Source: Acetomicrobium hydrogeniformans ATCC BAA-1850 (GTDB lineage: Bacteria; Synergistota; Synergistia; Synergistales; Acetomicrobiaceae). From it: 64,000 nucleotides of DNA. The stretch spans positions 1,560,001-1,624,000 of the forward strand of contig NZ_ACJX03000001.1 in the NCBI RefSeq assembly GCF_000160455.2, in the 5' to 3' direction. A program made the translations under genes and the position numbers. A model generated the notes under the pieces. It was not told the DNA's origin. It saw nothing but the letters and a program-made list of their open reading frames with translations, and did not search any database. Below, piece after piece: positions 1 through 64,000 of the stretch; positions within the stretch are counted from its first letter, which is position 1, and each line of letters opens with the position of its first letter.

Positions 1-1
1 G

Positions 2-895
2 GGAGACGGCAGCCAAATAGAAATGTCGATACAGGGCGCGGAGCCTTTTGTAACGAAAAGGATTCATATCGTTCATACCGATGAGTTCATTACCATGGAC
101 GAATCCCCAACAGTAGCTTTTAGAAAGAAAAAAAAGGCCAGCATTAGGATGGTAATGGATATGGTGAAAAGCGGCGATGCTCAGGGGTGCATATCGGCGG
201 GCAATACGGGAGCTGTCGTGGCCGGGGGCGTGTTAATTTTGGGCAGAATTGAGGGCATAGACAGGCCCGGCTTGGGAGTTCCCATACCATTGCCCAACAG
301 GATTACCCTTCTCATAGATGTTGGGGCAACAGTTCGCTGTAAGCCCATTAACCTTTATCAGTTCGCCATCATGGGGGAGATCTACATGAAGAATACCTTG
401 GGTGTCAAATCCCCTGTCGTCGCTTTGCTCTCCAATGGCGAAGAGGAGATAAAAGGCGATGAGGTCGTCTGCGAAGCCAGGAACATGTTGGCCGGAGGCA
501 ACATGGAGTTTATGGGATATGTCGAAGGCAAGGACATACCCTTGGGAGTGGCCGATGTGGTTGTTTGCGACGGCTTTACGGGAAACGCGTTGTTGAAGTT
601 CATCGAAGGCGTGGGCGAAGCGTTGTATAAGTTGTTAAAAGAAGAGATGGAACAACGGGTTCTCCCTAAAGTCGGATTTCTTTTTTTATTGCCCATGCTC
701 AAGGAGATTTGGGGGCGTTTCGACTACGAAAAATATGGCGGGACCCCCCTGCTCGGCGTTAACGGAGTGGTCATAAAGGCTCACGGACGGTCGAAAGCGA
801 GGGCCATTGACAACGCATTGAAGGTCGCCAGTGATTTTGCAAATCATCGAGGCGTTGATTTGATTAGAGACGGCTTGGATCGAGGGGGGATGTAG
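2..895 (+). CDS. plsX: Phosphate acyltransferase PlsX (5' truncated by window edge)
   Basis: PlsX makes acyl-phosphate from acyl-ACP, the donor for PlsY in phospholipid synthesis. It is a peripheral cytoplasmic enzyme. The reading frame is open from base 2 without a start, and the residues before the first ATG (base 23) still read like the family (GDGSQIE). The gene is therefore cut by the window, and about 297 of the usual 330-345 residues are visible. Family landmarks are SAGNTGA, LIDVGATVRCKP (usually GANVDCKP), QFAIMGEIY, DVVVCDGFTGNALLK and GGTPLLGVNGVVIKAHG. The stop is followed within two bases by fabH, as in the common plsX-fabH-fabD-fabG-acpP-fabF cluster. Identity is secure; only the 5' end is unknown. 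Confidence 0.93.
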   Translation, partial: GDGSQIEMSIQGAEPFVTKRIHIVHTDEFITMDESPTVAFRKKKKASIRMVMDMVKSGDAQGCISAGNTGAVVAGGVLILGRIEGIDRPGLGVPIPLPNRITLLIDVGATVRCKPINLYQFAIMGEIYMKNTLGVKSPVVALLSNGEEEIKGDEVVCEARNMLAGGNMEFMGYVEGKDIPLGVADVVVCDGFTGNALLKFIEGVGEALYKLLKEEMEQRVLPKVGFLFLLPMLKEIWGRFDYEKYGGTPLLGVNGVVIKAHGRSKARAIDNALKVASDFANHRGVDLIRDGLDRGGM

Positions 896-896
896 T

Positions 897-1895
897 GTGG
901 CTGTTTTTAACGGAAGGCCGGTATCCCTATTGGGTAGCGGCATGTACGTTCCCGAGAAGGTCTTGACAAATAAAGACCTCGAGAAAATTGTTGATACTAA
1001 CGATGAATGGATCAGGACGCGTACAGGCATCGTTGAGAGGAGGGTCGCATCCGACGATCAAGTTACTAGCGATTTGGCTTACCTGGCGGCCCTCGAGGCC
1101 TTGAGGTCATGTTCTCTTAGCCCTAAAGATTTAGATATGGTTATCGTGGCGACAAATACGCCCGACACCATATTTCCTTCTGTGGCTGCCAAGGTTCAGG
1201 GGAGGTTAGCCGCCACAAAAGCGGGAGCAAGCGACATACAATCCGGTTGCACCAGCAGCGTTTACGCCCTAACTTATGCAGCTGCAGGTATTGCTTCGTT
1301 TCTCTGGGAGAGAGTGCTGGTGATAGGGGCCGAAGTTTTGACGAGGCTGCTCAATTGGGAGGACAGGTCTACCTGCGTTTTATTTGGTGATGGCGCCGGA
1401 GCTGTTGTTTTGGGAGTTAGCCCTGACGACAAAAACAGGGTGATATCGGCTTCCCTAAGAAGCGATGGCACGAAAAGCGACCTGATCATTTTGCCCGGAG
1501 GTTTGGTGGAATGCCCCGCCTCGGTGGAGATGATAGAGAAAAAATTACATACGATTCATATGAAGGGCAACGATGTGTTCAAGTTCGTGAACAAGGAATT
1601 ACCGCCCTTTTTGTCGGAGTTTTGCGATGAATCGGGATTAGCTCTTGACGATGTGGACTGGTGGATATTTCATCAAGCAAACTACCGGATCGTGGAAAGC
1701 GTACTGAGGCGCCTCGACGTTTCCATGGATAAAGCTATACTGAACGTGGATAAGTATGGGAACACCTCCTCAGCCTCCGTTTTTCTGGCCTTCCATGAGG
1801 CCAAGGCTGAGGGAAAGGTGAAGAGGGGAGACAAGGTAGTCATGGTGAGCTTCGGGTCGGGGATGACTTACGGGGCCACATTGATAGAGGTATGA
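897..1895 (+). CDS. fabH: Beta-ketoacyl-ACP synthase III (FabH)
   Basis: FabH condenses acetyl-CoA (or a branched acyl-CoA) with malonyl-ACP to start fatty-acid synthesis. The 332-residue protein has normal length. It carries the catalytic triad Cys118 (DIQSGCTSSVYAL), His259 (IFHQAN) and Asn289 (GNTSSAS), plus the early motif TNDEWIRTRTGI. The start is a GTG placed one base after the plsX stop. The nucleophile context GCTSS is unlike the usual ACAGF or ACSGF, although the three catalytic residues are intact. This could affect primer choice, which is inference. The 3' end overlaps an ATG (base 1892) upstream of fabK. Confidence 0.95.
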   Translation: MAVFNGRPVSLLGSGMYVPEKVLTNKDLEKIVDTNDEWIRTRTGIVERRVASDDQVTSDLAYLAALEALRSCSLSPKDLDMVIVATNTPDTIFPSVAAKVQGRLAATKAGASDIQSGCTSSVYALTYAAAGIASFLWERVLVIGAEVLTRLLNWEDRSTCVLFGDGAGAVVLGVSPDDKNRVISASLRSDGTKSDLIILPGGLVECPASVEMIEKKLHTIHMKGNDVFKFVNKELPPFLSEFCDESGLALDDVDWWIFHQANYRIVESVLRRLDVSMDKAILNVDKYGNTSSASVFLAFHEAKAEGKVKRGDKVVMVSFGSGMTYGATLIEV

Positions 1896-1906
1896 GGTGG
1901 ATGAGG

Positions 1907-2854
1907 ATGTTTAAAAAGACGAGAATTCAAGAGTTGCTTGGATTGGAGTACCCCATCTTTCAGGGCGGTATGGCCTGGGTCGCCAATGCCGATCTGGCCG
2001 CCGCAGTGAGCAACGGAGGAGGGCTCGGCGTCATAGCTGCGGGGAACATGCCTCCGGAATTGTTGGACAGGGAGATAAAGAGGGCAAAAAGCATGACCGA
2101 CAGGCCCTTTGCCGTTAACATAATGCTCATGTCTCCCACGGCAGAGGCCGCAATCGAGGTGGTCGCCGAAAATCGCGTCCCCGTGGTGACCACAGGCGCA
2201 GGTAGCCCCGGGAAGGTGATAGAAAGGCTGAAACCCTTGGGCACCATAATAATTCCGGTGATAGCTTCTGTAGCTCATGCGAAGAGGGTGGAAAAGCAGG
2301 GAGCCGATGCTGTGGTTGCCGAAGGAACCGAGGCCGGAGGTCATATAGGCGAGCTAACGACAATGGTCCTCGTGCCTCAGGTAGCAGATGCCGTTAGCAT
2401 TCCCGTCGTTGCCGCTGGCGGCATAGCTGACGGACGCGGCGTCGTTGCGGCCTTTGCTCTTGGGGCCGAGGGCGTGCAGGTAGGGACGCGTTTCGTCTGT
2501 GCCGTCGAAAGTCCTGCCCATGAGGCCTACAAGCGCATGATCATCGAGGCCACTGACAGGTCTACCGTCGTTACAGGACGCACGACGGGCCATCCCGTAA
2601 GGTGTATTAAGAACAAATTGACGAGAAGATTTGAGGAAATGGAAGCAGCAGGAGTCAGCCTGGAAGAGCTGGAGGCGCTTGGAGCGGGAAAGCTCAGGGC
2701 AGCCGTGACAGATGGCGACGTGGAGTGGGGGTCGGTGATGGCCGGCCAATCCGCCGGTCTAGTCAAAAAGGTTCAGCCCGCTGCAGAGATTATCAAAGAG
2801 CTTTTCAGCGACGCTGAAAGGATCCTTCGAGGCCTAGAAAATCGTTTAGAGTAA
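1907..2854 (+). CDS. fabK: Enoyl-ACP reductase II, FMN-dependent (FabK)
   Basis: FabK reduces trans-2-enoyl-ACP in the last step of each elongation cycle, using FMN and NAD(P)H. It replaces FabI in several anaerobes and streptococci. The sequence opens MFKKTRIQELL and continues with YPIFQGGMAWVA, VTTGAGSPGK, EGTEAGGHIG, AAGGIADGRG and VQVGTRF, a TIM-barrel nitronate-monooxygenase-like fold. Start 1907 is chosen because GAGGTGG (1894-1900) sits six bases upstream; in-frame ATGs at 1892 and 1901 are alternatives, and 1892 would overlap the fabH stop as ATGA. The length of 315 residues is close to characterised FabK. The fab cluster location supports FabK rather than a stand-alone nitronate monooxygenase. 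Confidence 0.93.
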   Translation: MFKKTRIQELLGLEYPIFQGGMAWVANADLAAAVSNGGGLGVIAAGNMPPELLDREIKRAKSMTDRPFAVNIMLMSPTAEAAIEVVAENRVPVVTTGAGSPGKVIERLKPLGTIIIPVIASVAHAKRVEKQGADAVVAEGTEAGGHIGELTTMVLVPQVADAVSIPVVAAGGIADGRGVVAAFALGAEGVQVGTRFVCAVESPAHEAYKRMIIEATDRSTVVTGRTTGHPVRCIKNKLTRRFEEMEAAGVSLEELEALGAGKLRAAVTDGDVEWGSVMAGQSAGLVKKVQPAAEIIKELFSDAERILRGLENRLE

Positions 2855-2877
2855 AAGCGGAAGAGAGGTGAAATCCC

Positions 2878-3831
2878 TTGGCATATGCGTTCGTTTTTCC
2901 GGGCCAAGGTGTCCAGGAAGTGGGCATGGGAAGGGAGTTTTACGACGAATTTACCGTCTCCAGGGAGATGTTCTTGCGAGCCGACGAAGCCCTTGGCTTT
3001 CCTCTTAGCAGGGTCATATTTGAGGGTCCCGAAGAGGAATTGACCAAGACCGAGTTCGCCCAGCCGGCTATTCTAACCGTCTCTATTGCCGCCTTCGAAG
3101 CGCTGAAGTCCATGCGGAAAGAGTTGGATCCCTCCTTCGTTGCCGGTCACAGTTTAGGGGAGTATACGTCCCTGGTCGCTTCGGGCGCCTTGAAACTTGA
3201 GGATGGAGTGAGGCTCGTCAATATTCGCGGCAAGCTCATGCAACAGGTCGTTCCCCTCGGCGTCGGTGCCATGGCTGCCATCATAGGATTGGACAAGGAA
3301 ACGGTCGAAGAAATATGCAGCCTCGCCTCGACGGCCGAATCTTTTTGTGAGCCCGCAAACTACAATTCGCCGCAACAGATCGTCCTCTCCGGACATGCCG
3401 AAGCGGTAAATCGCGCTATAGAACTGGCCAAGGAGAGAAAGGCAAAAAGGGCTGTTCCGTTAAAGGTAAGCGCCCCTTTCCACTCCTCATTGATGCGCCC
3501 AGTTGCTGAGGGGTTGAGCGAGGCCTTTAAAAGTTGCGAATGGAGAAGGCCCAAGTGGCCTGTAGTGGCAAACGTAAACGCCAAACCTCTTGAAAGCGTG
3601 GAAGAAATACAGAAGGCCCTGCTCCTTCAAAGCTATAGTCCCGTGTTATGGACCCAGTCGGTGGAGTTCATGAGGGGGGCGGGAGCAGATTCCTTCCTGG
3701 AGGTCGGCCCCGGCGGAGTGTTGACGGGCTTGATCAAAAAAATCGCTAAAGACGTCAAGGTTTACTCCCTCGATAGCCCGGAAAAATTAAAGGGAGCCCT
3801 TGATTTTTTGGGGGGTGCTCAAGTAGAATGA
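2878..3831 (+). CDS. fabD: Malonyl-CoA:ACP transacylase (FabD)
   Basis: FabD loads malonate onto ACP for FabH and FabF. Family motifs are FVFPGQGVQEVGMG at the N terminus, the nucleophile Ser92 in GHSLGEYTSL, Arg117 in the NIRGKLMQ segment and His202 in VSAPFHSSLM. The length of 317 residues is typical. The start is TTG, seven bases after GAGGTG (2865-2870). The 3' end overlaps fabG by four bases (ATGA), so the two are probably translationally coupled. Confidence 0.95.
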   Translation: MAYAFVFPGQGVQEVGMGREFYDEFTVSREMFLRADEALGFPLSRVIFEGPEEELTKTEFAQPAILTVSIAAFEALKSMRKELDPSFVAGHSLGEYTSLVASGALKLEDGVRLVNIRGKLMQQVVPLGVGAMAAIIGLDKETVEEICSLASTAESFCEPANYNSPQQIVLSGHAEAVNRAIELAKERKAKRAVPLKVSAPFHSSLMRPVAEGLSEAFKSCEWRRPKWPVVANVNAKPLESVEEIQKALLLQSYSPVLWTQSVEFMRGAGADSFLEVGPGGVLTGLIKKIAKDVKVYSLDSPEKLKGALDFLGGAQVE

Positions 3832-4574
3832 CTTCGGTTTGTAAGGTGGTCTTAATAACAGGTGCCAGCAGGGGTATAGGAAGGGCTATTGCACTGAAGA
3901 TGGGAAGTCTGGGCTATGTCGTTGCATTAAACTGCAGATCCTCGGCAGAACAGGCCGAGGAGGTAGCATCTGAGATAAGAAAGATGAATTCCGAGGCGAG
4001 AGTTTTCCTCGCCGACGTAGGGGATGCCAAAAGCGTCAAAGGGATGTTTGAGGCCATCAAAAGGGATCTGGGACCTGTCTCCATCCTGGTCAACAATGCC
4101 GGAGTCGTAAGGGACAACATTTTGCTTCGCATGAAGGACGAAGAATGGGATGATGTGTTAAGGGCAGATCTTACCTCTGCTTTCTACTGTACGAGGGAAG
4201 CTCTGCGGGATATGGCGAAGGCGAGATGGGGAAGGATAGTATACGTGAGTTCTGTAGTGGGCCTGATGGGAAACGCAGGTCAGTCCAATTACGCTGCAGC
4301 CAAGGCCGGGTTGGTGGGTTTTGCCAAAAGCGTCGCCAGGGAGTACGGCCCCAGAGCAGTAACGGCAAACGTGGTAGCGCCGGGGTTCATAGAGACGGAT
4401 ATGACTCAAAAGCTGGGAGACCAATATAGAGAGCAGTTTTTGAGCCGTGTGCCCCTCGGTCGTGCCGGCAGACCTGAGGATGTGGCGAACTTGGTGGCCT
4501 TTTTGGTCTCCGACGATGCCGAATACATCACCGGACAGGTGATAGCTGTAGATGGCGGAATGGTCATGTATTAG
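3828..4574 (+). CDS. fabG: 3-oxoacyl-ACP reductase (FabG)
   Basis: FabG is the NADPH-dependent ketoreductase of fatty-acid elongation, a short-chain dehydrogenase. Visible are the cofactor glycine motif TGASRGIGRA (11-20), NNAG (89-92) and the catalytic Ser142, Tyr155 and Lys159 in SNYAAAKAG. The C-terminal PGFIETDM and VDGGMVMY segments are also typical. The start codon overlaps the fabD stop. The location between fabD and acpP supports a fatty-acid role over other SDR functions. Confidence 0.95.
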   Translation: MTSVCKVVLITGASRGIGRAIALKMGSLGYVVALNCRSSAEQAEEVASEIRKMNSEARVFLADVGDAKSVKGMFEAIKRDLGPVSILVNNAGVVRDNILLRMKDEEWDDVLRADLTSAFYCTREALRDMAKARWGRIVYVSSVVGLMGNAGQSNYAAAKAGLVGFAKSVAREYGPRAVTANVVAPGFIETDMTQKLGDQYREQFLSRVPLGRAGRPEDVANLVAFLVSDDAEYITGQVIAVDGGMVMY

Positions 4575-4598
4575 TAATTTGGAAGGAGGTGAATAAAG

Positions 4599-4850
4599 AT
4601 GAGATTGGAAGAAATCCAGGAAAAACTCAAACAAATAGTAATGGACAGATTAGATGTCGATGAGGATCAGATCACGATGGAGGCCTCCTTCGTGGAGGAT
4701 TTGGGTGCCGATTCGCTCGATATCGTTGAACTCATCATGGGCATCGAAGAGGAGTTCGATATCGAGATCCCCGACGAGGACGCAGAAAAGCTTACTACCG
4801 TCGGAGGAGCATTGGAGTACATTAAGACCAAACTTGGTGTAGAAGAGTAA
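4599..4850 (+). CDS. acpP: Acyl carrier protein
   Basis: This 83-residue acidic protein has the phosphopantetheine attachment site DSLD, with Ser39, in [15 protein letters not shown]. It carries growing acyl chains for the Fab enzymes and PlsX. A near-perfect Shine-Dalgarno (GGAAGGAGGTGA, ending about seven bases before the ATG) predicts high translation, as expected for an abundant carrier. It is separated from fabF by a spacer containing a stable hairpin (4859-4886). Confidence 0.96.
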
Positions 4851-4858
4851 AGGCATAG

Positions 4859-4886
4859 GGCTCTTGCAGGTCATCCCGCAAGAGCC
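4859..4886 (+). other. Intercistronic stem-loop between acpP and fabF
   Basis: A perfect 9-bp stem, GGCTCTTGC (4859-4867) with GCAAGAGCC (4878-4886), closes a 10-base loop. No T-run follows, so it is not a standard terminator. Such hairpins downstream of abundant mRNAs can block 3' exonucleases or cause partial termination, so it may set the ratio of acpP to fabF. The function is inferred. Confidence 0.6.
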
Positions 4887-4916
4887 TCTACACCACCAAT
4901 CGAAGGAGTGAACAAC

Positions 4917-6155
4917 TTGAGAAGAGTGGTGATAACTGGGGTTGGCGTCGTAAGTCCCATCGGAAACGGTAAAGATGAATTCTGGAAAGCCCTTGAGGAG
5001 GGCAAAAACGGCGTGGGATATATCACGCTTTTCGACGCCTCCGATTATCCTGTAAGAATAGCTGCCGAAGTGAAGGATTTTGATCCGGGACAGTGGCTTG
5101 AAAAAAAAGAAGCCAGAAAAACTGACAGGGTCATACATTTTGCCGTCGCGGCTTCGGATATGGCAATCAAAGACAGCGCTTTGGATTTGAGCATGGAGGA
5201 TCCGACGAGGGTTGGAGTCTACTTGGGGAGCGGCGAAGGCGGTATAGGGACGAGCTTTCAAAACATCAAGGCCTTGGTAGAGAAAGGCCCGAACAAGATT
5301 AGCCCCTTTTTCATTCCCATGATGATAAGCAATATGCCCGCTGCTTACGTGGCAATAAGATGCAACGCCAAGGGTCCAAGCCTATGTGCGGTAACAGCCT
5401 GCGCCACTGCGACGCATACCATAGGTGAGGCCATATACGCCATTAGAAGGGGAGAAGCAGACGTAATCCTTGCAGGAGGTGCGGAAGCGGCCATTACTCC
5501 CGTCGGGGTAGCGGGTTTTGCCGCCATGAAGGCGCTTTCTTCCAGGAACGACGACCCCGAGCACGCATCGCGTCCCTTCGATGTCGACCGAGACGGATTC
5601 GTTTTGGGCGAAGGTGCGGGAGTGCTTGTCCTGGAGGAGCTTGAACACGCCAAAAAGAGGAACGCCAGGATATACGGAGAACTTGTAGGTTACGGAAATA
5701 CCACCGACGCCTATCATATTACCGCTCCGGATCCCAATGGAGCAGGAGCAGTCAGGGCCATGAAGATGGCTATAGCCATGGCGGGTTGGGATCCTGCGGA
5801 GGTTGAGCTTATAAATGCCCACGGCACGTCCACGCCTTTAAACGATACGATGGAGGCCAAGGCGATAAGAGCCCTCTTCGGGGAGCACACAGACGATATT
5901 TTGGTCCATTCCACAAAATCAATGGTGGGACATGGCTTGGGTGCGGCTGGTGTCCTCGAGTTAATCGCTCTACTGATGGCCCTGGAAAAAGGCGTCGTCC
6001 ATCCAACCATCAACCTTGAAAAAATTGACGAAGAATGCCCCATCAATGTCGTGGGAAAATCTCCAGTATATAAGAAGATCAGCCGAGCTTTGTCGAACAA
6101 TTTCGGCTTCGGGGGGCATAATGCTGTTTTGGCAATACAAAGTTATGAAGGTTAA
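4917..6155 (+). CDS. fabF: Beta-ketoacyl-ACP synthase II (FabF)
   Basis: FabF elongates acyl-ACP with malonyl-ACP. The triad is Cys162 (VTACATATH), His302 (NAHGTSTPLNDTME) and His339 (KSMVGHGLGAAGV). The C-terminal NNFGFGGHNAV is also typical. TTG at 4917 is preferred because AAGGAG (4903-4908) lies eight bases upstream; a GTG at 4908 overlaps that Shine-Dalgarno. The N terminus MRRVVITGVG then matches the family, giving 412 residues. This is the last fab gene here; a terminator follows at 6193-6250. Confidence 0.95.
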   Translation: MRRVVITGVGVVSPIGNGKDEFWKALEEGKNGVGYITLFDASDYPVRIAAEVKDFDPGQWLEKKEARKTDRVIHFAVAASDMAIKDSALDLSMEDPTRVGVYLGSGEGGIGTSFQNIKALVEKGPNKISPFFIPMMISNMPAAYVAIRCNAKGPSLCAVTACATATHTIGEAIYAIRRGEADVILAGGAEAAITPVGVAGFAAMKALSSRNDDPEHASRPFDVDRDGFVLGEGAGVLVLEELEHAKKRNARIYGELVGYGNTTDAYHITAPDPNGAGAVRAMKMAIAMAGWDPAEVELINAHGTSTPLNDTMEAKAIRALFGEHTDDILVHSTKSMVGHGLGAAGVLELIALLMALEKGVVHPTINLEKIDEECPINVVGKSPVYKKISRALSNNFGFGGHNAVLAIQSYEG

Positions 6156-6192
6156 AGTACTGAGCTCTCTTTTTCGTTGTCGGACGATCAAG

Positions 6193-6250
6193 AAGGGAAG
6201 ATCCGCTCATGTGCCGAATGTTAAGCATGTGGTCTTCCCTTTTTATTTTT
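6193..6250 (+). terminator. Intrinsic terminator after the fab operon
   Basis: AAGGGAAGA (6193-6201) pairs with TCTTCCCTT (6233-6241), with additional CATG/CATG pairing inside a long loop. The run TTTTTATTTTT follows. It sits 37 bases after the fabF stop and ahead of the pyr promoter, separating the two operons. Confidence 0.75.
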
Positions 6251-6254
6251 ATGT

Positions 6255-6284
6255 AACTTTTATGCAACCGGTTGCATAAAAGTT
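6255..6284. promoter_or_regulatory. 30-bp perfect palindromic operator overlapping the pyr promoter
   Basis: Bases 6255-6284 read identically on both strands; the centre is TATGCAACCGGTTGCATA (6261-6278). The core TGCAACCGGTTGCA fits the TGNAANCGNTNNCA pattern of LacI/GalR-family operators (PurR and CcpA sites are of this type), with the central CG typical of that family. Its right half contains the -35 hexamer TTGCAT (6272-6277), so a bound repressor would block RNA polymerase. The regulator is not in the window. The structure is seen directly; the family assignment is inference. Confidence 0.75.
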
Positions 6285-6300
6285 TGCCCTCTGATATACT
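6272..6300 (+). promoter_or_regulatory. Sigma-70-type promoter of the pyr operon
   Basis: TTGCAT (6272-6277) and TATACT (6295-6300) are separated by exactly 17 bases. Transcription should start near 6307, about 35 bases before the leader-peptide start and 150 before pyrR. The -35 lies inside the 30-bp palindrome. Confidence 0.75.
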
Positions 6301-6341
6301 CTCTCCTAAAGGAGATATCTTTTGCGGGGAGGTAAATTATT

Positions 6342-6416
6342 GTGAAACAAATACTTGATAATAAAGGCAGAGCCCAACGAAGGGGTTGTCTTAAAAAGTT
6401 TCGAGAGCTTCCATGA
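6342..6416 (+). CDS. Putative pyr leader peptide (24 codons)
   Basis: A strong Shine-Dalgarno GGGGAGGT (6326-6333) lies eight bases before a GTG that opens a 24-codon frame, M-K-Q-I-L-D-N-K-G-R and so on to R-E-L-P, with stop TGA at 6414-6416. The stop is the last three bases of the left arm of the attenuator hairpin (6404-6437). A ribosome that follows polymerase closely to the stop would therefore occlude the hairpin. This is the geometry of the E. coli pyrL-pyrBI leader, where low UTP slows polymerase and lets the ribosome prevent termination. About 8 of the 20 bases just before the hairpin are T. The peptide has no recognisable function, so its role is probably its translation itself. Confidence 0.7.
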   Translation: MKQILDNKGRAQRRGCLKKFRELP

Positions 6417-6443
6417 GGTCTTTTTCATGGAAGCTCTTTTTTT
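6404..6443 (+). terminator. Intrinsic attenuator in the pyrR leader
   Basis: AGAGCTTCCATGA (6404-6416) pairs perfectly over 13 bp with TCATGGAAGCTCT (6425-6437), with an 8-base loop and T-run 6437-6443. It lies directly before the pyrR Shine-Dalgarno (6444-6450). Its 5' arm contains the end and stop codon of the leader peptide, implying translation-coupled readthrough. Control by PyrR binding is an alternative or additional possibility. Confidence 0.85.
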
Positions 6444-6458
6444 AGGGAGGTGGCGAGA

Positions 6459-6998
6459 GTGAAAGTCAAGGCTGTAGTGATGGACGAGAAGGAAATGGAT
6501 CTTACGATAAGAAGGATGGCCCATGAAGTTTTGGAGAAACTTGGCGGCACTGACGAAGCAGTCCTGGTGGGGATCCAAAGAAGAGGGGTATATCTTTCCC
6601 ACAGGATCAGGGATGTCATTAAATCCTCGGGTTATAAGGAACTTCCCTGCGGACAGCTGGATATAACCTTTTACAGGGATGATCTTTCGTTAATGGCCGA
6701 TCATCCGATGGTGCACAGCACGACCATGCCCGTGGACATAACGGGCAAGGATATAGTGCTGGTTGACGATGTTCTTTTCACGGGAAGGACGGTGAGAGCT
6801 GCCCTTGATGCCTTGATGGATATGGGAAGACCGAGGAAGGTTTTGCTGGCCGTTTTAGTGGACCGTGGGCACAGAGAGCTTCCCATTCATCCCGATGTGG
6901 TAGGAAGGGTTGTTCCCACTTCAAGGGATGAAGTCGTAGAAGTTTACGTCAGGGAGCTCGACGACAAGGACGGCATAGTCATAGCGGAGAAGGAGTAG
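6459..6998 (+). CDS. pyrR: Bifunctional pyr operon regulator / uracil phosphoribosyltransferase PyrR
   Basis: PyrR senses UMP/PRPP and in Bacillus binds pyr mRNA to promote termination; many members also have uracil phosphoribosyltransferase activity. The PRPP-binding segment VLVDDVLFTGRT is clear, as are GIQRRGVYL, ITFYRDDL and VDRGHRELPI. GTG at 6459 is chosen because AGGGAGG (6444-6450) lies eight bases upstream; a GTG at 6450 overlaps that Shine-Dalgarno. The length of 179 residues is normal. It is the first gene of the pyr operon, as in Firmicutes, but here the leader also encodes a peptide ending in the attenuator. Confidence 0.94.
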   Translation: MKVKAVVMDEKEMDLTIRRMAHEVLEKLGGTDEAVLVGIQRRGVYLSHRIRDVIKSSGYKELPCGQLDITFYRDDLSLMADHPMVHSTTMPVDITGKDIVLVDDVLFTGRTVRAALDALMDMGRPRKVLLAVLVDRGHRELPIHPDVVGRVVPTSRDEVVEVYVRELDDKDGIVIAEKE

Positions 6999-7010
6999 GG
7001 GGGTGGTTTT

Positions 7011-7940
7011 ATGCCTTGGAAACACAGCCATCTGGTAGACGTAGACGTCTTTAGCGAAGACGACTTTTACGTCGTCTTGGAAGAGGCTTGTAAGATGGAA
7101 GAGGTCATGGAAAGGCCATTAAAAAAGGTCCCCGCTTTGAGGGGAAAGGTCGTTGCCAACTTATTTTTCGAGCCATCCACGCGAACCAGGACGTCTTTTG
7201 AGCTTGCGGAAAAATTCTTGAGCGCCGACGTGATAAACTGGTCCGCCTCGGGATCAAGCGTATCAAAGGGGGAGAGCCTTCAGGATACTGCCAAGACGAT
7301 CAAAGCAATGGGAGTGGATGCCGTTGTCGTTAGAAACAGGGAAGTCGGGACGCCGGAATATCTGATAAACAAGCTATTGGGAACGTGCATCATCAACGCA
7401 GGCGACGGAGCGAGGGCTCACCCCACTCAGGCTTTGCTCGATCTTTATTCCGCCTGGAGACATTTTGGAGATTTGAAGGGTCGCAAAATGGCGATAATTG
7501 GCGACATACTGCACAGCAGGGTAGCAAGGAGTGACATCCACGCCTTCTCGAAAATGGGAGTTCATGTGGTGGTTTCAGGCCCAAGGTCCTTGATCCCTCT
7601 TCACGTTTTCGATCTCGCCGAATACGAACCGGATCCCAAAAAGGCCGTAGAAGGCGCCGATATTGTATATGCCTTGAGGATTCAGCGCGAAAGGCAGGAG
7701 GAGGGTCTCTTTCCCAGCATCGATGAATATCACAATCGATGGGGCGTGAAGACAGAACTTCTGCGTTATGCCGAAAGAAATGCAATAGTGATGCATCCCG
7801 GCCCCATGAACAGAGGTGTCGAAATAGAAAGTTCTGTGGCTGACGGAAGCAGAAGTTTAGTGTTAGATCAGGTGAGAAGCGGTGTGGCCGTCAGGATGGC
7901 TCTACTTTTCCTGTATTTAGCCGGAGGTGCGGGCAGATGA
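7011..7940 (+). CDS. pyrB: Aspartate carbamoyltransferase catalytic subunit
   Basis: PyrB condenses carbamoyl phosphate and aspartate, the second step of UMP synthesis. The carbamoyl-phosphate loop FFEPSTRTRTSFE (STRTR 56-60), the SxxKGES loop and HPTQALLD are present. The length of 309 residues is usual for a catalytic chain. No pyrI regulatory chain follows, so it is probably the unregulated trimer type, with operon control at transcription. The stop overlaps the pyrC start (ATGA). Confidence 0.95.
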   Translation: MPWKHSHLVDVDVFSEDDFYVVLEEACKMEEVMERPLKKVPALRGKVVANLFFEPSTRTRTSFELAEKFLSADVINWSASGSSVSKGESLQDTAKTIKAMGVDAVVVRNREVGTPEYLINKLLGTCIINAGDGARAHPTQALLDLYSAWRHFGDLKGRKMAIIGDILHSRVARSDIHAFSKMGVHVVVSGPRSLIPLHVFDLAEYEPDPKKAVEGADIVYALRIQRERQEEGLFPSIDEYHNRWGVKTELLRYAERNAIVMHPGPMNRGVEIESSVADGSRSLVLDQVRSGVAVRMALLFLYLAGGAGR

Positions 7941-9250
7941 TTTGGTTGCGTAAAGTGTTCCTCTATGATGGAAGTAGTTTGAGAGATGGCAAATGGGATC
8001 TTCTCCTTGAGAAGGGCAGTGTGACGAAGTTGGTTCCTTCAGAAAGCAACAGCTTGCAAGAAGAGGATGTATTTTACGATCTTGAAGGCCTCGTGGCTTG
8101 TCCCGGTTTCGTCGATCTCCATGCCCATTTGAGGGATCCGGGCCAGACTTGGAGAGAGGATATCTATAGCGGTTCTCTTGCTGCCGCGGCAGGAGGTTTT
8201 ACCCATGTGGTTGCCATGCCTAACACCACTCCGGCAGTGGACGAACCTTCGATCGTCCGTTACGTTGCAGAAAAGGGGAGGGTTGCCGGGGGAGCAAGGG
8301 TGCTTCCGTCGGGTGCCGTGACGGTGAAAAGAGAGGGCAGGCGGATCACCGAGATGTTAGCAATGAAAGAAGAGGGGGCGGTGCTTTTTACCGACGACGG
8401 CTCTCCGGTGATTTCGGCTAAGGCCATGCGAATAGCCCTTTTATACCTCAAGGATGTAGGGGTGCCCCTCATGGAACATCCAGAAGAGTTAAGTCTTTCC
8501 GAAGGGGGGCAAATTAATGAAGGCAGAGTGAGTGCCCTTTGCGGTCTTAAGGGGATACCGCGAAGCTCCGAGATAATAGGAGCAGAAAGAGCGATAAGGC
8601 TGTGCGAGGAGACCTCCGGTCGTCTTCATCTGACCCACATAAGCACCAAAGAGGCTTTGGAGGCCATAAGGCGGGCCAAGGAACGGGGATTGTCAATTAC
8701 GTGCGATGTGACACCTCACCACCTTCTCTTTGACGAAGAGATGATATTGCATTCTGCTTTTTCCTCTTCCCTTAAGGTCAATCCTCCGTTGAGGAGCGGG
8801 GAGGATGTGGAGGCGCTTTGGCGTGGCCTGGAGGATGGGACGATCGATGCCATAGCAACCGATCACGCCCCCTATCACGTAGACGAAAAGGATGTTGTCT
8901 TTGAGGCTGCACCCTTTGGGATAGCTTCCCTTGAGTGCGCCGTGGCTGCAGTCATCGATAGATGGGATAGAAGGGGCAGGCCCTTTCCAAAGGAAAGGCT
9001 CTTCGAGCTTTTTTCGACGGGACCGGGAAGGGTAATCGGACTTGAGAGAAAACTGAAGCTCGGCTCGAAGGCCGACTTGACGATAATTGATTTGAACCTT
9101 GAAGGGAAAGTCGATGTGGCAAACTGGAAAAGCAAGGCGAGGATAACGCCATACGACGGCTTTACCTTTAAGGGATGGCCGGTATTGACCATCCTGGAAG
9201 GTAAAATAGTTTATAATCGTCTAAAAGAAGAGGTATGTCATGCATTGTAG
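7937..9250 (+). CDS. pyrC: Dihydroorotase (class I)
   Basis: PyrC cyclises carbamoyl-aspartate to dihydroorotate. Metal ligands His62 and His64 are in DLHAHLRDPGQ. Further sites are HLTHIST, CDVTPHHL and ATDHAPYHVDEK. The length of 437 residues fits the class I enzymes of Gram-positive type. It overlaps pyrB by four bases and pyrK by eleven. Confidence 0.95.
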   Translation: MIWLRKVFLYDGSSLRDGKWDLLLEKGSVTKLVPSESNSLQEEDVFYDLEGLVACPGFVDLHAHLRDPGQTWREDIYSGSLAAAAGGFTHVVAMPNTTPAVDEPSIVRYVAEKGRVAGGARVLPSGAVTVKREGRRITEMLAMKEEGAVLFTDDGSPVISAKAMRIALLYLKDVGVPLMEHPEELSLSEGGQINEGRVSALCGLKGIPRSSEIIGAERAIRLCEETSGRLHLTHISTKEALEAIRRAKERGLSITCDVTPHHLLFDEEMILHSAFSSSLKVNPPLRSGEDVEALWRGLEDGTIDAIATDHAPYHVDEKDVVFEAAPFGIASLECAVAAVIDRWDRRGRPFPKERLFELFSTGPGRVIGLERKLKLGSKADLTIIDLNLEGKVDVANWKSKARITPYDGFTFKGWPVLTILEGKIVYNRLKEEVCHAL

Positions 9251-10019
9251 CCGCGGACTGGAACTGGAAGGTTTTTTGATCGACAAGGCCTTTTTGGGCG
9301 GAGGCGTATATTTGTTGAGATTTGAGACGAAAGAACTTCTTCCCGAAATTTTGCCGGGACAATTTTTTATGCTAGGACCTCATCGATGGAAAAGCGACCC
9401 CTTTTTGCTCAGGCCCTTTGCCGTGGTCGATTGGTCGGAAAATGACGTCGAATTTTTGGTGAAGGTTGTGGGCAGAGGTACGAAAGATATCGTCTCTTGC
9501 GAAAGAGGCACCCCCTTTCGCCTTCGGGGACCCCTTGGAAACGGTGTCTTTACTGCCACAAGGGGAAGGTCTTTGGCGTTGGTCGCAGGAGGGATAGGAG
9601 TGGCGCCTTTGCTGTGCGCCTGGAAATTCCACTCCGATGTTGTAAGCAGCTTCGTCTTTGGCGTTTCAAACAGGGATTGGGCAGGCGTGGCAGATTGGGC
9701 AAGCAGTAAAGTCTCCGGTCTGACCGTGGCCTCCGACGACGGATCACTGGGTTATAAGGGAACTGCCCCGGACGTTTTAAAAAAAGAAGGGGATTTCATC
9801 GATGAGATATGGGCCTGTGGTCCTGTTCCCATGCTTAAGGCGGTATACGGGACATTTGGGGGAAAGTCTCTTATCATGGCGTCGCTTGAGTCGAGGATGG
9901 GTTGCGGCATCGGCGGGTGCCATTCCTGTGCAGTGAAAACGCAAAGGGGCATGCTTAAAGTGTGCCATGACGGCCCTGTTTTCGATCTTTCGGAGGTATT
10001 TTTGGATGAGCTTATCTGA
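9240..10019 (+). CDS. pyrK: Dihydroorotate dehydrogenase B electron-transfer subunit
   Basis: PyrK passes electrons from dihydroorotate oxidation in PyrDB to NAD+ through FAD and a [2Fe-2S] cluster. The FAD motif LRPFAV (58-63) and the nucleotide-binding VAGGIGVAPL (115-124) are present. The cluster cysteines are Cys222, Cys227, Cys230 and Cys242 in GCGIGGCHSCAVK and KVCHDGPVF. It overlaps pyrC and pyrD, so translation is probably coupled. Its presence shows that pyrimidine synthesis is NAD-linked rather than quinone- or fumarate-linked, which suits an anaerobe. Confidence 0.95.
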   Translation: MHCSRGLELEGFLIDKAFLGGGVYLLRFETKELLPEILPGQFFMLGPHRWKSDPFLLRPFAVVDWSENDVEFLVKVVGRGTKDIVSCERGTPFRLRGPLGNGVFTATRGRSLALVAGGIGVAPLLCAWKFHSDVVSSFVFGVSNRDWAGVADWASSKVSGLTVASDDGSLGYKGTAPDVLKKEGDFIDEIWACGPVPMLKAVYGTFGGKSLIMASLESRMGCGIGGCHSCAVKTQRGMLKVCHDGPVFDLSEVFLDELI

Positions 10020-10956
10020 CGTCTCGAAAAGATTACCCGATTTGAGCGTTTCCGTAGGCGGATTGACCCTTCCCTCCCCTTTGATAATAGCGTCGGGCCT
10101 TTGGCCTCATGATGCTTCCTTCTGGCAGGAGCCCTATAGTGAAGGCGTTGGAGCAATCTGCAGCAAAGGGTTGACCCGTCGCCCCAGGGCAGGCAACAGT
10201 GGCATCAGAATATGGGAAACTCCATCCGGAGTACTTAACAGCATAGGGCTTCAAAACAGGGGGGTAGAGGTCTTTATAAAAGAAGAGTTGCCCCATCTTT
10301 CAAAAAGCGGGATTCCCGTAATCGTCAACCTGGCCGTGGAGTCCCTTGAAGAGACGACAGAGAGCCTGGTCTTGCTCAAATCCGTAGAGAAGGACATAGC
10401 GGCCGTGGAATTAAACGTTTCCTGCCCTAACGTCGATTGCGGCGGTATGGCATGGGGAATGAGTGCGGAAGGTGTCTCGAGCGTTCTTATGGCGGCAAGA
10501 AAAGTTTGGGAAGGAAAGCTTTGGATTAAGCTCACGCCTCAGGCCTTCGATTTGCCGGCCGTCGGAAGGGCTGCCGAGGGTGGCGGTGCTGATGCCTTGG
10601 TGGTATCCAATACTTGGCTTGGAATGGCCATCGACGTGGAAGCCAAAAAGCCCGTATTCGACAGGATATTTGCGGGCCTGTCCGGCCCCGCCGTATTTCC
10701 TCTTGCATTGCGATGTCTTTACGAAGTGGCAGGGTCGGTCTCCATACCTGTGATAGGTTGTGGAGGCGTTTGCAGCGACGAAGATGTGTTGGCCATGCTT
10801 CTTGCCGGGGCTGCCGCCGTAGAGATTGGCAGCATGCTGATGCATGACCTGAAATGCATATCTAATATCCATGAAAGTTTGACTAAAAGGATGGCCCTTT
10901 GGGGCGTCGGTTCCGTGGCGGATATAATAGGAAAGGGAAGAGGTGATCACTTTTGA
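10006..10956 (+). CDS. pyrD: Dihydroorotate dehydrogenase catalytic subunit (class IB)
   Basis: This FMN subunit oxidises dihydroorotate to orotate. The active-site loop LNVSCPNVDCGGMAWG carries the class I cysteine base. FMN phosphate-site segments GGLSGPA-like AGLSGPAVFPLA, IGCGGV and LLAGAAAVEIGS follow. Start 10006 is chosen from GGAGGT (9992-9997), eight bases upstream; earlier in-frame ATGs fall deep inside pyrK. The length of 316 residues is normal. The substrate loop reads SNTWLGM where NTLMGM-like sequences are common, a minor deviation. Confidence 0.94.
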   Translation: MSLSDVSKRLPDLSVSVGGLTLPSPLIIASGLWPHDASFWQEPYSEGVGAICSKGLTRRPRAGNSGIRIWETPSGVLNSIGLQNRGVEVFIKEELPHLSKSGIPVIVNLAVESLEETTESLVLLKSVEKDIAAVELNVSCPNVDCGGMAWGMSAEGVSSVLMAARKVWEGKLWIKLTPQAFDLPAVGRAAEGGGADALVVSNTWLGMAIDVEAKKPVFDRIFAGLSGPAVFPLALRCLYEVAGSVSIPVIGCGGVCSDEDVLAMLLAGAAAVEIGSMLMHDLKCISNIHESLTKRMALWGVGSVADIIGKGRGDHF

Positions 10957-11639
10957 GCGAAATAGTACTGGCTTTGGACGTAAAGGACCTGACTTCTGCA
11001 GAAAAAATCCTGGAGATGCTTGGGCCCGATTTAAAATACGTAAAAATAGGGCCGCGGCTTTTTTGTCAGGGAGGTAGAGAGTTCATACTTTCTGTTGGGA
11101 AGAACTGGAAAGTATTTTTGGACATTAAGTTGCACGATATACCCAACACAGTCAAGGATGCCGTTTCAGCCATAGCCGAAATGGGAATCTTTGGGCTTAC
11201 CCTCCACGTCGCCGGAGGAAAGCGGATGTTGTGTGAGGCGGTGAAGGGGCGGAACGAAGCGAACCCCGATATGAAATTATTTGGCGTTACGGTCCTGACC
11301 AGCATTAACGAAGAAGAGTGGAAAGCCGTCTCTCCGGGATGCGGCATCGAAGATGCGATCGAAATGAGGACCAAACTGGCCGACGAGGCCGGTATAGACG
11401 GTGTCGTCTGCTCTCCTAGGGATTTGGAATCGATAAAGAAAGTTTCAGACAAGCTTCTTACTTTGGTGCCCGGCGTTAGGCCTGAGGGTACTTCGAAAGA
11501 CGATCAGGCCAGGATTATGACTCCCGGTCAAGCCAAGAAGAAGGGGGCCGACTTTATAGTGATAGGCAGGCCAATCCTCCTGGCTTCGGACCCCCTAGAG
11601 GCGCTTACTGCAATCAAAGGGGAGGTGGCGTGTTCGTGA
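10953..11639 (+). CDS. pyrF: Orotidine 5'-phosphate decarboxylase
   Basis: PyrF decarboxylates OMP to UMP. The catalytic Asp-Lys-Asp array is in VFLDIKLHDIPNTVKDA, and LALDV, VCSPRDLE and TLVPGVRPEG complete the barrel. The start TTG overlaps the pyrD stop. The length of 228 residues is typical of the short family. Confidence 0.95.
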   Translation: MSEIVLALDVKDLTSAEKILEMLGPDLKYVKIGPRLFCQGGREFILSVGKNWKVFLDIKLHDIPNTVKDAVSAIAEMGIFGLTLHVAGGKRMLCEAVKGRNEANPDMKLFGVTVLTSINEEEWKAVSPGCGIEDAIEMRTKLADEAGIDGVVCSPRDLESIKKVSDKLLTLVPGVRPEGTSKDDQARIMTPGQAKKKGADFIVIGRPILLASDPLEALTAIKGEVACS

Positions 11640-12223
11640 GTGGCGTAAATGACGGAGATCTCCTGGAAAAGATGCTTGCCGACAGCGGTGCTTTGCTGGA
11701 AGGCCATTTCCTTCTGTCCTCCGGCCTTCATAGCTGTAACTATTTACAATGCGCTTTGCTTTTGCGGTTTCCGCACTATGCAGCTTACGTCGGCGAAAGG
11801 TTGGCGAACTTAATAAGACCCAGCGCCCCCGATATCATAGCCAGCCCCGCGCTGGGGGGCATAATAATAGGCCATGAGGTGGCCAGGGCCTTAGATGTCC
11901 CCTTTATATTCTGCGAGAGAGAAGAGGGTAAGATGAGGTTGCGTCGGTTTCCCGCACCCGAGGGGATGAGATTTGCCGTCATAGAGGATGTGGTGACGAC
12001 GGGAGGATCGATAAAGGAAGTTGGAGAAGCATTAGAATCACTTGGCGGTAAATGGGTTGCCTCGGGGTGTATAGTGGACAGAAGCACGGAAAACACAGGT
12101 CTTAAAGGGGAGCTGTTTAGCCTTGCCAAGAAGGTCTTTCCCGTCTATAAACCGGAGGAATGTCCACTTTGTAAAAAAGGGCTTCCCCTAGTGAAGCCCG
12201 GCAGCAAAAAACAAAGGATATAA
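11630..12223 (+). CDS. pyrE: Orotate phosphoribosyltransferase
   Basis: PyrE transfers ribose phosphate from PRPP to orotate. The PRPP motif FAVIEDVVTTGGS is present, along with SPALGGIIIGHEVAR. The C-terminal tail contains CPLCKKGLP, a CxxC pair seen in the longer bacterial PyrE family. GTG 11630 follows AGGGGAGG closely and overlaps pyrF by ten bases. It is the last enzymatic gene of the operon; a start codon follows four bases after its stop. Confidence 0.94.
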   Translation: MFVSGVNDGDLLEKMLADSGALLEGHFLLSSGLHSCNYLQCALLLRFPHYAAYVGERLANLIRPSAPDIIASPALGGIIIGHEVARALDVPFIFCEREEGKMRLRRFPAPEGMRFAVIEDVVTTGGSIKEVGEALESLGGKWVASGCIVDRSTENTGLKGELFSLAKKVFPVYKPEECPLCKKGLPLVKPGSKKQRI

Positions 12224-12227
12224 AATA

Positions 12228-13082
12228 ATGAGCTACGAAAAGGGCGGTCTTTTTGCGATGGCTGTATTTGTGAAAAAAACATTTCTTGTCCTCTTTCTTC
12301 TTGTCCTGGTTTTTTATCCCTCGGGGGCCATGGCGGTCGAGGGTAAGATTGCCACGGTTGTGGTAACACCTCCCGAAGTTGCTGTCCTTGTCAGATTTGT
12401 AGGAGGTCCGGTAGTAGAGGTGCACTCGCTTTTCGACTGGGCCGAAGACGGCTCCCTGACCAGGCGCCTGAGGAGTTGGCCGAAAGATGCTTACCTGATT
12501 GCCTTGACGCCGGGAGAGAGGGGGATACCGAGGGGCGAAAAAAGGGTGAAGTACATGTACGACTTTTTGCCCTACGATAGAGATGTCTTCGATAAATATT
12601 TCTTCGACCCGGCCACCATTTCTTTTATGTCAAGTCGTATATTGGTTTTGCTCACTGAGATAGAGCCGTCCATGTACGACTACTTTCAAAGACGTTTGGC
12701 GGAATTTCAAAGCAGGTTGGACAGCGTGATCGGGGTGGGGAGGGAAATAATGAACGGCCTTTTCATCCTCGATTTATCAGGAAGAATGGAGTTTTTACTG
12801 AAAGCCTCTGGTGCCGAAACGTTGAGACCGCCCGTAAATTGTTTTGATGATTGGAGAAGGGGCGAAGGTATCGTTGAACTGGAAAAATATATAGAATACG
12901 CAAAAGCAAGAGGAGGCCTCGTCGTGGCCGACGTATGGTCTCCTCCCTTGATAAGAGAAACCCTTTCAAGTTTATCATGCGCCATCCTATTGCCGACGCC
13001 AAAGGTCGATGAGATGTGGACCACCTATTTGCACGATATCTACCTCACCATTTGGAACCGATTTAAAGCGGTTTATGGCTAA
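12228..13082 (+). CDS. Exported ZnuA/TroA-like protein without metal-binding histidines
   Basis: A signal peptide (residues about 11-36, hydrophobic core FLVLFLLVLVFYPSG, cleavage after AMA) predicts export. The mature part resembles metal ABC-transporter binding proteins: VVVTPPEVAVLVRFVGGPVVEVHSL matches the first lobe, and FFDPATISFMSSRILVLLTEIEPSMYDYFQ resembles the conserved segment around the second ligand plus helix. The expected His in the MPPGxDPHxFxP region is absent (LFDWAEDGSLTRRL), and no His-rich loop is seen. No permease or ATPase gene adjoins it. It follows pyrE by four bases, and its stop overlaps the selD stop on the other strand. A second possible start is 12258. The family call is moderate and the function unknown. 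Confidence 0.6.
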   Translation: MSYEKGGLFAMAVFVKKTFLVLFLLVLVFYPSGAMAVEGKIATVVVTPPEVAVLVRFVGGPVVEVHSLFDWAEDGSLTRRLRSWPKDAYLIALTPGERGIPRGEKRVKYMYDFLPYDRDVFDKYFFDPATISFMSSRILVLLTEIEPSMYDYFQRRLAEFQSRLDSVIGVGREIMNGLFILDLSGRMEFLLKASGAETLRPPVNCFDDWRRGEGIVELEKYIEYAKARGGLVVADVWSPPLIRETLSSLSCAILLPTPKVDEMWTTYLHDIYLTIWNRFKAVYG

Positions 13083-14116
13083 TTTATCTTTACTTTTCCC
13101 TTTCCCTCCGTCACTTCTCCTATTACGTTGCTTCCCACAAAGCCCTTCTTCCTTGCGACGTCAAGTATGACATCCTCGACGTCGGGGTCGACGGCCAAAA
13201 GGAGGCCTCCCGAAGTCTGGGGATCGAACAGCGCGTCTTCTAAGTTTTCGTCAAGAGATTCCAACCCTGTAACCTTGCCAGTACTTTTATAGCAGTCTTT
13301 ATTACGGTAGGCTCCTGCCGGGACGAGCCCCATCGATATTTTCTCGGTCACCCCTGCCAAAAGGGGAACCCTTTTGGCTTCAATTCTTATATCAATGTTT
13401 TCGTCTAACATGTTCAAAAGATGACCGATGAGGCCGAAACCTGTTACATCGGTACAGGCATGGACCTTGCGGCGCACCTCTTGGGGCAGGTACAAAGGCA
13501 GATCGTTTAAACTCATCATTTGAGATATCATGACTTCTTCCTCTTCTTTGCTGAGCAAATCGGCCTTCAGGGCCGTAGAAAAAACGCCGGTGCCCAGCGG
13601 TTTAGTGAGAATGATCTTATCCTTCGGTCTCGCCCCGGTAGTGCGCCATATTTCGTTCAGGGCCACTTCGCCGTAAACTACGAGGCCATATTTCGGTTCA
13701 TCGTCCTCAACGGTATGTCCTCCGGCCATTATGGCACCGGCCTTCGTCGCCCTTTCCATGCCGCCCTCCAGGATGGCGGAAAGGGTATCCAGCGGCAGGC
13801 AATTTATGGGAAAACCGACGACGTTTAAAGCCAGAAGAGGTCTTCCTCCCATGGCGAACACATCGCTTAGCGAGTTGGCAGCAGCTATCTGCCCCCAGGT
13901 ATAGGGATCGTCCACGACGGGTGTAATTATGTCTACCGTCAGCACGGCAGCCCTTTCGTCGGAGAGGATCCACAGGGTAGCATCTTCTCCCCCCTTCCAG
14001 GAGGAAAGAAGCCTGGGATGTTCTTGTACCGTAAAGTTATCGAGCAATTTATTCAGGTCCGCCGGACCAAGTTTTGCGGCTCAGCCACTCGTCCTTGCCA
14101 GTTCGGTCAAGCGCAT
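13079..14116 (-). CDS. selD: Selenide, water dikinase SelD (selenoprotein, in-frame UGA)
   Basis: SelD makes selenophosphate from selenide and ATP, the donor for Sec-tRNA and selenouridine. Translation from the ATG at 14116-14114 runs MRLTELARTSG, then TGA at 14083-14081, then AAKLGPADL and on without interruption for 345 residues in total. The TGA occupies the known active-site Cys/Sec position (residue 12). Downstream motifs are VDIITPVVDDPYTWGQIAAANSLSDVFAMGG, MAGGHTVEDDEPKYGL, DVTGFGLIGHL and DPQTSGGLLL. AGAAGGTGATC lies before the ATG. The gene follows birA by four bases. It implies that selA, selB and selC exist elsewhere. An annotation that stops at TGA would wrongly start near 14047. 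Confidence 0.93.
14056..14083 (-). other. Selenocysteine codon and candidate bacterial SECIS hairpin in selD
   Basis: On the minus strand, the Sec codon TGA (14083-14081) is followed after 12 bases by GGTCC-GGC-GGACC, a 5-bp stem with a three-base loop (14068-14056). A compact hairpin with a G-U-containing apical part about 15-20 bases after UGA is what SelB recognises in bacterial selenoprotein mRNAs. The stem is seen directly; SelB binding is inference. Confidence 0.6.
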
Positions 14117-14120
14117 CGGA

Positions 14121-14894
14121 TCACCTTCTTCTTAAATGGATTACATCGCCTGTAGTAAGCGTAAGAATTTCTTTCGTCGTGGCGACCAAAAGTGCACCCT
14201 CGCCGGTAATATCAAGAGCACGTCCGCTCACCTTTCCCTTGTCCAGATAAACGATCACTTGAGAGTTCAAGGTCAGGCAATGTTTTTTGTAATCGGCTAT
14301 TGTCTTACTTCGCCCCTCCTGTGTCACAAGCCTTGATATTCGGTCCAAGACTTCGGTGCATGCTGTAGCTAAAAGGACTTCAAGATCGACCTCGCGATTC
14401 ACGATATTTTTAACAGCAATTGCTTCCCTCGATATCCCTTCGGGCAAGCCCGAAAGATCTGTGTTGACGTTTATCCCAATGCCTACAATGGCGTGATCGA
14501 TTTCTTGGCCGCGGCTTGCGACCTCGCTTAATATACCACATAGTTTTTTTCCCTGATATAGTATGTCGTTTGGCCACTTTAGCTCGCAGGTTATGTCGTA
14601 TAATTTCTGCATCACATCTTTTATGGCTACCCCTGCGGCCAGACTTATCAGTTGGGGAGAGGGCAAGTTCCCTAATTTTTTGGAAAAAAGGGAAAAGTAC
14701 AAACCCCCCTTCGGAGAGTGCCAGCTCCTTTCTCTCCTTCCCCTTCCTGCAGCCTGTTCTACTGCCCAAACGACGAAGAGGTCTAGTCCTTCTTTATCGT
14801 AAAGCTCCCTTGCTTTAGTTTGAGTCGATTGAAGGACGTCGAATTTGAAGATGGGCAGTTTAGGTCTTTCGTTGCTAATACGGCTTTCTTCCAT
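14121..14894 (-). CDS. birA: Biotin-protein ligase (short, no DNA-binding domain)
   Basis: This ligase activates biotin with ATP and transfers it to carrier lysines. Motifs are VEQAAGRGRRERSWHSPKGGLYFSL (biotinyl-AMP site, GRGRRERSW at 50-58), LKWPNDI, KLCGILSE and the C-terminal SH3-like domain (ALDITGEGALLV). At 257 residues it lacks the N-terminal helix-turn-helix of the E. coli repressor, so it is probably only an enzyme. A likely client is the biotin-dependent carboxyltransferase system beginning at 62549. It is cotranscribed with selD on the minus strand. Confidence 0.93.
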   Translation of the reverse strand: MEESRISNERPKLPIFKFDVLQSTQTKARELYDKEGLDLFVVWAVEQAAGRGRRERSWHSPKGGLYFSLFSKKLGNLPSPQLISLAAGVAIKDVMQKLYDITCELKWPNDILYQGKKLCGILSEVASRGQEIDHAIVGIGINVNTDLSGLPEGISREAIAVKNIVNREVDLEVLLATACTEVLDRISRLVTQEGRSKTIADYKKHCLTLNSQVIVYLDKGKVSGRALDITGEGALLVATTKEILTLTTGDVIHLRRR

Positions 14895-14930
14895 GGGCTA
14901 TGTCTCTCCTGCTATTAAAATCTCCGTCAA

Positions 14931-14939
14931 TGATATAAT
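14931..14939 (+). promoter_or_regulatory. Extended -10 promoter element for prfB
   Basis: TGATATAAT (14931-14939) has the TGn extension plus a perfect TATAAT, 51 bases before the prfB ATG. No good -35 is visible 17 bases upstream, which extended -10 promoters can tolerate. The region also separates prfB from the divergent birA. Confidence 0.5.
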
Positions 14940-14989
14940 AAATTTTACCTTGAGGGAAAAAAACTAAAAGACTATATGGAGGTATGCAT

Positions 14990-16109
14990 ATGGAATTAAA
15001 GCCGATTTCAACGGTTTTGGAGGAACTGCGCTCATCTTTGGATGAGTTGCGGGAAAGTCTTTGACGTCGATACACTGGAAAGCGAGATAAAAGCTCTCAT
15101 CGACAAAACTTCCTCTCCTGATTTTTGGAATTCCTCCGATGCTCAGAAAGTTACCCAAAAATTGTCCCACCTTCAAGATTTGTTGGGCCAGTGGCAAAAG
15201 ATGAAGGCGGAATGGGAAGAACTGGAAGTTTTGACCGAACTGCTTAATGAGACCGAAGATGAAGAGTTGATAGGTGAGTTTTACGATAAGGCATCTCGCT
15301 TGAGAAAAGAGATAAATTCCATGGAAATGGAGCTTCTTTTGGACGAGGAGTATGATGAATCGAACGCCATCTTGACCGTTCACGCAGGGGCCGGCGGTTT
15401 GGACGCCCAGGATTGGGCAGAAATGCTTTTGAGGATGTATTTGCGGTGGGCCGAAAGGCATAACTACGAAACTAAGGTAATCGATATACTCCCCGACGAG
15501 GAGGCCGGAATTAAATATGCTACTATCTTGATTAAGGGTATTTGTTCCTATGGCTATCTGAAGGCCGAAAAGGGCATTCACAGGTTGGTCAGAATATCGC
15601 CCTTCGATTCGTCGAAGCGGAGGCACACCAGTTTTGCTTCCATTGAGGTTATTCCCGAATTGCCTGACGATGCCGATATCGAGATAAGGCCGGAAGAGAT
15701 AAGAATGGAGACCTTTAGGGCAAGCGGAGCTGGCGGCCAGTACGTCAACATGACCGATTCGGCTGTCAGGTTGATACATATCCCGACGGGTATAGTTGTG
15801 ACCTGTCAGAACGAAAGATCCCAACACATGAACAGACAGGTTGCGATGCAGCTTCTCAAGGCAAAGCTGTACGAAAGGCGCCAACAGGAAAAGCAGAAAA
15901 TGCTCGATGATCTCCACGGAGAGAAGAAGGAAATCGGATGGGGCAGTCAAATAAGGTCTTATGTATTACACCCCTACACGATGGTTAAGGACCATCGTAC
16001 GGGCTATACGTCCTATAGCGTCGATGCTGTGCTGGACGGAGACATCGACGATTTTGTAATAGCTTACCTGAGGATGCGCAAAGATACCATCAAGGCTAAG
16101 GGGGCTTAA
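14990..16109 (+). CDS. prfB: Peptide chain release factor 2, with programmed +1 frameshift
   Basis: RF2 releases peptides at UGA and UAA. The gene reads from ATG 14990 (GGAGGT six bases upstream) for 24 codons to CTT (15059-15061) and meets in-frame TGA (15062-15064). Skipping T15062 continues in +1 with GAC at 15063, giving 372 residues. CTT TGA C is the classic autoregulatory shift site. RF2 hallmarks are the anticodon tripeptide Ser203-Pro204-Phe205 (VRISPFDSSKRRHTSF) and GGQ at 248-250 ([12 protein letters not shown]). The SD-like element before the site (GGGAAAG) is weaker than in E. coli. Reading both frames as coding is required; the first frame alone would be a 24-residue fragment. 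Confidence 0.95.
15056..15065 (+). promoter_or_regulatory. Programmed +1 ribosomal frameshift site of prfB
   Basis: AGT CTT TGA C: when RF2 is scarce, the UGA is read slowly, peptidyl-tRNA-Leu slips from CUU to UUU and decoding resumes at GAC. This is established autoregulation of RF2 in many bacteria. Confidence 0.92.
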
Positions 16110-16114
16110 TAATT

Positions 16115-17872
16115 ATGGATTTTAATGGGCTGTTTAAGAGCTTAGGCAGGAGGAGATTTTACCTCGCCTTTGTTTTGTCGTCGTTTCTGGTCTTTGGGCA
16201 CGCTTTTTTTAACGGTTCGGTTTTTGCCGCGGCTTTCGTCCCAAAGGTTCCCGTCTTTCCTCTGAGCGAGCTTAAACCGGGAATGCAAGGAGAGGTCGTC
16301 ACGGTAGTGAAGGGTCTGGAGCGGGTTTCCTTTCCTGCCGAAGTGGTGAGCATAATCCCCAGCCAAAACGAGCCAAAAAGCCTAATCTTGATCAGGGCAA
16401 AGGGGCCTTTGGTGGAAAAAATCGGCGGAATAGCTGCCGGAATGAGCGGAAGCCCCTTCTTCATAGGGGGAAAGCTCGTTGGAGCAATCGGATATGGATG
16501 GGAATTCAGCGATCACAACCTCGGCCTGGTGACGCCAATCGAAGAGATGACCAAGGCCTTAGAAAGATCCTCCGGGGCAGAGGGCGTAGTAAAACATGGA
16601 TTTTATGAAGGCAAAAATGCCCCCATGATAGCATCGGGAGTAAGCAGAAGGGGGGCAGAGAGGATATCCGACGATTTAAAGGGTAGAGCGGAGGTTTTGC
16701 CCTTCGATCTGCCGCAGGGAGGAATTTCCGTGGATTACAATGCAAAGCTTAATCCTGGTGATTCCGTAGGGGTTTTGCTGGCCTGGGGCGATGTCACCGT
16801 TGGTGCCACAGGAACCCTGACGGCATTGGACGACAAAGGTAATTTTTTGGCCTTCGCACACCCTTTTTTAAATCGCGGCGATGTTTCCTTTCCCCTTACA
16901 CGGTCATGGGTGCACGAGGTGATTCCCAGCATAAGAAGCCCCTTTAAACTGGGAAGCCCCCTTTCCATAGTTGGTGTAGTGAGCCAGGACAGACCACAGG
17001 CTATTGCGGGAAGGGTAGGGAGTTTTCCCTATGGCGTGGAAGTTTCGGTGAAGTTTACTGATGAATCTGGAAAAAGCACCTCCAAGCGATTCCAGGTAGT
17101 AAATGACCCCTTTTTGATGAACAGGGTACTACCCGGCGCTTTGCTCGGGCTTCTGGATGATCTTTGGGGAAGGGTAGGCGAGGGAACGGGTTACGTTTCC
17201 GTGAAAATAGAGGGTAAGGGCTTCACGGAAGGATTCTCGAGAAAAAATGTTTACTTTTCAGATAATGATATAATAGGACAAATTGTAAACCAGGAAATTA
17301 TGAGATTAGTTTCCTCTCTTTCGCTGAATAGGTTCAAGGAGATTGAACCGCTTGGTATACACGTTGAGCTCCAGGTCACCAGGAAACCGGAGATCGTATA
17401 TATTGAAAAGTTGGAGATTCCCAACAAAGATGAGGTCAAGAAAGGGCAAGATTTGGATGTTCACGTGACTTTAAGAAATTTTCGCGGCGAACCCGAGGTG
17501 AAGAAGCTGAAACTAAAGGTTCCGGAAAAGGCTACAGGATTGTGCGAGGTCGTCGTTAGAGGCGGCGGAATTGCGGAACCATCGCAGGTCTCATTGATGT
17601 CCGGCTGGAGAGCCATAACTTCCTTCGATGAGCTTTTAAGCGAGATCAAAGCCGAGGAGTCCAATAATCAGGTGATCGTGGAGTTGCTTTACGGCTTTCT
17701 TCTCGAGGAGGAAGAGGAAGGGGGCATGCCCCTGGACGAAAATTACGAATTGGTTTCGGAGATGAAAAAACGTAGAATGGAGGAGGGCACCCTCAGAGTT
17801 TTCGACACGAACTATTATGTGGAGGGGCTCTTGAGGCGCACAGTAACTATTCAGAATATTGAGGGTAATTAA
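16115..17872 (+). CDS. Exported SpoIVB-type (peptidase S55) domain protein
   Basis: This 585-residue protein has an N-terminal signal segment (about residues 14-40, ending SVFAAA). The core FPLSELKPGMQGEV, GGIAAGMSGSPFFIGGKLVGAIGYGW and FLAFAHPFLNRGDVSFPLT matches the S55-annotated family of diderm bacteria. The candidate nucleophile is Ser111 in GMSGSP. The His of AHPF lies C-terminal to the Ser, the opposite of the His-Asp-Ser order of Bacillus SpoIVB, so protease activity is not assured. The C-terminal 200 residues look like beta-sandwich repeats (IEKLEIPNKDEVKKGQDLDVHVTL). It lies between prfB and mlaE, suggesting an envelope role, possibly periplasmic. Confidence 0.75.
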   Translation: MDFNGLFKSLGRRRFYLAFVLSSFLVFGHAFFNGSVFAAAFVPKVPVFPLSELKPGMQGEVVTVVKGLERVSFPAEVVSIIPSQNEPKSLILIRAKGPLVEKIGGIAAGMSGSPFFIGGKLVGAIGYGWEFSDHNLGLVTPIEEMTKALERSSGAEGVVKHGFYEGKNAPMIASGVSRRGAERISDDLKGRAEVLPFDLPQGGISVDYNAKLNPGDSVGVLLAWGDVTVGATGTLTALDDKGNFLAFAHPFLNRGDVSFPLTRSWVHEVIPSIRSPFKLGSPLSIVGVVSQDRPQAIAGRVGSFPYGVEVSVKFTDESGKSTSKRFQVVNDPFLMNRVLPGALLGLLDDLWGRVGEGTGYVSVKIEGKGFTEGFSRKNVYFSDNDIIGQIVNQEIMRLVSSLSLNRFKEIEPLGIHVELQVTRKPEIVYIEKLEIPNKDEVKKGQDLDVHVTLRNFRGEPEVKKLKLKVPEKATGLCEVVVRGGGIAEPSQVSLMSGWRAITSFDELLSEIKAEESNNQVIVELLYGFLLEEEEEGGMPLDENYELVSEMKKRRMEEGTLRVFDTNYYVEGLLRRTVTIQNIEGN

Positions 17873-17905
17873 AACTTTAGTGACGAGAGGGTAAAGGTTT
17901 AAATC

Positions 17906-18685
17906 ATGGTCAAATGGCTGGAGACCCTGGGCAAGGCGATCGCATCTTTTCTAGATCTTTTGGGGTGGATCGCGTCGTTGGCTTTTCATGTTTTGGTTCA
18001 TTTGCCGCGTGCTCGTGTGGATCTTCGTTCCATCACAGATCAGATGGAGCGGGTAGGAGTGCAGTCGGTCTTCATGGTCTCCGTCATAAGTGCCTTTACG
18101 GGCATGGTGATGGCTGTCCAGACTTTGGATCAATTTCTCAAGTTTGGCGCCTCGGGATATATCGGAGGGGTCATTGCCTTGAGCATGATAAGGGAAATGT
18201 CGCCAGTCTTAACGGGCATAGTGGTTGCCGGCAGAGTGGGGTCTTCCATGGCGGCCGAGATAGGGACTATGAAGGTGACGGAACAGCTCGATGCCCTGAG
18301 AGCCTTTGGTCTGGACGAATACGTTTTCGTAGGGGTGCCGAGGATTTTGGCAAGTTTGGTTATGGTGCCCATTTTAACGATATTTTCGATGACCGTTGGC
18401 ACCTTTGGCGGCTATCTTTACGTCGCCTTTCGTGGCATCCACCCTCTCATATTCAAGGATTCCATAAAACTTTTGGTCAACGTCTATGACATTAATGGCG
18501 GCTTATTGAAATCCCTGGTCTACGGCTTCGTAATATCAATAGTAGCCTGCGCCTGCGGTTTCAGGGCTGAGGGAGGGGCTAAAGGGGTTGGCGAGACTAC
18601 CACTTTAGCGGTAGTGTGGAGCAATATGTTAATATTAATATTGAACTACATGCTGTCAACCCTTTTATTTGGAGGAAGGGTTTAG
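17906..18685 (+). CDS. mlaE: MlaE-family ABC permease (phospholipid transport)
   Basis: This inner-membrane permease of the Mla lipid transporter has 259 residues with about five membrane segments. Family motifs are VSVISAFTGMVMAVQT, VIALSMIREMSPVLTGIVVAGRVGSSMAAEIGTMKVTEQLDAL and the conserved glycine-rich exit helix. The TAG stop overlaps the GTG start of the ATPase gene by one base. Together with the ATPase and MCE protein it forms mlaEFD; mlaA, mlaB and mlaC are absent nearby. Confidence 0.92.
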   Translation: MVKWLETLGKAIASFLDLLGWIASLAFHVLVHLPRARVDLRSITDQMERVGVQSVFMVSVISAFTGMVMAVQTLDQFLKFGASGYIGGVIALSMIREMSPVLTGIVVAGRVGSSMAAEIGTMKVTEQLDALRAFGLDEYVFVGVPRILASLVMVPILTIFSMTVGTFGGYLYVAFRGIHPLIFKDSIKLLVNVYDINGGLLKSLVYGFVISIVACACGFRAEGGAKGVGETTTLAVVWSNMLILILNYMLSTLLFGGRV

Positions 18686-19452
18686 TGGAAGAATATATTT
18701 TGCGTTTCGAGAAGGTCAGTAAGTCCTTCGGTGATAAGAAAGTTTTGAGGAATATAAGCTTTTCCGTGAAGAAGGGGGAAGTGGTTGCCCTCATGGGCCC
18801 TTCCGGTTGCGGTAAAACGACGGTCCTGAGGCTTATATTGAGGCTTATCGAGGCCGATGAAGGAGAAATCCATCTTTACGGCAGGGATATAACGCATCTT
18901 TCAGAAAGAGAACTGATAGATATCAGGAAGAAGGTAGGCATAGTCTTTCAAGGCGGAGCTTTATTTGATTCCATGACGGTCTTTGAAAATGTGGCATTTC
19001 CCCTCCGATACTGCCTTGACATCAAAGACGAAGGCTTAATGAGGGAAATGGTTTCTTCCATGTTGGAATCCGTTGAACTCCCGGATACGGAAGATCTCAT
19101 GCCGGCCGATCTATCTGGCGGCATGAGGAAGCGTGTGGCCCTTGCTCGGGCTTTGGTCTATAAACCGTCGTTTTTATTGTTGGACGAACCGACGACGGGG
19201 CTTGATCCCCAGACGGCAAGGCACATCGATCGCCTGGTAGCCGATTTGAGCAGAAGACACAATCTCTCCGCAATGACCGTTACGCACGATGTAGTGTCGG
19301 CGCTGGGGATTGCCGATAGGGTTTTTTTGATGAAAGAGGGAGACATCGTATGGATGGGAACCTCTGAGGAGTGGGAGGCCTCCTCGGATCCAGAGGTGAC
19401 CTCTTTTCTTCTCGGAACCAAATCGATACGTCATAGGGGGAGTGCCCCATGA
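18685..19452 (+). CDS. mlaF: MlaF-family ABC ATPase
   Basis: This cytoplasmic ATPase drives MlaE. It carries Walker A GPSGCGKTT, the Q-loop VGIVFQGGALFDSMTVFENV, the signature LSGGMRKRVALARAL and Walker B FLLLDEPTTGLDP. GTG 18685 is chosen because GGAGG (18671-18675) is nine bases upstream and the start overlaps the mlaE stop; an earlier ATG at 18616 would add a non-conserved leader inside mlaE. The length of 255 residues is usual. The stop overlaps mlaD (ATGA). Confidence 0.93.
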   Translation: MEEYILRFEKVSKSFGDKKVLRNISFSVKKGEVVALMGPSGCGKTTVLRLILRLIEADEGEIHLYGRDITHLSERELIDIRKKVGIVFQGGALFDSMTVFENVAFPLRYCLDIKDEGLMREMVSSMLESVELPDTEDLMPADLSGGMRKRVALARALVYKPSFLLLDEPTTGLDPQTARHIDRLVADLSRRHNLSAMTVTHDVVSALGIADRVFLMKEGDIVWMGTSEEWEASSDPEVTSFLLGTKSIRHRGSAP

Positions 19453-20810
19453 AGCGGGAGGTTAAAATAGGCCTGGTTGTGTTCCTTGGCTTGGCGCTCT
19501 TGGCTGGCTTGATATTTGTGTCGGGTGGTCGTTTAGTGCGTCAGAGGGGCTATATCTTGGAAGTTCAATTGCCAGAGGCAAAGGGGTTGCCTCCGGGAGC
19601 CCCGGTTTATATATCCGGTGTGGAGACTGGTTATGTGGAAGACGTCTTCCTCACTGACAGGGGCGTAACCGTTTCTGTCTTCATCAAAGAAGGTGTGAAT
19701 ATACCCTCGGACAGCAAATTTTTCGTGCAGGGAGGAGGGCTTTTGGGAGAAGCGTCCCTTCAGATCAGAAGAGGGAGTAGCGATACCTTTATAATCCCCC
19801 CAGGTCCAGTAAAAGGTACGACGACGCCCGATGTGTGGAGCGTTCTTGAGGAGATGGAAAGAAACCTCAATTCCCTGCGGTCTTTCATCGACAATCTGAG
19901 CGGTCTCGTAGGCGATGAAGAGTTAGAAGACCTGAAAAGGGCCATGAAAAGAATTCCCTCATTTCTTGAAAGTGCCGAAGAGGCTTCGGAGAGCTTGAAG
20001 GGATTGTCCGACGAGGGCAAAGTCCTTTTGGGTGACATGAGGGGAAGGATGGGGACTTTTCTGGATAATGCCAACGGCATGGTTTCAAATATGAACGAGA
20101 TCCTGGCCGAAAACAGACAGGCATTCAAAGAGACAATGGCTAACGCAAGCGATTTGGTCACCAGATTAAGTGCCATGGCGGAGGAATTGGATCGGGAAGG
20201 GCCCTTTGCTGCTGAGGTCAAACAACTTGTAAAAAATGCCTCCGATGCCGCCCTTGCCTTCGAGAGATTCGTAGTCGAGCTCGAAAAGACTTTTTTCAGC
20301 GAGAGCGAGGATGGCGACAGTAAGGGCAATCTTCCCAAATTGCTCGAGGATGTGAGGCAAACCCAGGAAGCAGCCCAAAGGACTTTAAAGACCATTCAGA
20401 AGATAGAGGTAAAAGGAGATGTCTCCCTTAGGGGCAAGACCTTTGGAAGGGGAGAAGATGCCTACATGGATGTCAACGTGGCGCTCGGCATGAAAAACAG
20501 AAAGGATTTTCTGCTCTTTGGCGTCGACGATCTGGGCGACGGGAGTGACTTTACGTTTAGTTACGGATACAGGTGGAAATGGATATCCCTCTGGGGGGGT
20601 CTGGTCAGGGACGATTTGGGAGTGGGTCTCGGCTTAGGAGATCCGACCTCTTTTCCAATACAGTTGATCGGAAAATGGTGGGACGACGGATCGGGCGCAT
20701 GGTCGTTGGAGGGTCGTTACAACCTCAACAATCGATACGGCCTTCTCTTTCGCCATGACGAATTGGACGACGAGAGACGCGAATCCGTAGGCGTTTATTA
20801 CAAATTTTAA
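19449..20810 (+). CDS. mlaD: MCE-domain protein MlaD with C-terminal beta-barrel-like tail
   Basis: The protein starts with one membrane helix (about 5-25), followed by an MCE domain (about 35-115, PPGAPVYISGVETGYVEDVFL). A long helical, coiled-coil-rich segment follows (about 135-310). The last 120 residues are rich in alternating beta-strand patterns (AYMDVNVALGM, FTFSYGYRWKW, WSLEGRYNLNNRYGLLF) and end in VGVYYKF with a terminal Phe, typical of outer-membrane barrel strands. Such trans-envelope MlaD proteins have been described in Veillonella and other diderm Terrabacteria, where they replace MlaA/MlaC. It probably spans the periplasm as a lipid conduit. The barrel assignment is inferred from strand pattern. 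Confidence 0.88.
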   Translation: MKREVKIGLVVFLGLALLAGLIFVSGGRLVRQRGYILEVQLPEAKGLPPGAPVYISGVETGYVEDVFLTDRGVTVSVFIKEGVNIPSDSKFFVQGGGLLGEASLQIRRGSSDTFIIPPGPVKGTTTPDVWSVLEEMERNLNSLRSFIDNLSGLVGDEELEDLKRAMKRIPSFLESAEEASESLKGLSDEGKVLLGDMRGRMGTFLDNANGMVSNMNEILAENRQAFKETMANASDLVTRLSAMAEELDREGPFAAEVKQLVKNASDAALAFERFVVELEKTFFSESEDGDSKGNLPKLLEDVRQTQEAAQRTLKTIQKIEVKGDVSLRGKTFGRGEDAYMDVNVALGMKNRKDFLLFGVDDLGDGSDFTFSYGYRWKWISLWGGLVRDDLGVGLGLGDPTSFPIQLIGKWWDDGSGAWSLEGRYNLNNRYGLLFRHDELDDERRESVGVYYKF

Positions 20811-20821
20811 GGGTGATCGGG

Positions 20822-21457
20822 TTGTTTATTACTTTTGAAGGCATAGACGGTTCCGGAAAATCGACTCACGCCAAAAGATTGTACGAACATTTGTCGAACA
20901 TTTTTGGGAACGAAAGAGTGCTGATCACTCGCGAGCCGGGAGGATGGAGCGGGGGATCGCAGCTTCGTGATATCTTGCTGCACAGCAATTGGAGACCCTG
21001 GAGCGAGTTTTTTCTTTTCATGGCAGACAGGTGCGAGCACGTTGAGGAGCAGATAAAACCTGCCCTGGCGAAGGGGCAGATAGTGATATGCGAACGTTAC
21101 ACCGATTCCACTCTAGCCTATCAGGGATGGGGCAAGGGACTGCTCTTGGAAGAGATGGAAAGGCTTTTTTCTCTGCTTGATTTTCCCCTCCCCGATCTTA
21201 CTATATGGCTAGATATTTCCGTGGATACGGCGATGAAGAGGATCAAAGCGAGAAGTGCCTCAGATAGACTTGAGGAAGAGAGGTTTCTCGCGGTGGTACG
21301 AAGGGGATACGAAGAGCTGTCCAAAAGAAACCCTGTCAGGATAAGGCGAGTCTTTTCCGGGGACGAAGAAGAAAAAGTTTTTGAAGAAATTACCAGAGTA
21401 GTGGAGGACTTTATGGATGAAGGTGGAAAGGAGAAATTACAAAGAAAGGCGCCATAG
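20822..21457 (+). CDS. tmk: Thymidylate kinase
   Basis: Tmk phosphorylates dTMP to dTDP. The P-loop FEGIDGSGKST is at the N terminus, followed by the dTMP-site ICERYTDSTLAYQGWG. TTG 20822 is chosen from AGGGTGA (20810-20816) five bases upstream; GTG 20813 lies within that Shine-Dalgarno. It begins the tmk-yaaR-holB-ricT order well known from Firmicutes. dTMP would come from ThyX at 31791. Confidence 0.94.
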   Translation: MFITFEGIDGSGKSTHAKRLYEHLSNIFGNERVLITREPGGWSGGSQLRDILLHSNWRPWSEFFLFMADRCEHVEEQIKPALAKGQIVICERYTDSTLAYQGWGKGLLLEEMERLFSLLDFPLPDLTIWLDISVDTAMKRIKARSASDRLEEERFLAVVRRGYEELSKRNPVRIRRVFSGDEEEKVFEEITRVVEDFMDEGGKEKLQRKAP

Positions 21458-21854
21458 CGTAACGGCTGCAGATTGGGACAGCTCGACAAGGGAACACAGG
21501 GTGGAGGCGAAAAAGGGGGAATCCTTCGATGGGTACGTCGATAGGGAAGAGATAAATTCTCTTTTGAGAGAGCTGGACGACCTGGGGATGGCCTTGTCCA
21601 GGTATCCCTCCAAAGAGCTGATACATAAATATAGGTTGCTCGTTCGTCAGATTATTGCCTTAATACTGGAGAAGTTGCGTGTTAAAAGGGAGTACGGATT
21701 TTCTTCGCGCAGCAACAAAATATATACGATTGTGGAAAGGACAGAGAGCTCTTTGTCGAAGCTCGAGGATGCATTGGACAAAGAGAGAGAAAAGATCGTC
21801 ATACTGAATATAATTGAGGAGATTAAGGGATGTCTGATATCGCTTTTGTTATAA
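21417..21854 (+). CDS. yaaR: YaaR family (DUF327) protein
   Basis: This 145-residue mostly helical protein contains YKLLVRQIIAL-like KYRLLVRQIIALILEKL and KIYTIVERTESSLSKLEDAL segments of the DUF327/YaaR family. The function is unknown. It overlaps tmk by 41 bases and holB by 25, and the order tmk-yaaR-holB matches Bacillus. GTGGAGGA precedes the ATG at 21417. Confidence 0.8.
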   Translation: MKVERRNYKERRHSVTAADWDSSTREHRVEAKKGESFDGYVDREEINSLLRELDDLGMALSRYPSKELIHKYRLLVRQIIALILEKLRVKREYGFSSRSNKIYTIVERTESSLSKLEDALDKEREKIVILNIIEEIKGCLISLLL

Positions 21855-22594
21855 GAAAAAGCGAGGCTTTCAAAACGATTGCTACGGCAATTATGTATTC
21901 CAGAGCACCCCATGCGCTTTTTATAGAGGCACCAGATCCATTTCATGAGAAAATTGCCGTGGAGGTGGCACGCCTCTATCTGTGCGAAAGCGGAAATGGA
22001 GACGACGAATGCCCCTCATGCAGGAGCTGGAACGAAGGGGATCACCCCGATTTTATAAGGCCCGTTGAATGGGACAAGTCGCCCGGGATAGACGATTGCA
22101 GGAAAATGGCCGCTGAATTATATTTAGCTCCTGTTGTTGCACCGAGGCGCTTCCTTGTCATACCCAGGGGAAGCGGATTGTCCCTTCCTGCCGCCAACAG
22201 TTTGCTCAAAATATTGGAAGAACCTCCAACTTGGGGGGCTCTCCTCATACTTTCCGATGGTGGGGGATTGCCCGAAACGATTAAAAGTCGTACCTGGCAA
22301 TTGACCATTGACGTAAAAGAAGAGGTAAGTCCGCTGGCGTTGCCCGAGGGAAAAGACGGTTGGCTGTCATTGATCGCGTCAGCCTCAGAGATGACGCAGC
22401 AGGAAGCCCTTGTTATGATGAATATGTGGATTAACTGGTGCCTCGGAAATGGCGAGATCGAAAGGGCTGCGATGATCGATAAGATCAGGTTGATAGCCGA
22501 AAAGGGGCACATCCCTAACTATATGGCCTTTGATCTCCTTTATGCTTTCTTGGAGGAGGAATTATCCGATGAATTATTTGATAATCTTTGGTAA
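21830..22594 (+). CDS. holB: DNA polymerase III delta' subunit (HolB)
   Basis: The delta' subunit is part of the clamp loader with DnaX (39849) and delta. The sequence has the AAA+ core with a zinc cluster (CESGNGDDECPSC), the NSLLKILEEPP helix and SRTW in place of SRC. The P-loop is lost (EAPDPFHEK), as is normal for non-hydrolysing delta'. The length of 254 residues is short but typical for this lineage-type. The context tmk-yaaR-holB-ricT supports the call. Confidence 0.88.
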   Translation: MSDIAFVIRKSEAFKTIATAIMYSRAPHALFIEAPDPFHEKIAVEVARLYLCESGNGDDECPSCRSWNEGDHPDFIRPVEWDKSPGIDDCRKMAAELYLAPVVAPRRFLVIPRGSGLSLPAANSLLKILEEPPTWGALLILSDGGGLPETIKSRTWQLTIDVKEEVSPLALPEGKDGWLSLIASASEMTQQEALVMMNMWINWCLGNGEIERAAMIDKIRLIAEKGHIPNYMAFDLLYAFLEEELSDELFDNLW

Positions 22595-23651
22595 GCCTCG
22601 ATTTTTGGGGTTGATATATAATTGCGAAGAACATCTCGAAAAAAACGTTAAAATCGTGATAGAAAGCTCCAGAGGGCTCGAATTAGGATATGTCGCGGGG
22701 ACTTTGAGCGAAGAACAGGTGCGTAAATATAAAGAAAAGTTCGAGTCTCCCAAGGAGTACGACGAAGGCGATAATATAAGGTCGGCAGAGCCTTTATGGC
22801 AGTGTGTCAACCTTTTGAGGTTGGCCGATGAGGAGGATCTTTCCGAAGCAGAACGGCAGAGAGGGGAAGAGGAAGAGGCCCTCCCCTTAGTGCGCAAAAT
22901 ACTCAAGAACCACGATCTTCCGATGAAGATAGTGGATGTGGAATATGTATTAGACAGAAAAAAGTTGTATTTTTACTTTACCTCGGAGCAGAGGGTGGAT
23001 TTTCGATGCTTCGTAAAAGATCTTGCCAGGGAGTTTAAAACCCGAATAGAGCTGAGGCAGATAGGGGCAAGGGATGAGGCGAAGATCCTCGGGGGTTTGG
23101 CGCCCTGCGGAAGTCCCTGCTGTTGTAGTTATTGGATGTCTGAATTTTTCCCCATTTGCATCCGTATGGTAAAGGAGCAGAATTTAGCGCTTAACCCATC
23201 GAAAATATCGGGCCTCTGCGGCAGGCTCATGTGCTGCATGAGCTACGAATATGACTTGTATAAGCAACTATGGAAGGATTTGCCGAATCCCGGTACAAAA
23301 ATAAAGACGCCCTCCGGAAATTACCATATATCAGGCGTCGATTTGGCGAGCAGTACCGTGAGAATCAGAAGCCCAGAAGGCGTTGAGTTTTTAGTGCCTG
23401 TCGGTGAATTTGTCCTTTTTCGAAAGACCGTCGAGGATGGAGGTAAATGGAGTTTGCATCCAAAATCTGGTGATATAGCTGAAGTTGCTCAATCATTGAG
23501 CGAGACATTTACTTCAAGTGTCGAATCTTCTCCATCGAGACCGTCGAATGACGACAGAAGAAAAAGAGAAGAAAAGAACGAAAACACGCGCAACGGTAAA
23601 GGCAAAACAAAGCAAAAAACAAAAAGTAGAAAGCGTAAAAGTAAAATTTAA
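22569..23651 (+). CDS. ricT: RicT/YaaT, PSP1-domain protein
   Basis: In Bacillus, RicT works with RicA and RicF in a complex that binds [4Fe-4S] clusters and assists RNase Y in mRNA maturation. Cys180, 184, 185, 186, 197, 217, 222 and 223 (APCGSPCCCSYW, GLCGRLMCCMSYEYDLY) define the family. ATG 22569 is chosen because GGAGGA lies eight bases upstream; it overlaps holB by 26 bases. The last 45 residues are an extremely Lys/Arg-rich tail, which would suit RNA or membrane contact (inference). Confidence 0.88.
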   Translation: MNYLIIFGKPRFLGLIYNCEEHLEKNVKIVIESSRGLELGYVAGTLSEEQVRKYKEKFESPKEYDEGDNIRSAEPLWQCVNLLRLADEEDLSEAERQRGEEEEALPLVRKILKNHDLPMKIVDVEYVLDRKKLYFYFTSEQRVDFRCFVKDLAREFKTRIELRQIGARDEAKILGGLAPCGSPCCCSYWMSEFFPICIRMVKEQNLALNPSKISGLCGRLMCCMSYEYDLYKQLWKDLPNPGTKIKTPSGNYHISGVDLASSTVRIRSPEGVEFLVPVGEFVLFRKTVEDGGKWSLHPKSGDIAEVAQSLSETFTSSVESSPSRPSNDDRRKREEKNENTRNGKGKTKQKTKSRKRKSKI

Positions 23652-23663
23652 TGGGGTGAAATG

Positions 23664-24578
23664 ATGGCGTTTTTTGACGCATTAAAAGAAAAACTGCAAA
23701 ATGTAAAAAAGGGCTGGTTAGGTCTGGGGTCTCTCTTTGCCCCGGACAAGAAAATCGATGAATCCTTTTGGGATGGTCTGGAGGAGCAGCTTTTGCTTGG
23801 CGATGTGGGGGTCGACCTTACGGATGAACTCGTTGCCGAATTGAGACAGGAGGCCAGGAAATCTAATATAAAGGATGCGTCGGCTCTAAAGGAGAAATTC
23901 GTCGATCTGATCGTCCGAAAACTGGAGGAAATTCCCGGCATGGGAAAACCAATCGAGACAAAAAACAAACCTGCAGTTGTCTTGCTGGTAGGCGTCAATG
24001 GAAGCGGAAAGACTACAACGGCGGCAAAGTTGGCATCCAAACTTGCAAGCGAAGGCAAAAAGGTCCTGTTGGCCGCTGCCGATACGTATCGCGCGGCCGC
24101 TATCGACCAGCTGAAGGTGTGGGGTGAAAAGATAAACGTTCGCGTCGTGGCCCACGATGTCGGAGGAGATCCGGCAGCTGTTATTTACGATGCCATAGAA
24201 AGCGCCGTTGCATCCGATGGGGACTTGGTGATTGCCGATACCGCAGGTCGGCTTCACACAAAGCACAATTTAATGGAGGAATTGAAAAAAGTCAAAAGGG
24301 TAGTGGAGCGGAGACTGCCCGACGAGCCCTTCGAGTCGCTGCTGGTTTTGGACGCAGTAATGGGGCAAAATGCCTTCTATCAGGCTGAGGTTTTCAACGA
24401 AGCACTGAGTTTGACGGGGGTCATCTTGGCTAAATATGATAACACTGCGAAAGGTGGTATAATTCTTGCGGTCGCCCAAAGGATGTCCCTTCCGATCAGA
24501 TATGTGGGCTTGGGAGAGGGTAGCGAAGACCTTGAGCTCTTTGAGCCACGATCTTTTGTAGAGGCGCTTCTGTCTTAG
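23664..24578 (+). CDS. ftsY: Signal recognition particle receptor FtsY
   Basis: FtsY docks SRP-ribosome complexes at the membrane. The NG GTPase has G1 GVNGSGKTTTAAKLA, DTYRAAAIDQL, G3 DTAGR and DAVMGQNAF. G4 reads AKYDNTAKGG instead of the near-universal TKLDGTAKGG; the Lys and Asp that contact guanine are kept. The N-terminal acidic A domain is very short. Start 23664 is five bases from GGGGTGA; 23661 is an alternative. It is expected to pair with Ffh encoded elsewhere. Confidence 0.94.
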   Translation: MAFFDALKEKLQNVKKGWLGLGSLFAPDKKIDESFWDGLEEQLLLGDVGVDLTDELVAELRQEARKSNIKDASALKEKFVDLIVRKLEEIPGMGKPIETKNKPAVVLLVGVNGSGKTTTAAKLASKLASEGKKVLLAAADTYRAAAIDQLKVWGEKINVRVVAHDVGGDPAAVIYDAIESAVASDGDLVIADTAGRLHTKHNLMEELKKVKRVVERRLPDEPFESLLVLDAVMGQNAFYQAEVFNEALSLTGVILAKYDNTAKGGIILAVAQRMSLPIRYVGLGEGSEDLELFEPRSFVEALLS

Positions 24579-24602
24579 TTGAGCGGCAAAGGAGGTCTGA
24601 CT

Positions 24603-25274
24603 TTGGAAGAAGAAAGCCTGGATCATATCGTTTTGAGCGAAGATGCGACCGTTAGAGATTCTCTTAGAGCACTTTACGGGACCGCCTTCAAAGCAGCCAG
24701 TTTTTCCGTCGGCGACAAGACCTGCTTGATATCTAAGGACGAGCTGGTAACAGCTTTGGAGAAGGGGCTTGGAGATTTGCCATTGAGGAGGGTGATTTCC
24801 AGCGGCCCTCTGTATTGCACCGACGGCTTAACGGACGAGGAACTGCGCTTGCCTTTGCTCAGGGTCAAGGATGGCACGGTTATTGTTAATGAGGCGGCCA
24901 AAAAACTCATAGACCGCGCTTCAATAGAGCTTTGCGAAATCAATGAATCGTCGTCGGAATGTGCTATGTTGCATATGGACAACGGAAGTGTCATTTCTAT
25001 AGAACCTGTGGGCAACGGGTATTTCGTGGTCAAGGAGTTGGGCAGAGATGAAGTGGAAGAGATGCTCGGTACAGCCCGATGGGCAGCTATAGGCAAAGCC
25101 CTCTGGAACTATCTCGAGGCAAAGGATATGGCTTTGAAGGTCGAGGAGAGGGAAAAGAGGGGGGCTGTTCCTTTGAGATGGAATGGATTAGACCTCGGTT
25201 TTTTGACTTGCCGAAAAAAAAGAAAGAGCCCGAGCAAAGGAAAGGAACCCAAGAATGGCTCCTCCTCTGGTTAA
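24603..25274 (+). CDS. Uncharacterised protein
   Basis: I do not recognise this 223-residue acidic protein. It has no signal peptide or membrane helix. The N-terminal half (about 1-165) alternates strands and helices and could be a small ligand-binding domain. The C-terminal tail is basic and low in complexity (KKRKSPSKGKEPKNGSSSG). TTG 24603 follows AAGGAGGT (24589-24596) by six bases. It overlaps the DUF4416 gene by 20 bases, so it belongs to the ftsY-purB operon. Confidence 0.7.
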   Translation: MEEESLDHIVLSEDATVRDSLRALYGTAFKAASFSVGDKTCLISKDELVTALEKGLGDLPLRRVISSGPLYCTDGLTDEELRLPLLRVKDGTVIVNEAAKKLIDRASIELCEINESSSECAMLHMDNGSVISIEPVGNGYFVVKELGRDEVEEMLGTARWAAIGKALWNYLEAKDMALKVEEREKRGAVPLRWNGLDLGFLTCRKKRKSPSKGKEPKNGSSSG

Positions 25275-25773
25275 GCTGCTGGTGGGTTTTTTATTCCCCG
25301 ATGAAGCTTTTTATAGGTGGACGATCGACGGCATATCCTCGCTGTGGGGGTCCGTAGAGAGGAGGAGTCCGGTTTATCCCTTTGACCATACCGATTATTA
25401 CAGGGATATTTCCCCCGTCCTTTATAAGGCTTTCGTCAGCATAGAGGGCCTTTGGCCTGCAGATCAGCTTGTAAGGTGGAAAGTGCAGGCCATTGCCCTG
25501 GAAAAAAAGAGCGGGCACAAACGCAAGATAAACGTTGATCCGGGCTACGTCGACGGAGCAAGGCTGGTTTTGGCATCAACGAAGGATCATGCCCATAGGA
25601 TTTACATTTCGGAGGGCATATTTGCTGAGGTGACCCTGCGTTATATGTTCGGCAAGTGGGTTTCCTACGATCATACCTTCCCGGATTTCAAGAGCGGCCT
25701 TTACGACGACTTTCTTGACGCAGTGCGTAGGGATTGGCTTTCCGACATGAGGAAAAGGAGGACTCTTCAGTGA
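25255..25773 (+). CDS. DUF4416 family protein
   Basis: This 172-residue cytoplasmic protein has the family signature: LLVGFLFPDEAFY at the start, YPFDHTDYYRDISPVLYKAFVSIEGL, KINVDPGYVDGARLVLASTKDHAHRIYISEGIFAEVTL and HTFPDFKS. The function is unknown; the family recurs in diderm anaerobes near purine or translation genes. The stop overlaps the purB GTG start (GTGA). Confidence 0.82.
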   Translation: MAPPLVKLLVGFLFPDEAFYRWTIDGISSLWGSVERRSPVYPFDHTDYYRDISPVLYKAFVSIEGLWPADQLVRWKVQAIALEKKSGHKRKINVDPGYVDGARLVLASTKDHAHRIYISEGIFAEVTLRYMFGKWVSYDHTFPDFKSGLYDDFLDAVRRDWLSDMRKRRTLQ

Positions 25774-27062
25774 TAGAACGTTACGAAACCGAAGTTATGC
25801 GCCACATATGGAGCGATGAAAATAAATATCGGACCTGGCTTGAAGTGGAATTGGCGGTTTGTTGCGCCTGGAAGGAAGAGGGAGTAATACCCCAGGAAGC
25901 TTACGAGGTTATCAAGGAAAGGGCGACCTTCGATATCGAACGCATAAAGGAAATAGAATCTAAAGTTCATCACGACGTAATAGCCTTCGTCTCCTGTGTT
26001 GCCGAAAGCGTAGGAGAGGAGGGAAGGTTCATCCATCTGGGCCTCACAAGCAGCGATGTCCTGGACACGGCATCGGCCCTACTTTTAAAAAGATCTCTCG
26101 AAGTTGTCATGGAAGAATTGACCTTACTGTCCAAGCTGGTGTTGGACAAAGCCTTTTCCTGCAAATACTTGCCCTGCATAGGCAGGACCCATGGGGTTCA
26201 CGCCGAACCAATGAGTTTCGGCCTTAAACTCCTAAATTGGCATTCTCAGCTGAAGAGATCGGAGGAGCGCTTGAGTTTGGCTCATGACCAGATAAATTAC
26301 GGAAAAATATCGGGAGCGGTAGGTACTTACGCCCACTGTCCGCCGTCGATAGAAAAAAAGGCCTGCTTGCTTTTAGGCTTAAAGCCGGCGCCCATATCCA
26401 ATCAAATCCTTCAGAGAGACAGCCATGCCTTCCTTTTGCAAACCCTCGCTTTGCTTGCTTCCTCTTTGGAAAACATGGCCCTGGAGATCAGGCATCTACA
26501 GCGTACCGAAGTGTTGGAGGCCATGGAGCCTTTTTCTAAGGGACAAAAAGGCTCCTCTGCAATGCCGCACAAAAGAAACCCCATTTTATGCGAGCGCATA
26601 TGCGGGATGGCGCGCCTGCTCAGGGGATATAGCCTTAGCGCAATGGAAAACGTGGCGCTTTGGCACGAGAGGGATATTAGCCATTCCTCGGTCGAGAGGG
26701 TCATCTGGCCCGATGCTTTTCACATCACCCACTACATGATTCGCACTTTTAAGCGCATTGTGGAGTTTATGGAAATAGATGCTGAAAGGATGGCCAAGAA
26801 CATCGAGCTGACCAGAGGGCTGATTTTCAGTCAGAGGGTGTTGCTTGCTCTCGTCGAAAGGGGTATGAACAGAGATGAGGCTTATGAGGTCGTTCAACGG
26901 TACGCCCTGAAATGTTGGAACGGAGAGGGCGATTTCAGGGTGATTTTGTCTCAAGATCCAGCAATATCCTCTTTGCTTTCGGCGGATCAATTGCGTGAGC
27001 TTTTCGATGTCGGCTATTACTTGCGATATGTTGATGATATATTTGACAGATTCGACAAATAA
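25770..27062 (+). CDS. purB: Adenylosuccinate lyase
   Basis: PurB acts twice in purine synthesis, on SAICAR and on adenylosuccinate. The signature loop GSSAMPHKRNP (about 261-271) holds the catalytic Ser. HLGLTSSDVLDTA and GRTHGVHAEP are also present. GTG 25770 is chosen since AAAAGGAGGA lies about eight bases upstream and it overlaps the preceding stop. The length of 430 residues is usual. Confidence 0.94.
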   Translation: MIERYETEVMRHIWSDENKYRTWLEVELAVCCAWKEEGVIPQEAYEVIKERATFDIERIKEIESKVHHDVIAFVSCVAESVGEEGRFIHLGLTSSDVLDTASALLLKRSLEVVMEELTLLSKLVLDKAFSCKYLPCIGRTHGVHAEPMSFGLKLLNWHSQLKRSEERLSLAHDQINYGKISGAVGTYAHCPPSIEKKACLLLGLKPAPISNQILQRDSHAFLLQTLALLASSLENMALEIRHLQRTEVLEAMEPFSKGQKGSSAMPHKRNPILCERICGMARLLRGYSLSAMENVALWHERDISHSSVERVIWPDAFHITHYMIRTFKRIVEFMEIDAERMAKNIELTRGLIFSQRVLLALVERGMNRDEAYEVVQRYALKCWNGEGDFRVILSQDPAISSLLSADQLRELFDVGYYLRYVDDIFDRFDK

Positions 27063-27077
27063 ATGGAGGTGTGCATC

Positions 27078-28085
27078 TTGGGCGTCCCCGACAGGAATAT
27101 GGCTTTAGAGTTGGTAAGGGCAACGGAAGCTGCAGCCATGGCTGCAGGGCGTTGGATGGGACGTGGCGACAAAAACGCCGTGGATAATGCGGCCGTCAAT
27201 GCCATGAGGTATATGTTGAACACCGTTTCAATGGATGGAGTTGTGGTCATTGGCGAGGGAGAAAAGGACCAGGCCCCCATGCTTTTTAACGGCGAAAAGT
27301 TGGGTCTGGGTTGTGAACCTGAGGTGGATATTGCCGTCGATCCCGTTGACGGTACTACCCTTACGGCGCTGGGAAGGCCAAATGCCGTAAGTGTAGTCGC
27401 CGTAGCTGAAAGCGGAAGCCTCTACAGTCCGAAGCACATATTTTACATGAATAAGATAGCTACCGGTCCTGAGGCGGCAGAAGTCATTGATATTGAGTTG
27501 TCTCCATCGGAGAACATCCGGCGCGTAGCGAAGGCGAAACACAAGGCCGTAGAAGACGTTACGGTAGTAGTGCTTGACAGGCCTCGTCACGAGAGCTTGA
27601 TTCAGGAGATAAGGTCTTTAGGCGCCAGGATAAAATTAATACCCGACGGGGACGTTGCGGGTGCGTTGATGACATGCAAGGAAGATAGCGGCATAGATCT
27701 TCTCTTAGGCGTTGGGGGTTCCCCCGAAGCCGTAATATCGGCATGCGCCATTAAATGCATTGGGGGTAATTTTCAATGCAAACTTTGGCCGAGAAACCGC
27801 GAGGAAAGAGAACGTTGCCTTGAAATGGGCATGGATATAGATAGAGTGTTAAATATTGATGATCTTGTAAAAAGCGATAACGTATTCTTCGCAGCTACGG
27901 GCGTTACCGACGGTGAGCTTCTGAAGGGAGTCCGTTACAGGGGCGCCACGATAACGACCCACTCCCTCGTAATGAGATCTAAAAGCGGTACCGTAAGGTA
28001 CGTGGAGGCAATACATCGGAGCAAGAAGTTGTACGAGATAAGCGATATCGAGTACTTGCCCAGGATGTCGAAGGGCCTATTATAA
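27078..28085 (+). CDS. glpX: Fructose-1,6-bisphosphatase, class II (GlpX)
   Basis: GlpX hydrolyses fructose 1,6-bisphosphate in gluconeogenesis. Landmarks are [30 protein letters not shown] and [16 protein letters not shown] (metal site). TTG 27078 is chosen because GGAGGTG (27065-27071) sits six bases upstream; an ATG at 27063 overlaps it. The length of 335 residues fits. It may oppose the PfkB-type kinase at 35752. Confidence 0.93.
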
Positions 28086-28120
28086 TTTTTTATAACATTT
28101 CTTGAACAGGAGGAGATCCC

Positions 28121-29788
28121 ATGTTATCCGATATCGAAATAGCCCAACGATCAAAGCTAAAACCCATAAGGGATATAGCACAAGACTTAGGAATACCCGA
28201 AAGGTATTTACTCCCCTACGGCCACTACAAGGCCAAGGTGGACGTAAACTACATGAAGGATTTAAAGGAAAGGCCCGACGGCAAGCTCATACTTGTCACC
28301 GCAACCACCCCCACCCCTGCGGGGGAGGGAAAGACCACCACTACGGTGGGGCTTACTCAAGCTTTGGTGAAGCTAGGCAAAAAGGCCATGCTATGCCTTA
28401 GAGAACCCTCGCTTGGTCCCTGCTTTGGCGTTAAGGGGGGAGCTGCGGGAGGAGGCTACTCCCAGGTACTTCCCATGGAGGAGATAAACCTCCACTTCAC
28501 GGGAGACATACACGCCGTGGAGACGGCCCACAACCTGCTTGCAGCCCTGCTGGACAACCACCTGCACCAGGGAAACCCCCTTAAGATAGACCCCAGGGAG
28601 ATAACCTGGAGGAGGGCCATGGACATGAACGAGAGGGCCTTGAGGAACGTGGTCATAGGCCTTGGAGGGAGGGCGAACGGATTTCCCAGGGAATCGGGAT
28701 TTGACATCACCGTGGCCTCCGAGGTGATGGCCATATTGTGCCTTTCCAAGGACTTAGCCGACCTAAAGGAGCGCCTCTCCAAGGTGGTCGTAGGTTACGA
28801 CGAAAGCGGTAATATGATAAGGGCAGGAGACTTGAAGGCTCATGGCGCAATGGCAGCCCTCCTTAAGGAGGCCATAAATCCAAACCTGGTCCAGACCATA
28901 GAACACGTGCCCGCCTTCGTCCACGGAGGACCTTTTGCCAACATAGCACACGGCACGAACTCCATAATAGCCACGAAGATGGCCTTGAAGCTAAGGGATT
29001 ACGCCGTAGTCGAAGCGGGCTTTGCCTCCGACCTGGGAGCGGAGAAGTTCTTCGACATAGTCTGCAGGTTTGCGGGCCTCTCCCCTTCGGCAGTCGTGTT
29101 GGTCACCACCGTCAGGGCCTTAAAGCACCACGGAGGGGTGAAAAAGGAAGACCTCTCCAAGGAAAACCTTGAGGCGCTATCCCAGGGCCTTGAAAACCTC
29201 AAAGCCCACCTCGACATACTCTCCAACTTCGGCATTCCCGTAGTGGTGGCATTAAACAAGTTCGCCTCCGACACCGATGGGGAGATAGAGATGGTCATGG
29301 AGGCTACGGAGGAAAGAGGCGCCAGTATAGCCCTTTCCGAGGTGTGGGAGAAGGGAGGAGAGGGAGGCATAGATCTGGCAAAGAAGGTGCTTGAGGCTAC
29401 GAAAGAGGAAAAAAGCTACAAACCCCTCTACGAGTTAGACCTTCCCCTTACGGAAAAGATAAGGACCATAGCGACCAAAGTTTACGGAGCAGACGACGTG
29501 GAATACTCCCCTCAGGCTTTAAAGACCATAAAAAACCTGGAGGAAAAGGGCTTCGGCGGTCTTCCCGTCTGCATGGCGAAGACCCAGCTATCCATATCCG
29601 ACGACCCTCAAAAGCTTGGAAGGCCTAAAGGATACAAGCTATCGGCAAGAGAAGTGAGGCTGTCAGCGGGAGCCGGCTTCGTCGTTGTCATATGCGGTAA
29701 CATAATGACCATGCCGGGCCTTCCTAAAAAGCCTGCCGCAGAGTTCATAGACATAGACGAAGAAGGGAACATAACGGGGTTGTTTTAA
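28121..29788 (+). CDS. fhs: Formate-tetrahydrofolate ligase
   Basis: Fhs activates formate to 10-formyl-THF, for one-carbon biosynthesis or, in reverse, ATP production in purine and amino-acid fermenters. The P-loop [43 protein letters not shown] and [15 protein letters not shown] are present. The length of 555 residues is standard. Codon use looks richer in C-ending and AGG codons than the flanking genes, as in a highly expressed or transferred gene. AGGAGG precedes the ATG. It ends in a strong terminator whose arm repeats part of its 3' coding end. Confidence 0.96.
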
Positions 29789-29795
29789 GTGCAAA

Positions 29796-29837
29796 ATAAA
29801 CATAACGGGGAAGCGGAGGCTTCCCCGTTATGTTTAT
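29796..29837. terminator. Bidirectional terminator between fhs and the TAXI gene
   Basis: A perfect 19-bp stem (29796-29814 with 29819-29837) closes the loop GGAG. It separates two converging genes. A 12-base part of its left arm, AACATAACGGGG (29799-29810), also occurs in the fhs coding end (29768-29779). Confidence 0.85.
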
Positions 29838-29853
29838 GACGATTTGAGTATCC

Positions 29854-30816
29854 TTATTTTACCTCAGGTATCTTTAGTCCTATTTCCTTGTAGTAGCGAA
29901 TAGCTCCGTCGTGGAGAGGAACCGATAATCCGTCGAATGCGGTCTCAAGGGTTATTAGCTGGGCCTTGGCGTGAACGCGCTGTACATCATCGATATGCTC
30001 CCAAAGCGCTTTGGTGAATTGATATACAACTTCTTCGGGAACGTCGGCATCGACAGCCAGCATGGCCATGACCGCAGGAGTTTGAACGTCGCGATCTATC
30101 CCCTTATAGGTGCCGGCAGGAATGGTGTCTTTAATGTAAAACGGATATTTTTCCTGCAGCTTGGCTAAGAAATCATCGTCGAAACTCACGAGATCGACAT
30201 CGTGGGTGGTAGCAAGGTCCATTATGGCAGCCACAGGATAGCCTCCGACGACGAAACCGGCATCGAGCTGACCGTCCTTCATGCGGTCAACGGTGTTGTT
30301 GAAATCGAGAAAATCCACTTTCATGTCATCGTATTTGATTCCTGCGATATCCAGAAGGCAGCGCATGTCCGCTTCAGTTCCCGAACCAGGGGCTCCCACG
30401 GAGACTCTCTTGCCCTTCAGGTCGTAAATGCTTTTTATGTTGGCCTTTTTCATCACAACCAGGTGATTGGTTTCCGGATAGAGGGTTGCTATCGCCCTGA
30501 TATTGGGAAAGGCATTTTTAAACATTATTTCGCCCCTAGCAGCCCACCAGGCCGTATCGTTTTGTACGAAGGCAAACTCGATGCTGTGGGTTCCAAGCAG
30601 GTTAAGGTTGGCAACTGCGGCATTTCCGGTTTCTGCCGTGGCCTGGATGTCTTCCGCATAACGGCTCACTACGTCGGCAATGCCTCCGCCTATCGGGTAA
30701 TAGGTCCCTCCCGTGCCGCCCGTGGCGATGGAAACAAAGGTCTTGGCCTGAGCCGTGCCTACCGAAAAAACGAGACCTACAACCAAAGCCATTAATAAAA
30801 CTTTTCTTATTCTCAT
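29854..30816 (-). CDS. TAXI-family TRAP transporter substrate-binding protein
   Basis: This 320-residue periplasmic protein has a clear signal peptide (1-24, cleaved after AQA). The TAXI signature SIATGGTGGTYYPIGGGIADVVSRY, NLNLLGTHSIEFAFVQND, GKRVSVGAPGSGTEADMRCLL and DGQLDAGFVVGG are present. Family members bind glutamate, 2-oxoglutarate or other acids for a fused DctQM permease. No permease gene lies next to it, so the partner must be elsewhere. GGAGGGG precedes the ATG. Confidence 0.93.
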   Translation of the reverse strand: MRIRKVLLMALVVGLVFSVGTAQAKTFVSIATGGTGGTYYPIGGGIADVVSRYAEDIQATAETGNAAVANLNLLGTHSIEFAFVQNDTAWWAARGEIMFKNAFPNIRAIATLYPETNHLVVMKKANIKSIYDLKGKRVSVGAPGSGTEADMRCLLDIAGIKYDDMKVDFLDFNNTVDRMKDGQLDAGFVVGGYPVAAIMDLATTHDVDLVSFDDDFLAKLQEKYPFYIKDTIPAGTYKGIDRDVQTPAVMAMLAVDADVPEEVVYQFTKALWEHIDDVQRVHAKAQLITLETAFDGLSVPLHDGAIRYYKEIGLKIPEVK

Positions 30817-30850
30817 TTAATCCCCTCCTCATTGTTATTGATAAATCTTA

Positions 30851-30879
30851 TTGCCACCTAATGCACAAAACTCTATGTT
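30851..30879 (+). promoter_or_regulatory. Candidate promoter for the hutP-like gene
   Basis: TTGCCA (30851-30856) and TATGTT (30874-30879) are 17 bases apart, giving a leader of about 85 bases before the start at 30970. The divergent TAXI gene starts at 30816. Confidence 0.5.
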
Positions 30880-30969
30880 ATTTTAAAATATAAACGATAA
30901 GCCGGAATATTTCAAGACTCATTTGCTTGATTTAACATGATAAAAGTGATGCGAAGGAGCGATGGTTCG

Positions 30970-31482
30970 ATGTTGGAGAAAAGAGAAGAGAGCGAAAGGT
31001 TTGCGGAGGCTGTCGAAGAACTGGGAGAGGACGAAGAAATATTGGGCACTCTCGAGGTGTCCTACGATATCCGTCAGGAGAGCCAGGTTGGAAGGGTTGC
31101 GGTTTTGCTAGCTGCCACTACTAATAAAAACGAGGAAGAATATCTCAAGGAGCAGATCAAAAGGCTCGGCTGGAGAGCTGTGGCTACTGAGGTAGGAGGT
31201 TTAGTCGGTAACATATCCGGCAAATTGACGCGTTCCCTGGTAGGGGCGGCGCTAAACGGCAATGTGGTCAAGAAGACGGGTAGCGAAATGCACGCTCTGA
31301 TGCACGCCTCAATGGAAGCAATAAACAGTTTTTTGCCGATTTGCCTGTTGGAAGCGAGCGTTGGCGCAAAATTGGCCATTGTTCGAAGCAAAAAATGGAT
31401 AGGAGTTGCTATAATTGGTGACAGTGCCTATCATGCTGCCGCTCACCACGACAGGTGCGGTTTGGGCGTCATGCACATTTGA
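30970..31482 (+). CDS. HutP-family RNA-binding protein
   Basis: Bacillus HutP is a hexamer that, with L-histidine and Mg2+, binds hut leader RNA and prevents termination. This protein keeps the core: GRVAVLLAA (41-49), HALMHASMEAINSF with His108 and His112 in the HxxxH arrangement of the metal/histidine site, LLEASVGAKLAIVRS, and the C-terminal CGLGVMHI. An N-terminal acidic stretch of 40 residues is extra. No histidine-utilisation genes are nearby, so its target is unknown. ATG 30970 follows AAGGAG by ten bases; ATG 30937 is an alternative without a Shine-Dalgarno. Confidence 0.85.
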   Translation: MLEKREESERFAEAVEELGEDEEILGTLEVSYDIRQESQVGRVAVLLAATTNKNEEEYLKEQIKRLGWRAVATEVGGLVGNISGKLTRSLVGAALNGNVVKKTGSEMHALMHASMEAINSFLPICLLEASVGAKLAIVRSKKWIGVAIIGDSAYHAAAHHDRCGLGVMHI

Positions 31483-31570
31483 ACAAAGAGAAGGCTTGCA
31501 GGTCCTTGTTGAGTGTGGTAAATTGCTCTTTGCTCTATAATTATGAATGTAGAAAATGGAGGGATTTTAG

Positions 31571-31801
31571 ATGAAAAAGGATATACATCCAAAATACGAT
31601 GTTTGCAAAGTAAGTTGTGCCTGCGGCAATACCTTTGAGACGAGGTCCACTAAATCGGAAATCCGCGTATCGGTTTGCAGCAATTGTCACCCCTTTTACA
31701 CCGGAAAGAGGGGCTTTCTGGTGACAGAAGCAGGACAGCTCGAAAAGTTCCGCAAGAAATATGCAGGAACGGATTACGTACAGTCGAACGATGGAGAGTA
31801 G
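31571..31801 (+). CDS. rpmE: Ribosomal protein bL31 (zinc-binding form)
   Basis: This 76-residue protein begins [10 protein letters not shown] and contains Cys12, Cys16, Cys18, Cys36 and Cys39 plus [10 protein letters not shown], the zinc-containing C+ form. It binds the large subunit near the central protuberance. GGAGGG lies seven bases upstream, and a TATAAT (31536-31541) with a poor -35 may be its promoter. Confidence 0.96.
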
Positions 31802-32492
31802 CGTAAGGGTTAAACTGCTTACCTTCACGCCCACGCCCGACGATGTTGTCGCTGCAGCAGCGAGACTTTGTTACAGTCCGTCCACGGCCGAAGATTTAGT
31901 GGTTGAATTTAGAGAGGGAAAGAGGCAGAGCGGTCTTTTTATCAGGAAGTTGATAAATTCTGGTCATCTTTCACCGCTTGAACATGCCTCTTTTACCTTT
32001 GCCGTCGACGGCATCAGCAGGGCTTGCTCGCATCAGCTAGTGCGTCATCGCATAGCAAGTTACAGTCAGCAAAGTCAAAGATATGTCTCGATGGATGAAG
32101 CAAGGTATATCCTTCCGGATTCCGTGAAAGTTGATGCTCGGGCACTATCGATTTTCAAAGAAGCTATTCGCTATGCCCATGAAGCCTACAAATCCTTGGT
32201 AGAGTCGGGTATTCCTCTGGAGGATGCGCGGTATCTCCTGCCCAATGCTTGGGAGACGAGGATAGTTGTCACTATGAACGCCAGGGAATTGCATCATTTC
32301 TTCAGTCTCAGGCTGTGTAAGAGAGCTCAATGGGAGATACGCAGGCTTGCGAAGTTGATGTTGACAGAGGTCAGAGGGGTCGCAGGGGGGATATTCGACA
32401 TCGCCGGTCCGAGTTGCATTACAAAGGGCAAGTGCGAGGAGGTCAATCCCTGCGGAGAACCATATGGCAGTATGGAAGAATTGCTAAATTAA
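31791..32492 (+). CDS. thyX: FAD-dependent thymidylate synthase (ThyX)
   Basis: ThyX methylates dUMP using methylene-THF and reduced FAD. The signature [11 protein letters not shown] (RHR-x7-S) is present, with [12 protein letters not shown] and [22 protein letters not shown] 31791 overlaps the end of rpmE; no clear Shine-Dalgarno, so coupling is likely. The length of 233 residues is usual. It supplies dTMP for Tmk. Confidence 0.93.
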
Positions 32493-32529
32493 GAGAGGCT
32501 CTTCCCTTCAAGGGGAGGTGATGATATAG

Positions 32530-33606
32530 GTGGATAATTTGAACGAAAAATTGGATGATTTGGAACGGAAATACCAAGAGTTGGAGACGAAGTTAAGCGA
32601 TCCCGATGTCATCTCCAATCCGGCAATGTTACAGCGCCTGGCGAAGGAACATTCTGAAATGTCAAAGGTCGTGGAAAAATACAGGGAGTACAGACAAGCT
32701 CAAAAGAGGTTGGAAGAGGCGCTCGCCTTGACCGAAGAGGATGACGAAGACCTGAGAGAGCTCGCCAGAGAAGAGGCAAATCAGCTCAAAGATACCGTAG
32801 AAGAGCTCGAAAAGGAGCTGGCCCTTCTTCTCTTGCCCAAGGATCCGAACGACGAAAGAAGCGTGATTGTGGAGATAAGAGCCGGTGCCGGAGGCGAGGA
32901 GGCAGCCCTTTTTGCAGCCGATCTTTACAGGATGTATGTACGTTATGCCGAACGAAAGGGGTGGAAAGTAGAACTTTTGACGGCCAACGAGACTGGCATT
33001 GGCGGCTATAAAGAAATTGTCTTCAGGGTCGAAGGGCAAGGTGCGTATAGCGTATTGAAGTATGAAAGCGGAGTCCATCGCGTCCAACGCGTCCCCGTTA
33101 CGGAAGCAAGTGGGCGTATACACACTTCCACTGCCACTGTTGCTGTATTGCCCGAGCCCGATGAGGTCGACGTGGAGATTCGTCCGGATGACCTTAAGAT
33201 AGATACCTTCAGAGCCAGCGGAGCAGGTGGGCAATATGTGAACATGACCGATTCGGCCGTAAGGATAACCCATATCCCTACGGGCATCGTAGTTACCTGC
33301 CAGGACGAAAGATCGCAGCTTAAGAACAGGGCCAAGGCGATGCAACTGTTGAGGGCAAAATTATACGACGTGGAGATTCGCCGACAGCAGGAGGAAATGG
33401 CATCGGAGCGCAGGGGTCAAATAGGCAGCGGTGACCGTTCCGAAAGGATTCGCACCTATAACTTTCCGCAAAATCGCGTCACCGATCACAGGATTGGTTT
33501 GACTCTTTACAACCTGGACGAAATTTTGGATGGCGATTTGGATGAGTTGTTATACGCGCTGGCCACGGCCGACCAAATGGAAAAATTAAAGCTCTTGGGA
33601 GCGTAG
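32530..33606 (+). CDS. prfA: Peptide chain release factor 1
   Basis: RF1 releases peptides at UAG and UAA. The codon-recognition tripeptide is Pro189-Val190-Thr191 ([11 protein letters not shown]), and GGQ is at 233-235. The length of 358 residues is standard. The start is GTG, 12 bases from GAGG; the spacing is long but an in-frame ATG at 32521 is closed by TAG. prmC follows six bases after the stop. Confidence 0.95.
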
Positions 33607-33612
33607 GACCTG

Positions 33613-34464
33613 TTGATTCTCTCTCAAGCAAGGGAGTATGTGATTGACAGATTAAAACAAGCGGGTATTTCCGGGCCGTCGATAGAGAGCGATTTGCTAT
33701 TATGTAAGGTGTTGGGCTGCGATAGATCGTGGTTGATAGCCCATAAAGAACGGCCAATATTCGACTACGAATTGCAATATTTAAATGCTCTCTTGGAAAG
33801 AAGATGCAATAAGGAGCCTTTGGCTTATATATTTAACGAAGCTCAATTTTACGGCAGAAATTTTTATGTCGGCGAGGGCGTTTTGGTGCCCAGGCCAGAA
33901 ACGGAATCGTTGGTCGAGATCGTCCTTTCGTTGGTGGATGAAGGGATTGTAGTCGACTGGGGAACAGGAAGCGGATGTATCGTGATTTCGCTGTTGCTTG
34001 AAAACCCAAAGTTTAGAGGGATAGCGTTGGACGTAAACCCAAAGGCACTGTATTGGGCATGGAAAAACGTCGACAAATACGACTTGTTCGACCGATTGAT
34101 CTTGTGGCATGAGAGCGGGAAATTGCCGGCTCAATTCGCAAAATCGGGTGTCGATGCCGTAGTGAGCAATCCCCCTTACATACCGACGAATCTCGTTGAC
34201 ACTTTAATGTCTGAAGTTAAATGTTTCGAGCCGATTTCGGCCCTCGATGGAGGCAATGACGGGACGTTGTGGTACCGTTTTCTTTTTGAAAAGGCGTCTT
34301 TGTGGTTGAAAGAAGGGGGCTGGCTTATCGTAGAAACCGGCGGTTGGAAGGAGAAGGAGATCCTGTCTTTGGCGCCGGACCGCTTTAGCCTCTGTGAGAT
34401 GAAGAAATTAAGCGGAGGGGTCTGCGTTATAGCCTGGAGGCTTAGCGGTAAAAAATCTTTTTAG
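33613..34464 (+). CDS. prmC: Release factor glutamine methyltransferase
   Basis: PrmC methylates the Gln of the GGQ motif in RF1 and RF2. Its helical N domain is followed by the SAM site VVDWGTGSGCIVISL and catalytic NPPYIP. TTG is the start, giving 283 residues. Adjacent prfA encodes one substrate and prfB (14990) the other. Confidence 0.93.
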   Translation: MILSQAREYVIDRLKQAGISGPSIESDLLLCKVLGCDRSWLIAHKERPIFDYELQYLNALLERRCNKEPLAYIFNEAQFYGRNFYVGEGVLVPRPETESLVEIVLSLVDEGIVVDWGTGSGCIVISLLLENPKFRGIALDVNPKALYWAWKNVDKYDLFDRLILWHESGKLPAQFAKSGVDAVVSNPPYIPTNLVDTLMSEVKCFEPISALDGGNDGTLWYRFLFEKASLWLKEGGWLIVETGGWKEKEILSLAPDRFSLCEMKKLSGGVCVIAWRLSGKKSF

Positions 34465-34495
34465 CGCAGATTGGATAAATTAGGGAGGTGTTGTC

Positions 34496-35671
34496 GTGGA
34501 GAAGCGCGAATTGGTGATCGTTGGCGGGGGGCCCGCCGGACTTACTGCTGCCATATACGGCAGAAGGGCAGGGCTTGACGTGTTAGTCCTTGAAAAGGGA
34601 ATGGCAGGAGGTCAGATCACAATTACTGCCGAGATAGAGAATTGGCCGGGGATACCCATGATAAGCGGAGAAGAGCTGGCCAGGGCTTTCAGGGAGCATG
34701 CGGAGAAATTCTCTCCCGAATTCAGGGAGGCCGAAGTCAAGAAAGTATCCATAGAGGCCGGCAAAAAAGTCGTCGCAACCGACAAGGGGGATATAGAGGC
34801 CGAAGCAGTTATAATAGCCACAGGCGCCAGCTTCAGAAAGCTCGGGTGTCCCGGCGAGGCGGAATTCACCGGAAGAGGTGTCAGCTACTGTGCCGTATGC
34901 GATGGTGCCTTTTTCGAGGATCAGGTTATCGCAGTGGTCGGAGGAGGCAATACTGCCGTAGAAGAGGCAGACTATCTGACCCGATTTGCCTCTAAGGTGT
35001 ACATAATACATCGTCGTGATTCCTTCCGTGCCGATAGAGCCGTCGTAGAAAAGGCCATGGCTAACCCGAAAATAGAGCCTGTATGGAACTCGGTCGTAGA
35101 AAAAATAAAGGGAACGGATATGGTCGAGGGCATCGTATTGAAAAATGTCAAGACGGGGGAGACGAGCGAACTGCCGGTTGCCGGTGTATTCGTCTTCGTT
35201 GGGATGAATCCGAACAGCGATTTTGTGAAAGGCCTGGTAGAGACCAAGGACGGCGGATGGATCGTAACCAATGAAATGCTGGAGACCTCCGTGGAGGGAA
35301 TATTTGCCGCCGGCGACGTTCGCGATAAGTTCCTCAGGCAGGTAGTAACAGCTGCAGGTGACGGGGCCACAGCAGCAATGGCTGCATATTCCTACATTTC
35401 AGAGCAGCTTCACCTGCAGAAAGTATTGTTTGAGCCTGAAAGGGTTGTCTCTCTGTTTTATTCAAGCATAGATCAGGAGCAGATAAAGCTGGCCAATGAA
35501 GTTGAGAAAAAATACGCCAAAAAAGTTTTGCTCATAGACGGTTATAAAAATAAAAGGATGTGCGAAAAACTTGGCATAGTCGACCTGCCGCAGGTCGTAG
35601 TATTAAACAAGGGCTCTTTGGTTAAATCTAAAGCGATAAATGACGCTCAAGCGATAGAGGGGTTGCTTTAG
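34496..35671 (+). CDS. trxB: Thioredoxin reductase with extra C-terminal domain
   Basis: Residues 1-310 form a standard low-molecular-weight thioredoxin reductase: FAD site VIVGGGPAGLTAA, redox pair Cys132/Cys135 in YCAVCDGAFF, NAD(P)H site VVGGGNTAVEEA and C-terminal GIFAAGDVRDK. About 80 residues follow (VVSLFYSSIDQEQIKLANEV, KVLLIDGYKN, LPQVVVLNKG) whose strand/helix order suggests a thioredoxin-like fold but with only one cysteine (Cys356) and no CxxC. The gene begins with GTG, six bases after AGGGAGGT. The extra domain may bind or replace a thioredoxin partner (inference). Confidence 0.9.
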   Translation: MEKRELVIVGGGPAGLTAAIYGRRAGLDVLVLEKGMAGGQITITAEIENWPGIPMISGEELARAFREHAEKFSPEFREAEVKKVSIEAGKKVVATDKGDIEAEAVIIATGASFRKLGCPGEAEFTGRGVSYCAVCDGAFFEDQVIAVVGGGNTAVEEADYLTRFASKVYIIHRRDSFRADRAVVEKAMANPKIEPVWNSVVEKIKGTDMVEGIVLKNVKTGETSELPVAGVFVFVGMNPNSDFVKGLVETKDGGWIVTNEMLETSVEGIFAAGDVRDKFLRQVVTAAGDGATAAMAAYSYISEQLHLQKVLFEPERVVSLFYSSIDQEQIKLANEVEKKYAKKVLLIDGYKNKRMCEKLGIVDLPQVVVLNKGSLVKSKAINDAQAIEGLL

Positions 35672-35691
35672 CTTCTCTACCCTAATGTGCC

Positions 35692-35725
35692 GGGCCTATC
35701 TTTGCAGGTGGGCCCTTTATTTTTA
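35692..35725 (+). terminator. Probable intrinsic terminator after trxB
   Basis: GGGCC (35692-35696) can pair with GGCCC (35711-35715), followed by TTTATTTTTAATTTT. The stem is short. Confidence 0.5.
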
Positions 35726-35751
35726 ATTTTATTGAAGAAGGGGGAGAGGTT

Positions 35752-36702
35752 TTGGACAAAACAATCGTCACCGTTACCATGAATCCTGCTGTAGATATTC
35801 AATACGTCGTTCCCGATTTCAGACCCGGAAGATGGTTCAGGGCTTCCGAGGTGGACAGGTCAGCCGGAGGAAAGGGTATAAATGTATCAATAATATTGCA
35901 GCAGTTGGGATACGAAAGCGCAGCGATGGGGTTTCTGGCCGGCTTTTCTGGAGAATATATAAGGGATACATTGAGGCGCTTGAAACTGACCACAAACTTC
36001 GTAAACGTAATAGGCGAATCCAGAACGGACGTGTATATCGTCGATGAAGTTGGACATATCGAGACAGGTGTGGCAGAGGCAGGACCTTATATCTCTGACG
36101 AGGCATTGCATAGATTCATGAAAAATTTCGACCGCATACTTAGTCGTGCCCGTTTGGTTTATTTGGGAGGATCCCTCCCTCCCGGAGTTCCTCAGGATGC
36201 TTACAAGGACCTGATCCTGCGTTGCAAGGAAGCGAAGGTACCTGTATTTGTGGATGCTTTCGGTCCGGCCTTGACTGCTGCTTTAGAGGGTGTGCCTAGG
36301 GTCGTTAAATTCGATCACCGATTTTTGTTTTCCACCCTCGGCTACCCTATGGGCGACCTTGACGATGTGCTTGAATTGGTATCCAAAATACACGACAGTG
36401 GCGTGGAGTGGTCAGTTACAACCTATCGAGCCGTAGGCAATATTTTTTATACGCCCGAGGGAATCTATTTGGTAGACATAGAGAGGGAAGAGAAGGAGCA
36501 GATGGTGTCCCTTCTTGCGATAGGCGATGCCCTTATGGCGGGATTAATGGTGGCCCTTTTGGAAAACATGGATGTAGAAAAAGCAATTCGTTTTGCCCAG
36601 GCATGCAGTCTAGAGGATACCCTTCACGTCAAAAAGGGAATTCGAGGCAGAGATATGGTGGAGTCGCTGATGCCAAAGATATTGGTCGAAAAGCTCGATT
36701 AA
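35752..36702 (+). CDS. PfkB-family sugar kinase, 1-phosphofructokinase-like, divergent
   Basis: The N-terminal TMNPAVDIQY and SAGGKGINVS (37-46) place it in the FruK/LacC group, which phosphorylates fructose 1-phosphate or tagatose 6-phosphate. YLGGSLPPGVP is also typical. The anion-hole motif GAGD reads Ala-Ile-Gly-Asp (256-259, LAIGDALMAGL), KPN is replaced by KFDHR, and the nucleotide-binding loop is SVTTYRAVGN instead of SLGxxGA. The catalytic base Asp259 is kept. It may use another phosphoryl donor or substrate. TTG is the start. CBS and phosphatase genes follow closely. Confidence 0.82.
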   Translation: MDKTIVTVTMNPAVDIQYVVPDFRPGRWFRASEVDRSAGGKGINVSIILQQLGYESAAMGFLAGFSGEYIRDTLRRLKLTTNFVNVIGESRTDVYIVDEVGHIETGVAEAGPYISDEALHRFMKNFDRILSRARLVYLGGSLPPGVPQDAYKDLILRCKEAKVPVFVDAFGPALTAALEGVPRVVKFDHRFLFSTLGYPMGDLDDVLELVSKIHDSGVEWSVTTYRAVGNIFYTPEGIYLVDIEREEKEQMVSLLAIGDALMAGLMVALLENMDVEKAIRFAQACSLEDTLHVKKGIRGRDMVESLMPKILVEKLD

Positions 36703-36715
36703 AGAGGTGTTTCTC

Positions 36716-37153
36716 ATGTTGGTTGGCGATCTTATGGATAGGGATTTGACGTCGCTTGGAGAGGACGCTACATTAATGGAAGCGATAGAGGTCTTGTCAA
36801 GGCACAGAATTCCAGGACTTCCTATTGTAGATGCCGAGGGACGCGTGGTCGGTTTTTTAAGCGAAAAGGATATAGTTAGGGCTGCTTTGCCAGGTTATAT
36901 CGACTTGCTGGAAGATCCCTCTTACGTTCCTGACATGGGACAATTCAAGGTAAGAATGAAAAGAGCCAGCATGGATTCGGTTGGAAGGCATATGACTAAG
37001 GAAGTCGTGTGCCTTAGTACGAATGACAGCGATTTTCATGCAGCCTTGATCATGATAAAGAAAAACTTAAAACGTGCTCCCGTCGTTAAAGAAGGCATTT
37101 TGGTCGGGGTCGTGAACAGAGCAGATATTATTGAGCACTTAATGAGCGAGTGA
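36716..37153 (+). CDS. Tandem CBS-domain protein
   Basis: This 145-residue protein consists of two CBS motifs: VGDLMDRDLTSLGEDATLMEAIEVLSRHRIPGLPIVDAEGRVVGFLSEKDI and VGRHMTKEVVCLSTNDSDFHAALIMIKKNLKRAPVV. Such stand-alone CBS pairs bind adenosine nucleotides and regulate partners. ATG 36716 follows AAAGAGGTG by seven bases. It lies between the PfkB kinase and the phosphatase. Confidence 0.85.
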   Translation: MLVGDLMDRDLTSLGEDATLMEAIEVLSRHRIPGLPIVDAEGRVVGFLSEKDIVRAALPGYIDLLEDPSYVPDMGQFKVRMKRASMDSVGRHMTKEVVCLSTNDSDFHAALIMIKKNLKRAPVVKEGILVGVVNRADIIEHLMSE

Positions 37154-37156
37154 GCC

Positions 37157-37717
37157 ATGCCTAAAATATTATTCGTATGTTCCGGCAACACCTGCAGAAG
37201 TCCCATGGCGGAGGCCTTGATGAAAAAGGCCTTAGATATGAGAGGTATAGAGGGGTGGCAGGTGTCGTCGGCAGGCCTTATGGCCATGCCGGGCAATTCT
37301 GCGAGCGAGAACGCAAAGAGAGCTCTTATGGAAGATTTCGGTATCGACATCGGGAGCCACCGCTCAAAGCCCGTAGACCTTTCCCTCATGGCCGATCATG
37401 ATTATGTAATTGCCTTGACTTTGAGGCATCTTCAATGGCTTGCGTCTAAGTACGGCCAATATAAAAATAAAATTTATTTCATAGGGTCTTTTGTCTCAAG
37501 GGATGTCGATAATGCAGTAAAAGAATACCTGTCGGCGACTGACCCATATTCTACATATTACATGAGATTATACGAGGACAAAATCAGATCCTATGAAGTT
37601 GAGGACCCTTACGGTCGCGAAATAGGTGAATACAAAAGGGTTGCTCGGCAGCTGTGGGATTATTGTTGCAAAATTGCGGATCTCATAGAAAAACACCTCT
37701 TACCCCCAAGACCTTAG
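37157..37717 (+). CDS. Low-molecular-weight protein phosphatase, arginine-phosphatase type
   Basis: The catalytic loop CSGNTCRS (Cys8 to Ser15, CX5R) and the general-acid DP motif (TDPYSTYY) define the LMW-PTP family. Thr12 at the position after Asn is the feature that favours phospho-arginine in Bacillus YwlE, where tyrosine phosphatases usually have Ile or Leu. I therefore favour an arginine phosphatase; no McsB-type kinase is in the window. Start four bases after the CBS gene. Confidence 0.82.
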   Translation: MPKILFVCSGNTCRSPMAEALMKKALDMRGIEGWQVSSAGLMAMPGNSASENAKRALMEDFGIDIGSHRSKPVDLSLMADHDYVIALTLRHLQWLASKYGQYKNKIYFIGSFVSRDVDNAVKEYLSATDPYSTYYMRLYEDKIRSYEVEDPYGREIGEYKRVARQLWDYCCKIADLIEKHLLPPRP

Positions 37718-37726
37718 AAGGCAGTA

Positions 37727-37755
37727 TTAATTTTAATAGGCAAAATGGCCGATTA
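37727..37755 (+). promoter_or_regulatory. Candidate sigma-28 (FliA/SigD) promoter of fliS
   Basis: GCCGATTA (37748-37755) differs at one base from the sigma-28 -10 GCCGATAA. TTAATTTT (37727-37734) matches six of eight bases of the TAAAGTTT -35, with a 13-base gap. A flagellar gene follows 24 bases downstream. Confidence 0.5.
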
Positions 37756-37778
37756 CAATCTATAGGGGGTGCTGGAGA

Positions 37779-38231
37779 ATGTTGCCGAGCGGGAACGAAG
37801 CGCAAATAACTTATAGGGTAAACCAGATTCAAACTGCCAGCAGAGAACAACTGCTTCTAATTACTTATGATATAGGCATAGGTGCGATTAAAGTTGCTAA
37901 AGAGGCGCTCAGAGATGGAAATAACGAAGTTGCAAACAGGGAGTTGCAGAGGGCACAGGCGGTCATAAGGGAACTTATGAGCGCACTCGATGTGAGTGCG
38001 GGAGAATGGGCGACGGCATTGATGAGTCTCTATGAATTTATGTATGAACAACTGGTTAAAGCTAACGTGGAAAAGGACCCCAACATCATGGACAGCGTAA
38101 GGTCTATGCTCGAGGAATTGCGTGCCCTTTGGCAGGAGGCTATGGAAAAAAGCCGCGTAGAAAGCCTCGCCCAAGGCGAAGCGCGTCGTGGCGAAGTCAG
38201 ACCGCAAGGGGGTCTTGATTTTGCAGGTTAA
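37779..38231 (+). CDS. fliS: Flagellar export chaperone FliS
   Basis: FliS binds flagellin before export. The sequence YRVNQIQTASREQLLLITYDIGIGAIKVAKEAL, ELMSALDVSAGEWATALMSLYEFMYEQLVKAN and LEELRALWQEA matches the family. A C-terminal tail of about 25 residues is Gly/Arg-rich. It implies a motile cell; other flagellar genes are not here. AGGGGGTG precedes the ATG. Confidence 0.9.
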   Translation: MLPSGNEAQITYRVNQIQTASREQLLLITYDIGIGAIKVAKEALRDGNNEVANRELQRAQAVIRELMSALDVSAGEWATALMSLYEFMYEQLVKANVEKDPNIMDSVRSMLEELRALWQEAMEKSRVESLAQGEARRGEVRPQGGLDFAG

Positions 38232-38664
38232 CGTTGACGATATACTGGATTTGGCAAAAAAAGAGAAGGGGCTTTACGAAAATTTGCTGGCCCTGGTGGA
38301 AGAGGAGATGAAATACGCTCGCGAAGGAAACGCCTCAGCCCTTATGGATGTCCTGAGAAGAAAACAAGAAATTATATCCCGCCAGGAGATATTGTTGGAG
38401 AGGTGGGAAGAGCTGGCATCTGCAATGGGCGTTAAGTCTTCAAGAGAAACGGTAGAGTTTTGGGATATCTTGTCGTCGAAGTTGGGCGAAAAAGGTTACC
38501 AGGAGGTTATAGGAGCCGTTATAGAGATCAGGGAAAAAGCTGCCGAGACATTGCGGAAGGAGACGGAAGTTCAGAAGGAACTTGAAGCCCATTTGGAGAA
38601 ATTGAGGTCAAATTTGTTAAAATTAAACGACGGGATGCGTGCCTTTAAGGCTTATACCAAATAA
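38221..38664 (+). CDS. FlgN/FliT-like flagellar chaperone
   Basis: This 147-residue all-helical protein has heptad patterns (KKEKGLYENLLALVEEEMKYAREGN, LRRKQEIISRQEILLERWEEL) like FlgN, the chaperone for hook-filament junction proteins. TTG 38221 is chosen because AAGGGGG lies eight bases upstream; it overlaps fliS. The family call rests on helical pattern and position after fliS. Confidence 0.7.
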   Translation: MQVNVDDILDLAKKEKGLYENLLALVEEEMKYAREGNASALMDVLRRKQEIISRQEILLERWEELASAMGVKSSRETVEFWDILSSKLGEKGYQEVIGAVIEIREKAAETLRKETEVQKELEAHLEKLRSNLLKLNDGMRAFKAYTK

Positions 38665-38698
38665 ACCTAATTGTTTTTAGTCGGGAAGTGATCAGAGT

Positions 38699-39784
38699 CT
38701 GAAAAAACTTATCTCAGTTTTATGTCTCATATTGGTAATGATCGTTCCTGCTGATGTATGGGCTCAGGAAAGCGCTTCAAACGATAACTCCAAAGAAATT
38801 TCCTTAGGTCGTAAAGTAGCAGAGGAAGTCGAAAAAAACTGGGAAAGGGTAACCGATCCTTCTGTAACTGCAAGGCTAAACATGATATTTGCTAACTTTA
38901 AGCCCCATTTAGAACGTGACTTGCCCTATGAGATCAGGGCGATAAAAGATGACGTTTCCAATGCTTTTTCGCTTCCGGGCGGAATAATTTATTTCACCAC
39001 GGGTATGATCGAATTGGCCGAAAGCGATGCCGAAATAGCGGGAGTCATGGCCCATGAGCTTGCCCATACCGAGAAAAGACATGTGATGATTCAAGTTGCC
39101 AGAAATCAGAAGCTCTCTCTATTGAGCCTCGGGATCATAGTTGCTACAGGAGGGCAGGCAGCAGCACTTCTGCTGACTAACGTTGCTCAAGTGGCGATAA
39201 TGAATTCCTACAGCAGAGATCTGGAGGAAGAGGCCGATATGCTTGGATTAGAGCTTTTGATCAAGGCAGGTTATCACCCGTCGGCGATGATCACATTGCT
39301 TGAGCGTCTTGCCGAGGAAGAACTCAAAAGGCCTTATTTCGACCCCGGAATATATCAGAGCCATCCGAAGCTGAAGGACAGGATATCCTATTTAAAGCAA
39401 GCGATCAAATCAAAGGGATTCACCCTAAATCGCAAGGTAGTTTTGGGTTTGTTGAACGTAATGATAGAAGAAGGCCCGGAGTTATATATGTTGAGAATAG
39501 ACGATGTCGAAATTTTGGAGTTGGAAAAGAGTCCAAAGTCATTGAGCCTGCTGGAGGAAATAAAAGACAGGCTCGACAGATCATTAAAGCTTGAACTGGA
39601 ACCCTATGAGGTCAAAGTCGTGGATATAGATGGGGTTCCGTCTCTTTGCGTCGGACCGGAGAAAATTTTAGGCCAGCCGGATCTTCCCGCAAAAGGCCCA
39701 TCCCTCGAAAAGATGCGGGACAGCATTCTTATGGCTCTGGAAAGGGCTAGGCAGAAACATACCTTTACCAATTTCGTCCGCTGA
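38699..39784 (+). CDS. Exported M48-family metalloprotease (CTG start)
   Basis: The zinc site His119-Glu120-Leu-Ala-His123 (VMAHELAHTEKRH) and the downstream DLEEEADMLGLELL define M48, the family of BepA/YfgC, which handles misassembled outer-membrane proteins. The frame opens at CTG 38699, giving MKKLISVLCLILVMIVPADVWA, a complete signal peptide cleaved before QES. Starting at TTG 38732 would lose its basic end and most of the core. GGGAAGTGATC precedes the CTG. An in-frame TAG at 38678 excludes earlier starts. The C-terminal 100 residues are not recognised. Confidence 0.87.
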   Translation: MKKLISVLCLILVMIVPADVWAQESASNDNSKEISLGRKVAEEVEKNWERVTDPSVTARLNMIFANFKPHLERDLPYEIRAIKDDVSNAFSLPGGIIYFTTGMIELAESDAEIAGVMAHELAHTEKRHVMIQVARNQKLSLLSLGIIVATGGQAAALLLTNVAQVAIMNSYSRDLEEEADMLGLELLIKAGYHPSAMITLLERLAEEELKRPYFDPGIYQSHPKLKDRISYLKQAIKSKGFTLNRKVVLGLLNVMIEEGPELYMLRIDDVEILELEKSPKSLSLLEEIKDRLDRSLKLELEPYEVKVVDIDGVPSLCVGPEKILGQPDLPAKGPSLEKMRDSILMALERARQKHTFTNFVR

Positions 39785-39848
39785 GACACGCCCTCGACCT
39801 TTTGTTGTAAAATGAAGTAAGATTTGAGGATGACAAGGAGGCCTCTCA

Positions 39849-41522
39849 ATGTACATTTCCCTTTACAGAAAATATCGGCCCGGTCGTTTTAGCGATGTGG
39901 TCGGCCAGGAAGGTATTGTCAAAATCCTGAGGAACTCCTTAAGGTCGAAAAAAATTGGGCATGCCTTTTTGTTCTCCGGGCCCAGGGGTTGCGGCAAGAC
40001 GACTGTGGCCAGGATTGTTGCTAAAGCGCTCAATTGTCCCGATGCTTGGGAAGGGGAACCTTGCGACTGTTGCGAGGTTTGCAAAACAATATCAAGGGGA
40101 GAATCCCTGGACGTAATAGAAATAGACGGAGCTTCCAACAGAGGAATCGAGGAAATACGAAATCTGAAGTCGCAGATAGGTCTTGCATCCTTCTCGTTGT
40201 CTTATAAAGTATACATAATAGATGAAGTTCACATGTTGACCGATGCTGCTTTCAACGCTCTTTTAAAAACCCTTGAGGAGCCGCCGCAGAGAGTGGTTTT
40301 CATCTTGGCCACGACGGCGCCGGAAAAGGTCCCGCTTACCATAAGGTCTCGCTGTCTTCGTTTTTATTTCAACCGACTTTCCTCTGTCGATATCGTAAAC
40401 AGACTGCGTCGCGTAGCACAGGAGGAGAGCTTTGATTACGAGGAAGAGGCCCTCTGGGAGCTGGCAAGACAGGCCGACGGGTCGTTGCGCGATGCTTTGA
40501 CTTTGCTTGAACAGGCACTCTCGCTGGAAGAAAAAGCCCTGACTTTAAATTCCGTTGTTCTCCTTTTTGGGGGCAGCAGAAGCACTTTGGAGGATATGGT
40601 AAAGTTGATGGCCCTTGATCCGTCAAAGGGCTATGCAAAAATGAGGGAGATTTTGAAAAGGGGTTTAACGGCCGAAAGGCTTTTTGAAATAGCCTTCTCT
40701 ATCTTCAGGGACATGTGGGCCTATAAGGCCTTAGGGGATGAAGTCGTTGAAGAGTTGGAACTGTCCGAAAAGGAAAAGCGGTTTTTGGAGGAGGAGACTT
40801 CTTCCTGGGACACTTCAAATCTCTTTTCGGCAATGGAGTTGTGCGCTGATTTAAGCTTAAAGGCAAAGTTGGGCGTAAAAGATGACATCCTTGCGAGCAT
40901 GTTCTTTGCGCGAACGAAAAAAATGGAGCAAGCCGTCATTTCCCTTCGCAACGATGTTCAAGAGCATGTGAAAGAACCGGAGATTGCGACAACTGAAAGC
41001 AGCAGGGATGAGGTCGATGTTCAAACAGTAAACGTTCAATGGCAAAAAATTATGAATCAATTAATTGAGGAAGCTCTTCCCATTTATTGCGCATTGATTT
41101 CTTCCAAGGTCGAGCGGGGCGAGGGAGAGGTTGTTATAGAAGTATCAGAGGAGCGAGCCTTCGATTATAATATTCTGAAGTTACACCGAAATAGAGTATA
41201 TCTTTATGATTTAATATCAAGGCATATGGGCGAAATTTCGGAAATAGTCGTAAAGAGCGGAAAGGAAGAAATAAGATACTCCAAAAGGGTGCCCGATGCG
41301 GAGGATATCGCCGAAAAAGGTCAAATAGAACTTCTTCAACCCGAAGAAGACGAGGAAAAAGTCGAAGCCAAAAGGGACGAACCTCTTTCGGCCCGTGCAT
41401 ATAATGTTAAAGAAGATGATGCGGTTCTTAAACATATAGCTATGTTTCTTAACGGCGATGTGTTGATGTATAAGAGGATTGAAGAAGATCTAGACGAAGA
41501 TGGAGGCGTTGATATTGAATAA
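39849..41522 (+). CDS. dnaX: DNA polymerase III gamma/tau subunit
   Basis: DnaX is the clamp-loader ATPase. Visible are MYISLYRKYRPGRFSDVVGQ, Walker A GPRGCGKT (44-51), zinc ligands among Cys63, 72, 74, 75 and 78, IIDEVHML, LLKTLEEPPQ and RSRC. The length of 557 residues suggests a tau-like form; I saw no A-rich slippery heptamer, so a gamma form by frameshift is unlikely. The 3' end overlaps dnaE by eight bases. AAGGAGG precedes the ATG. Confidence 0.94.
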   Translation: MYISLYRKYRPGRFSDVVGQEGIVKILRNSLRSKKIGHAFLFSGPRGCGKTTVARIVAKALNCPDAWEGEPCDCCEVCKTISRGESLDVIEIDGASNRGIEEIRNLKSQIGLASFSLSYKVYIIDEVHMLTDAAFNALLKTLEEPPQRVVFILATTAPEKVPLTIRSRCLRFYFNRLSSVDIVNRLRRVAQEESFDYEEEALWELARQADGSLRDALTLLEQALSLEEKALTLNSVVLLFGGSRSTLEDMVKLMALDPSKGYAKMREILKRGLTAERLFEIAFSIFRDMWAYKALGDEVVEELELSEKEKRFLEEETSSWDTSNLFSAMELCADLSLKAKLGVKDDILASMFFARTKKMEQAVISLRNDVQEHVKEPEIATTESSRDEVDVQTVNVQWQKIMNQLIEEALPIYCALISSKVERGEGEVVIEVSEERAFDYNILKLHRNRVYLYDLISRHMGEISEIVVKSGKEEIRYSKRVPDAEDIAEKGQIELLQPEEDEEKVEAKRDEPLSARAYNVKEDDAVLKHIAMFLNGDVLMYKRIEEDLDEDGGVDIE

Positions 41523-44500
41523 TAAATTCGTTCATCTACATGTTCACACAGAATACAGCCTCTTAGACGGCGCCATAAAAATAAAAGACCTGGTCTCCAG
41601 GGCTAAGGAATGGGATATGGGAGCCGTGGCGGTGACTGATCACGGTGTGATGTTTGGCGCCATAGAATTCTATTACGAGTGCATGAAGCAAGGTGTCAAG
41701 CCGATCATGGGGTGTGAAGTTTACGTAGATCCAAAGGGGCATACCAGACGCGAAGGGCAGGGAGGGAACTACCATCTCCTGCTCTTGGCAGAAAACGAAG
41801 AAGGTTACAGGAACCTCGTAAAGCTGGTTTCCATAGCCAACGTGGAGGGATTTTACTATAAACCGCGGGTCGATTATGACTTGCTGTCGAAATATTCCAA
41901 GGGGTTGATCGCATCTTCGGCATGTCTTGCCGGAGAGGTTCCCTCTTTGATCTTGAGCGGCAGATACGACGAGGCGAAGGAAAAAGCCCTGCTTTATCGC
42001 GATATATTTGGCGAGGGGAATTTTTACCTAGAGATTATGTCCAACGGTCTGTCGGAGCAGGCGGTAGCCAACAAGCACGTAATAGAGCTCGCCAGAAAGG
42101 CTAACATTCCTCTTCTTGCCACCAATGATGCTCATTATTTGGAAAGCTACGATGCAGACTGGCATGAAATATTGCTCTGCGTCCAGACCAACTCCACCGT
42201 CAATTCCAAGAACAGGTTTCAGTTCGGATCCAAGGAATTTTACCTGCGTTCACCCGTGGAAATGTGGAAGATATTTGGCGATGAGCTGTCGGATGCCCTG
42301 CATAACACTGTCGATATATCGGAAAGATGCAATGTCAAGCTTGAATTCGGCCAATACATGCTTCCCGAGTACAAAGTTCCCGAAGGCGAGACGCTGGAAA
42401 GCTATTTGGCCCTGAAGGCCCAAGAGGGATTGGCCAGGAGGTTCGGCGGTAGGGAAATACCGCAAGAGTACATAAAACGAATGGAATATGAGTTGGGCGT
42501 TATTAAACAAATGGGGTTTGCCGGATACTTTCTGATAGTCCAGGATTTCATAAATGCAGCCAAAGAAAGGGGTATACCTGTGGGGCCGGGCAGAGGGTCC
42601 GCTGCCGGTTCTTTGGTGGCCTATGCCTTGAGAATAACTGAGATCGATCCTATTACATACAATCTGCTTTTCGAACGTTTTTTGAATCCCGAAAGGATAA
42701 GCATGCCCGATATTGATACGGACATTTCCGATAAGCGGCGTGATGAAGTGATCGATTACGTGGTGGAAAAGTACGGTAGAGATAAAGTAGCCCAGATAAT
42801 AACTTTCGATAGGATGAAAAGCAGGGCGGCCGTGCGGGACGTAGGTAGAGCTTTGGATATGCCCTATCCTGATGTGGACAAAGTGGCCAAGTTGATACCC
42901 TTCAATGTCTCCTCTATAGAGGAAGCGTTAGAGTTATCCCACGAATTGAAGGCGTTATATGACGGCAACAGAGAGGTCAAACAGTTGTTGGATTACGCAA
43001 GTCACATCGAGGGTATCGCCCGCCATTGCTCACAGCATGCCGCCGGGGTGGTCATATCGCCCGAACCTCTGGTTAATATCGTTCCTTTGAAAGCCATCAA
43101 CGGTACCCAAATAGTGACGCAGTATCCCATGGAGCCCCTTGAAAAACTTGGGTTGGTAAAGATGGACTTTTTGGGCTTGAGAACTCTCTCCATGATAGAA
43201 GAGACTTTGAAGAATATAGCGAAAAACGGCAAAAAGGTCCCCGATCTGACACAACTGCCCATGGACGACAGAGCAACCTTCGAGATGTTGCAGAGGGGCG
43301 ATACCATGGGCGTCTTCCAGCTTGAATCTTCCGGGATGAGACAGCTTCTCAAAAAACTTTGCCCCGATTCGTTCCAGGATATCATCGCAGTTCTGGCCCT
43401 TTATAGACCCGGACCCTTGGGCAGCGGAATGGTGGATCAGTATATCGAAAGGAAGCACGGGAGATCCCCCATAAGCTATCCCCATCCTGCGTTGGAAGAG
43501 GCCCTGAAAGAAACGTACGGAATTATTTTATATCAGGAGCAGGTTATGCAGATTGCCGCTAGATTAGCGGGTTATACCCTGGGGCAAGCCGATATACTGC
43601 GTAGGGCAATGGGAAAGAAAAAGGTCGAAGAGATGGAAGAACAAAGACAGGTATTTGTCAAAGGCTGCCTTGAAAATGCCGTAAGTGCAGAACAGGCCAA
43701 CGAAATATTTGATTTGATACAATATTTTGCCGGGTATGGTTTCAATAAGTCTCACAGCGCTGCCTATGCGATGATAAGCTATCAAACGGCGTACCTTAAA
43801 GCTCACTACCCCGTTGAATTTTTGGCCGCCTTTCTTTCAAGTCACATAGGCGCAAAAAAAGAAATCCTTGCTCGTTACGTTAGGGAAGTAAGGAGTGACG
43901 GCATTGAAGTCCTTCCTCCCGATGTGAACGAATCCGAAGCCGGTTTTACGGCCGTGGGCGATGTTGTAAGATTTGGGTTGACCGCCGTCGCCAAGGCCGG
44001 CTCCGGGGCCGTGGAGGCCATACTGAAGGCGAGAAAGGAAGGAGGCCCCTATAAATCTTTGTGGGATTTCGTTTCGAGGATAGATCTGAGGGCGGTGAAC
44101 AAATCAGTTATAGAGAGCCTTATAGGTGTGGGTGCCTTCGATGGATTGCACAGCAATCGCCGCCAGATACTGGAATCCCTTCCCGTGTTACTGGAGGCGC
44201 GTGCCCGCTTAGACGAGGATAAGTTTCAGCAGCGCCTCTTCAGTCTCGATGGGAACGATTCTTTAGATGTAGAGCCGGCGTTGGTGGATATCGAGGACTT
44301 CGAGTTTCACGAGAAGCTCGAGCTTGAGAAAGATGCTGTGGGACTCTATATTTCGGGGCATCCCTTCGAGGCCTACGAAGAAAGGGTACGAAAATATGCA
44401 TATTGTACCCCTTCCGAACTCATCCATTGGTGTTCTCCTCAGGCGAAACCCTTGGTCGGAGGCATCGTAACAGATGTAGCCGAGAAATATACCAAAAAGG

Positions 44501-44934
44501 GCGATCTCATGGGGATTGTGGGAGTAGAAGACCTGGATGCCAAGCTGGAAGTGGTGTGCTTTCCAAGAATGTGGGGTAAAGTAAAGGCCTTTTGTCAGGC
44601 GGGCACCGTAATTTTGGTGTCGGGGCGTCTCGAGGAAAGAGGAGGGGGGTTGACCATGATCGCCGAGGACGTTGTTCCTTTAGAAGTTGCCGAGAGAGAA
44701 AAAGGTCAAATTTTTAGGCTTCGCATTCCCTACCACCTTTGCGACGAGACGATCCTAAGAAATTTGATCAGAACTTGCAAGAGCTATCCCGGGAAAGACC
44801 AAGTTCTTGTGGAGGTCTATAACGACCGATTTTCGGCCTTCATCTTATTGAACGATACCCGTGTAACCGTAAGCGAAGAGCTTAAGGGAAAAATAGAGGG
44901 TATGATGGGAAGTTTCTTGGAGATCGCCGTTTAA
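41515..44934 (+). CDS. dnaE: DNA polymerase III alpha subunit
   Basis: This is the replicative polymerase. The N-terminal PHP domain keeps HLHVHTEYSLLDGA, VTDHGVMFGA, GCEVYVD and NDAHY, so its metal site may still be active in proofreading. The polymerase has GPGRGSAAGSLV and MPDIDTDI (Asp399, Asp401), followed by helix-hairpin-helix and OB-fold regions (VGGIVTDVAEKYTKKGDLMGIVGVED). TTG 41515 follows GGAGG by eight bases; the ATG at 41500 lies upstream of it inside dnaX. The 1139 residues fit the DnaE1 type. Confidence 0.95.
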   Translation: MNNKFVHLHVHTEYSLLDGAIKIKDLVSRAKEWDMGAVAVTDHGVMFGAIEFYYECMKQGVKPIMGCEVYVDPKGHTRREGQGGNYHLLLLAENEEGYRNLVKLVSIANVEGFYYKPRVDYDLLSKYSKGLIASSACLAGEVPSLILSGRYDEAKEKALLYRDIFGEGNFYLEIMSNGLSEQAVANKHVIELARKANIPLLATNDAHYLESYDADWHEILLCVQTNSTVNSKNRFQFGSKEFYLRSPVEMWKIFGDELSDALHNTVDISERCNVKLEFGQYMLPEYKVPEGETLESYLALKAQEGLARRFGGREIPQEYIKRMEYELGVIKQMGFAGYFLIVQDFINAAKERGIPVGPGRGSAAGSLVAYALRITEIDPITYNLLFERFLNPERISMPDIDTDISDKRRDEVIDYVVEKYGRDKVAQIITFDRMKSRAAVRDVGRALDMPYPDVDKVAKLIPFNVSSIEEALELSHELKALYDGNREVKQLLDYASHIEGIARHCSQHAAGVVISPEPLVNIVPLKAINGTQIVTQYPMEPLEKLGLVKMDFLGLRTLSMIEETLKNIAKNGKKVPDLTQLPMDDRATFEMLQRGDTMGVFQLESSGMRQLLKKLCPDSFQDIIAVLALYRPGPLGSGMVDQYIERKHGRSPISYPHPALEEALKETYGIILYQEQVMQIAARLAGYTLGQADILRRAMGKKKVEEMEEQRQVFVKGCLENAVSAEQANEIFDLIQYFAGYGFNKSHSAAYAMISYQTAYLKAHYPVEFLAAFLSSHIGAKKEILARYVREVRSDGIEVLPPDVNESEAGFTAVGDVVRFGLTAVAKAGSGAVEAILKARKEGGPYKSLWDFVSRIDLRAVNKSVIESLIGVGAFDGLHSNRRQILESLPVLLEARARLDEDKFQQRLFSLDGNDSLDVEPALVDIEDFEFHEKLELEKDAVGLYISGHPFEAYEERVRKYAYCTPSELIHWCSPQAKPLVGGIVTDVAEKYTKKGDLMGIVGVEDLDAKLEVVCFPRMWGKVKAFCQAGTVILVSGRLEERGGGLTMIAEDVVPLEVAEREKGQIFRLRIPYHLCDETILRNLIRTCKSYPGKDQVLVEVYNDRFSAFILLNDTRVTVSEELKGKIEGMMGSFLEIAV

Positions 44935-44968
44935 CCCGTACAGGGATTTGATTTTGATGATCAAGAGA

Positions 44969-45013
44969 TTGCATTTTATTTGCAAGCATATATTTGCACC
45001 TGATAAATTTGCA
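44969..45013 (+). promoter_or_regulatory. pyk upstream region with four TTGCA repeats and a possible promoter
   Basis: TTGCA occurs at 44969, 44980, 44994 and 45009, spaced 11, 14 and 15 bases. TTGCAA (44980-44985) with GATAAA (45002-45007), 16 bases apart, could be a promoter, with the ATG of pyk at 45031. The repeats may be regulator sites or chance in an AT-rich spacer. Confidence 0.4.
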
Positions 45014-45030
45014 TTTATGGAGTGATGAGT

Positions 45031-46782
45031 ATGAGAAAGGTTAAAATTGTATGTACTTTAGGTCCCGCCTGTGGCGATCGCGAAGTCCTCAAGCTGCTCG
45101 CCCAAGAGGGCATGGATGTGGCGAGATTGAACTTCAGTCACGGCACGTACGAACAACATGCTAAAAGTTTGGGAAACATAAGGAGCATAGAAAAAGAACT
45201 GGGGCGTCCAATAGCGACAATGCTCGATACCAAAGGTCCGGAGATCAGGACAGGCTCTCTTGCTAACCGCGGAACGGTCATCCTTCATGAAGGAAATGTC
45301 TTTGTGTTGACGCCCGAATCCGTCGAAGGAGATGAGTCCGGGGTATCCATAAGTCATACAAAGCTTTTCGAGGACGTTAAACCGGGGATGAATATTTTTA
45401 TAGACGATGGCACTATTGCTTTAAAAGTGGAAGACATTAGAGGTCATGATATCGTCTGTCGCGTGGTTGTTGGCGGAGAGTTGGGCGAACATAAGGGGAT
45501 TAATGTCCCCGATGCCAATCTCTCAGTGCCGGCATTGACGGAAAAGGACATTGAAGACATAAAGTGGGGTCTTGAACATGACATGGAATACATAGCCGTC
45601 TCCTTTGTCCGCACGAGAGATGAGATCATTAGCGTAAGGCGCGTGGTAGAAGAGCTGGATGGCGATATCAAGATCATCGCCAAGATAGAAACAAAACAAG
45701 CTGTAATGAATCTGGACGATATCATTTCCGTGGTTGACGGTATGATGGTTGCCCGAGGGGATTTGGGGGTTGAAATGCAAACCGAGGAGGTCCCGCTGGT
45801 TCAGAAAAGGATTATTGACCTTTGCAGATATCACGGCAAACCTGTAATAGTGGCGACGCAAATGCTTGATTCCATGATAAGGAATCCGAGGCCTACGAGG
45901 GCGGAAGCCAGCGACGTGGCGAACGCAGTTCTCGATGGTACAGATGCGGTTATGTTGTCTGGTGAGACAGCAAAGGGCAAATATCCCGTTCTGGCGGTGC
46001 GGACGATGAGAAATATTGTGGAGAGGGTAGAGAAGGAGTATCGTATGTGGCAAAGGCCTGCGACGATCCCCATAAAGGCCAGGGGCGTGCCCGATGCCGT
46101 GAGCCATGCAGCAGTTTCAATAGCTGAGGAGATGAACGTAGGGGCTATACTCTCTCTCACCAGCAGCGGGAGCACGGCAAGAATGGTGAGCAAGTACAGG
46201 CCTCTTCCTCCCATTATCGCAGCCACGCCAAAGGTCAAGACCTGTCGCGAGCTCTCCCTTGTGTGGGGGGTAATTCCGATGATTCAGCCCCAGATATCTA
46301 CCACTGATGAAGCAGTAGAAAGGGCTTTGGCTTCGGCCAAGGAAAGGAATCTTCTGAAAGAAGGGGAATTAGCCGTAGTGACGGCAGGCGTTCCCATGGG
46401 CATTCCCGGAACGACGAACATGATAGAAGTTCGTCCGGTCAGCAAAATTTTGGTCAAGGGCTTGTCTTTGATCAAAAAAGTAGTTTCGGGAGTCGTTTGC
46501 AAAGCCCTTGATCCCGATACGGCCATTGCAACGATGAAGGACGGTTATATTTTAGTAGTGCGGCAGACTGACAAGGCATATGTACCGGCCATGAAAAAGG
46601 CTCAGGCTATCATCGCGGAGGAGGGCGGCCTCACCAGCCATGCAGCAATAGTTGCCCTAGAATTGGGCATTCCCTGCATTGTCAGCGCCGCTGGGGCGAC
46701 CAACATTTTAGAAAATGGCATGGTTATAACGGTAGATGGCTCGCGAGGTGTAGTATATCAGGGGAATGTAAAACTTCATTAA
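45031..46782 (+). CDS. pyk: Pyruvate kinase with C-terminal PEP-utilising domain
   Basis: Pyruvate kinase makes pyruvate and ATP from PEP. The core shows VCTLGPACGD, ARLNFSHG, MLDTKGPEIRTG, IIAKIETKQAV, VARGDLGVEM and ATQMLDSMI. Residues about 475-583 form the extra domain with GGLTSHAAIVALELGIPCIV, His537 at the place of the phospho-His of PEP synthases; it also occurs in Bacillus and Geobacillus enzymes. ATG 45031 follows GGAGTGAT by a short gap; GTG 45022 lies inside that segment. Confidence 0.95.
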   Translation: MRKVKIVCTLGPACGDREVLKLLAQEGMDVARLNFSHGTYEQHAKSLGNIRSIEKELGRPIATMLDTKGPEIRTGSLANRGTVILHEGNVFVLTPESVEGDESGVSISHTKLFEDVKPGMNIFIDDGTIALKVEDIRGHDIVCRVVVGGELGEHKGINVPDANLSVPALTEKDIEDIKWGLEHDMEYIAVSFVRTRDEIISVRRVVEELDGDIKIIAKIETKQAVMNLDDIISVVDGMMVARGDLGVEMQTEEVPLVQKRIIDLCRYHGKPVIVATQMLDSMIRNPRPTRAEASDVANAVLDGTDAVMLSGETAKGKYPVLAVRTMRNIVERVEKEYRMWQRPATIPIKARGVPDAVSHAAVSIAEEMNVGAILSLTSSGSTARMVSKYRPLPPIIAATPKVKTCRELSLVWGVIPMIQPQISTTDEAVERALASAKERNLLKEGELAVVTAGVPMGIPGTTNMIEVRPVSKILVKGLSLIKKVVSGVVCKALDPDTAIATMKDGYILVVRQTDKAYVPAMKKAQAIIAEEGGLTSHAAIVALELGIPCIVSAAGATNILENGMVITVDGSRGVVYQGNVKLH

Positions 46783-46831
46783 TAGGATATTGCAATAGCA
46801 GATAGGAGTAGCGATGTGGATGTAGGGTTTG

Positions 46832-46954
46832 ATGATAGAAGAAATTGCGATGAATTTTGCCCGGGACATCGCTCCGGCTTTCGCAGAAAGGCCTTTTCCT
46901 CCGATTGGAGGAGCATGGAAAAGGAGATGGCAAGACATTATGGAGACAGAGTAA
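46832..46954 (+). CDS. Possible small protein upstream of the Nudix gene
   Basis: A 40-codon frame (MIEEIAMNFARDIAPAFAER..., ending DIMETE, TAA) occupies the spacer between pyk and the Nudix gene. Its codons look more natural than the other frame there, which would give the Nudix protein an atypical Cys/Ser/Arg-rich leader. It overlaps the Nudix start by 40 bases, so it could be translationally coupled. The Shine-Dalgarno (GTAGGG) is weak. No homologue is recognised. Confidence 0.35.
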   Translation: MIEEIAMNFARDIAPAFAERPFPPIGGAWKRRWQDIMETE

Positions 46955-47505
46955 GGGTCTCCTCTCTGTTTAAAAGCGCCGTGTTGGTGCCTCTGTTGAC
47001 TGTAGCGGGAAGGCCGTCTCTTTTACTGGTCGAAAAAAGGGATGACCTTCCCAAACACGGAGGGCAAATTGCCTTTCCCGGCGGTAAGATGGAGCCCTAC
47101 GATAAAGGGCCCGTCGAGACAGCACTACGTGAATTTGAGGAAGAGACAGGTTTGCCCTCTAGCGAAATTAGCGTAGTTGACATGTTAGATCCCGAGCTTA
47201 CTCACACGACGGGTTTTGTGATAGTTCCCGTCGTAGGTTTTTTGAAAAATATTGATAATTTAAAAAAGGTTAAAGTAGATTCCAATGAAATCAAAAGGAT
47301 CATTATCTTCTTTTTGGATGACCCGAATGGTTGTAAGTTTGAGTTAGAGACCTTTGCTCTGAGCGAGGGATTTTCCCTTCTATATCCTATTTACCGTCTC
47401 AAAAGCGGAGTAAGGATATGGGGTGCGACGGCACGTATTTTGCTTAAGATAATGGTCAATTCAGGCGTATATTTTAGAGGAGCATTGGAGCGTAGATGGC
47501 TTTGA
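46915..47505 (+). CDS. Nudix hydrolase, CoA-pyrophosphatase-like
   Basis: The sequence GGQIAFPGGKMEPYDKGPVETALREFEEETGL holds the Nudix box GX5EX7REXXEEXG. The preceding KRDDLPKHGGQIAFPGG resembles the NuCoA signature of enzymes that cleave coenzyme A or other nucleotide diphosphates. ATG 46915, after GGAGGA, gives 196 residues, typical of the family; a GTG at 46816 after TAGGAG would add 33 unusual residues. The 3' end overlaps nfo by ten bases. Confidence 0.85.
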   Translation: MEKEMARHYGDRVRVSSLFKSAVLVPLLTVAGRPSLLLVEKRDDLPKHGGQIAFPGGKMEPYDKGPVETALREFEEETGLPSSEISVVDMLDPELTHTTGFVIVPVVGFLKNIDNLKKVKVDSNEIKRIIIFFLDDPNGCKFELETFALSEGFSLLYPIYRLKSGVRIWGATARILLKIMVNSGVYFRGALERRWL

Positions 47506-48338
47506 TAGGAGCTCATATATCCGTTCGCGGTGGCCTCTCGAAGGCCATAGACAGAGGAAAAAGCCTCTCATGCGAGGCAATACAGATATTCACTAAAAAT
47601 CAATTGCAGTGGAAATCATCTCCCATAAAATTGGAAGAAAGTATGGCCTTTTACAAAAAGTGGCAAGAGAGCGACATCAAAGCAATAGTAGCCCACGGGT
47701 CTTATTTGATCAATTTGGCTTCGGAGGGAGATCTGAGAGTTAAGAGCATATGCGCTGCCGTAGAGGAGTTGAAGAGGTGCAACGAACTGGGGATATCCTC
47801 TTTAGTATTGCACCCCGGTTCTCATGGGGGCGCAGGTGTTGACGTGGGAATCGAAAGGGTGGCACAGGCCCTCAAGGAGGTATTAGAAAGGACCGAGGAG
47901 CTTAAGACAAGAGTGCTTCTTGAAACCACTGCAGGCGAAGGTTTTTCCCTTGGTGGGGATCTGGCTCATTTTGGCGAAATCTTGGAGTTGTTGGATGGCC
48001 ACTTTAGAATAGGTCTTTGTCTCGATACGTGTCATCTATTTGCCAGCGGTTACGAGCTTTCCTCTATGGAGGGTTATGAACGCCTAATCTTAATGGTTGG
48101 CAAGTACGTCGGTCTTGAAAGGGTTGGATGTTGGCATTTAAACGACAGTCGCTTTGAGAGAGGAAGCAGAAAAGACAGGCATGCTCATATAGGAGATGGC
48201 AATATTGGCATTGATGCTTTCGCAAATATACTTACCGATCGGCGTTGGGAGAGGGTGCCATGTCTCTTGGAGACCCCTAAGGAAGGCCGCGGCGACGAGG
48301 GTAATTTGGCTTTATTGAGGAAACTGAGGGGACATTGA
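47496..48338 (+). CDS. nfo: Endonuclease IV
   Basis: This zinc-dependent AP endonuclease cuts at abasic sites in base-excision repair. The signatures GAHISVRGGL, LHPGSH, LETTAGEG, GLCLDTCHLFASGY, HLNDSRFERGSRKDRHAHIGDGNIG and LLETP hold the trinuclear zinc ligands. The length of 280 residues is standard. Confidence 0.95.
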   Translation: MALIGAHISVRGGLSKAIDRGKSLSCEAIQIFTKNQLQWKSSPIKLEESMAFYKKWQESDIKAIVAHGSYLINLASEGDLRVKSICAAVEELKRCNELGISSLVLHPGSHGGAGVDVGIERVAQALKEVLERTEELKTRVLLETTAGEGFSLGGDLAHFGEILELLDGHFRIGLCLDTCHLFASGYELSSMEGYERLILMVGKYVGLERVGCWHLNDSRFERGSRKDRHAHIGDGNIGIDAFANILTDRRWERVPCLLETPKEGRGDEGNLALLRKLRGH

Positions 48339-48358
48339 TTATCGAAAGGAAGACGATC

Positions 48359-49441
48359 ATGGGGAGTAATCCCAAACTTAGGATAGGGCTCGAAAAAATC
48401 CGGGATAACGCTTCGAAAGTGGTAGAACTTTGCAAAAAAACCGGCATCAGGGCGGGCGGCGTTACAAAGGGGCTTTGCGGAAATCTAAAGGTAGCCGAGG
48501 CGATGGTCGACGGAGGATGTTCCTTTTTGGCCGACAGTCGCGTAAAAAATATCGCAAATCTCAAAAGAGAAGGCATGAATGTCCCTTGTATGCTTTTGCG
48601 CCTGCCGATGCCAAGCGAAACAGATGCTGTGGTGACTTGGGCCGATGTAAGCTTGGTTTCCATGGGTGAGACGATCTTACTCTTAGATGAAGCCTGTAAA
48701 ATTAAAAATAAGTTTCATGAAGTGGTAGTCATGGTTGACGTCGGCGATCTGCGCGAGGGTATATGGCCATCTGATGTCGAAATAGAAACGATCGCCAGTG
48801 CTTTGAAGAAGTGTAAAAGGGTTCACTGCCTTGGAGTTGGAACTAATGTCGGATGTTATGGCGGCGTTTTACCCTCCCGCGAAAATATGGGCAGGTTGGT
48901 CGAGGTTGGTCGTAAACTCGAGGACCTGCTTGACTACAAGTTGGCGGTCTACTCGGGGGGAAGCAGCTCCTCTTTGGCGTTGATAGAAAAGAGAGAGATG
49001 CCTCGGGAAATAAATCAGCTGAGAATAGGAGAAGCTATTTTGCTTGGTACTGACGTAACGGGCGGAAGGAAAATTCCCTATCTGAACCAGGATACCATGT
49101 TTCTAGAGGCCGAAGTAATAGAGGTCAGGCGAAAGCCGAGTGTGCCTGTAGGCGAAATAGGAGCAGATGCCTTCGGCAATGTGCCTTTTTTTGAGGACAG
49201 GGGGGTGCGTCTTAGGGCTGTTTTAGCCTTGGGCAAGCAAGACGTCAGGCTTGAAGGAATCAAACCTCTTCAAAAAGGCATCCACATCCTCGGTGCGTCG
49301 AGCGATCATATGATATTAGACGTCGAAGAGTGTGACGAAAAAATTTCCCCGGGAAGCGTTCTGGCTTTCAGGGTAGATTATGGGGCGATGCTGGCAGTTG
49401 CTACGTCGCCCTATGTGGAAGTGGTGGCGGAAGCAGAATGA
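48359..49441 (+). CDS. PLP-dependent racemase, ornithine/alanine racemase family
   Basis: This fold-type III PLP enzyme has GGVTKGLCGN (Schiff-base Lys about residue 38), FLADSRVKNIANLK, VDVGDLREGIWP, VGTNVGCYGGVLP, YSGGSSSSLAL and RIGEAILLGTD, matching the ornithine/alanine racemase-like subfamily seen in amino-acid-fermenting anaerobes. Ornithine racemase would feed ornithine degradation, but no such genes are nearby. ATG 48359 follows AAAGGA by nine bases. It overlaps cdaA by four bases. Confidence 0.85.
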   Translation: MGSNPKLRIGLEKIRDNASKVVELCKKTGIRAGGVTKGLCGNLKVAEAMVDGGCSFLADSRVKNIANLKREGMNVPCMLLRLPMPSETDAVVTWADVSLVSMGETILLLDEACKIKNKFHEVVVMVDVGDLREGIWPSDVEIETIASALKKCKRVHCLGVGTNVGCYGGVLPSRENMGRLVEVGRKLEDLLDYKLAVYSGGSSSSLALIEKREMPREINQLRIGEAILLGTDVTGGRKIPYLNQDTMFLEAEVIEVRRKPSVPVGEIGADAFGNVPFFEDRGVRLRAVLALGKQDVRLEGIKPLQKGIHILGASSDHMILDVEECDEKISPGSVLAFRVDYGAMLAVATSPYVEVVAEAE

Positions 49442-50274
49442 TCAAATTTCTGTCCTTGCGCGATATTTTAGATATACTCATTATTGCCTTTCTCATATAT
49501 CGCATCCTTTTGTTGCTGATGGATACAAGGGCCATGCAGCTTGTAAAGGGGCTGTTGCTCTTGGCCTTAGTCAGTGTATTTGCCAGGACTTTGCGCTTTG
49601 AAGCTTTGTCGTGGATATTAGGAAAGTTTTTAGGCGTTTTGTTTATAGCCATTCCCATTGTATTTCAACCTGAACTGCGACGGATGCTCGAGGAAATAGG
49701 CAAAGGAAGCCTGTGGAGACGGGCCATATCCAGGGAGAAAGCGCAGTCTTTGGCGGATGAGGTTTTAAGGGCCCTACTGTATCTCCAATCTCAAAAAATA
49801 GGGGCTTTGATAGTTCTTCAGAGGAGCACGGGACTCAAAGACGTGTGGCAATCTGCGGTAAAACTGGACGCTGAAATTTCTCAAGAGGTGTTGGTATCCA
49901 TTTTTTGGCCGGGCAATCCCCTCCATGACGGTGCTGTCATCCTGGACAGGGAACGGGTGATTGCGGCTTCATGTTTTTTACCCCTGAGCGATAATCCGGA
50001 TATTTCAAGATGGCTTGGTACGAGGCATAGGGCAGCCTTAGGAATAACGGAGGTATCGGATGCCATATCTCTGGTGGTTTCGGAAGAGAGGGGAGAGGTT
50101 TCCTTTGCAATACGCGGTCACCTCTCCAGAGGTCTTAAAGAAAACCAATTGCGTCAGTTGCTCCTTCACTACTTCCTTTCCGAAAGCGAACCCACATCGC
50201 TGTGGGAGAGGATCCGTGAGGCCTTTGCTTCATTTCGTTCTGGAGGTGTAAAAGATGATGAAATGGATCGATAA
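49438..50274 (+). CDS. cdaA: Diadenylate cyclase CdaA
   Basis: CdaA makes c-di-AMP from two ATP. Three N-terminal membrane helices (about 10-65) precede the DAC domain with the DGA (LHDGAVIL) and RHR (GTRHRAALGI) motifs. cdaA-cdaR-glmM is the conserved operon in Firmicutes, coupling c-di-AMP with cell-wall precursor synthesis and potassium control. Its 3' end overlaps cdaR. Confidence 0.94.
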   Translation: MIKFLSLRDILDILIIAFLIYRILLLLMDTRAMQLVKGLLLLALVSVFARTLRFEALSWILGKFLGVLFIAIPIVFQPELRRMLEEIGKGSLWRRAISREKAQSLADEVLRALLYLQSQKIGALIVLQRSTGLKDVWQSAVKLDAEISQEVLVSIFWPGNPLHDGAVILDRERVIAASCFLPLSDNPDISRWLGTRHRAALGITEVSDAISLVVSEERGEVSFAIRGHLSRGLKENQLRQLLLHYFLSESEPTSLWERIREAFASFRSGGVKDDEMDR

Positions 50275-51463
50275 TCTGTTTTCCTCCAGGACATTTTTGA
50301 AGGTATTTTCCTTGGTACTCGCCTTTTTTCTGTGGTTTTATGTCACGGGAGACAGTAATACCGATGTGGTAAGATCTTACAGACTGGCTTTGCAGCTTCG
50401 AAATGTCCCTAGCGGGGTTACGATCCAACTTCCCAGCAGGGAAGTCGAGGTTCAAGTGGCTGCCAACAGGTTTTTGGCATCGAACATTATTCCCGAAAAG
50501 GACATAGTTTGTTATGTCGACCTTCAGGGATTGGAGCCGGGGCGACATACCCTCCCAGTAAAGATATCTTTGTCAACGGGATTGCAATTGATAACAGTAA
50601 ATCCCTCAACGGTGGATCTCAGATTGGAAAAGAGTGCGGAAAGGGCGATCCCTGTTACGCCGGAATTGCCTCAGCTGCCCGACGGATATGCTTTACGAAG
50701 CGTTATCGTGTCTCCCTCCCAAGTGATCGTACGGGGTACAGAAAGCGATGTGAAAAGGATAACGGGTGCAGTCGTCGTTCCCTCTCTTGCCGATCTGCTT
50801 GCCAACGAAAAGATAAGTCTTAAGGTGATGCTTGAGCCTCAATCGCAGGAATGGTCGAGCGTAACAGTGATCCCTGACAGGGTTGATTTTCAGGCTGAGG
50901 TCGATATCGTAAAGATAAAAAAAGAAGTTCCCATCTTTGTTCCCATTGAAGGGGAGCCTCATCCCGATTATATCGTTACGTCCATTCTGACTACTCCCGG
51001 GAACGTGATATTGGAAGGGTCGAAAGTGACACTTAACGGGATCAGTTCCATCACTACAAAGTCTCTGAATATAAGCGGAATAAAAGAAGACATGGAAGCG
51101 CAACTTCCCATTTCAGTCCCGAAAGGGATCAATGTATTGGGAGATAAAAGCGTAACCGTGAAGGTAACATTAAAGCAAAGGATTGCTACTATGAAATACG
51201 AAAATTTGGAGATAGAGATAAGGGGCAGAGGTATATATAGAAATTGGAAGATAGATCCCACTAAAGTGGATGTGATCATTGAGGGGCCCCCGTCCATTGT
51301 TTCTTCCCTTGAAGGCAAGGAGCCCGCAATAGTAGCCTATGTAGATATTACGAATATAGTGTCCAGGAGATTGTCCATACCCGTAAACGTGGAAGTAAAG
51401 GTTAAAGGGATCAGCGTCGAGAAGGTCGATCCTGACAGGGTTACCTTTACGGTTTTGGATTAG
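50255..51463 (+). CDS. cdaR: YbbR-domain protein CdaR
   Basis: CdaR regulates CdaA. A single N-terminal membrane helix (about 13-30, FLKVFSLVLAFFLWFYVTG) is followed by an extracytoplasmic region with about four YbbR repeats (for example VTPELPQLPDGYALRSVIVSPSQVIVRG). GGAGGTG lies six bases before the ATG. The length of 402 residues is typical. Confidence 0.9.
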   Translation: MMKWIDNLFSSRTFLKVFSLVLAFFLWFYVTGDSNTDVVRSYRLALQLRNVPSGVTIQLPSREVEVQVAANRFLASNIIPEKDIVCYVDLQGLEPGRHTLPVKISLSTGLQLITVNPSTVDLRLEKSAERAIPVTPELPQLPDGYALRSVIVSPSQVIVRGTESDVKRITGAVVVPSLADLLANEKISLKVMLEPQSQEWSSVTVIPDRVDFQAEVDIVKIKKEVPIFVPIEGEPHPDYIVTSILTTPGNVILEGSKVTLNGISSITTKSLNISGIKEDMEAQLPISVPKGINVLGDKSVTVKVTLKQRIATMKYENLEIEIRGRGIYRNWKIDPTKVDVIIEGPPSIVSSLEGKEPAIVAYVDITNIVSRRLSIPVNVEVKVKGISVEKVDPDRVTFTVLD

Positions 51464-51516
51464 ACTGATAACTGTAAGGCATTACAATTCATGATAAATA
51501 TGGGAGTGAACGTCCA

Positions 51517-52893
51517 ATGGGCAAGAAAATACGATGCTTATTCGGAACAGATGGAGTAAGAGACGTGGCGAATAAGGGAGTCATGATCCCCGAAATGGTG
51601 CTGCGTTTGGCCAGAGCCTATGCCCTATTTTTGGCCGAAAGGGGGATACCCAAACCCACAATTGCCATAGGAACCGATACCAGATTATCATGCCAAATGC
51701 TGCAATCCGCACTGGAGGCAGGGTTCATGTCTGCTGGCGCTGATGTGCTGCTTTTAGGCGTTATCCCCACGGCCGGGGTCAGTTTTGCAGTTAGGCAATA
51801 CGAGTTGGCGGGCGGTGCTGTCATCAGCGCTTCGCATAATCCTGCCGAGTATAACGGGGTTAAATTCTTCGATAAAAGGGGCGTAAAGCTGAGCGATGAC
51901 GACGAAGCGGCCATAGAAGAGTACCTTGGGGACTCCATGTTGGACGAGTGGAGGCCAACGGGGGCATCGATTGGTGTCTCCATTGAGGCCGAGGACTCTA
52001 TAGGTGATTACGTAAAATACATGTTGGCAAAGGTCGACAGTTTTTCTCTGTCCGAATACAAAATGGTGATCGATTGTGCGAATGGAGCAATGATAAAATC
52101 GGCAAAAGATGTATTTGAAGCTCTGAAGCCAAAAAAAGCGGTTTTTTTGGGCGATAAACCGGATGGTCTCAACATCAACGAGGGCGTCGGCGTGATGTTT
52201 ATCGAGACATGCCAAGAGGCTGTTTTGAAAGAGGGGGCGGATTTTGGAGTTGCCTTCGACGGTGATGGCGACAGGGTCTTGTTCGTCGACAAAAAAGGTC
52301 GCCTGATAAACGGAGATTTGATTCTATGGGTGCTGGCCAGGTGGCTTAAGAAAAAAGGAGCGCTGGGTAGCGGTGTGGTTGCTACAGTGATGAGCAACAT
52401 GGCATTGGAAGAGCATTTAAACAAAGAAGGCATTCCTCTATTTCGATGTCCCGTAGGCGACCGCTACGTCTATGAAACTATGCAAAAGACCAATTCCTTG
52501 CTCGGAGGGGAGCAATCGGGTCATATAATTATTAAAGATTATGTCCAAACGGGCGATGGGTTGTGCACCTCCTTGATGTTCCTTCGAGCCTGCGATGAAC
52601 TCGGACTTCCCATCAGCGAGTTGAACGATGAATTTTCTCCATACCCTCAGCTTTTACAAAACGTCAGGGTGAGCAGTAAAGACAAAATATTATCTCATCC
52701 GGCTTTTTTGGAACTTCTCAGAGAGTACGAAAGAAAAATAGAGGGCCGGGGAAGGCTGTTTGTCAGGCTTTCCGGGACTGAGCCCATGGTGCGAATTTTA
52801 TTGGAGGGGAAGGGTCTCGATTTGGGTTCTTTAGCTAAAGAGCTGGTTTCGCAAATTCACAAGATAGATAAAGAGCTTGATGAGGTTATTTGA
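51517..52893 (+). CDS. glmM: Phosphoglucosamine mutase
   Basis: GlmM converts glucosamine 6-phosphate to 1-phosphate for UDP-GlcNAc. The catalytic Ser106 is in ISASHNPAEYNG, the metal loop is FDGDGDRVLF, and GGEQSGH and RLSGTEPMVR complete the active site. The N-terminal FGTDGVRD differs from the usual FGTDGVRG. It acts just before GlmU (54845). Confidence 0.95.
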   Translation: MGKKIRCLFGTDGVRDVANKGVMIPEMVLRLARAYALFLAERGIPKPTIAIGTDTRLSCQMLQSALEAGFMSAGADVLLLGVIPTAGVSFAVRQYELAGGAVISASHNPAEYNGVKFFDKRGVKLSDDDEAAIEEYLGDSMLDEWRPTGASIGVSIEAEDSIGDYVKYMLAKVDSFSLSEYKMVIDCANGAMIKSAKDVFEALKPKKAVFLGDKPDGLNINEGVGVMFIETCQEAVLKEGADFGVAFDGDGDRVLFVDKKGRLINGDLILWVLARWLKKKGALGSGVVATVMSNMALEEHLNKEGIPLFRCPVGDRYVYETMQKTNSLLGGEQSGHIIIKDYVQTGDGLCTSLMFLRACDELGLPISELNDEFSPYPQLLQNVRVSSKDKILSHPAFLELLREYERKIEGRGRLFVRLSGTEPMVRILLEGKGLDLGSLAKELVSQIHKIDKELDEVI

Positions 52894-52924
52894 CATTTTA
52901 CTTAAGTATAAAGGAGGTATGTCA

Positions 52925-53794
52925 ATGTCTGGCGTTCGAAAGTGCATCTTCCCCGTGGCCGGTCTCGGAACTCGTTTTTTGCCTGTTACCAAGGAAATAC
53001 CGAAAGAAATGTTGCCTTTAATCGATAGACCCATTATTCATTACGGTGTGGATGAGGCTGTAGCATCGGGATGTAGTCAAATTATATTTATAACCGGAAG
53101 AGGCAAGAGGGCACTAGAGGATTATTTCGACAGATCCTACGAATTGGAACAACTTTTGAAGGAACGTAACAAGGAAGATTTGTACCGTTTAATCACGTCT
53201 ATAAGCACCCTTGCGGACTTTGCCTATGTAAGACAGCCTGAACCCCTTGGATTGGGGCATGCTATACTCTGTGCCGAACCCTTTTGCAACGAACCCTTCG
53301 GGGTTATTTTGACTGATGATGTCATGATCTCCGATAAACCGGTCCTTAAACAGCTCATCGATGTGCGGGAGAAATTTGGAGGCTCGGTGATCGCACTTGA
53401 AAGAGTGCCTCACGAAGAAACGGAAAGGTACGGCATTGTAGATGCTACCCCCTATTCGGACAACGTTTATCGGATAAATGACTTGGTTGAAAAGCCGAAG
53501 AAAGAAAAGGCACCAAGCGATTTTGCCATAATGGGAAGGTATGTTCTGTCTCCGTCTATTTTTTCCCATATAAGGAATATAAGTATGGGCGAAGGCGGCG
53601 AATATCAACTCACCGATGCCTTGAAAAGCTTGGCACAGGAGGAGCCAATCTGGGGAGTTGTTTACGAAGGAGAGCGTCTCGATTGCGGGACCAAGGTTTC
53701 CTGGTTCAGATCGACCATAAGAAGGGGACTTCAAGATCCCGAACTGAAAGACGTTGCCTTAGAAATATTAAGAGATGAAAATATCATTAAATGA
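52925..53794 (+). CDS. galU: UTP-glucose-1-phosphate uridylyltransferase
   Basis: GalU makes UDP-glucose for envelope polysaccharides. It has FPVAGLGTRFLPVTKEIPKEMLPL, LGLGHAILCAEPF, TDDVMI and EYQLTDAL. ATG 52925 is six bases after AAGGAGGT (52911-52918). The length of 289 residues is usual. It ends the plus-strand cluster. Confidence 0.94.
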   Translation: MSGVRKCIFPVAGLGTRFLPVTKEIPKEMLPLIDRPIIHYGVDEAVASGCSQIIFITGRGKRALEDYFDRSYELEQLLKERNKEDLYRLITSISTLADFAYVRQPEPLGLGHAILCAEPFCNEPFGVILTDDVMISDKPVLKQLIDVREKFGGSVIALERVPHEETERYGIVDATPYSDNVYRINDLVEKPKKEKAPSDFAIMGRYVLSPSIFSHIRNISMGEGGEYQLTDALKSLAQEEPIWGVVYEGERLDCGTKVSWFRSTIRRGLQDPELKDVALEILRDENIIK

Positions 53795-53824
53795 ATTTGA
53801 AAAATGAATTTGAATTATAACTGT

Positions 53825-53870
53825 AGCGGGCTTCTTGTAAAATGATCGCGATAAGAGCAAGTAGCCCGCT
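53825..53870. terminator. Hairpin between converging galU and the minus-strand pair
   Basis: AGCGGGCT (53825-53832) pairs with AGCCCGCT (53863-53870), with inner CTTG/CAAG pairing after one mismatch. There is no strong T-run on either side. Its position between converging genes suggests a terminator. Confidence 0.5.
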
Positions 53871-53883
53871 GTTCGGTGGACTG

Positions 53884-54159
53884 TTAACCCGAGCGGTTCG
53901 ATCGTTTAGTCAGTATGTAGATATACATCGCTAAAGGTATCAGAGGGGCTATAGCTATATAAAATGGCGCAATAGCCAGCAATACCAAGAAGCTTAACAC
54001 CATTATCATGGCAAAACTCGACCAAAAGAGGCCTTGCAGTAAAGAGGATTCTCTGCGTTGGTTCAATATACCCAAGACCGAAGACAAAACTACCAGCGCA
54101 ATTATTAGGAAGCACAAAATTTTTAGATTACCTGTTATTGCATTCTGGACATAATCCAT
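53884..54159 (-). CDS. Small membrane protein, unknown
   Basis: This 91-residue hydrophobic protein has about three membrane helices (KILCFLIIALVVLSSVLGIL, SFAMIMVLSFLVLLAI, YIAIAPLIPLAMYIYIL) and ends in a basic KRSNRSG. I do not recognise a family. It overlaps the perR-like gene by 32 bases and is probably cotranscribed with it. Confidence 0.6.
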   Translation of the reverse strand: MDYVQNAITGNLKILCFLIIALVVLSSVLGILNQRRESSLLQGLFWSSFAMIMVLSFLVLLAIAPFYIAIAPLIPLAMYIYILTKRSNRSG

Positions 54160-54544
54160 ATAGATAGACCTGTAAGCTTTGGGTTCTGTATTCGCTCAAA
54201 TTTTTGAGTTTGTCCACTTCCTCCTGTTCCATCTCGATGTCTTCCAGTCGGCCGCATTTTTGGCAGAAGAAGTGAGCGTGAGCTGCCCACGTTGGGTCAA
54301 AATGGGTTTTTTTCTCGTCGATGGTAAGTATTTGCAGGTAGCCCATTTCTTCCAAGAGCTGCACGGTACTGTATATGGTAGCAAAGGATATGGTCGGATA
54401 GTCTTTTTTAAGTTCTTTGTAAAGCTGTTCTGCCGTTGGATGATCCTTGCGCCCGCACAGCCTTTCCACGATTGCCTTTCTCTGACCTGTCAATTTATAC
54501 CCCCTTGTTTTTAACTTATCCAAAATTTCATCGACATTCCACAT
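54128..54544 (-). CDS. perR: Fur-family regulator, PerR-type peroxide sensor
   Basis: The winged helix (TGQRKAIVERL, SFATIYSTVQLLEEMGYL) and zinc cysteines Cys94/Cys97 and Cys132/Cys135 are of the Fur family. Aligned with Bacillus PerR, all five regulatory metal ligands are present: His35 (HPTAEQLY), Asp83, His89, His91 and Asp102. The last is Asp as in PerR rather than Glu as in Fur. It therefore probably senses peroxide by histidine oxidation. ATG 54544 is eight bases after GGAGGGG. A Per-box-like site overlaps its promoter. Confidence 0.85.
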   Translation of the reverse strand: MWNVDEILDKLKTRGYKLTGQRKAIVERLCGRKDHPTAEQLYKELKKDYPTISFATIYSTVQLLEEMGYLQILTIDEKKTHFDPTWAAHAHFFCQKCGRLEDIEMEQEEVDKLKNLSEYRTQSLQVYLYGLCPECNNR

Positions 54545-54574
54545 GTTTTGATACCCCTCCAATCTGTAATTTAA

Positions 54575-54603
54575 TTTATAACTATTTAAAGGTAAATTTT
54601 CAA
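54575..54603 (-). promoter_or_regulatory. perR promoter with overlapping Per-box-like site
   Basis: On the minus strand TTGAAA (54603-54598) and TATAAA (54580-54575) are 17 bases apart. TTATAACTATTTAAA (54576-54590, plus strand) matches 11 of 14 defined positions of the Bacillus Per box TTATAATNATTATAA and covers the -10, suggesting autoregulation. Confidence 0.6.
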
Positions 54604-54655
54604 GAGGGACCGTTCAAAAAGTTTAAAAAATAGGATTTCCTTTGCCCGATTGATC

Positions 54656-54685
54656 TGGACAAGGAGGCAACGTTTCATGTATAAT
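54656..54685 (+). promoter_or_regulatory. Promoter of tRNA-Gln (and possibly glmU)
   Basis: TGGACA (54656-54661) and TATAAT (54680-54685) are 18 bases apart, 17 bases upstream of the tRNA. Together with the perR promoter it accounts for the roughly 160-base spacer between perR and the tRNA; I see nothing else there. Confidence 0.65.
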
Positions 54686-54701
54686 TCATTTTGCTTTACG
54701 A

Positions 54702-54777
54702 TGGGGTGTAGCCAAGCCGGCAAGGCAGCGGACTTTGGATCCGCCATTCGCAGGTTCGAATCCTGCCACCCCAGCCA
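54702..54777 (+). tRNA. tRNA-Gln (anticodon TTG)
   Basis: A complete cloverleaf: acceptor TGGGGTG/CACCCCA, D arm with AGCC..GGC, anticodon stem GCGGA/TCCGC with loop CTTTGGA (anticodon TTG, reading CAA and CAG), T arm GCAGG-TTCGAAT-CCTGC. The discriminator G and CCA (54775-54777) are encoded. Confidence 0.96.
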
Positions 54778-54794
54778 TAAATATGGTATATAAA

Positions 54795-54817
54795 TGGGGG
54801 GAGAAAGACTCCCCCCA
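54795..54817 (+). other. Hairpin between tRNA-Gln and glmU
   Basis: TGGGGGGAG (54795-54803) pairs perfectly with CTCCCCCCA (54809-54817) around a five-base loop. Only CTTTG follows, so termination may be partial, letting some transcripts reach glmU; it may also define the 3' trailer of the tRNA precursor. Confidence 0.6.
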
Positions 54818-54844
54818 CTTTGTTGCATTGGGAGGCTAGAAGAT

Positions 54845-56212
54845 ATGAATTTTACTTGGGGAGCTTTAATTCTTGCCGCCGGCAAGGGCACAAGAATGAA
54901 AAGCGTTACCGCGAAAGTGATGCAACCCATTTTGAACGAGCCCATGCTTTTATATCCTCTAAATGCTTTAAAGGGGTGTCAGCAAGTTGCTACTGCAGTA
55001 GTAGTAGGATATGGAAAAGAAGAAGTAATAGCTTATCTCAAAAGAGATTGGCCCCATATCGCTACGATCGAGCAAAAGCAGCAAAAAGGTACAGGAGATG
55101 CGGTTAAGGTTAGTTCTTCTTTCTGGGAAAATTACGACAATTTATTGGTCCTGCCCGGCGATGTTCCCCTTATTACCAGCGATACCATCGACTTGTTGAT
55201 GAGACGGCATTTGGAGAAAGGTTCGGCGTTGAGCTTTATCAGTTTTCAGGCGTCCAATGCGGTTGGATACGGTAGGGTCGTTAGAGCCGGCGGCGTTGTT
55301 CGAATCGTCGAAGAAAAAGATGCAACCAAAGAAGAATTGAAGATCTCTGAGGTCAACAGCGGCGTCTATGCCTTTTCAACAGATGCCCTTAAACGTCATA
55401 TTAAAAGTTTGGAATGTAAAAATGCACAGGGAGAGTACTATTTAACTGATCTGGTGGAAATCTTTCAGAGTGCTGGGGAACGTGTTGAAGTGGTGCTCGG
55501 AGAGAGAGAAGAAGAGTTTTTGGGAGTCAACGATCCCTTTCAATTGGCACGAACAACCGCTTTGCTAAGGGAATCGATACTTGCTCGGTGGATGGAAAGG
55601 GGTGTCAAATGCGTTGATCCCTCAACTGTTTGGATTGGTCCTAACGTACTATTTGAAGGAGAAGCTTTTATTTCTCCAAATGTCCAGATATATGGCAGGA
55701 CCGTCGTTGGAGATCGTTGCAACATAGGCAGTTTCTCGATAATAAGGGATTGCAGGCTTGAAAGTCAGGTTCACATAAACTCCCACGTGATAATTGAAAA
55801 TTCTTCAATCGGACGTGAAGCTGTCGTAGGTCCCTTTGCCTATTTAAGGGACGGAGCGGAATTGATGGCACAAGCCTTTGCAGGGAAATTCGTCGAAATA
55901 AAGAAGTCAAAAATAGGGGCGAGGAGCAAAGTTCCTCATTTATCGTACATAGGAGATGCTATTATTGGAGAAGACACCAACATCGGTGCCGGCACTATAA
56001 CATGTAATTACGACGGAATTAAAAAACATCCGACGAAAATAGGCGATCGCTGTTTCGTCGGCAGTGATACGATGTTGGTCGCGCCAGTCGAGCTCGATGA
56101 CGATGTCACTACAGGAGCCGGTTCCGTAATTACCGATAATGTCCCCAAAGGAGCCTTAGCCTTGGCAAGAGCGCGGCAGCGGAACATATTGGGGTGGAAA
56201 CGGAAAAAATAA
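54845..56212 (+). CDS. glmU: Bifunctional GlmU (GlcN-1-P acetyltransferase / GlcNAc-1-P uridylyltransferase)
   Basis: GlmU finishes UDP-GlcNAc synthesis. The N domain has LAAGKGTRMKS and QQKGTGDAV; residues from about 250 form a left-handed beta helix with hexapeptide repeats, followed by KSKIGARSKVPHLSYIGDA, NYDGIKKHPTKIGD and the C-terminal GALALARARQ. ATG 54845 is nine bases after GGGAGG. The 455 residues are normal. Upstream partner GlmM is at 51517. Confidence 0.95.
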   Translation: MNFTWGALILAAGKGTRMKSVTAKVMQPILNEPMLLYPLNALKGCQQVATAVVVGYGKEEVIAYLKRDWPHIATIEQKQQKGTGDAVKVSSSFWENYDNLLVLPGDVPLITSDTIDLLMRRHLEKGSALSFISFQASNAVGYGRVVRAGGVVRIVEEKDATKEELKISEVNSGVYAFSTDALKRHIKSLECKNAQGEYYLTDLVEIFQSAGERVEVVLGEREEEFLGVNDPFQLARTTALLRESILARWMERGVKCVDPSTVWIGPNVLFEGEAFISPNVQIYGRTVVGDRCNIGSFSIIRDCRLESQVHINSHVIIENSSIGREAVVGPFAYLRDGAELMAQAFAGKFVEIKKSKIGARSKVPHLSYIGDAIIGEDTNIGAGTITCNYDGIKKHPTKIGDRCFVGSDTMLVAPVELDDDVTTGAGSVITDNVPKGALALARARQRNILGWKRKK

Positions 56213-56251
56213 GGCATCAACTACTAATAATAAAGGTGGGGGTCGGTCTTT

Positions 56252-57220
56252 ATGGTCTTTAAGGATAGGGAGCTCAAAATTTTTGCGGGGCAATCTCATC
56301 CGGACTTTGCCAGGAAGGTGTGCGAAAACCTCCATATATCTTTGGCGGCTTCCAAGATTTATAGGTTTTCCGACGGCGAAATAGGCATATCTATAGAGGA
56401 AAGCGTTCGAGGCGCCGATGTGTATGTTATACAATCGACATGCTACCCCTCGAACGAAAACTTGATGGAGTTGTTGATATTTTTGGATGCCCTGAGAAGG
56501 GCATCTGCTTATCAGATCAACGTAGTGGTTCCTTACTTTGGTTATGCAAGGCAGGATAGAAAGACACGAGGCAGGGAGCCGATCACAGCAAAGTTGATAG
56601 CGAATTTGCTGGAGAAAGCCGGAGCCGACAGGGTAGTATCGGCAGATCTTCATGCCGGACAAATTCAGGGCTTTTTCGACATTCCCGTAGACCATCTCAC
56701 GGCCGTTCCGTTGCTGGCATCCTATTTCCAGGAGAAGCTGAAGGATGAAATAGAGGCGGGGAAAGCAGTTGTCGTATCGCCCGATATAGGCGGAGTGGTG
56801 AGAGCGCGGCGTTTTACAGAGCCCTTGCATACTGATCTTGCCATTGTTGACAAGAGGAGATCCTATGACATAGCCAATCATTGCGAAGTGATGGAGATAA
56901 TAGGACACGTCGACGGCAAAGTGGCCATCTTGGTGGACGATATGATAGATACCGGCGGCACTATTGTAAAAGCAGCTGAGGCATTGATGGAAAGGGGAGC
57001 AAAAAAGGTCTTTGCGGCTGCAACCCATGCCGTTTTGTCCGGCCCGGCCATAGAGAGGCTCATGGATTCGCCAATAGAAGAAGTGGTTTTAACCGATACC
57101 ATCCCGTTGTCCAAAGAAAAGACATTGGATAAAATCACTGTGTTGTCCATTGCTCCACTTTTTGCTGAGGCTATAAGCAGGATACATTCAAATGATTCGG
57201 TGAGCATACTCTTTCGATAG
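56252..57220 (+). CDS. prs: Ribose-phosphate pyrophosphokinase
   Basis: Prs makes PRPP, used by PyrE, PyrR and purine genes. It has FSDGEIGISIEESVRG, VPYFGYARQDRKTRGREPITAKL, SADLHAGQIQGFFD and the PRPP loop VAILVDDMIDTGGTI. The length of 322 residues is usual. The glmU-prs-rplY-pth order is the common glmU-prs-ctc-pth arrangement. Confidence 0.96.
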   Translation: MVFKDRELKIFAGQSHPDFARKVCENLHISLAASKIYRFSDGEIGISIEESVRGADVYVIQSTCYPSNENLMELLIFLDALRRASAYQINVVVPYFGYARQDRKTRGREPITAKLIANLLEKAGADRVVSADLHAGQIQGFFDIPVDHLTAVPLLASYFQEKLKDEIEAGKAVVVSPDIGGVVRARRFTEPLHTDLAIVDKRRSYDIANHCEVMEIIGHVDGKVAILVDDMIDTGGTIVKAAEALMERGAKKVFAAATHAVLSGPAIERLMDSPIEEVVLTDTIPLSKEKTLDKITVLSIAPLFAEAISRIHSNDSVSILFR

Positions 57221-57248
57221 GCTATAATGTTTTAAAATACGGGCAATA

Positions 57249-57277
57249 TTGGCAATCGTTGCGTTTCATTTTACATA
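57249..57277 (+). promoter_or_regulatory. Candidate promoter for rplY
   Basis: TTGGCA (57249-57254) and TACATA (57272-57277) are 17 bases apart in the 122-base spacer after prs. No other structure stands out there. Confidence 0.4.
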
Positions 57278-57342
57278 GGGTTGCTTTCGTTTAGGGCATT
57301 TACCATCATAATTTTAGTTCTGTTTCGAGGGAGGAATTCGAT

Positions 57343-58002
57343 ATGACGGTTGGGAACATTGATATAAGGTTGGAATATAGGGAAAATCTGGGAAAGAACA
57401 GATCAAAACGGCTACGAAAAGAAGGATATTTGCCGGCAGTCTTTTATGGTCCGGATTATAAAGAAGCAGTCCCGGTCAAGGTGTCCGTCGATGAGATTTT
57501 GCCACACATACATTCTTCCCATTGGAAGACCTTGATGTTTAACGTAATTTTCCCCGACGGCAAGAAGGAGATGGCGATGATAAGGGACTACCAAAGGGAT
57601 CCTATAAGCAGGCAGGTCCTTCACATCGACTTCTATCAACTTGTAAAAGGACACAGGGTATTGGTAGCTGTTCCCATAGTCCTTATAAACAGGGAATCCT
57701 GTCTGGGCGTCAAGAAGGGTGGAGTTTTGATTCAATCTCTTCACGAATTAGAGATGGAAGTTCTTCCTACGGAAATGCCCGATGAGATACATGTAGACAT
57801 AGCTGGACTCGATGTAGGAGACAGCCTTCGGATATCCGATATCAACTTGCCGGAAAGCGCTTTAGTATCGGTCGATCTTGAAGACACTGTCGTTCAGATC
57901 GTTGAAGCAGTCGAAGAAGTAGAAGAAGAAGCGGCTGAGGAAGTTGAAAGGGAAGTCGAAGTAATAGGCAAAAAGCCCACCGCAGAAGAAGAGGAGGAAT
58001 AA
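57343..58002 (+). CDS. rplY: Ribosomal protein bL25 (CTC type)
   Basis: bL25 binds 5S rRNA. The N domain (RLEYRENLGKNRSKRLRKEGYLPAVFYG) is followed by the CTC C domain (HVDIAGLDVGDSLRISDINLP). An acidic tail of about 40 residues rich in Glu ends the protein. The length of 219 residues is typical of CTC proteins. GGGAGG precedes the ATG. Confidence 0.95.
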   Translation: MTVGNIDIRLEYRENLGKNRSKRLRKEGYLPAVFYGPDYKEAVPVKVSVDEILPHIHSSHWKTLMFNVIFPDGKKEMAMIRDYQRDPISRQVLHIDFYQLVKGHRVLVAVPIVLINRESCLGVKKGGVLIQSLHELEMEVLPTEMPDEIHVDIAGLDVGDSLRISDINLPESALVSVDLEDTVVQIVEAVEEVEEEAAEEVEREVEVIGKKPTAEEEEE

Positions 58003-58009
58003 TTTTAGA

Positions 58010-58588
58010 GTGGGCGTACGACTCTGCGTCGGCCTTGGTAATCCGGGAGCAAAATATGGCATGACAAGGCACAACGTAGGATGGCTGGCCATGGATGCCT
58101 TGTTGGAAAAATTAAATAAATTTGCCGGTTTCCAGTATCGGTGTAATGGCATGATGTGGGGACCCTTGAACGTAGAGGGAGAAAGGGTCTACCTGTTAAA
58201 GCCGCTCACCTTTATGAACTTAAGTGGCCGTTCTGTAGTTCAGGCAAAAAGGGAGTTAAATATAGATAATAATAATATATTGATAGTTTATGATGATATA
58301 TATTTGCCCTTTGGCAAATTAAGGCTGCGCGCCAAGGGCAGTGCAGGCGGCCATAATGGAATGGCTTCCGTTATAGGTGCGCTTGGCACATTGGAGATAC
58401 CTAGGCTTAGAATAGGGACGGGGAGAGAGGAACCCATAGAGGATTTAATCGGCTTCGTCTTATCTCCCTTCGACGAAGAGGAAATGAAGGCCTTGCCCGA
58501 TGTGCTAGAGAGAGCAGCAAAGGCAATTTTGGCCTGGGTTACAATGGATATAGAACATGCCATATCCTACGTAAACAGCAGCCTATAG
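58010..58588 (+). CDS. pth: Peptidyl-tRNA hydrolase
   Basis: Pth recycles peptidyl-tRNA. It has VGLGNPGAKYGMTRHNVG with Asn11 and catalytic His21, LLKPLTFMNLSG, VYDDIYLPFGKLRLR and GSAGGHNGMASV. The start is GTG; a GAGGAGGA segment lies about 12 bases upstream, at the end of rplY. Confidence 0.94.
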   Translation: MGVRLCVGLGNPGAKYGMTRHNVGWLAMDALLEKLNKFAGFQYRCNGMMWGPLNVEGERVYLLKPLTFMNLSGRSVVQAKRELNIDNNNILIVYDDIYLPFGKLRLRAKGSAGGHNGMASVIGALGTLEIPRLRIGTGREEPIEDLIGFVLSPFDEEEMKALPDVLERAAKAILAWVTMDIEHAISYVNSSL

Positions 58589-58594
58589 GACGTG

Positions 58595-61500
58595 ATGCAT
58601 GAATTGCAGATATACATTGAAAAGGTTTGGGATGTCGACCTCGAAAATTGGATAAGGGGAGACACCCTTTGTCTCCAAACGAAGGGCGCCGCAAGGCCCT
58701 GGGTTTTGAGAGATTGTAAATTTAAAAGCATAGCTATATTCCCCGACAATTCGCAGGCACTGGACTTTTATTTCGACTGGAAGGCATTGTTCGGAGAAAG
58801 AGAAATAGTCTATTTGCCGGAGTTGCCCTTGACGGCAGATCAGGTGGGGCAATCCGCATTGTGGGTTAGCAGAGGAGAGCTTTATAGAAAGTGGCGTCAT
58901 GGCGAGGGCAATAAGCTTTTAATATCGACACCGGGGGCCCTTATGACGCCCCTTTCTTTTGCCGACGACAGCTTCAACATAGCTGTTGGAGAAGCCATCG
59001 GCAGAGACAATCTCTCCAGATGGCTTCAAAACAGTGGCTATGAACATGTCGATCTGGTGTGGGCGCCTGGCCATTTTGCCCTTAGGGGAAATTTATTGGA
59101 CCTCTTTGACCCGCTTTACAGATATCCCATCAGGGTGGAATTCTTTGACGATGAAGTGGAGAGCATTAGAGCTTTTGACGGCGAGACCCAAAAAAGCATC
59201 GCCCATCATGATGAGATAGAAATTCATAGAATTTACGGCAGCAAATTGTCCTTTCCTTTCGAGACGATCCCTGAGGGTTGCCGCGTAATACTTTTCGACC
59301 CAAAGGAGCTCGAGTCGCAGGGAGACATATATAGTTGGCTTTGGGATAAGTTATGCGACGATGATAAGTCTTTGCCTTCCATACCGAGCTGGAGAGAGAT
59401 TTATAAAATCATCGGAAGGTTGCCCAAGATAAGAATCGATTCATCGCCTGAAGGTGCAGCATATAGGTTCGATATATTGAACGAGCCTTATTTTAAAGGA
59501 AAATTAGAAGAGGCCAATGCTTATCTGCTCAAGTGGAAAGAAGAGGGTTACAGAGTTAGCCTCTACGCGGATATGGAACATCTGGCCGATTGGGCGCGCA
59601 GTCGGGATATCGAATTCATACCTAGGCCCATTAGCAGCGGTTTTCTGGATATAAAGGGCAAAAAGGTCATACTGTCCCAATCTTCGATTATGGGGATCGA
59701 CAGGTCAAATCTTTTGGATTTCTCCTATCGCCCTCCGTCGGATTGGGAAGAAACTTTAGAGGTCGGCCAGTACGTGGTACACGAGGATTACGGGATAGCT
59801 ATTTTCAAAGGAGTTACCTCTACGGATACAGGAGAAGGTGAAAGGGAATATCTGATTTTAGAGTACGGCGATAAAAAAAGACTATTGGTGCCGGTATATC
59901 AACTGTACAAAATTGCCCCTTACGAAGGAATATACGGAGTTGAACCTCAGCTTGATCGCCTTGACAGGAAGTCGTGGAAAAAGAACCTCCAAAGAGCGAA
60001 AGAAAAGGCTCAAAAGGTTGCAGCGGATCTGGTATCGCTCTATGCATTGAGGGAATTGAAAAAGGGATTTCCCTTTCCCAAAGACGGAGATATGTCACGC
60101 CATTTTGAAAAGACCTTCCCCTATAAAGAGACCTCTGACCAGTTGAAGGCGATTGAAGAGATAAAGAGGGATATGGAAAAGCCGGTTCCCATGGACAGGG
60201 TCCTGGTTGGAGATGTTGGTTTCGGCAAGACGGAAGTGGCATTACGCGCTGCAATAAAGGCCGTAGAGGGAGGAAAACAGGTTGCGGTATTGGTTCCCAC
60301 TACTCTTCTTGCAGAACAGCATTACGAAAATTTCATTGCCAGAATAGGTGACATGCCGATCAGGGTGGAACAGCTTTCGCGCTTCGAAGGGCAGGCAAAA
60401 CAGCGCCTTATATTGGAGGATACGAAAAAGGGACTTGTGGATATATTGATAGGTACCCATCGATTATTGCAGAGGGATGTTCAATTTAAAGATTTGGGTC
60501 TGGTCATTATAGACGAGGAGCACCGGTTTGGGGTGAAACAAAAGGAACTTTTAAAAAAGTTGAGAGCCGAGGTAGATGTGCTTTCCATATCGGCTACGCC
60601 GATACCCAGAACACTCTATATGGCACTGTCCGGGATTAGGGACATATCTCTTCTGTGCACCCCTCCCAAGGAAAGACAGCCTGTTATAACTGTAGTCGGG
60701 CCGTGGGGGGATAGCCTTGTGAGGGAAGCCATCGTAAGGGAGATATCTCGAGGCGGTCAAGTATTTTTTGTATATGATCGAATTAAAGGGATAGAGAAAA
60801 GGGCGCAGAGCTTAAAGAAGCTCGTCCCCGAGGCAAAGGTAGGAATTATTCATGGCCAGCTACCCAAAAACGTTCTCGAAAGGACGATGATTAAATTTTT
60901 AAGGGGAGACATCAACGTTCTCGTTTGCACCACTATTGTCGAAAGCGGCCTCGATATAGCTAGGGCTAACACTCTTATTGTGGATAATGCGCACATGTTT
61001 GGACTTTCTCAACTTCATCAGTTGCGCGGAAGGGTAGGCAGAAGGAGCAGACAAGCTTTTGCATATATGTTGTATCCCAGTGATAAAGTGTTGACAAAAG
61101 AGGCGATGCAGAGACTTGAGGCCATTTCGGAATGCAATCAGTTGGGCGGAGGATATATGTTGGCCTTAAGGGATCTGGAAATTAGGGGCGGAGGTAACCT
61201 CTTGGGTATAGAGCAACATGGGCACGTTGAAAAAATTGGTTTCCAACTCTACTATAAACTGATCGAAGATGCTATGAAGAATTTGAAGGGAGAAGGAACC
61301 GAGGCCCTTTCTATGGATATAAAGATTCCCATAGGCATTCCAGAGCACTACATTCCCCAGGCAAGCTTGAGATTAGCTTTGTACAGGAGGTTGCTCAGGG
61401 ATTTGAATTTTGAAGATATTGAGGAAATTAATCGGGAAATTGTCGATAGATTCGGACCTTTTCCTGAAGAAATTGAGTTGCTGTTGAATATAACAAAACT

Positions 61501-61744
61501 GAGAGCGGGATTGCCCGGCCTTATGGTTCGTGAGATCGCGGCGGATGTGAAGGAGATATATTTGAAGGGTGCAAGAGAGGGTCTTTCCGCACTGGTCGGA
61601 GGAAGCCCGGGTTGGATAATCACCGACTCTGTGGCCAAGGGCCCCGGTGGGTCAAGGGGAATAAAGGAATTGGTCCGATATATGATGGATGCCTTGCAAC
61701 GAGGCGAGGGGGCGGTTGAACAATGGAACCGAAGCGCCATATAG
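58595..61744 (+). CDS. mfd: Transcription-repair coupling factor Mfd
   Basis: Mfd removes polymerase stalled at lesions and recruits UvrA. Visible are the UvrB-homology N region (LDLFDPLYRYPIRVEFFDDEVESIR), the polymerase-binding RID (about 388-450, VGQYVVHEDYGIAIFKGV), Walker A GDVGFGKTE (from 539), DEEH at 640, and the translocation module ending VFFVYDRI to RGRVGRRSRQAFAYMLY. At about 1050 residues it is some 100 shorter than E. coli Mfd, mainly N-terminally. GTG 58592 is a possible start three bases earlier. Confidence 0.95.
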   Translation: MHELQIYIEKVWDVDLENWIRGDTLCLQTKGAARPWVLRDCKFKSIAIFPDNSQALDFYFDWKALFGEREIVYLPELPLTADQVGQSALWVSRGELYRKWRHGEGNKLLISTPGALMTPLSFADDSFNIAVGEAIGRDNLSRWLQNSGYEHVDLVWAPGHFALRGNLLDLFDPLYRYPIRVEFFDDEVESIRAFDGETQKSIAHHDEIEIHRIYGSKLSFPFETIPEGCRVILFDPKELESQGDIYSWLWDKLCDDDKSLPSIPSWREIYKIIGRLPKIRIDSSPEGAAYRFDILNEPYFKGKLEEANAYLLKWKEEGYRVSLYADMEHLADWARSRDIEFIPRPISSGFLDIKGKKVILSQSSIMGIDRSNLLDFSYRPPSDWEETLEVGQYVVHEDYGIAIFKGVTSTDTGEGEREYLILEYGDKKRLLVPVYQLYKIAPYEGIYGVEPQLDRLDRKSWKKNLQRAKEKAQKVAADLVSLYALRELKKGFPFPKDGDMSRHFEKTFPYKETSDQLKAIEEIKRDMEKPVPMDRVLVGDVGFGKTEVALRAAIKAVEGGKQVAVLVPTTLLAEQHYENFIARIGDMPIRVEQLSRFEGQAKQRLILEDTKKGLVDILIGTHRLLQRDVQFKDLGLVIIDEEHRFGVKQKELLKKLRAEVDVLSISATPIPRTLYMALSGIRDISLLCTPPKERQPVITVVGPWGDSLVREAIVREISRGGQVFFVYDRIKGIEKRAQSLKKLVPEAKVGIIHGQLPKNVLERTMIKFLRGDINVLVCTTIVESGLDIARANTLIVDNAHMFGLSQLHQLRGRVGRRSRQAFAYMLYPSDKVLTKEAMQRLEAISECNQLGGGYMLALRDLEIRGGGNLLGIEQHGHVEKIGFQLYYKLIEDAMKNLKGEGTEALSMDIKIPIGIPEHYIPQASLRLALYRRLLRDLNFEDIEEINREIVDRFGPFPEEIELLLNITKLRAGLPGLMVREIAADVKEIYLKGAREGLSALVGGSPGWIITDSVAKGPGGSRGIKELVRYMMDALQRGEGAVEQWNRSAI

Positions 61745-62556
61745 GAGGAAGTTTCGAGGAACTTGTCGAGATTATGAAAAAATTGCGGGCGCCGGGAGGT
61801 TGTCCTTGGGATAGGAAGCAAACTCTTGATACGTTGAAGGAGTACGTTATCGAAGAAAGCTACGAATTGATCGATGCCATCGACTCTAGAGACGAAAAAA
61901 ACATCTGTGAGGAATGCGGCGATCTTCTCCTGCAGATTGTTTTCATCGCTCAGATAGCTGCTGAAAACGGCTGGTTCGACGTTCAGGCAATAATAGAATC
62001 GCTCTGCGACAAATTAAAACGAAGACACCCCCATGTATTCGGAGATCTCAAGGTTCGAGATAGCGAAGAGGTGAGACGGAATTGGGATATGATAAAATTG
62101 CAGGAGCGGGAGTCCAAAAAAGAGGAGCCCTCTCGACTTACGGGTATCCCCAGATCAATGCCGGCGCTTCTAAGGGCATATGCCATTCAAGAGCGAGCTG
62201 CGAAGACGGGCTTTGACTGGGAGAAGGGTAATTTGGATCCCATTTGGTCTAAAATAGACGAAGAGATTCGTGAGCTTCGCAAAGCTTTAGATGAGGGCAA
62301 TGCTGGAGAGGTTAAGGAAGAGATTGGAGATTTGCTCTTTGCCGTGGTTAATTTATCAAGACACATTGGAGTGAATCCCGAAGAGGCCCTTCAAGGGGCA
62401 AATGAAAAATTTTCCGCCAGGTTTAGGTTTATCGAGGAATCTGTGGAGGGAAAGGGAAGAAGTTTTGATGAATATTCGCTAGACGAACTGGAAACGCTTT
62501 GGCAATCTGCGAAAAAAGCACAAAGGACCAAGGGGAGGCCAATTTTAGATGGATAA
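61723..62556 (+). CDS. mazG: Nucleoside triphosphate pyrophosphohydrolase MazG
   Basis: MazG hydrolyses NTPs and aberrant dNTPs. Two tandem MazG domains are present: GGCPWDRKQTLDTLKEYVIEESYELIDAI with ECGDLLLQIV, and DEEIRELRKAL with EEIGDLLFAVVNLSRHIGV. RNWDMIKLQE and FDWEK are also family motifs. It overlaps mfd by 22 bases. Confidence 0.93.
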   Translation: MEPKRHIGGSFEELVEIMKKLRAPGGCPWDRKQTLDTLKEYVIEESYELIDAIDSRDEKNICEECGDLLLQIVFIAQIAAENGWFDVQAIIESLCDKLKRRHPHVFGDLKVRDSEEVRRNWDMIKLQERESKKEEPSRLTGIPRSMPALLRAYAIQERAAKTGFDWEKGNLDPIWSKIDEEIRELRKALDEGNAGEVKEEIGDLLFAVVNLSRHIGVNPEEALQGANEKFSARFRFIEESVEGKGRSFDEYSLDELETLWQSAKKAQRTKGRPILDG

Positions 62557-64000
62557 TAATGATATTAACCTGAGCGGCATTGACATATTTGGGGAGTCCA
62601 TAAAGGGACAAAAGGGCGAAAAAAAGAAGGTATTAGTTACCGAGACCGTTTTAAGGGATGCCCATCAGTCCTTAATGGCAACCAGGATGCGGACAGAAGA
62701 TATGCTGTCCGTGGCTGCCAAGATGGATGAGATTGGATATTACTCCTTCGAAATGTGGGGAGGGGCCACTTTTGATGCGGCCATGCGTTTCTTGAACGAA
62801 GACCCCTGGGAGCGCTTGAGGGCGCTCAGACGGGTAGTTAAAAAAACTAAACTTCAAATGTTGCTGCGTGGCCAAAATATAGTGGGATATAAACACTATC
62901 CTGACGATGTGGTGCGAGAATTTGTGAAGAGGGCTGTCGGTAACGGGCTGGATATCATAAGAGTTTTCGATGCCTTGAACGACCTTAGAAACATGGAAGT
63001 TGCAGCAGATCAAGTGAAGAAAGAGGGCGCTCATTTGCAGCTTTCCATTTGCTATACCATTTCGCCGGTCCATACATTGGAGTCCTTTGCACAGCTTGCA
63101 CTAGAAATGAAAGAGATGGGTGCGGATTCCATATGTATAAAGGACATGGCCGGGCTGTTGTCGCCAGTTGCTGCCTATCGCCTGGTAAAAGCCATAAAAG
63201 AAAAGTGCGATCTGCCTGTGCAAGTCCATACTCATTACACCAGCGGAATGGGATCCATGGCGTATCTTGCTGCGATTTTGGCAGGGGCTGACGTAGTCGA
63301 TTGTGCTATTTCGCCTTTTTCCATGGGCACAAGCCAGCCTCCGACCGAATCCCTTGTGGCTTCTTTGAAGGATTCCATATACGATACCGGAATAGAACTT
63401 CAGGATCTGGTGCCTATAGCCAATCACTTCAAAGAGGTAAGAAAGAAAAACGAAGACCTAATCGTAGGCTTGACCGGAGTGGACATCAATGTCCTCATCT
63501 ACCAAATTCCCGGGGGCATGTATTCGAATCTGGTAAGCCAGCTTAAGGAACAGAATGCTTTGGATAAACTCGATTCAGTTCTGAAGGAAGTTCCTAAGGT
63601 TCGTCAGGAGATGGGATATCCTCCTCTGGTTACCCCTACAAGCCAGATCGTCGGAACTCAAGCCACGCTGAACGTATTGGTAGGAAAAAGGTGGCATATG
63701 GTTCCAAATGAAGTTAAAATGTACTTCCTGGGCTACTATGGCAAGCCCCCTGCGCCGGTTGACCCTGAAGTGGCGAAGAAGGTCATTGGCGAAGAAAAGC
63801 CCATAACATGCAGACCTGGAGAGATTTTGCCGCCCGGTTTGGAGGAAGCCCGCAAGGCCGTAGAACCATGGATATTGCAACCGGAAGACGTTTTGAGCTA
63901 TGCTTTATTTCCAAACGTGGCCAAGGATTTTCTGATGAGAAAATTCGCCAGGACCTTAAAAAGGGATGTAGGGTTTGAGGATGTTATCGAAGGAGTAGCC
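62549..64000 (+). CDS. Biotin-dependent carboxyltransferase alpha subunit (oxaloacetate decarboxylase / pyruvate carboxylase B type), 3' truncated
   Basis: The frame is open from ATG 62549 (overlapping the mazG stop) through the last base, 484 codons. VTETVLRDAHQSLMATRMRTEDML, FEMWGGATFDAAMRFLNEDPWERL, LLRGQNIVGYKHYPDD, SICIKDMAGLLSP, QVHTHYTSGMG and GGMYSNLVSQL are the carboxyltransferase signatures. The C-terminal biotin domain, if fused, lies beyond the window. OadA and pyruvate carboxylase subunit B cannot be told apart here; in a fermenting diderm a sodium-pumping decarboxylase is plausible. BirA (14121) would biotinylate its carrier. Confidence 0.9.
   Translation, partial: MDNNDINLSGIDIFGESIKGQKGEKKKVLVTETVLRDAHQSLMATRMRTEDMLSVAAKMDEIGYYSFEMWGGATFDAAMRFLNEDPWERLRALRRVVKKTKLQMLLRGQNIVGYKHYPDDVVREFVKRAVGNGLDIIRVFDALNDLRNMEVAADQVKKEGAHLQLSICYTISPVHTLESFAQLALEMKEMGADSICIKDMAGLLSPVAAYRLVKAIKEKCDLPVQVHTHYTSGMGSMAYLAAILAGADVVDCAISPFSMGTSQPPTESLVASLKDSIYDTGIELQDLVPIANHFKEVRKKNEDLIVGLTGVDINVLIYQIPGGMYSNLVSQLKEQNALDKLDSVLKEVPKVRQEMGYPPLVTPTSQIVGTQATLNVLVGKRWHMVPNEVKMYFLGYYGKPPAPVDPEVAKKVIGEEKPITCRPGEILPPGLEEARKAVEPWILQPEDVLSYALFPNVAKDFLMRKFARTLKRDVGFEDVIEGVA

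Follow-up and report, generated by a model that had tools for sequence, protein, structure and literature searches.

What decides whether transcription continues into a pyrimidine operon that begins with pyrR, when the leader before pyrR holds a short reading frame that runs into a terminator? The question comes from a 64,000-nucleotide stretch (the window) of the genome of Acetomicrobium hydrogeniformans (G000), whose genus belongs to the Synergistota (NCBI). The initial annotation had read the genes behind this leader as a UMP operon, and NCBIfam matches showed that it was right. On the forward strand pyrR (6450..6998; NF003549 above its cut-off) is followed by pyrB, pyrC, a pyrK-like gene, pyrD, pyrF and pyrE (7011..12223), the pyrK-like name being the best NCBIfam match at a score below that model's cut-off. 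GTG 6459, which has AGGGAGGTGG 5 nt upstream and aligns by eye with the ATG of a related locus (L006), appears a likelier start of pyrR than GTG 6450. The gene upstream of the leader is fabF (NCBIfam), and directly after pyrE lies an open reading frame of 284 amino acids (12228-13082) with no NCBIfam match.

The leader reading frame (6342..6416, forward strand) starts with GTG at 6342-6344, has 24 sense codons and ends with TGA at 6414-6416; as read from the sequence it would encode VKQILDNKGRAQRRGCLKKFRELP*. Its Shine-Dalgarno (SD) sequence, GGGGAGGT (6326..6333, forward strand), has an anti-SD duplex energy of -12.3 kcal/mol. The intrinsic terminator (6404..6443, forward strand) consists of 13 perfect Watson-Crick pairs between AGAGCTTCCATGA (6404-6416) and TCATGGAAGCTCT (6425-6437), or 16 pairs when flanking and G-U pairs are included, with a T tract to 6443. 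The left arm starts just 62 nt past the leader start codon and its end coincides with the stop codon, which ends 13 nt into the arm. Frame, strong SD and 13-bp hairpin with TGA closing the left arm are all as first annotated. Folding of the leader is more stable than that of every one of 200 dinucleotide shuffles (z -4.6), a difference due mainly to the terminator. Among 1000 dinucleotide shuffles of 6305-6403, 17 had an equally strong SD with a start codon, and four also had an open frame of 15 or more codons running into the arm.

We think it probable that this arrangement is a translation-coupled attenuator, in which a ribosome, rather than an RNA antiterminator, keeps the terminator unfolded. 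RNA polymerase would start near 6307, the predicted transcript start, and a ribosome would load at the strong SD. A ribosome close behind the polymerase would enter the left arm, or halt at the TGA covering arm and loop, and the hairpin could then not fold, so that pyrR to pyrE would be transcribed. With a lagging ribosome, or none loaded, the hairpin would form and transcription would end before pyrR. This effect of the ribosome is inferred from the geometry together with published work on E. coli terminators. There, termination fell from about 90% to less than 10% when the distance from the stop codon to the terminator downstream was shortened from 28 to 5 bp (PMC4824070). According to the same paper, without a polymerase pause a ribosome is unlikely to reach the polymerase in the first 100 bp, and the 62-nt distance in the window would therefore call for such a pause. 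For pyrL, tight coupling is described as preventing its terminator in a second paper (PMC5021804).

The window leader appears to work like pyrL-pyrBI of E. coli and Salmonella in its geometry. In both, the leader gene overlaps an intrinsic terminator with pyrimidine genes downstream, and translation into the hairpin should prevent termination. They differ in that the window leader has 24 codons with its stop in the left arm, whereas the pyrBI leader gene of 135 bp contains its terminator (PMC4824070), and in that the window operon starts with pyrR, its promoter carries a LacI-type palindrome and the U-rich tract is weak in the genus.

An operon led by pyrR would be expected to carry an RNA site for PyrR, and the initial annotation had expected one here. 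A pattern search of the window found neither the PyrR binding loop, a hairpin with a UCCNGNGAGG loop, nor such a loop covering or adjoining the leader SD, and the window scored 21.8 bits against RF00515 (cut-off 54), most of the score falling on the terminator. Several relatives do have a loop in or beside the leader SD. These came from a Synergistota sample of 185 genomes, 118 of which have PyrR at E<=1e-30; five of the 118 (G099, G143, G144, G168 and G176) lay outside the upstream comparison. The first set comprised 79 pyrR upstream regions: 44 of leader type, 12 canonical, including one (G114) counted as canonical by eye as its loop misses the pattern, and 23 excluded (family f4, second pyrR copies, loci without a terminator, a truncated contig and others). 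The leader type was found in 21 of the 37 pyrR-bearing genera of this first sample.

The upstream sequences suggest that the Synergistota have three attenuator designs on one operon, and that the window has the loop-free, pyrL-like one. The 12 canonical loci have the PyrR binding loop and a terminator, with neither operator nor evidence of a leader peptide. Nine loci (in f8, g3, g12 and f9), with three more in a second set, combine loop and leader. In 9/9 the 3' strand of the loop contains the leader SD or is immediately followed by it, and in all nine the start codon lies 19-26 nt past the loop core; two of the nine (G080 and G009) failed to adopt the canonical fold. The remaining 35 loci, in 16 genera and including the window, have a leader without a recognised loop; G005, G067 and G161 were assigned to this class despite a loop-pattern match within their terminators. 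RF00515 hits at E<=0.05 were obtained for 5/5 canonical, 5/8 loop-plus-leader and 0/7 loop-free loci, 2/20 scoring above the gathering score. In the loop-plus-leader lineages access of the ribosome to the leader is probably gated by UMP-loaded PyrR, which would block leader translation, so that termination proceeds.

The loop pattern within terminator hairpins is a separate observation. It was seen in G005, of the same species group as the window, in G067 (L038) and in G161 (L172), and the window has no such match. In G067 and G161 the pattern letters sit at the tip of the hairpin, and in these two the terminator itself might be a target of PyrR.

Does the leader frame recur more often than chance allows? 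Between the predicted transcript start and the terminator of each locus we chose the start codon whose anti-SD duplex was strongest, a rule formulated after the first set had been read, and counted a frame as reaching the terminator when it came within 12 nt of the left arm, with the expectation taken from shuffles of the interval. The frame reached the terminator in 41 of the 44 leader loci of the first set, against 24.3 expected. Averaged per genus this was 20.3/21 against 11.55 expected (P 2e-5), with 15.3/16 genera against 8.12 for the loop-free loci alone (P 2e-4) and 5/5 against 3.43 for the loop-bearing leader loci alone (P 0.14), all three P values being optimistic as the genera share ancestry. 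The other frames were open in 5.8/21 (+1) and 11.3/21 (+2) genera. Applied to the 12 canonical loci the rule performed at chance level (5.75/8 genera, 6.13 expected), and the median SD duplex was -11.3 kcal/mol in the leader loci compared with -5.7 in these canonical loci. Where the frame reached the terminator (41 loci), its stop codon ended no more than 6 nt short of the arm, or further downstream. The rule failed in G001, G073 and G095, in each of which a start a few bases downstream opens into the hairpin; in G001 the ATG picked by the rule leads to a stop after two codons and an ATG 5 nt later is open through the hairpin. Among the excluded loci, the four with a finder-listed hairpin (G096, both copies of G089, and G098) all reached under the rule, and their SDs were weak (-5.6 to +0.5). 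Their exclusion therefore did not push up the number of reaching frames. In the operator-bearing G015 and G079 a terminator was absent by both finders.

The second set of 40 further loci, for which terminators were located by an automatic finder, gave 27 evaluable loci. The other 13, with no terminator by this finder or no start, include the operator-bearing, loop-free G181, G182, G183 and G128. All ten operator-bearing loop-free loci with a detected terminator reached it (4.44 expected); they represent seven genera, two of them new. The loop-bearing f8 and f9 loci reached in 3/3 (2.13 expected), and the canonical-type loci in 12/12 with 10.6 expected, which is chance. Two loop-free loci without an operator stand outside the 10/10: G150 reached, its SD being weak, and G156 failed to reach. 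The recurrence of frame and SD in 21 genera and the second set supports the proposal in the initial annotation that the leader is placed for a ribosome to block the terminator directly, much as in pyrL-pyrBI, at a pyrR-led operon in a distant phylum.

What is kept within the genus appears to be the entry of the ribosome into the hairpin, and neither the stop position nor the peptide. Among the relatives in Acetomicrobium, the 24-codon frame is retained in G005 and G002, where it differs by substitutions but by no indels and still stops in the left arm. The frames of G001 and G004 are different ones that extend across the entire hairpin. A stop inside the left arm is a property of three of the five Acetomicrobium leaders rather than the feature that is conserved. 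The bias towards synonymous change that had been predicted also failed to appear. Eleven within-genus groups were aligned, of which eight had equal-length pairs; those that differ in length (f5g29b, f5g9 and g3) were left uncounted. The ten equal-length pairs held 13 synonymous and 55 nonsynonymous codon changes, and the changes fell 30, 32 and 30 on the three codon positions. As nonsynonymous changes dominate, the peptide sequence is not conserved, and with synonymous bias absent the case for the frame rests on its openness and its SD. One of the relatives shows a probable assembly artefact: in L009 (contig C42 of the metagenome-assembled genome G002) a run of N is followed inside pyrR by TGTGTATAAGAGACAG, which resembles a Nextera transposon end.

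The lack of synonymous bias would also suit a frame that is open by chance and overlies an ordinary attenuator or a constitutive terminator, as would the fact that the window's frame remains open in 0.37 of shuffles. The recurrence in 20.3/21 genera and again in the second set, the strong SDs and the 4/1000 obtained for the window make such a chance frame improbable. We give still less weight to attenuation of the classical amino-acid type, with regulatory codons and an antiterminator. The trp- and his-type leaders likewise have a short leader peptide upstream of a terminator, but by eye the window frame has no run of regulatory codons and the leader peptides share no run of a single codon type. 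The window frame also overlaps its terminator; amino-acid leaders, in the account of PMC4824070, stop over 20 bp short of theirs. This explanation seems to us very improbable.

How might the three designs be related? With the Bacillus PyrR attenuator (RF00515) the Synergistota share a pyr operon with a leader terminator, and the binding loop itself is present in the 12 canonical loci; the window differs in that the loop was not found there and a ribosome would replace the antiterminator. An antiterminator test based on duplex energy between the arm and upstream sequence put 0/12 canonical loci below z -2 and did not separate canonical from leader loci. When the strand following the loop was paired with the left arm, 12/12 canonical loci lay on the stronger side of the shuffle median, two with p<=0.05, compared with 3/9 loop-bearing leader loci, one with p<=0.05. 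Screening with a strict DNA pattern that combined loop and SD gave a match in 1/294 genomes and was uninformative. It is possible, at a little under an even chance, that the designs form a natural series on one operon, in which PyrR would mask an antiterminator strand in the first and the leader SD in the second, and a pyrL-like leader would stand without a PyrR site in the third, with PyrR mainly an enzyme there. The post-loop strand that pairs with the terminator in the first would then be the ribosome-binding site in the second. If the series is true, attenuator logic has been rewired by a few base changes beside one RNA hairpin, and pyrL-type control arose or persisted independently of enterobacteria.

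The PyrR proteins were compared as well. In a tree of 80 rows, made by a quick search that returned long-branch warnings and without G002 and G028, one branch (SH-aLRT 98) sets apart the 12 canonical PyrRs and three others, and the leader-type PyrRs join with most of the others (SH-aLRT 84). PyrRs of the loop-plus-leader lineages (f9, g3 and f8) are dispersed through this second group, so that three changes are needed. The tree is consistent with gating that changed repeatedly while the leader was kept, and as it is unrooted gives no direction to that change. R15, H22 and K152 bind RNA in B. subtilis PyrR. With second copies, G098 and the partial G099 also left out of the residue counts, H22 is kept in 19/20 rows with a loop compared with 25/52 without, and K152 in 20/20 compared with 27/52. 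R146 is Arg in 12/12 canonical PyrRs, which all lie to one side of a branch. The association of H22 and K152 with the loop has the expected direction, but comprises two independent pairs on the starred branches (five on all branches), a number at which significance is unattainable. The leader set makes it testable whether PyrRs without RNA sites have lost RNA binding.

These proteins bear on whether PyrR still controls the Acetomicrobium leader through a diverged RNA site, in which case the sensor would be UMP on PyrR and not UTP at the polymerase. The retention of pyrR as the first gene and the existence of loop-gated relatives are consistent with this, as is the conservation of R19, H22 and R141 in the window's family (f1), and the loop pattern in the terminators of G005, G067 and G161 raises its odds slightly. 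On the other side are the missing loop match in the window, the low RF00515 score that falls mostly on the terminator, and the RF00515 hits among canonical and loop-bearing leader loci with none among the loop-free. The four f1 rows also have L at R15, which is R in the other 68 rows (the partial G099, outside these counts, has V), and R at K152. We regard a diverged site as unlikely, while still giving it some weight.

For the proposed ribosome-dependent terminator of the window's genus, the likeliest signal would be a slowing of transcription when UTP is low, on the pyrBI model, and a LacI-type repressor at the promoter would add a second control; we propose this combination tentatively. The sequences give weak support to UTP sensing by the loop-free leaders. 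Of the four bases, T alone is enriched at p<0.05 in the last 25 nt before the arm (12/16 loop-free genera, Wilcoxon p=0.013 with no correction for the number of bases), and in Acetomicrobium the T fraction is 0.25 before the arm compared with 0.16 earlier in the frame. This enrichment is compatible with UTP-sensitive pausing, but weak.

The second control would act at the promoter. A predicted promoter, TTGCAT-17-TATACT (6272..6300, forward strand), has identical hexamers and spacing in 5/5 Acetomicrobium loci; a scan for consensus promoters did not pick it up, and it stands as a prediction. Its -35 element is overlapped by a perfect palindrome, TGCAACCGGTTGCA (6263..6276), a candidate LacI-type operator and the only exact copy in the genome. 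Operator-like sites with up to two mismatches were found at 31/35 loop-free leader loci, 7/9 loop-plus-leader loci, 10/23 others and 0/12 canonical loci, and in 2/1580 shuffled regions. The palindrome over the promoter suggests a second control, and the LacI-type protein is a candidate pyrimidine repressor across the Synergistota. Within the genome, a copy with one mismatch sits, by eye, inside a moaA-like frame, and sites with up to two mismatches were no more frequent than for the reversed control (9 and 7, closer ones included). Second pyrR copies are present in G037, G050, G026 and G089; among the copies in these genomes L056, L068 and L069 are without an operator, and both G089 copies (L057 and L078) carry an operator-like site by eye.

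Could the repressor do all the pyrimidine sensing, leaving leader and terminator to report only general translation capacity? The position of the unique palindrome over the -35 would suit this, as would the presence of exactly one LacI-HTH gene in each of six Acetomicrobium genomes and of a LacI-HTH gene in the genomes of 30/31 operator-bearing loop-free leader loci. But a LacI gene was not detected in the genomes of 2/7 operator-bearing loop-plus-leader loci, and the loop-gated leaders of the phylum suggest that pyrimidines can govern the translation of a leader. Sensing by the repressor alone therefore seems to us about as unlikely as a diverged PyrR site. The single LacI-HTH gene of the window's genome (L099) is unlinked to the pyr operon.

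A ribosome standing in for an antiterminator at a pyrR-led operon has reportedly been proposed before. Van de Casteele et al. (1997) are said to have described an attenuator of this kind before pyrR-pyrB-bbc-pyrC of Thermus ZO5, in which PyrR was expected to act. That system reportedly shares with the window a pyrR-led operon in a distant phylum and a ribosome in the antiterminator's place, and differs in that the window has no recognised PyrR site; the relatives that bear both loop and leader (f8, g3, g12 and f9) match it better. Among open-licence papers we recognised none on Synergistota pyr leaders. The main text of a survey that covered RNA motifs, pyrR among them, across 255 genomes does not contain 'Synergist' (PMC3766115), and a 2010 paper states that, ermC aside, no leader-peptide systems had been shown outside the Proteobacteria and Actinobacteria before its own case in the Firmicutes (PMC2965389). 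If our reading is true, ribosome-blocked termination of pyrimidine genes is widespread in the Synergistota, which would hold, side by side, intermediates for protein-RNA and ribosome-RNA switches replacing each other.

Outside the phylum, five of 14 named loci (L103-L106 and L116) were inspected at a glance and the leader frame was not recognised in them; in L106, from Streptococcus, the binding loop is visible by eye. Within the Synergistota, 0/11 loci of family f4 had a leader terminator by the one finder used. In its genus g18 (L030, L031, L039, L040, L041 and L071) the operator and promoter lie directly before pyrR, and a C-rich run at the transcript start could, by eye, pair with the pyrR Shine-Dalgarno sequence. 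This run is reminiscent of E. coli pyrC, which is controlled by start-site switching. In upstream regions of f2, f3 and f4 (for example L038, L058 and L039) an AGTTCAG-like sequence lies, by eye, at the predicted transcript starts, just before the Shine-Dalgarno sequence.
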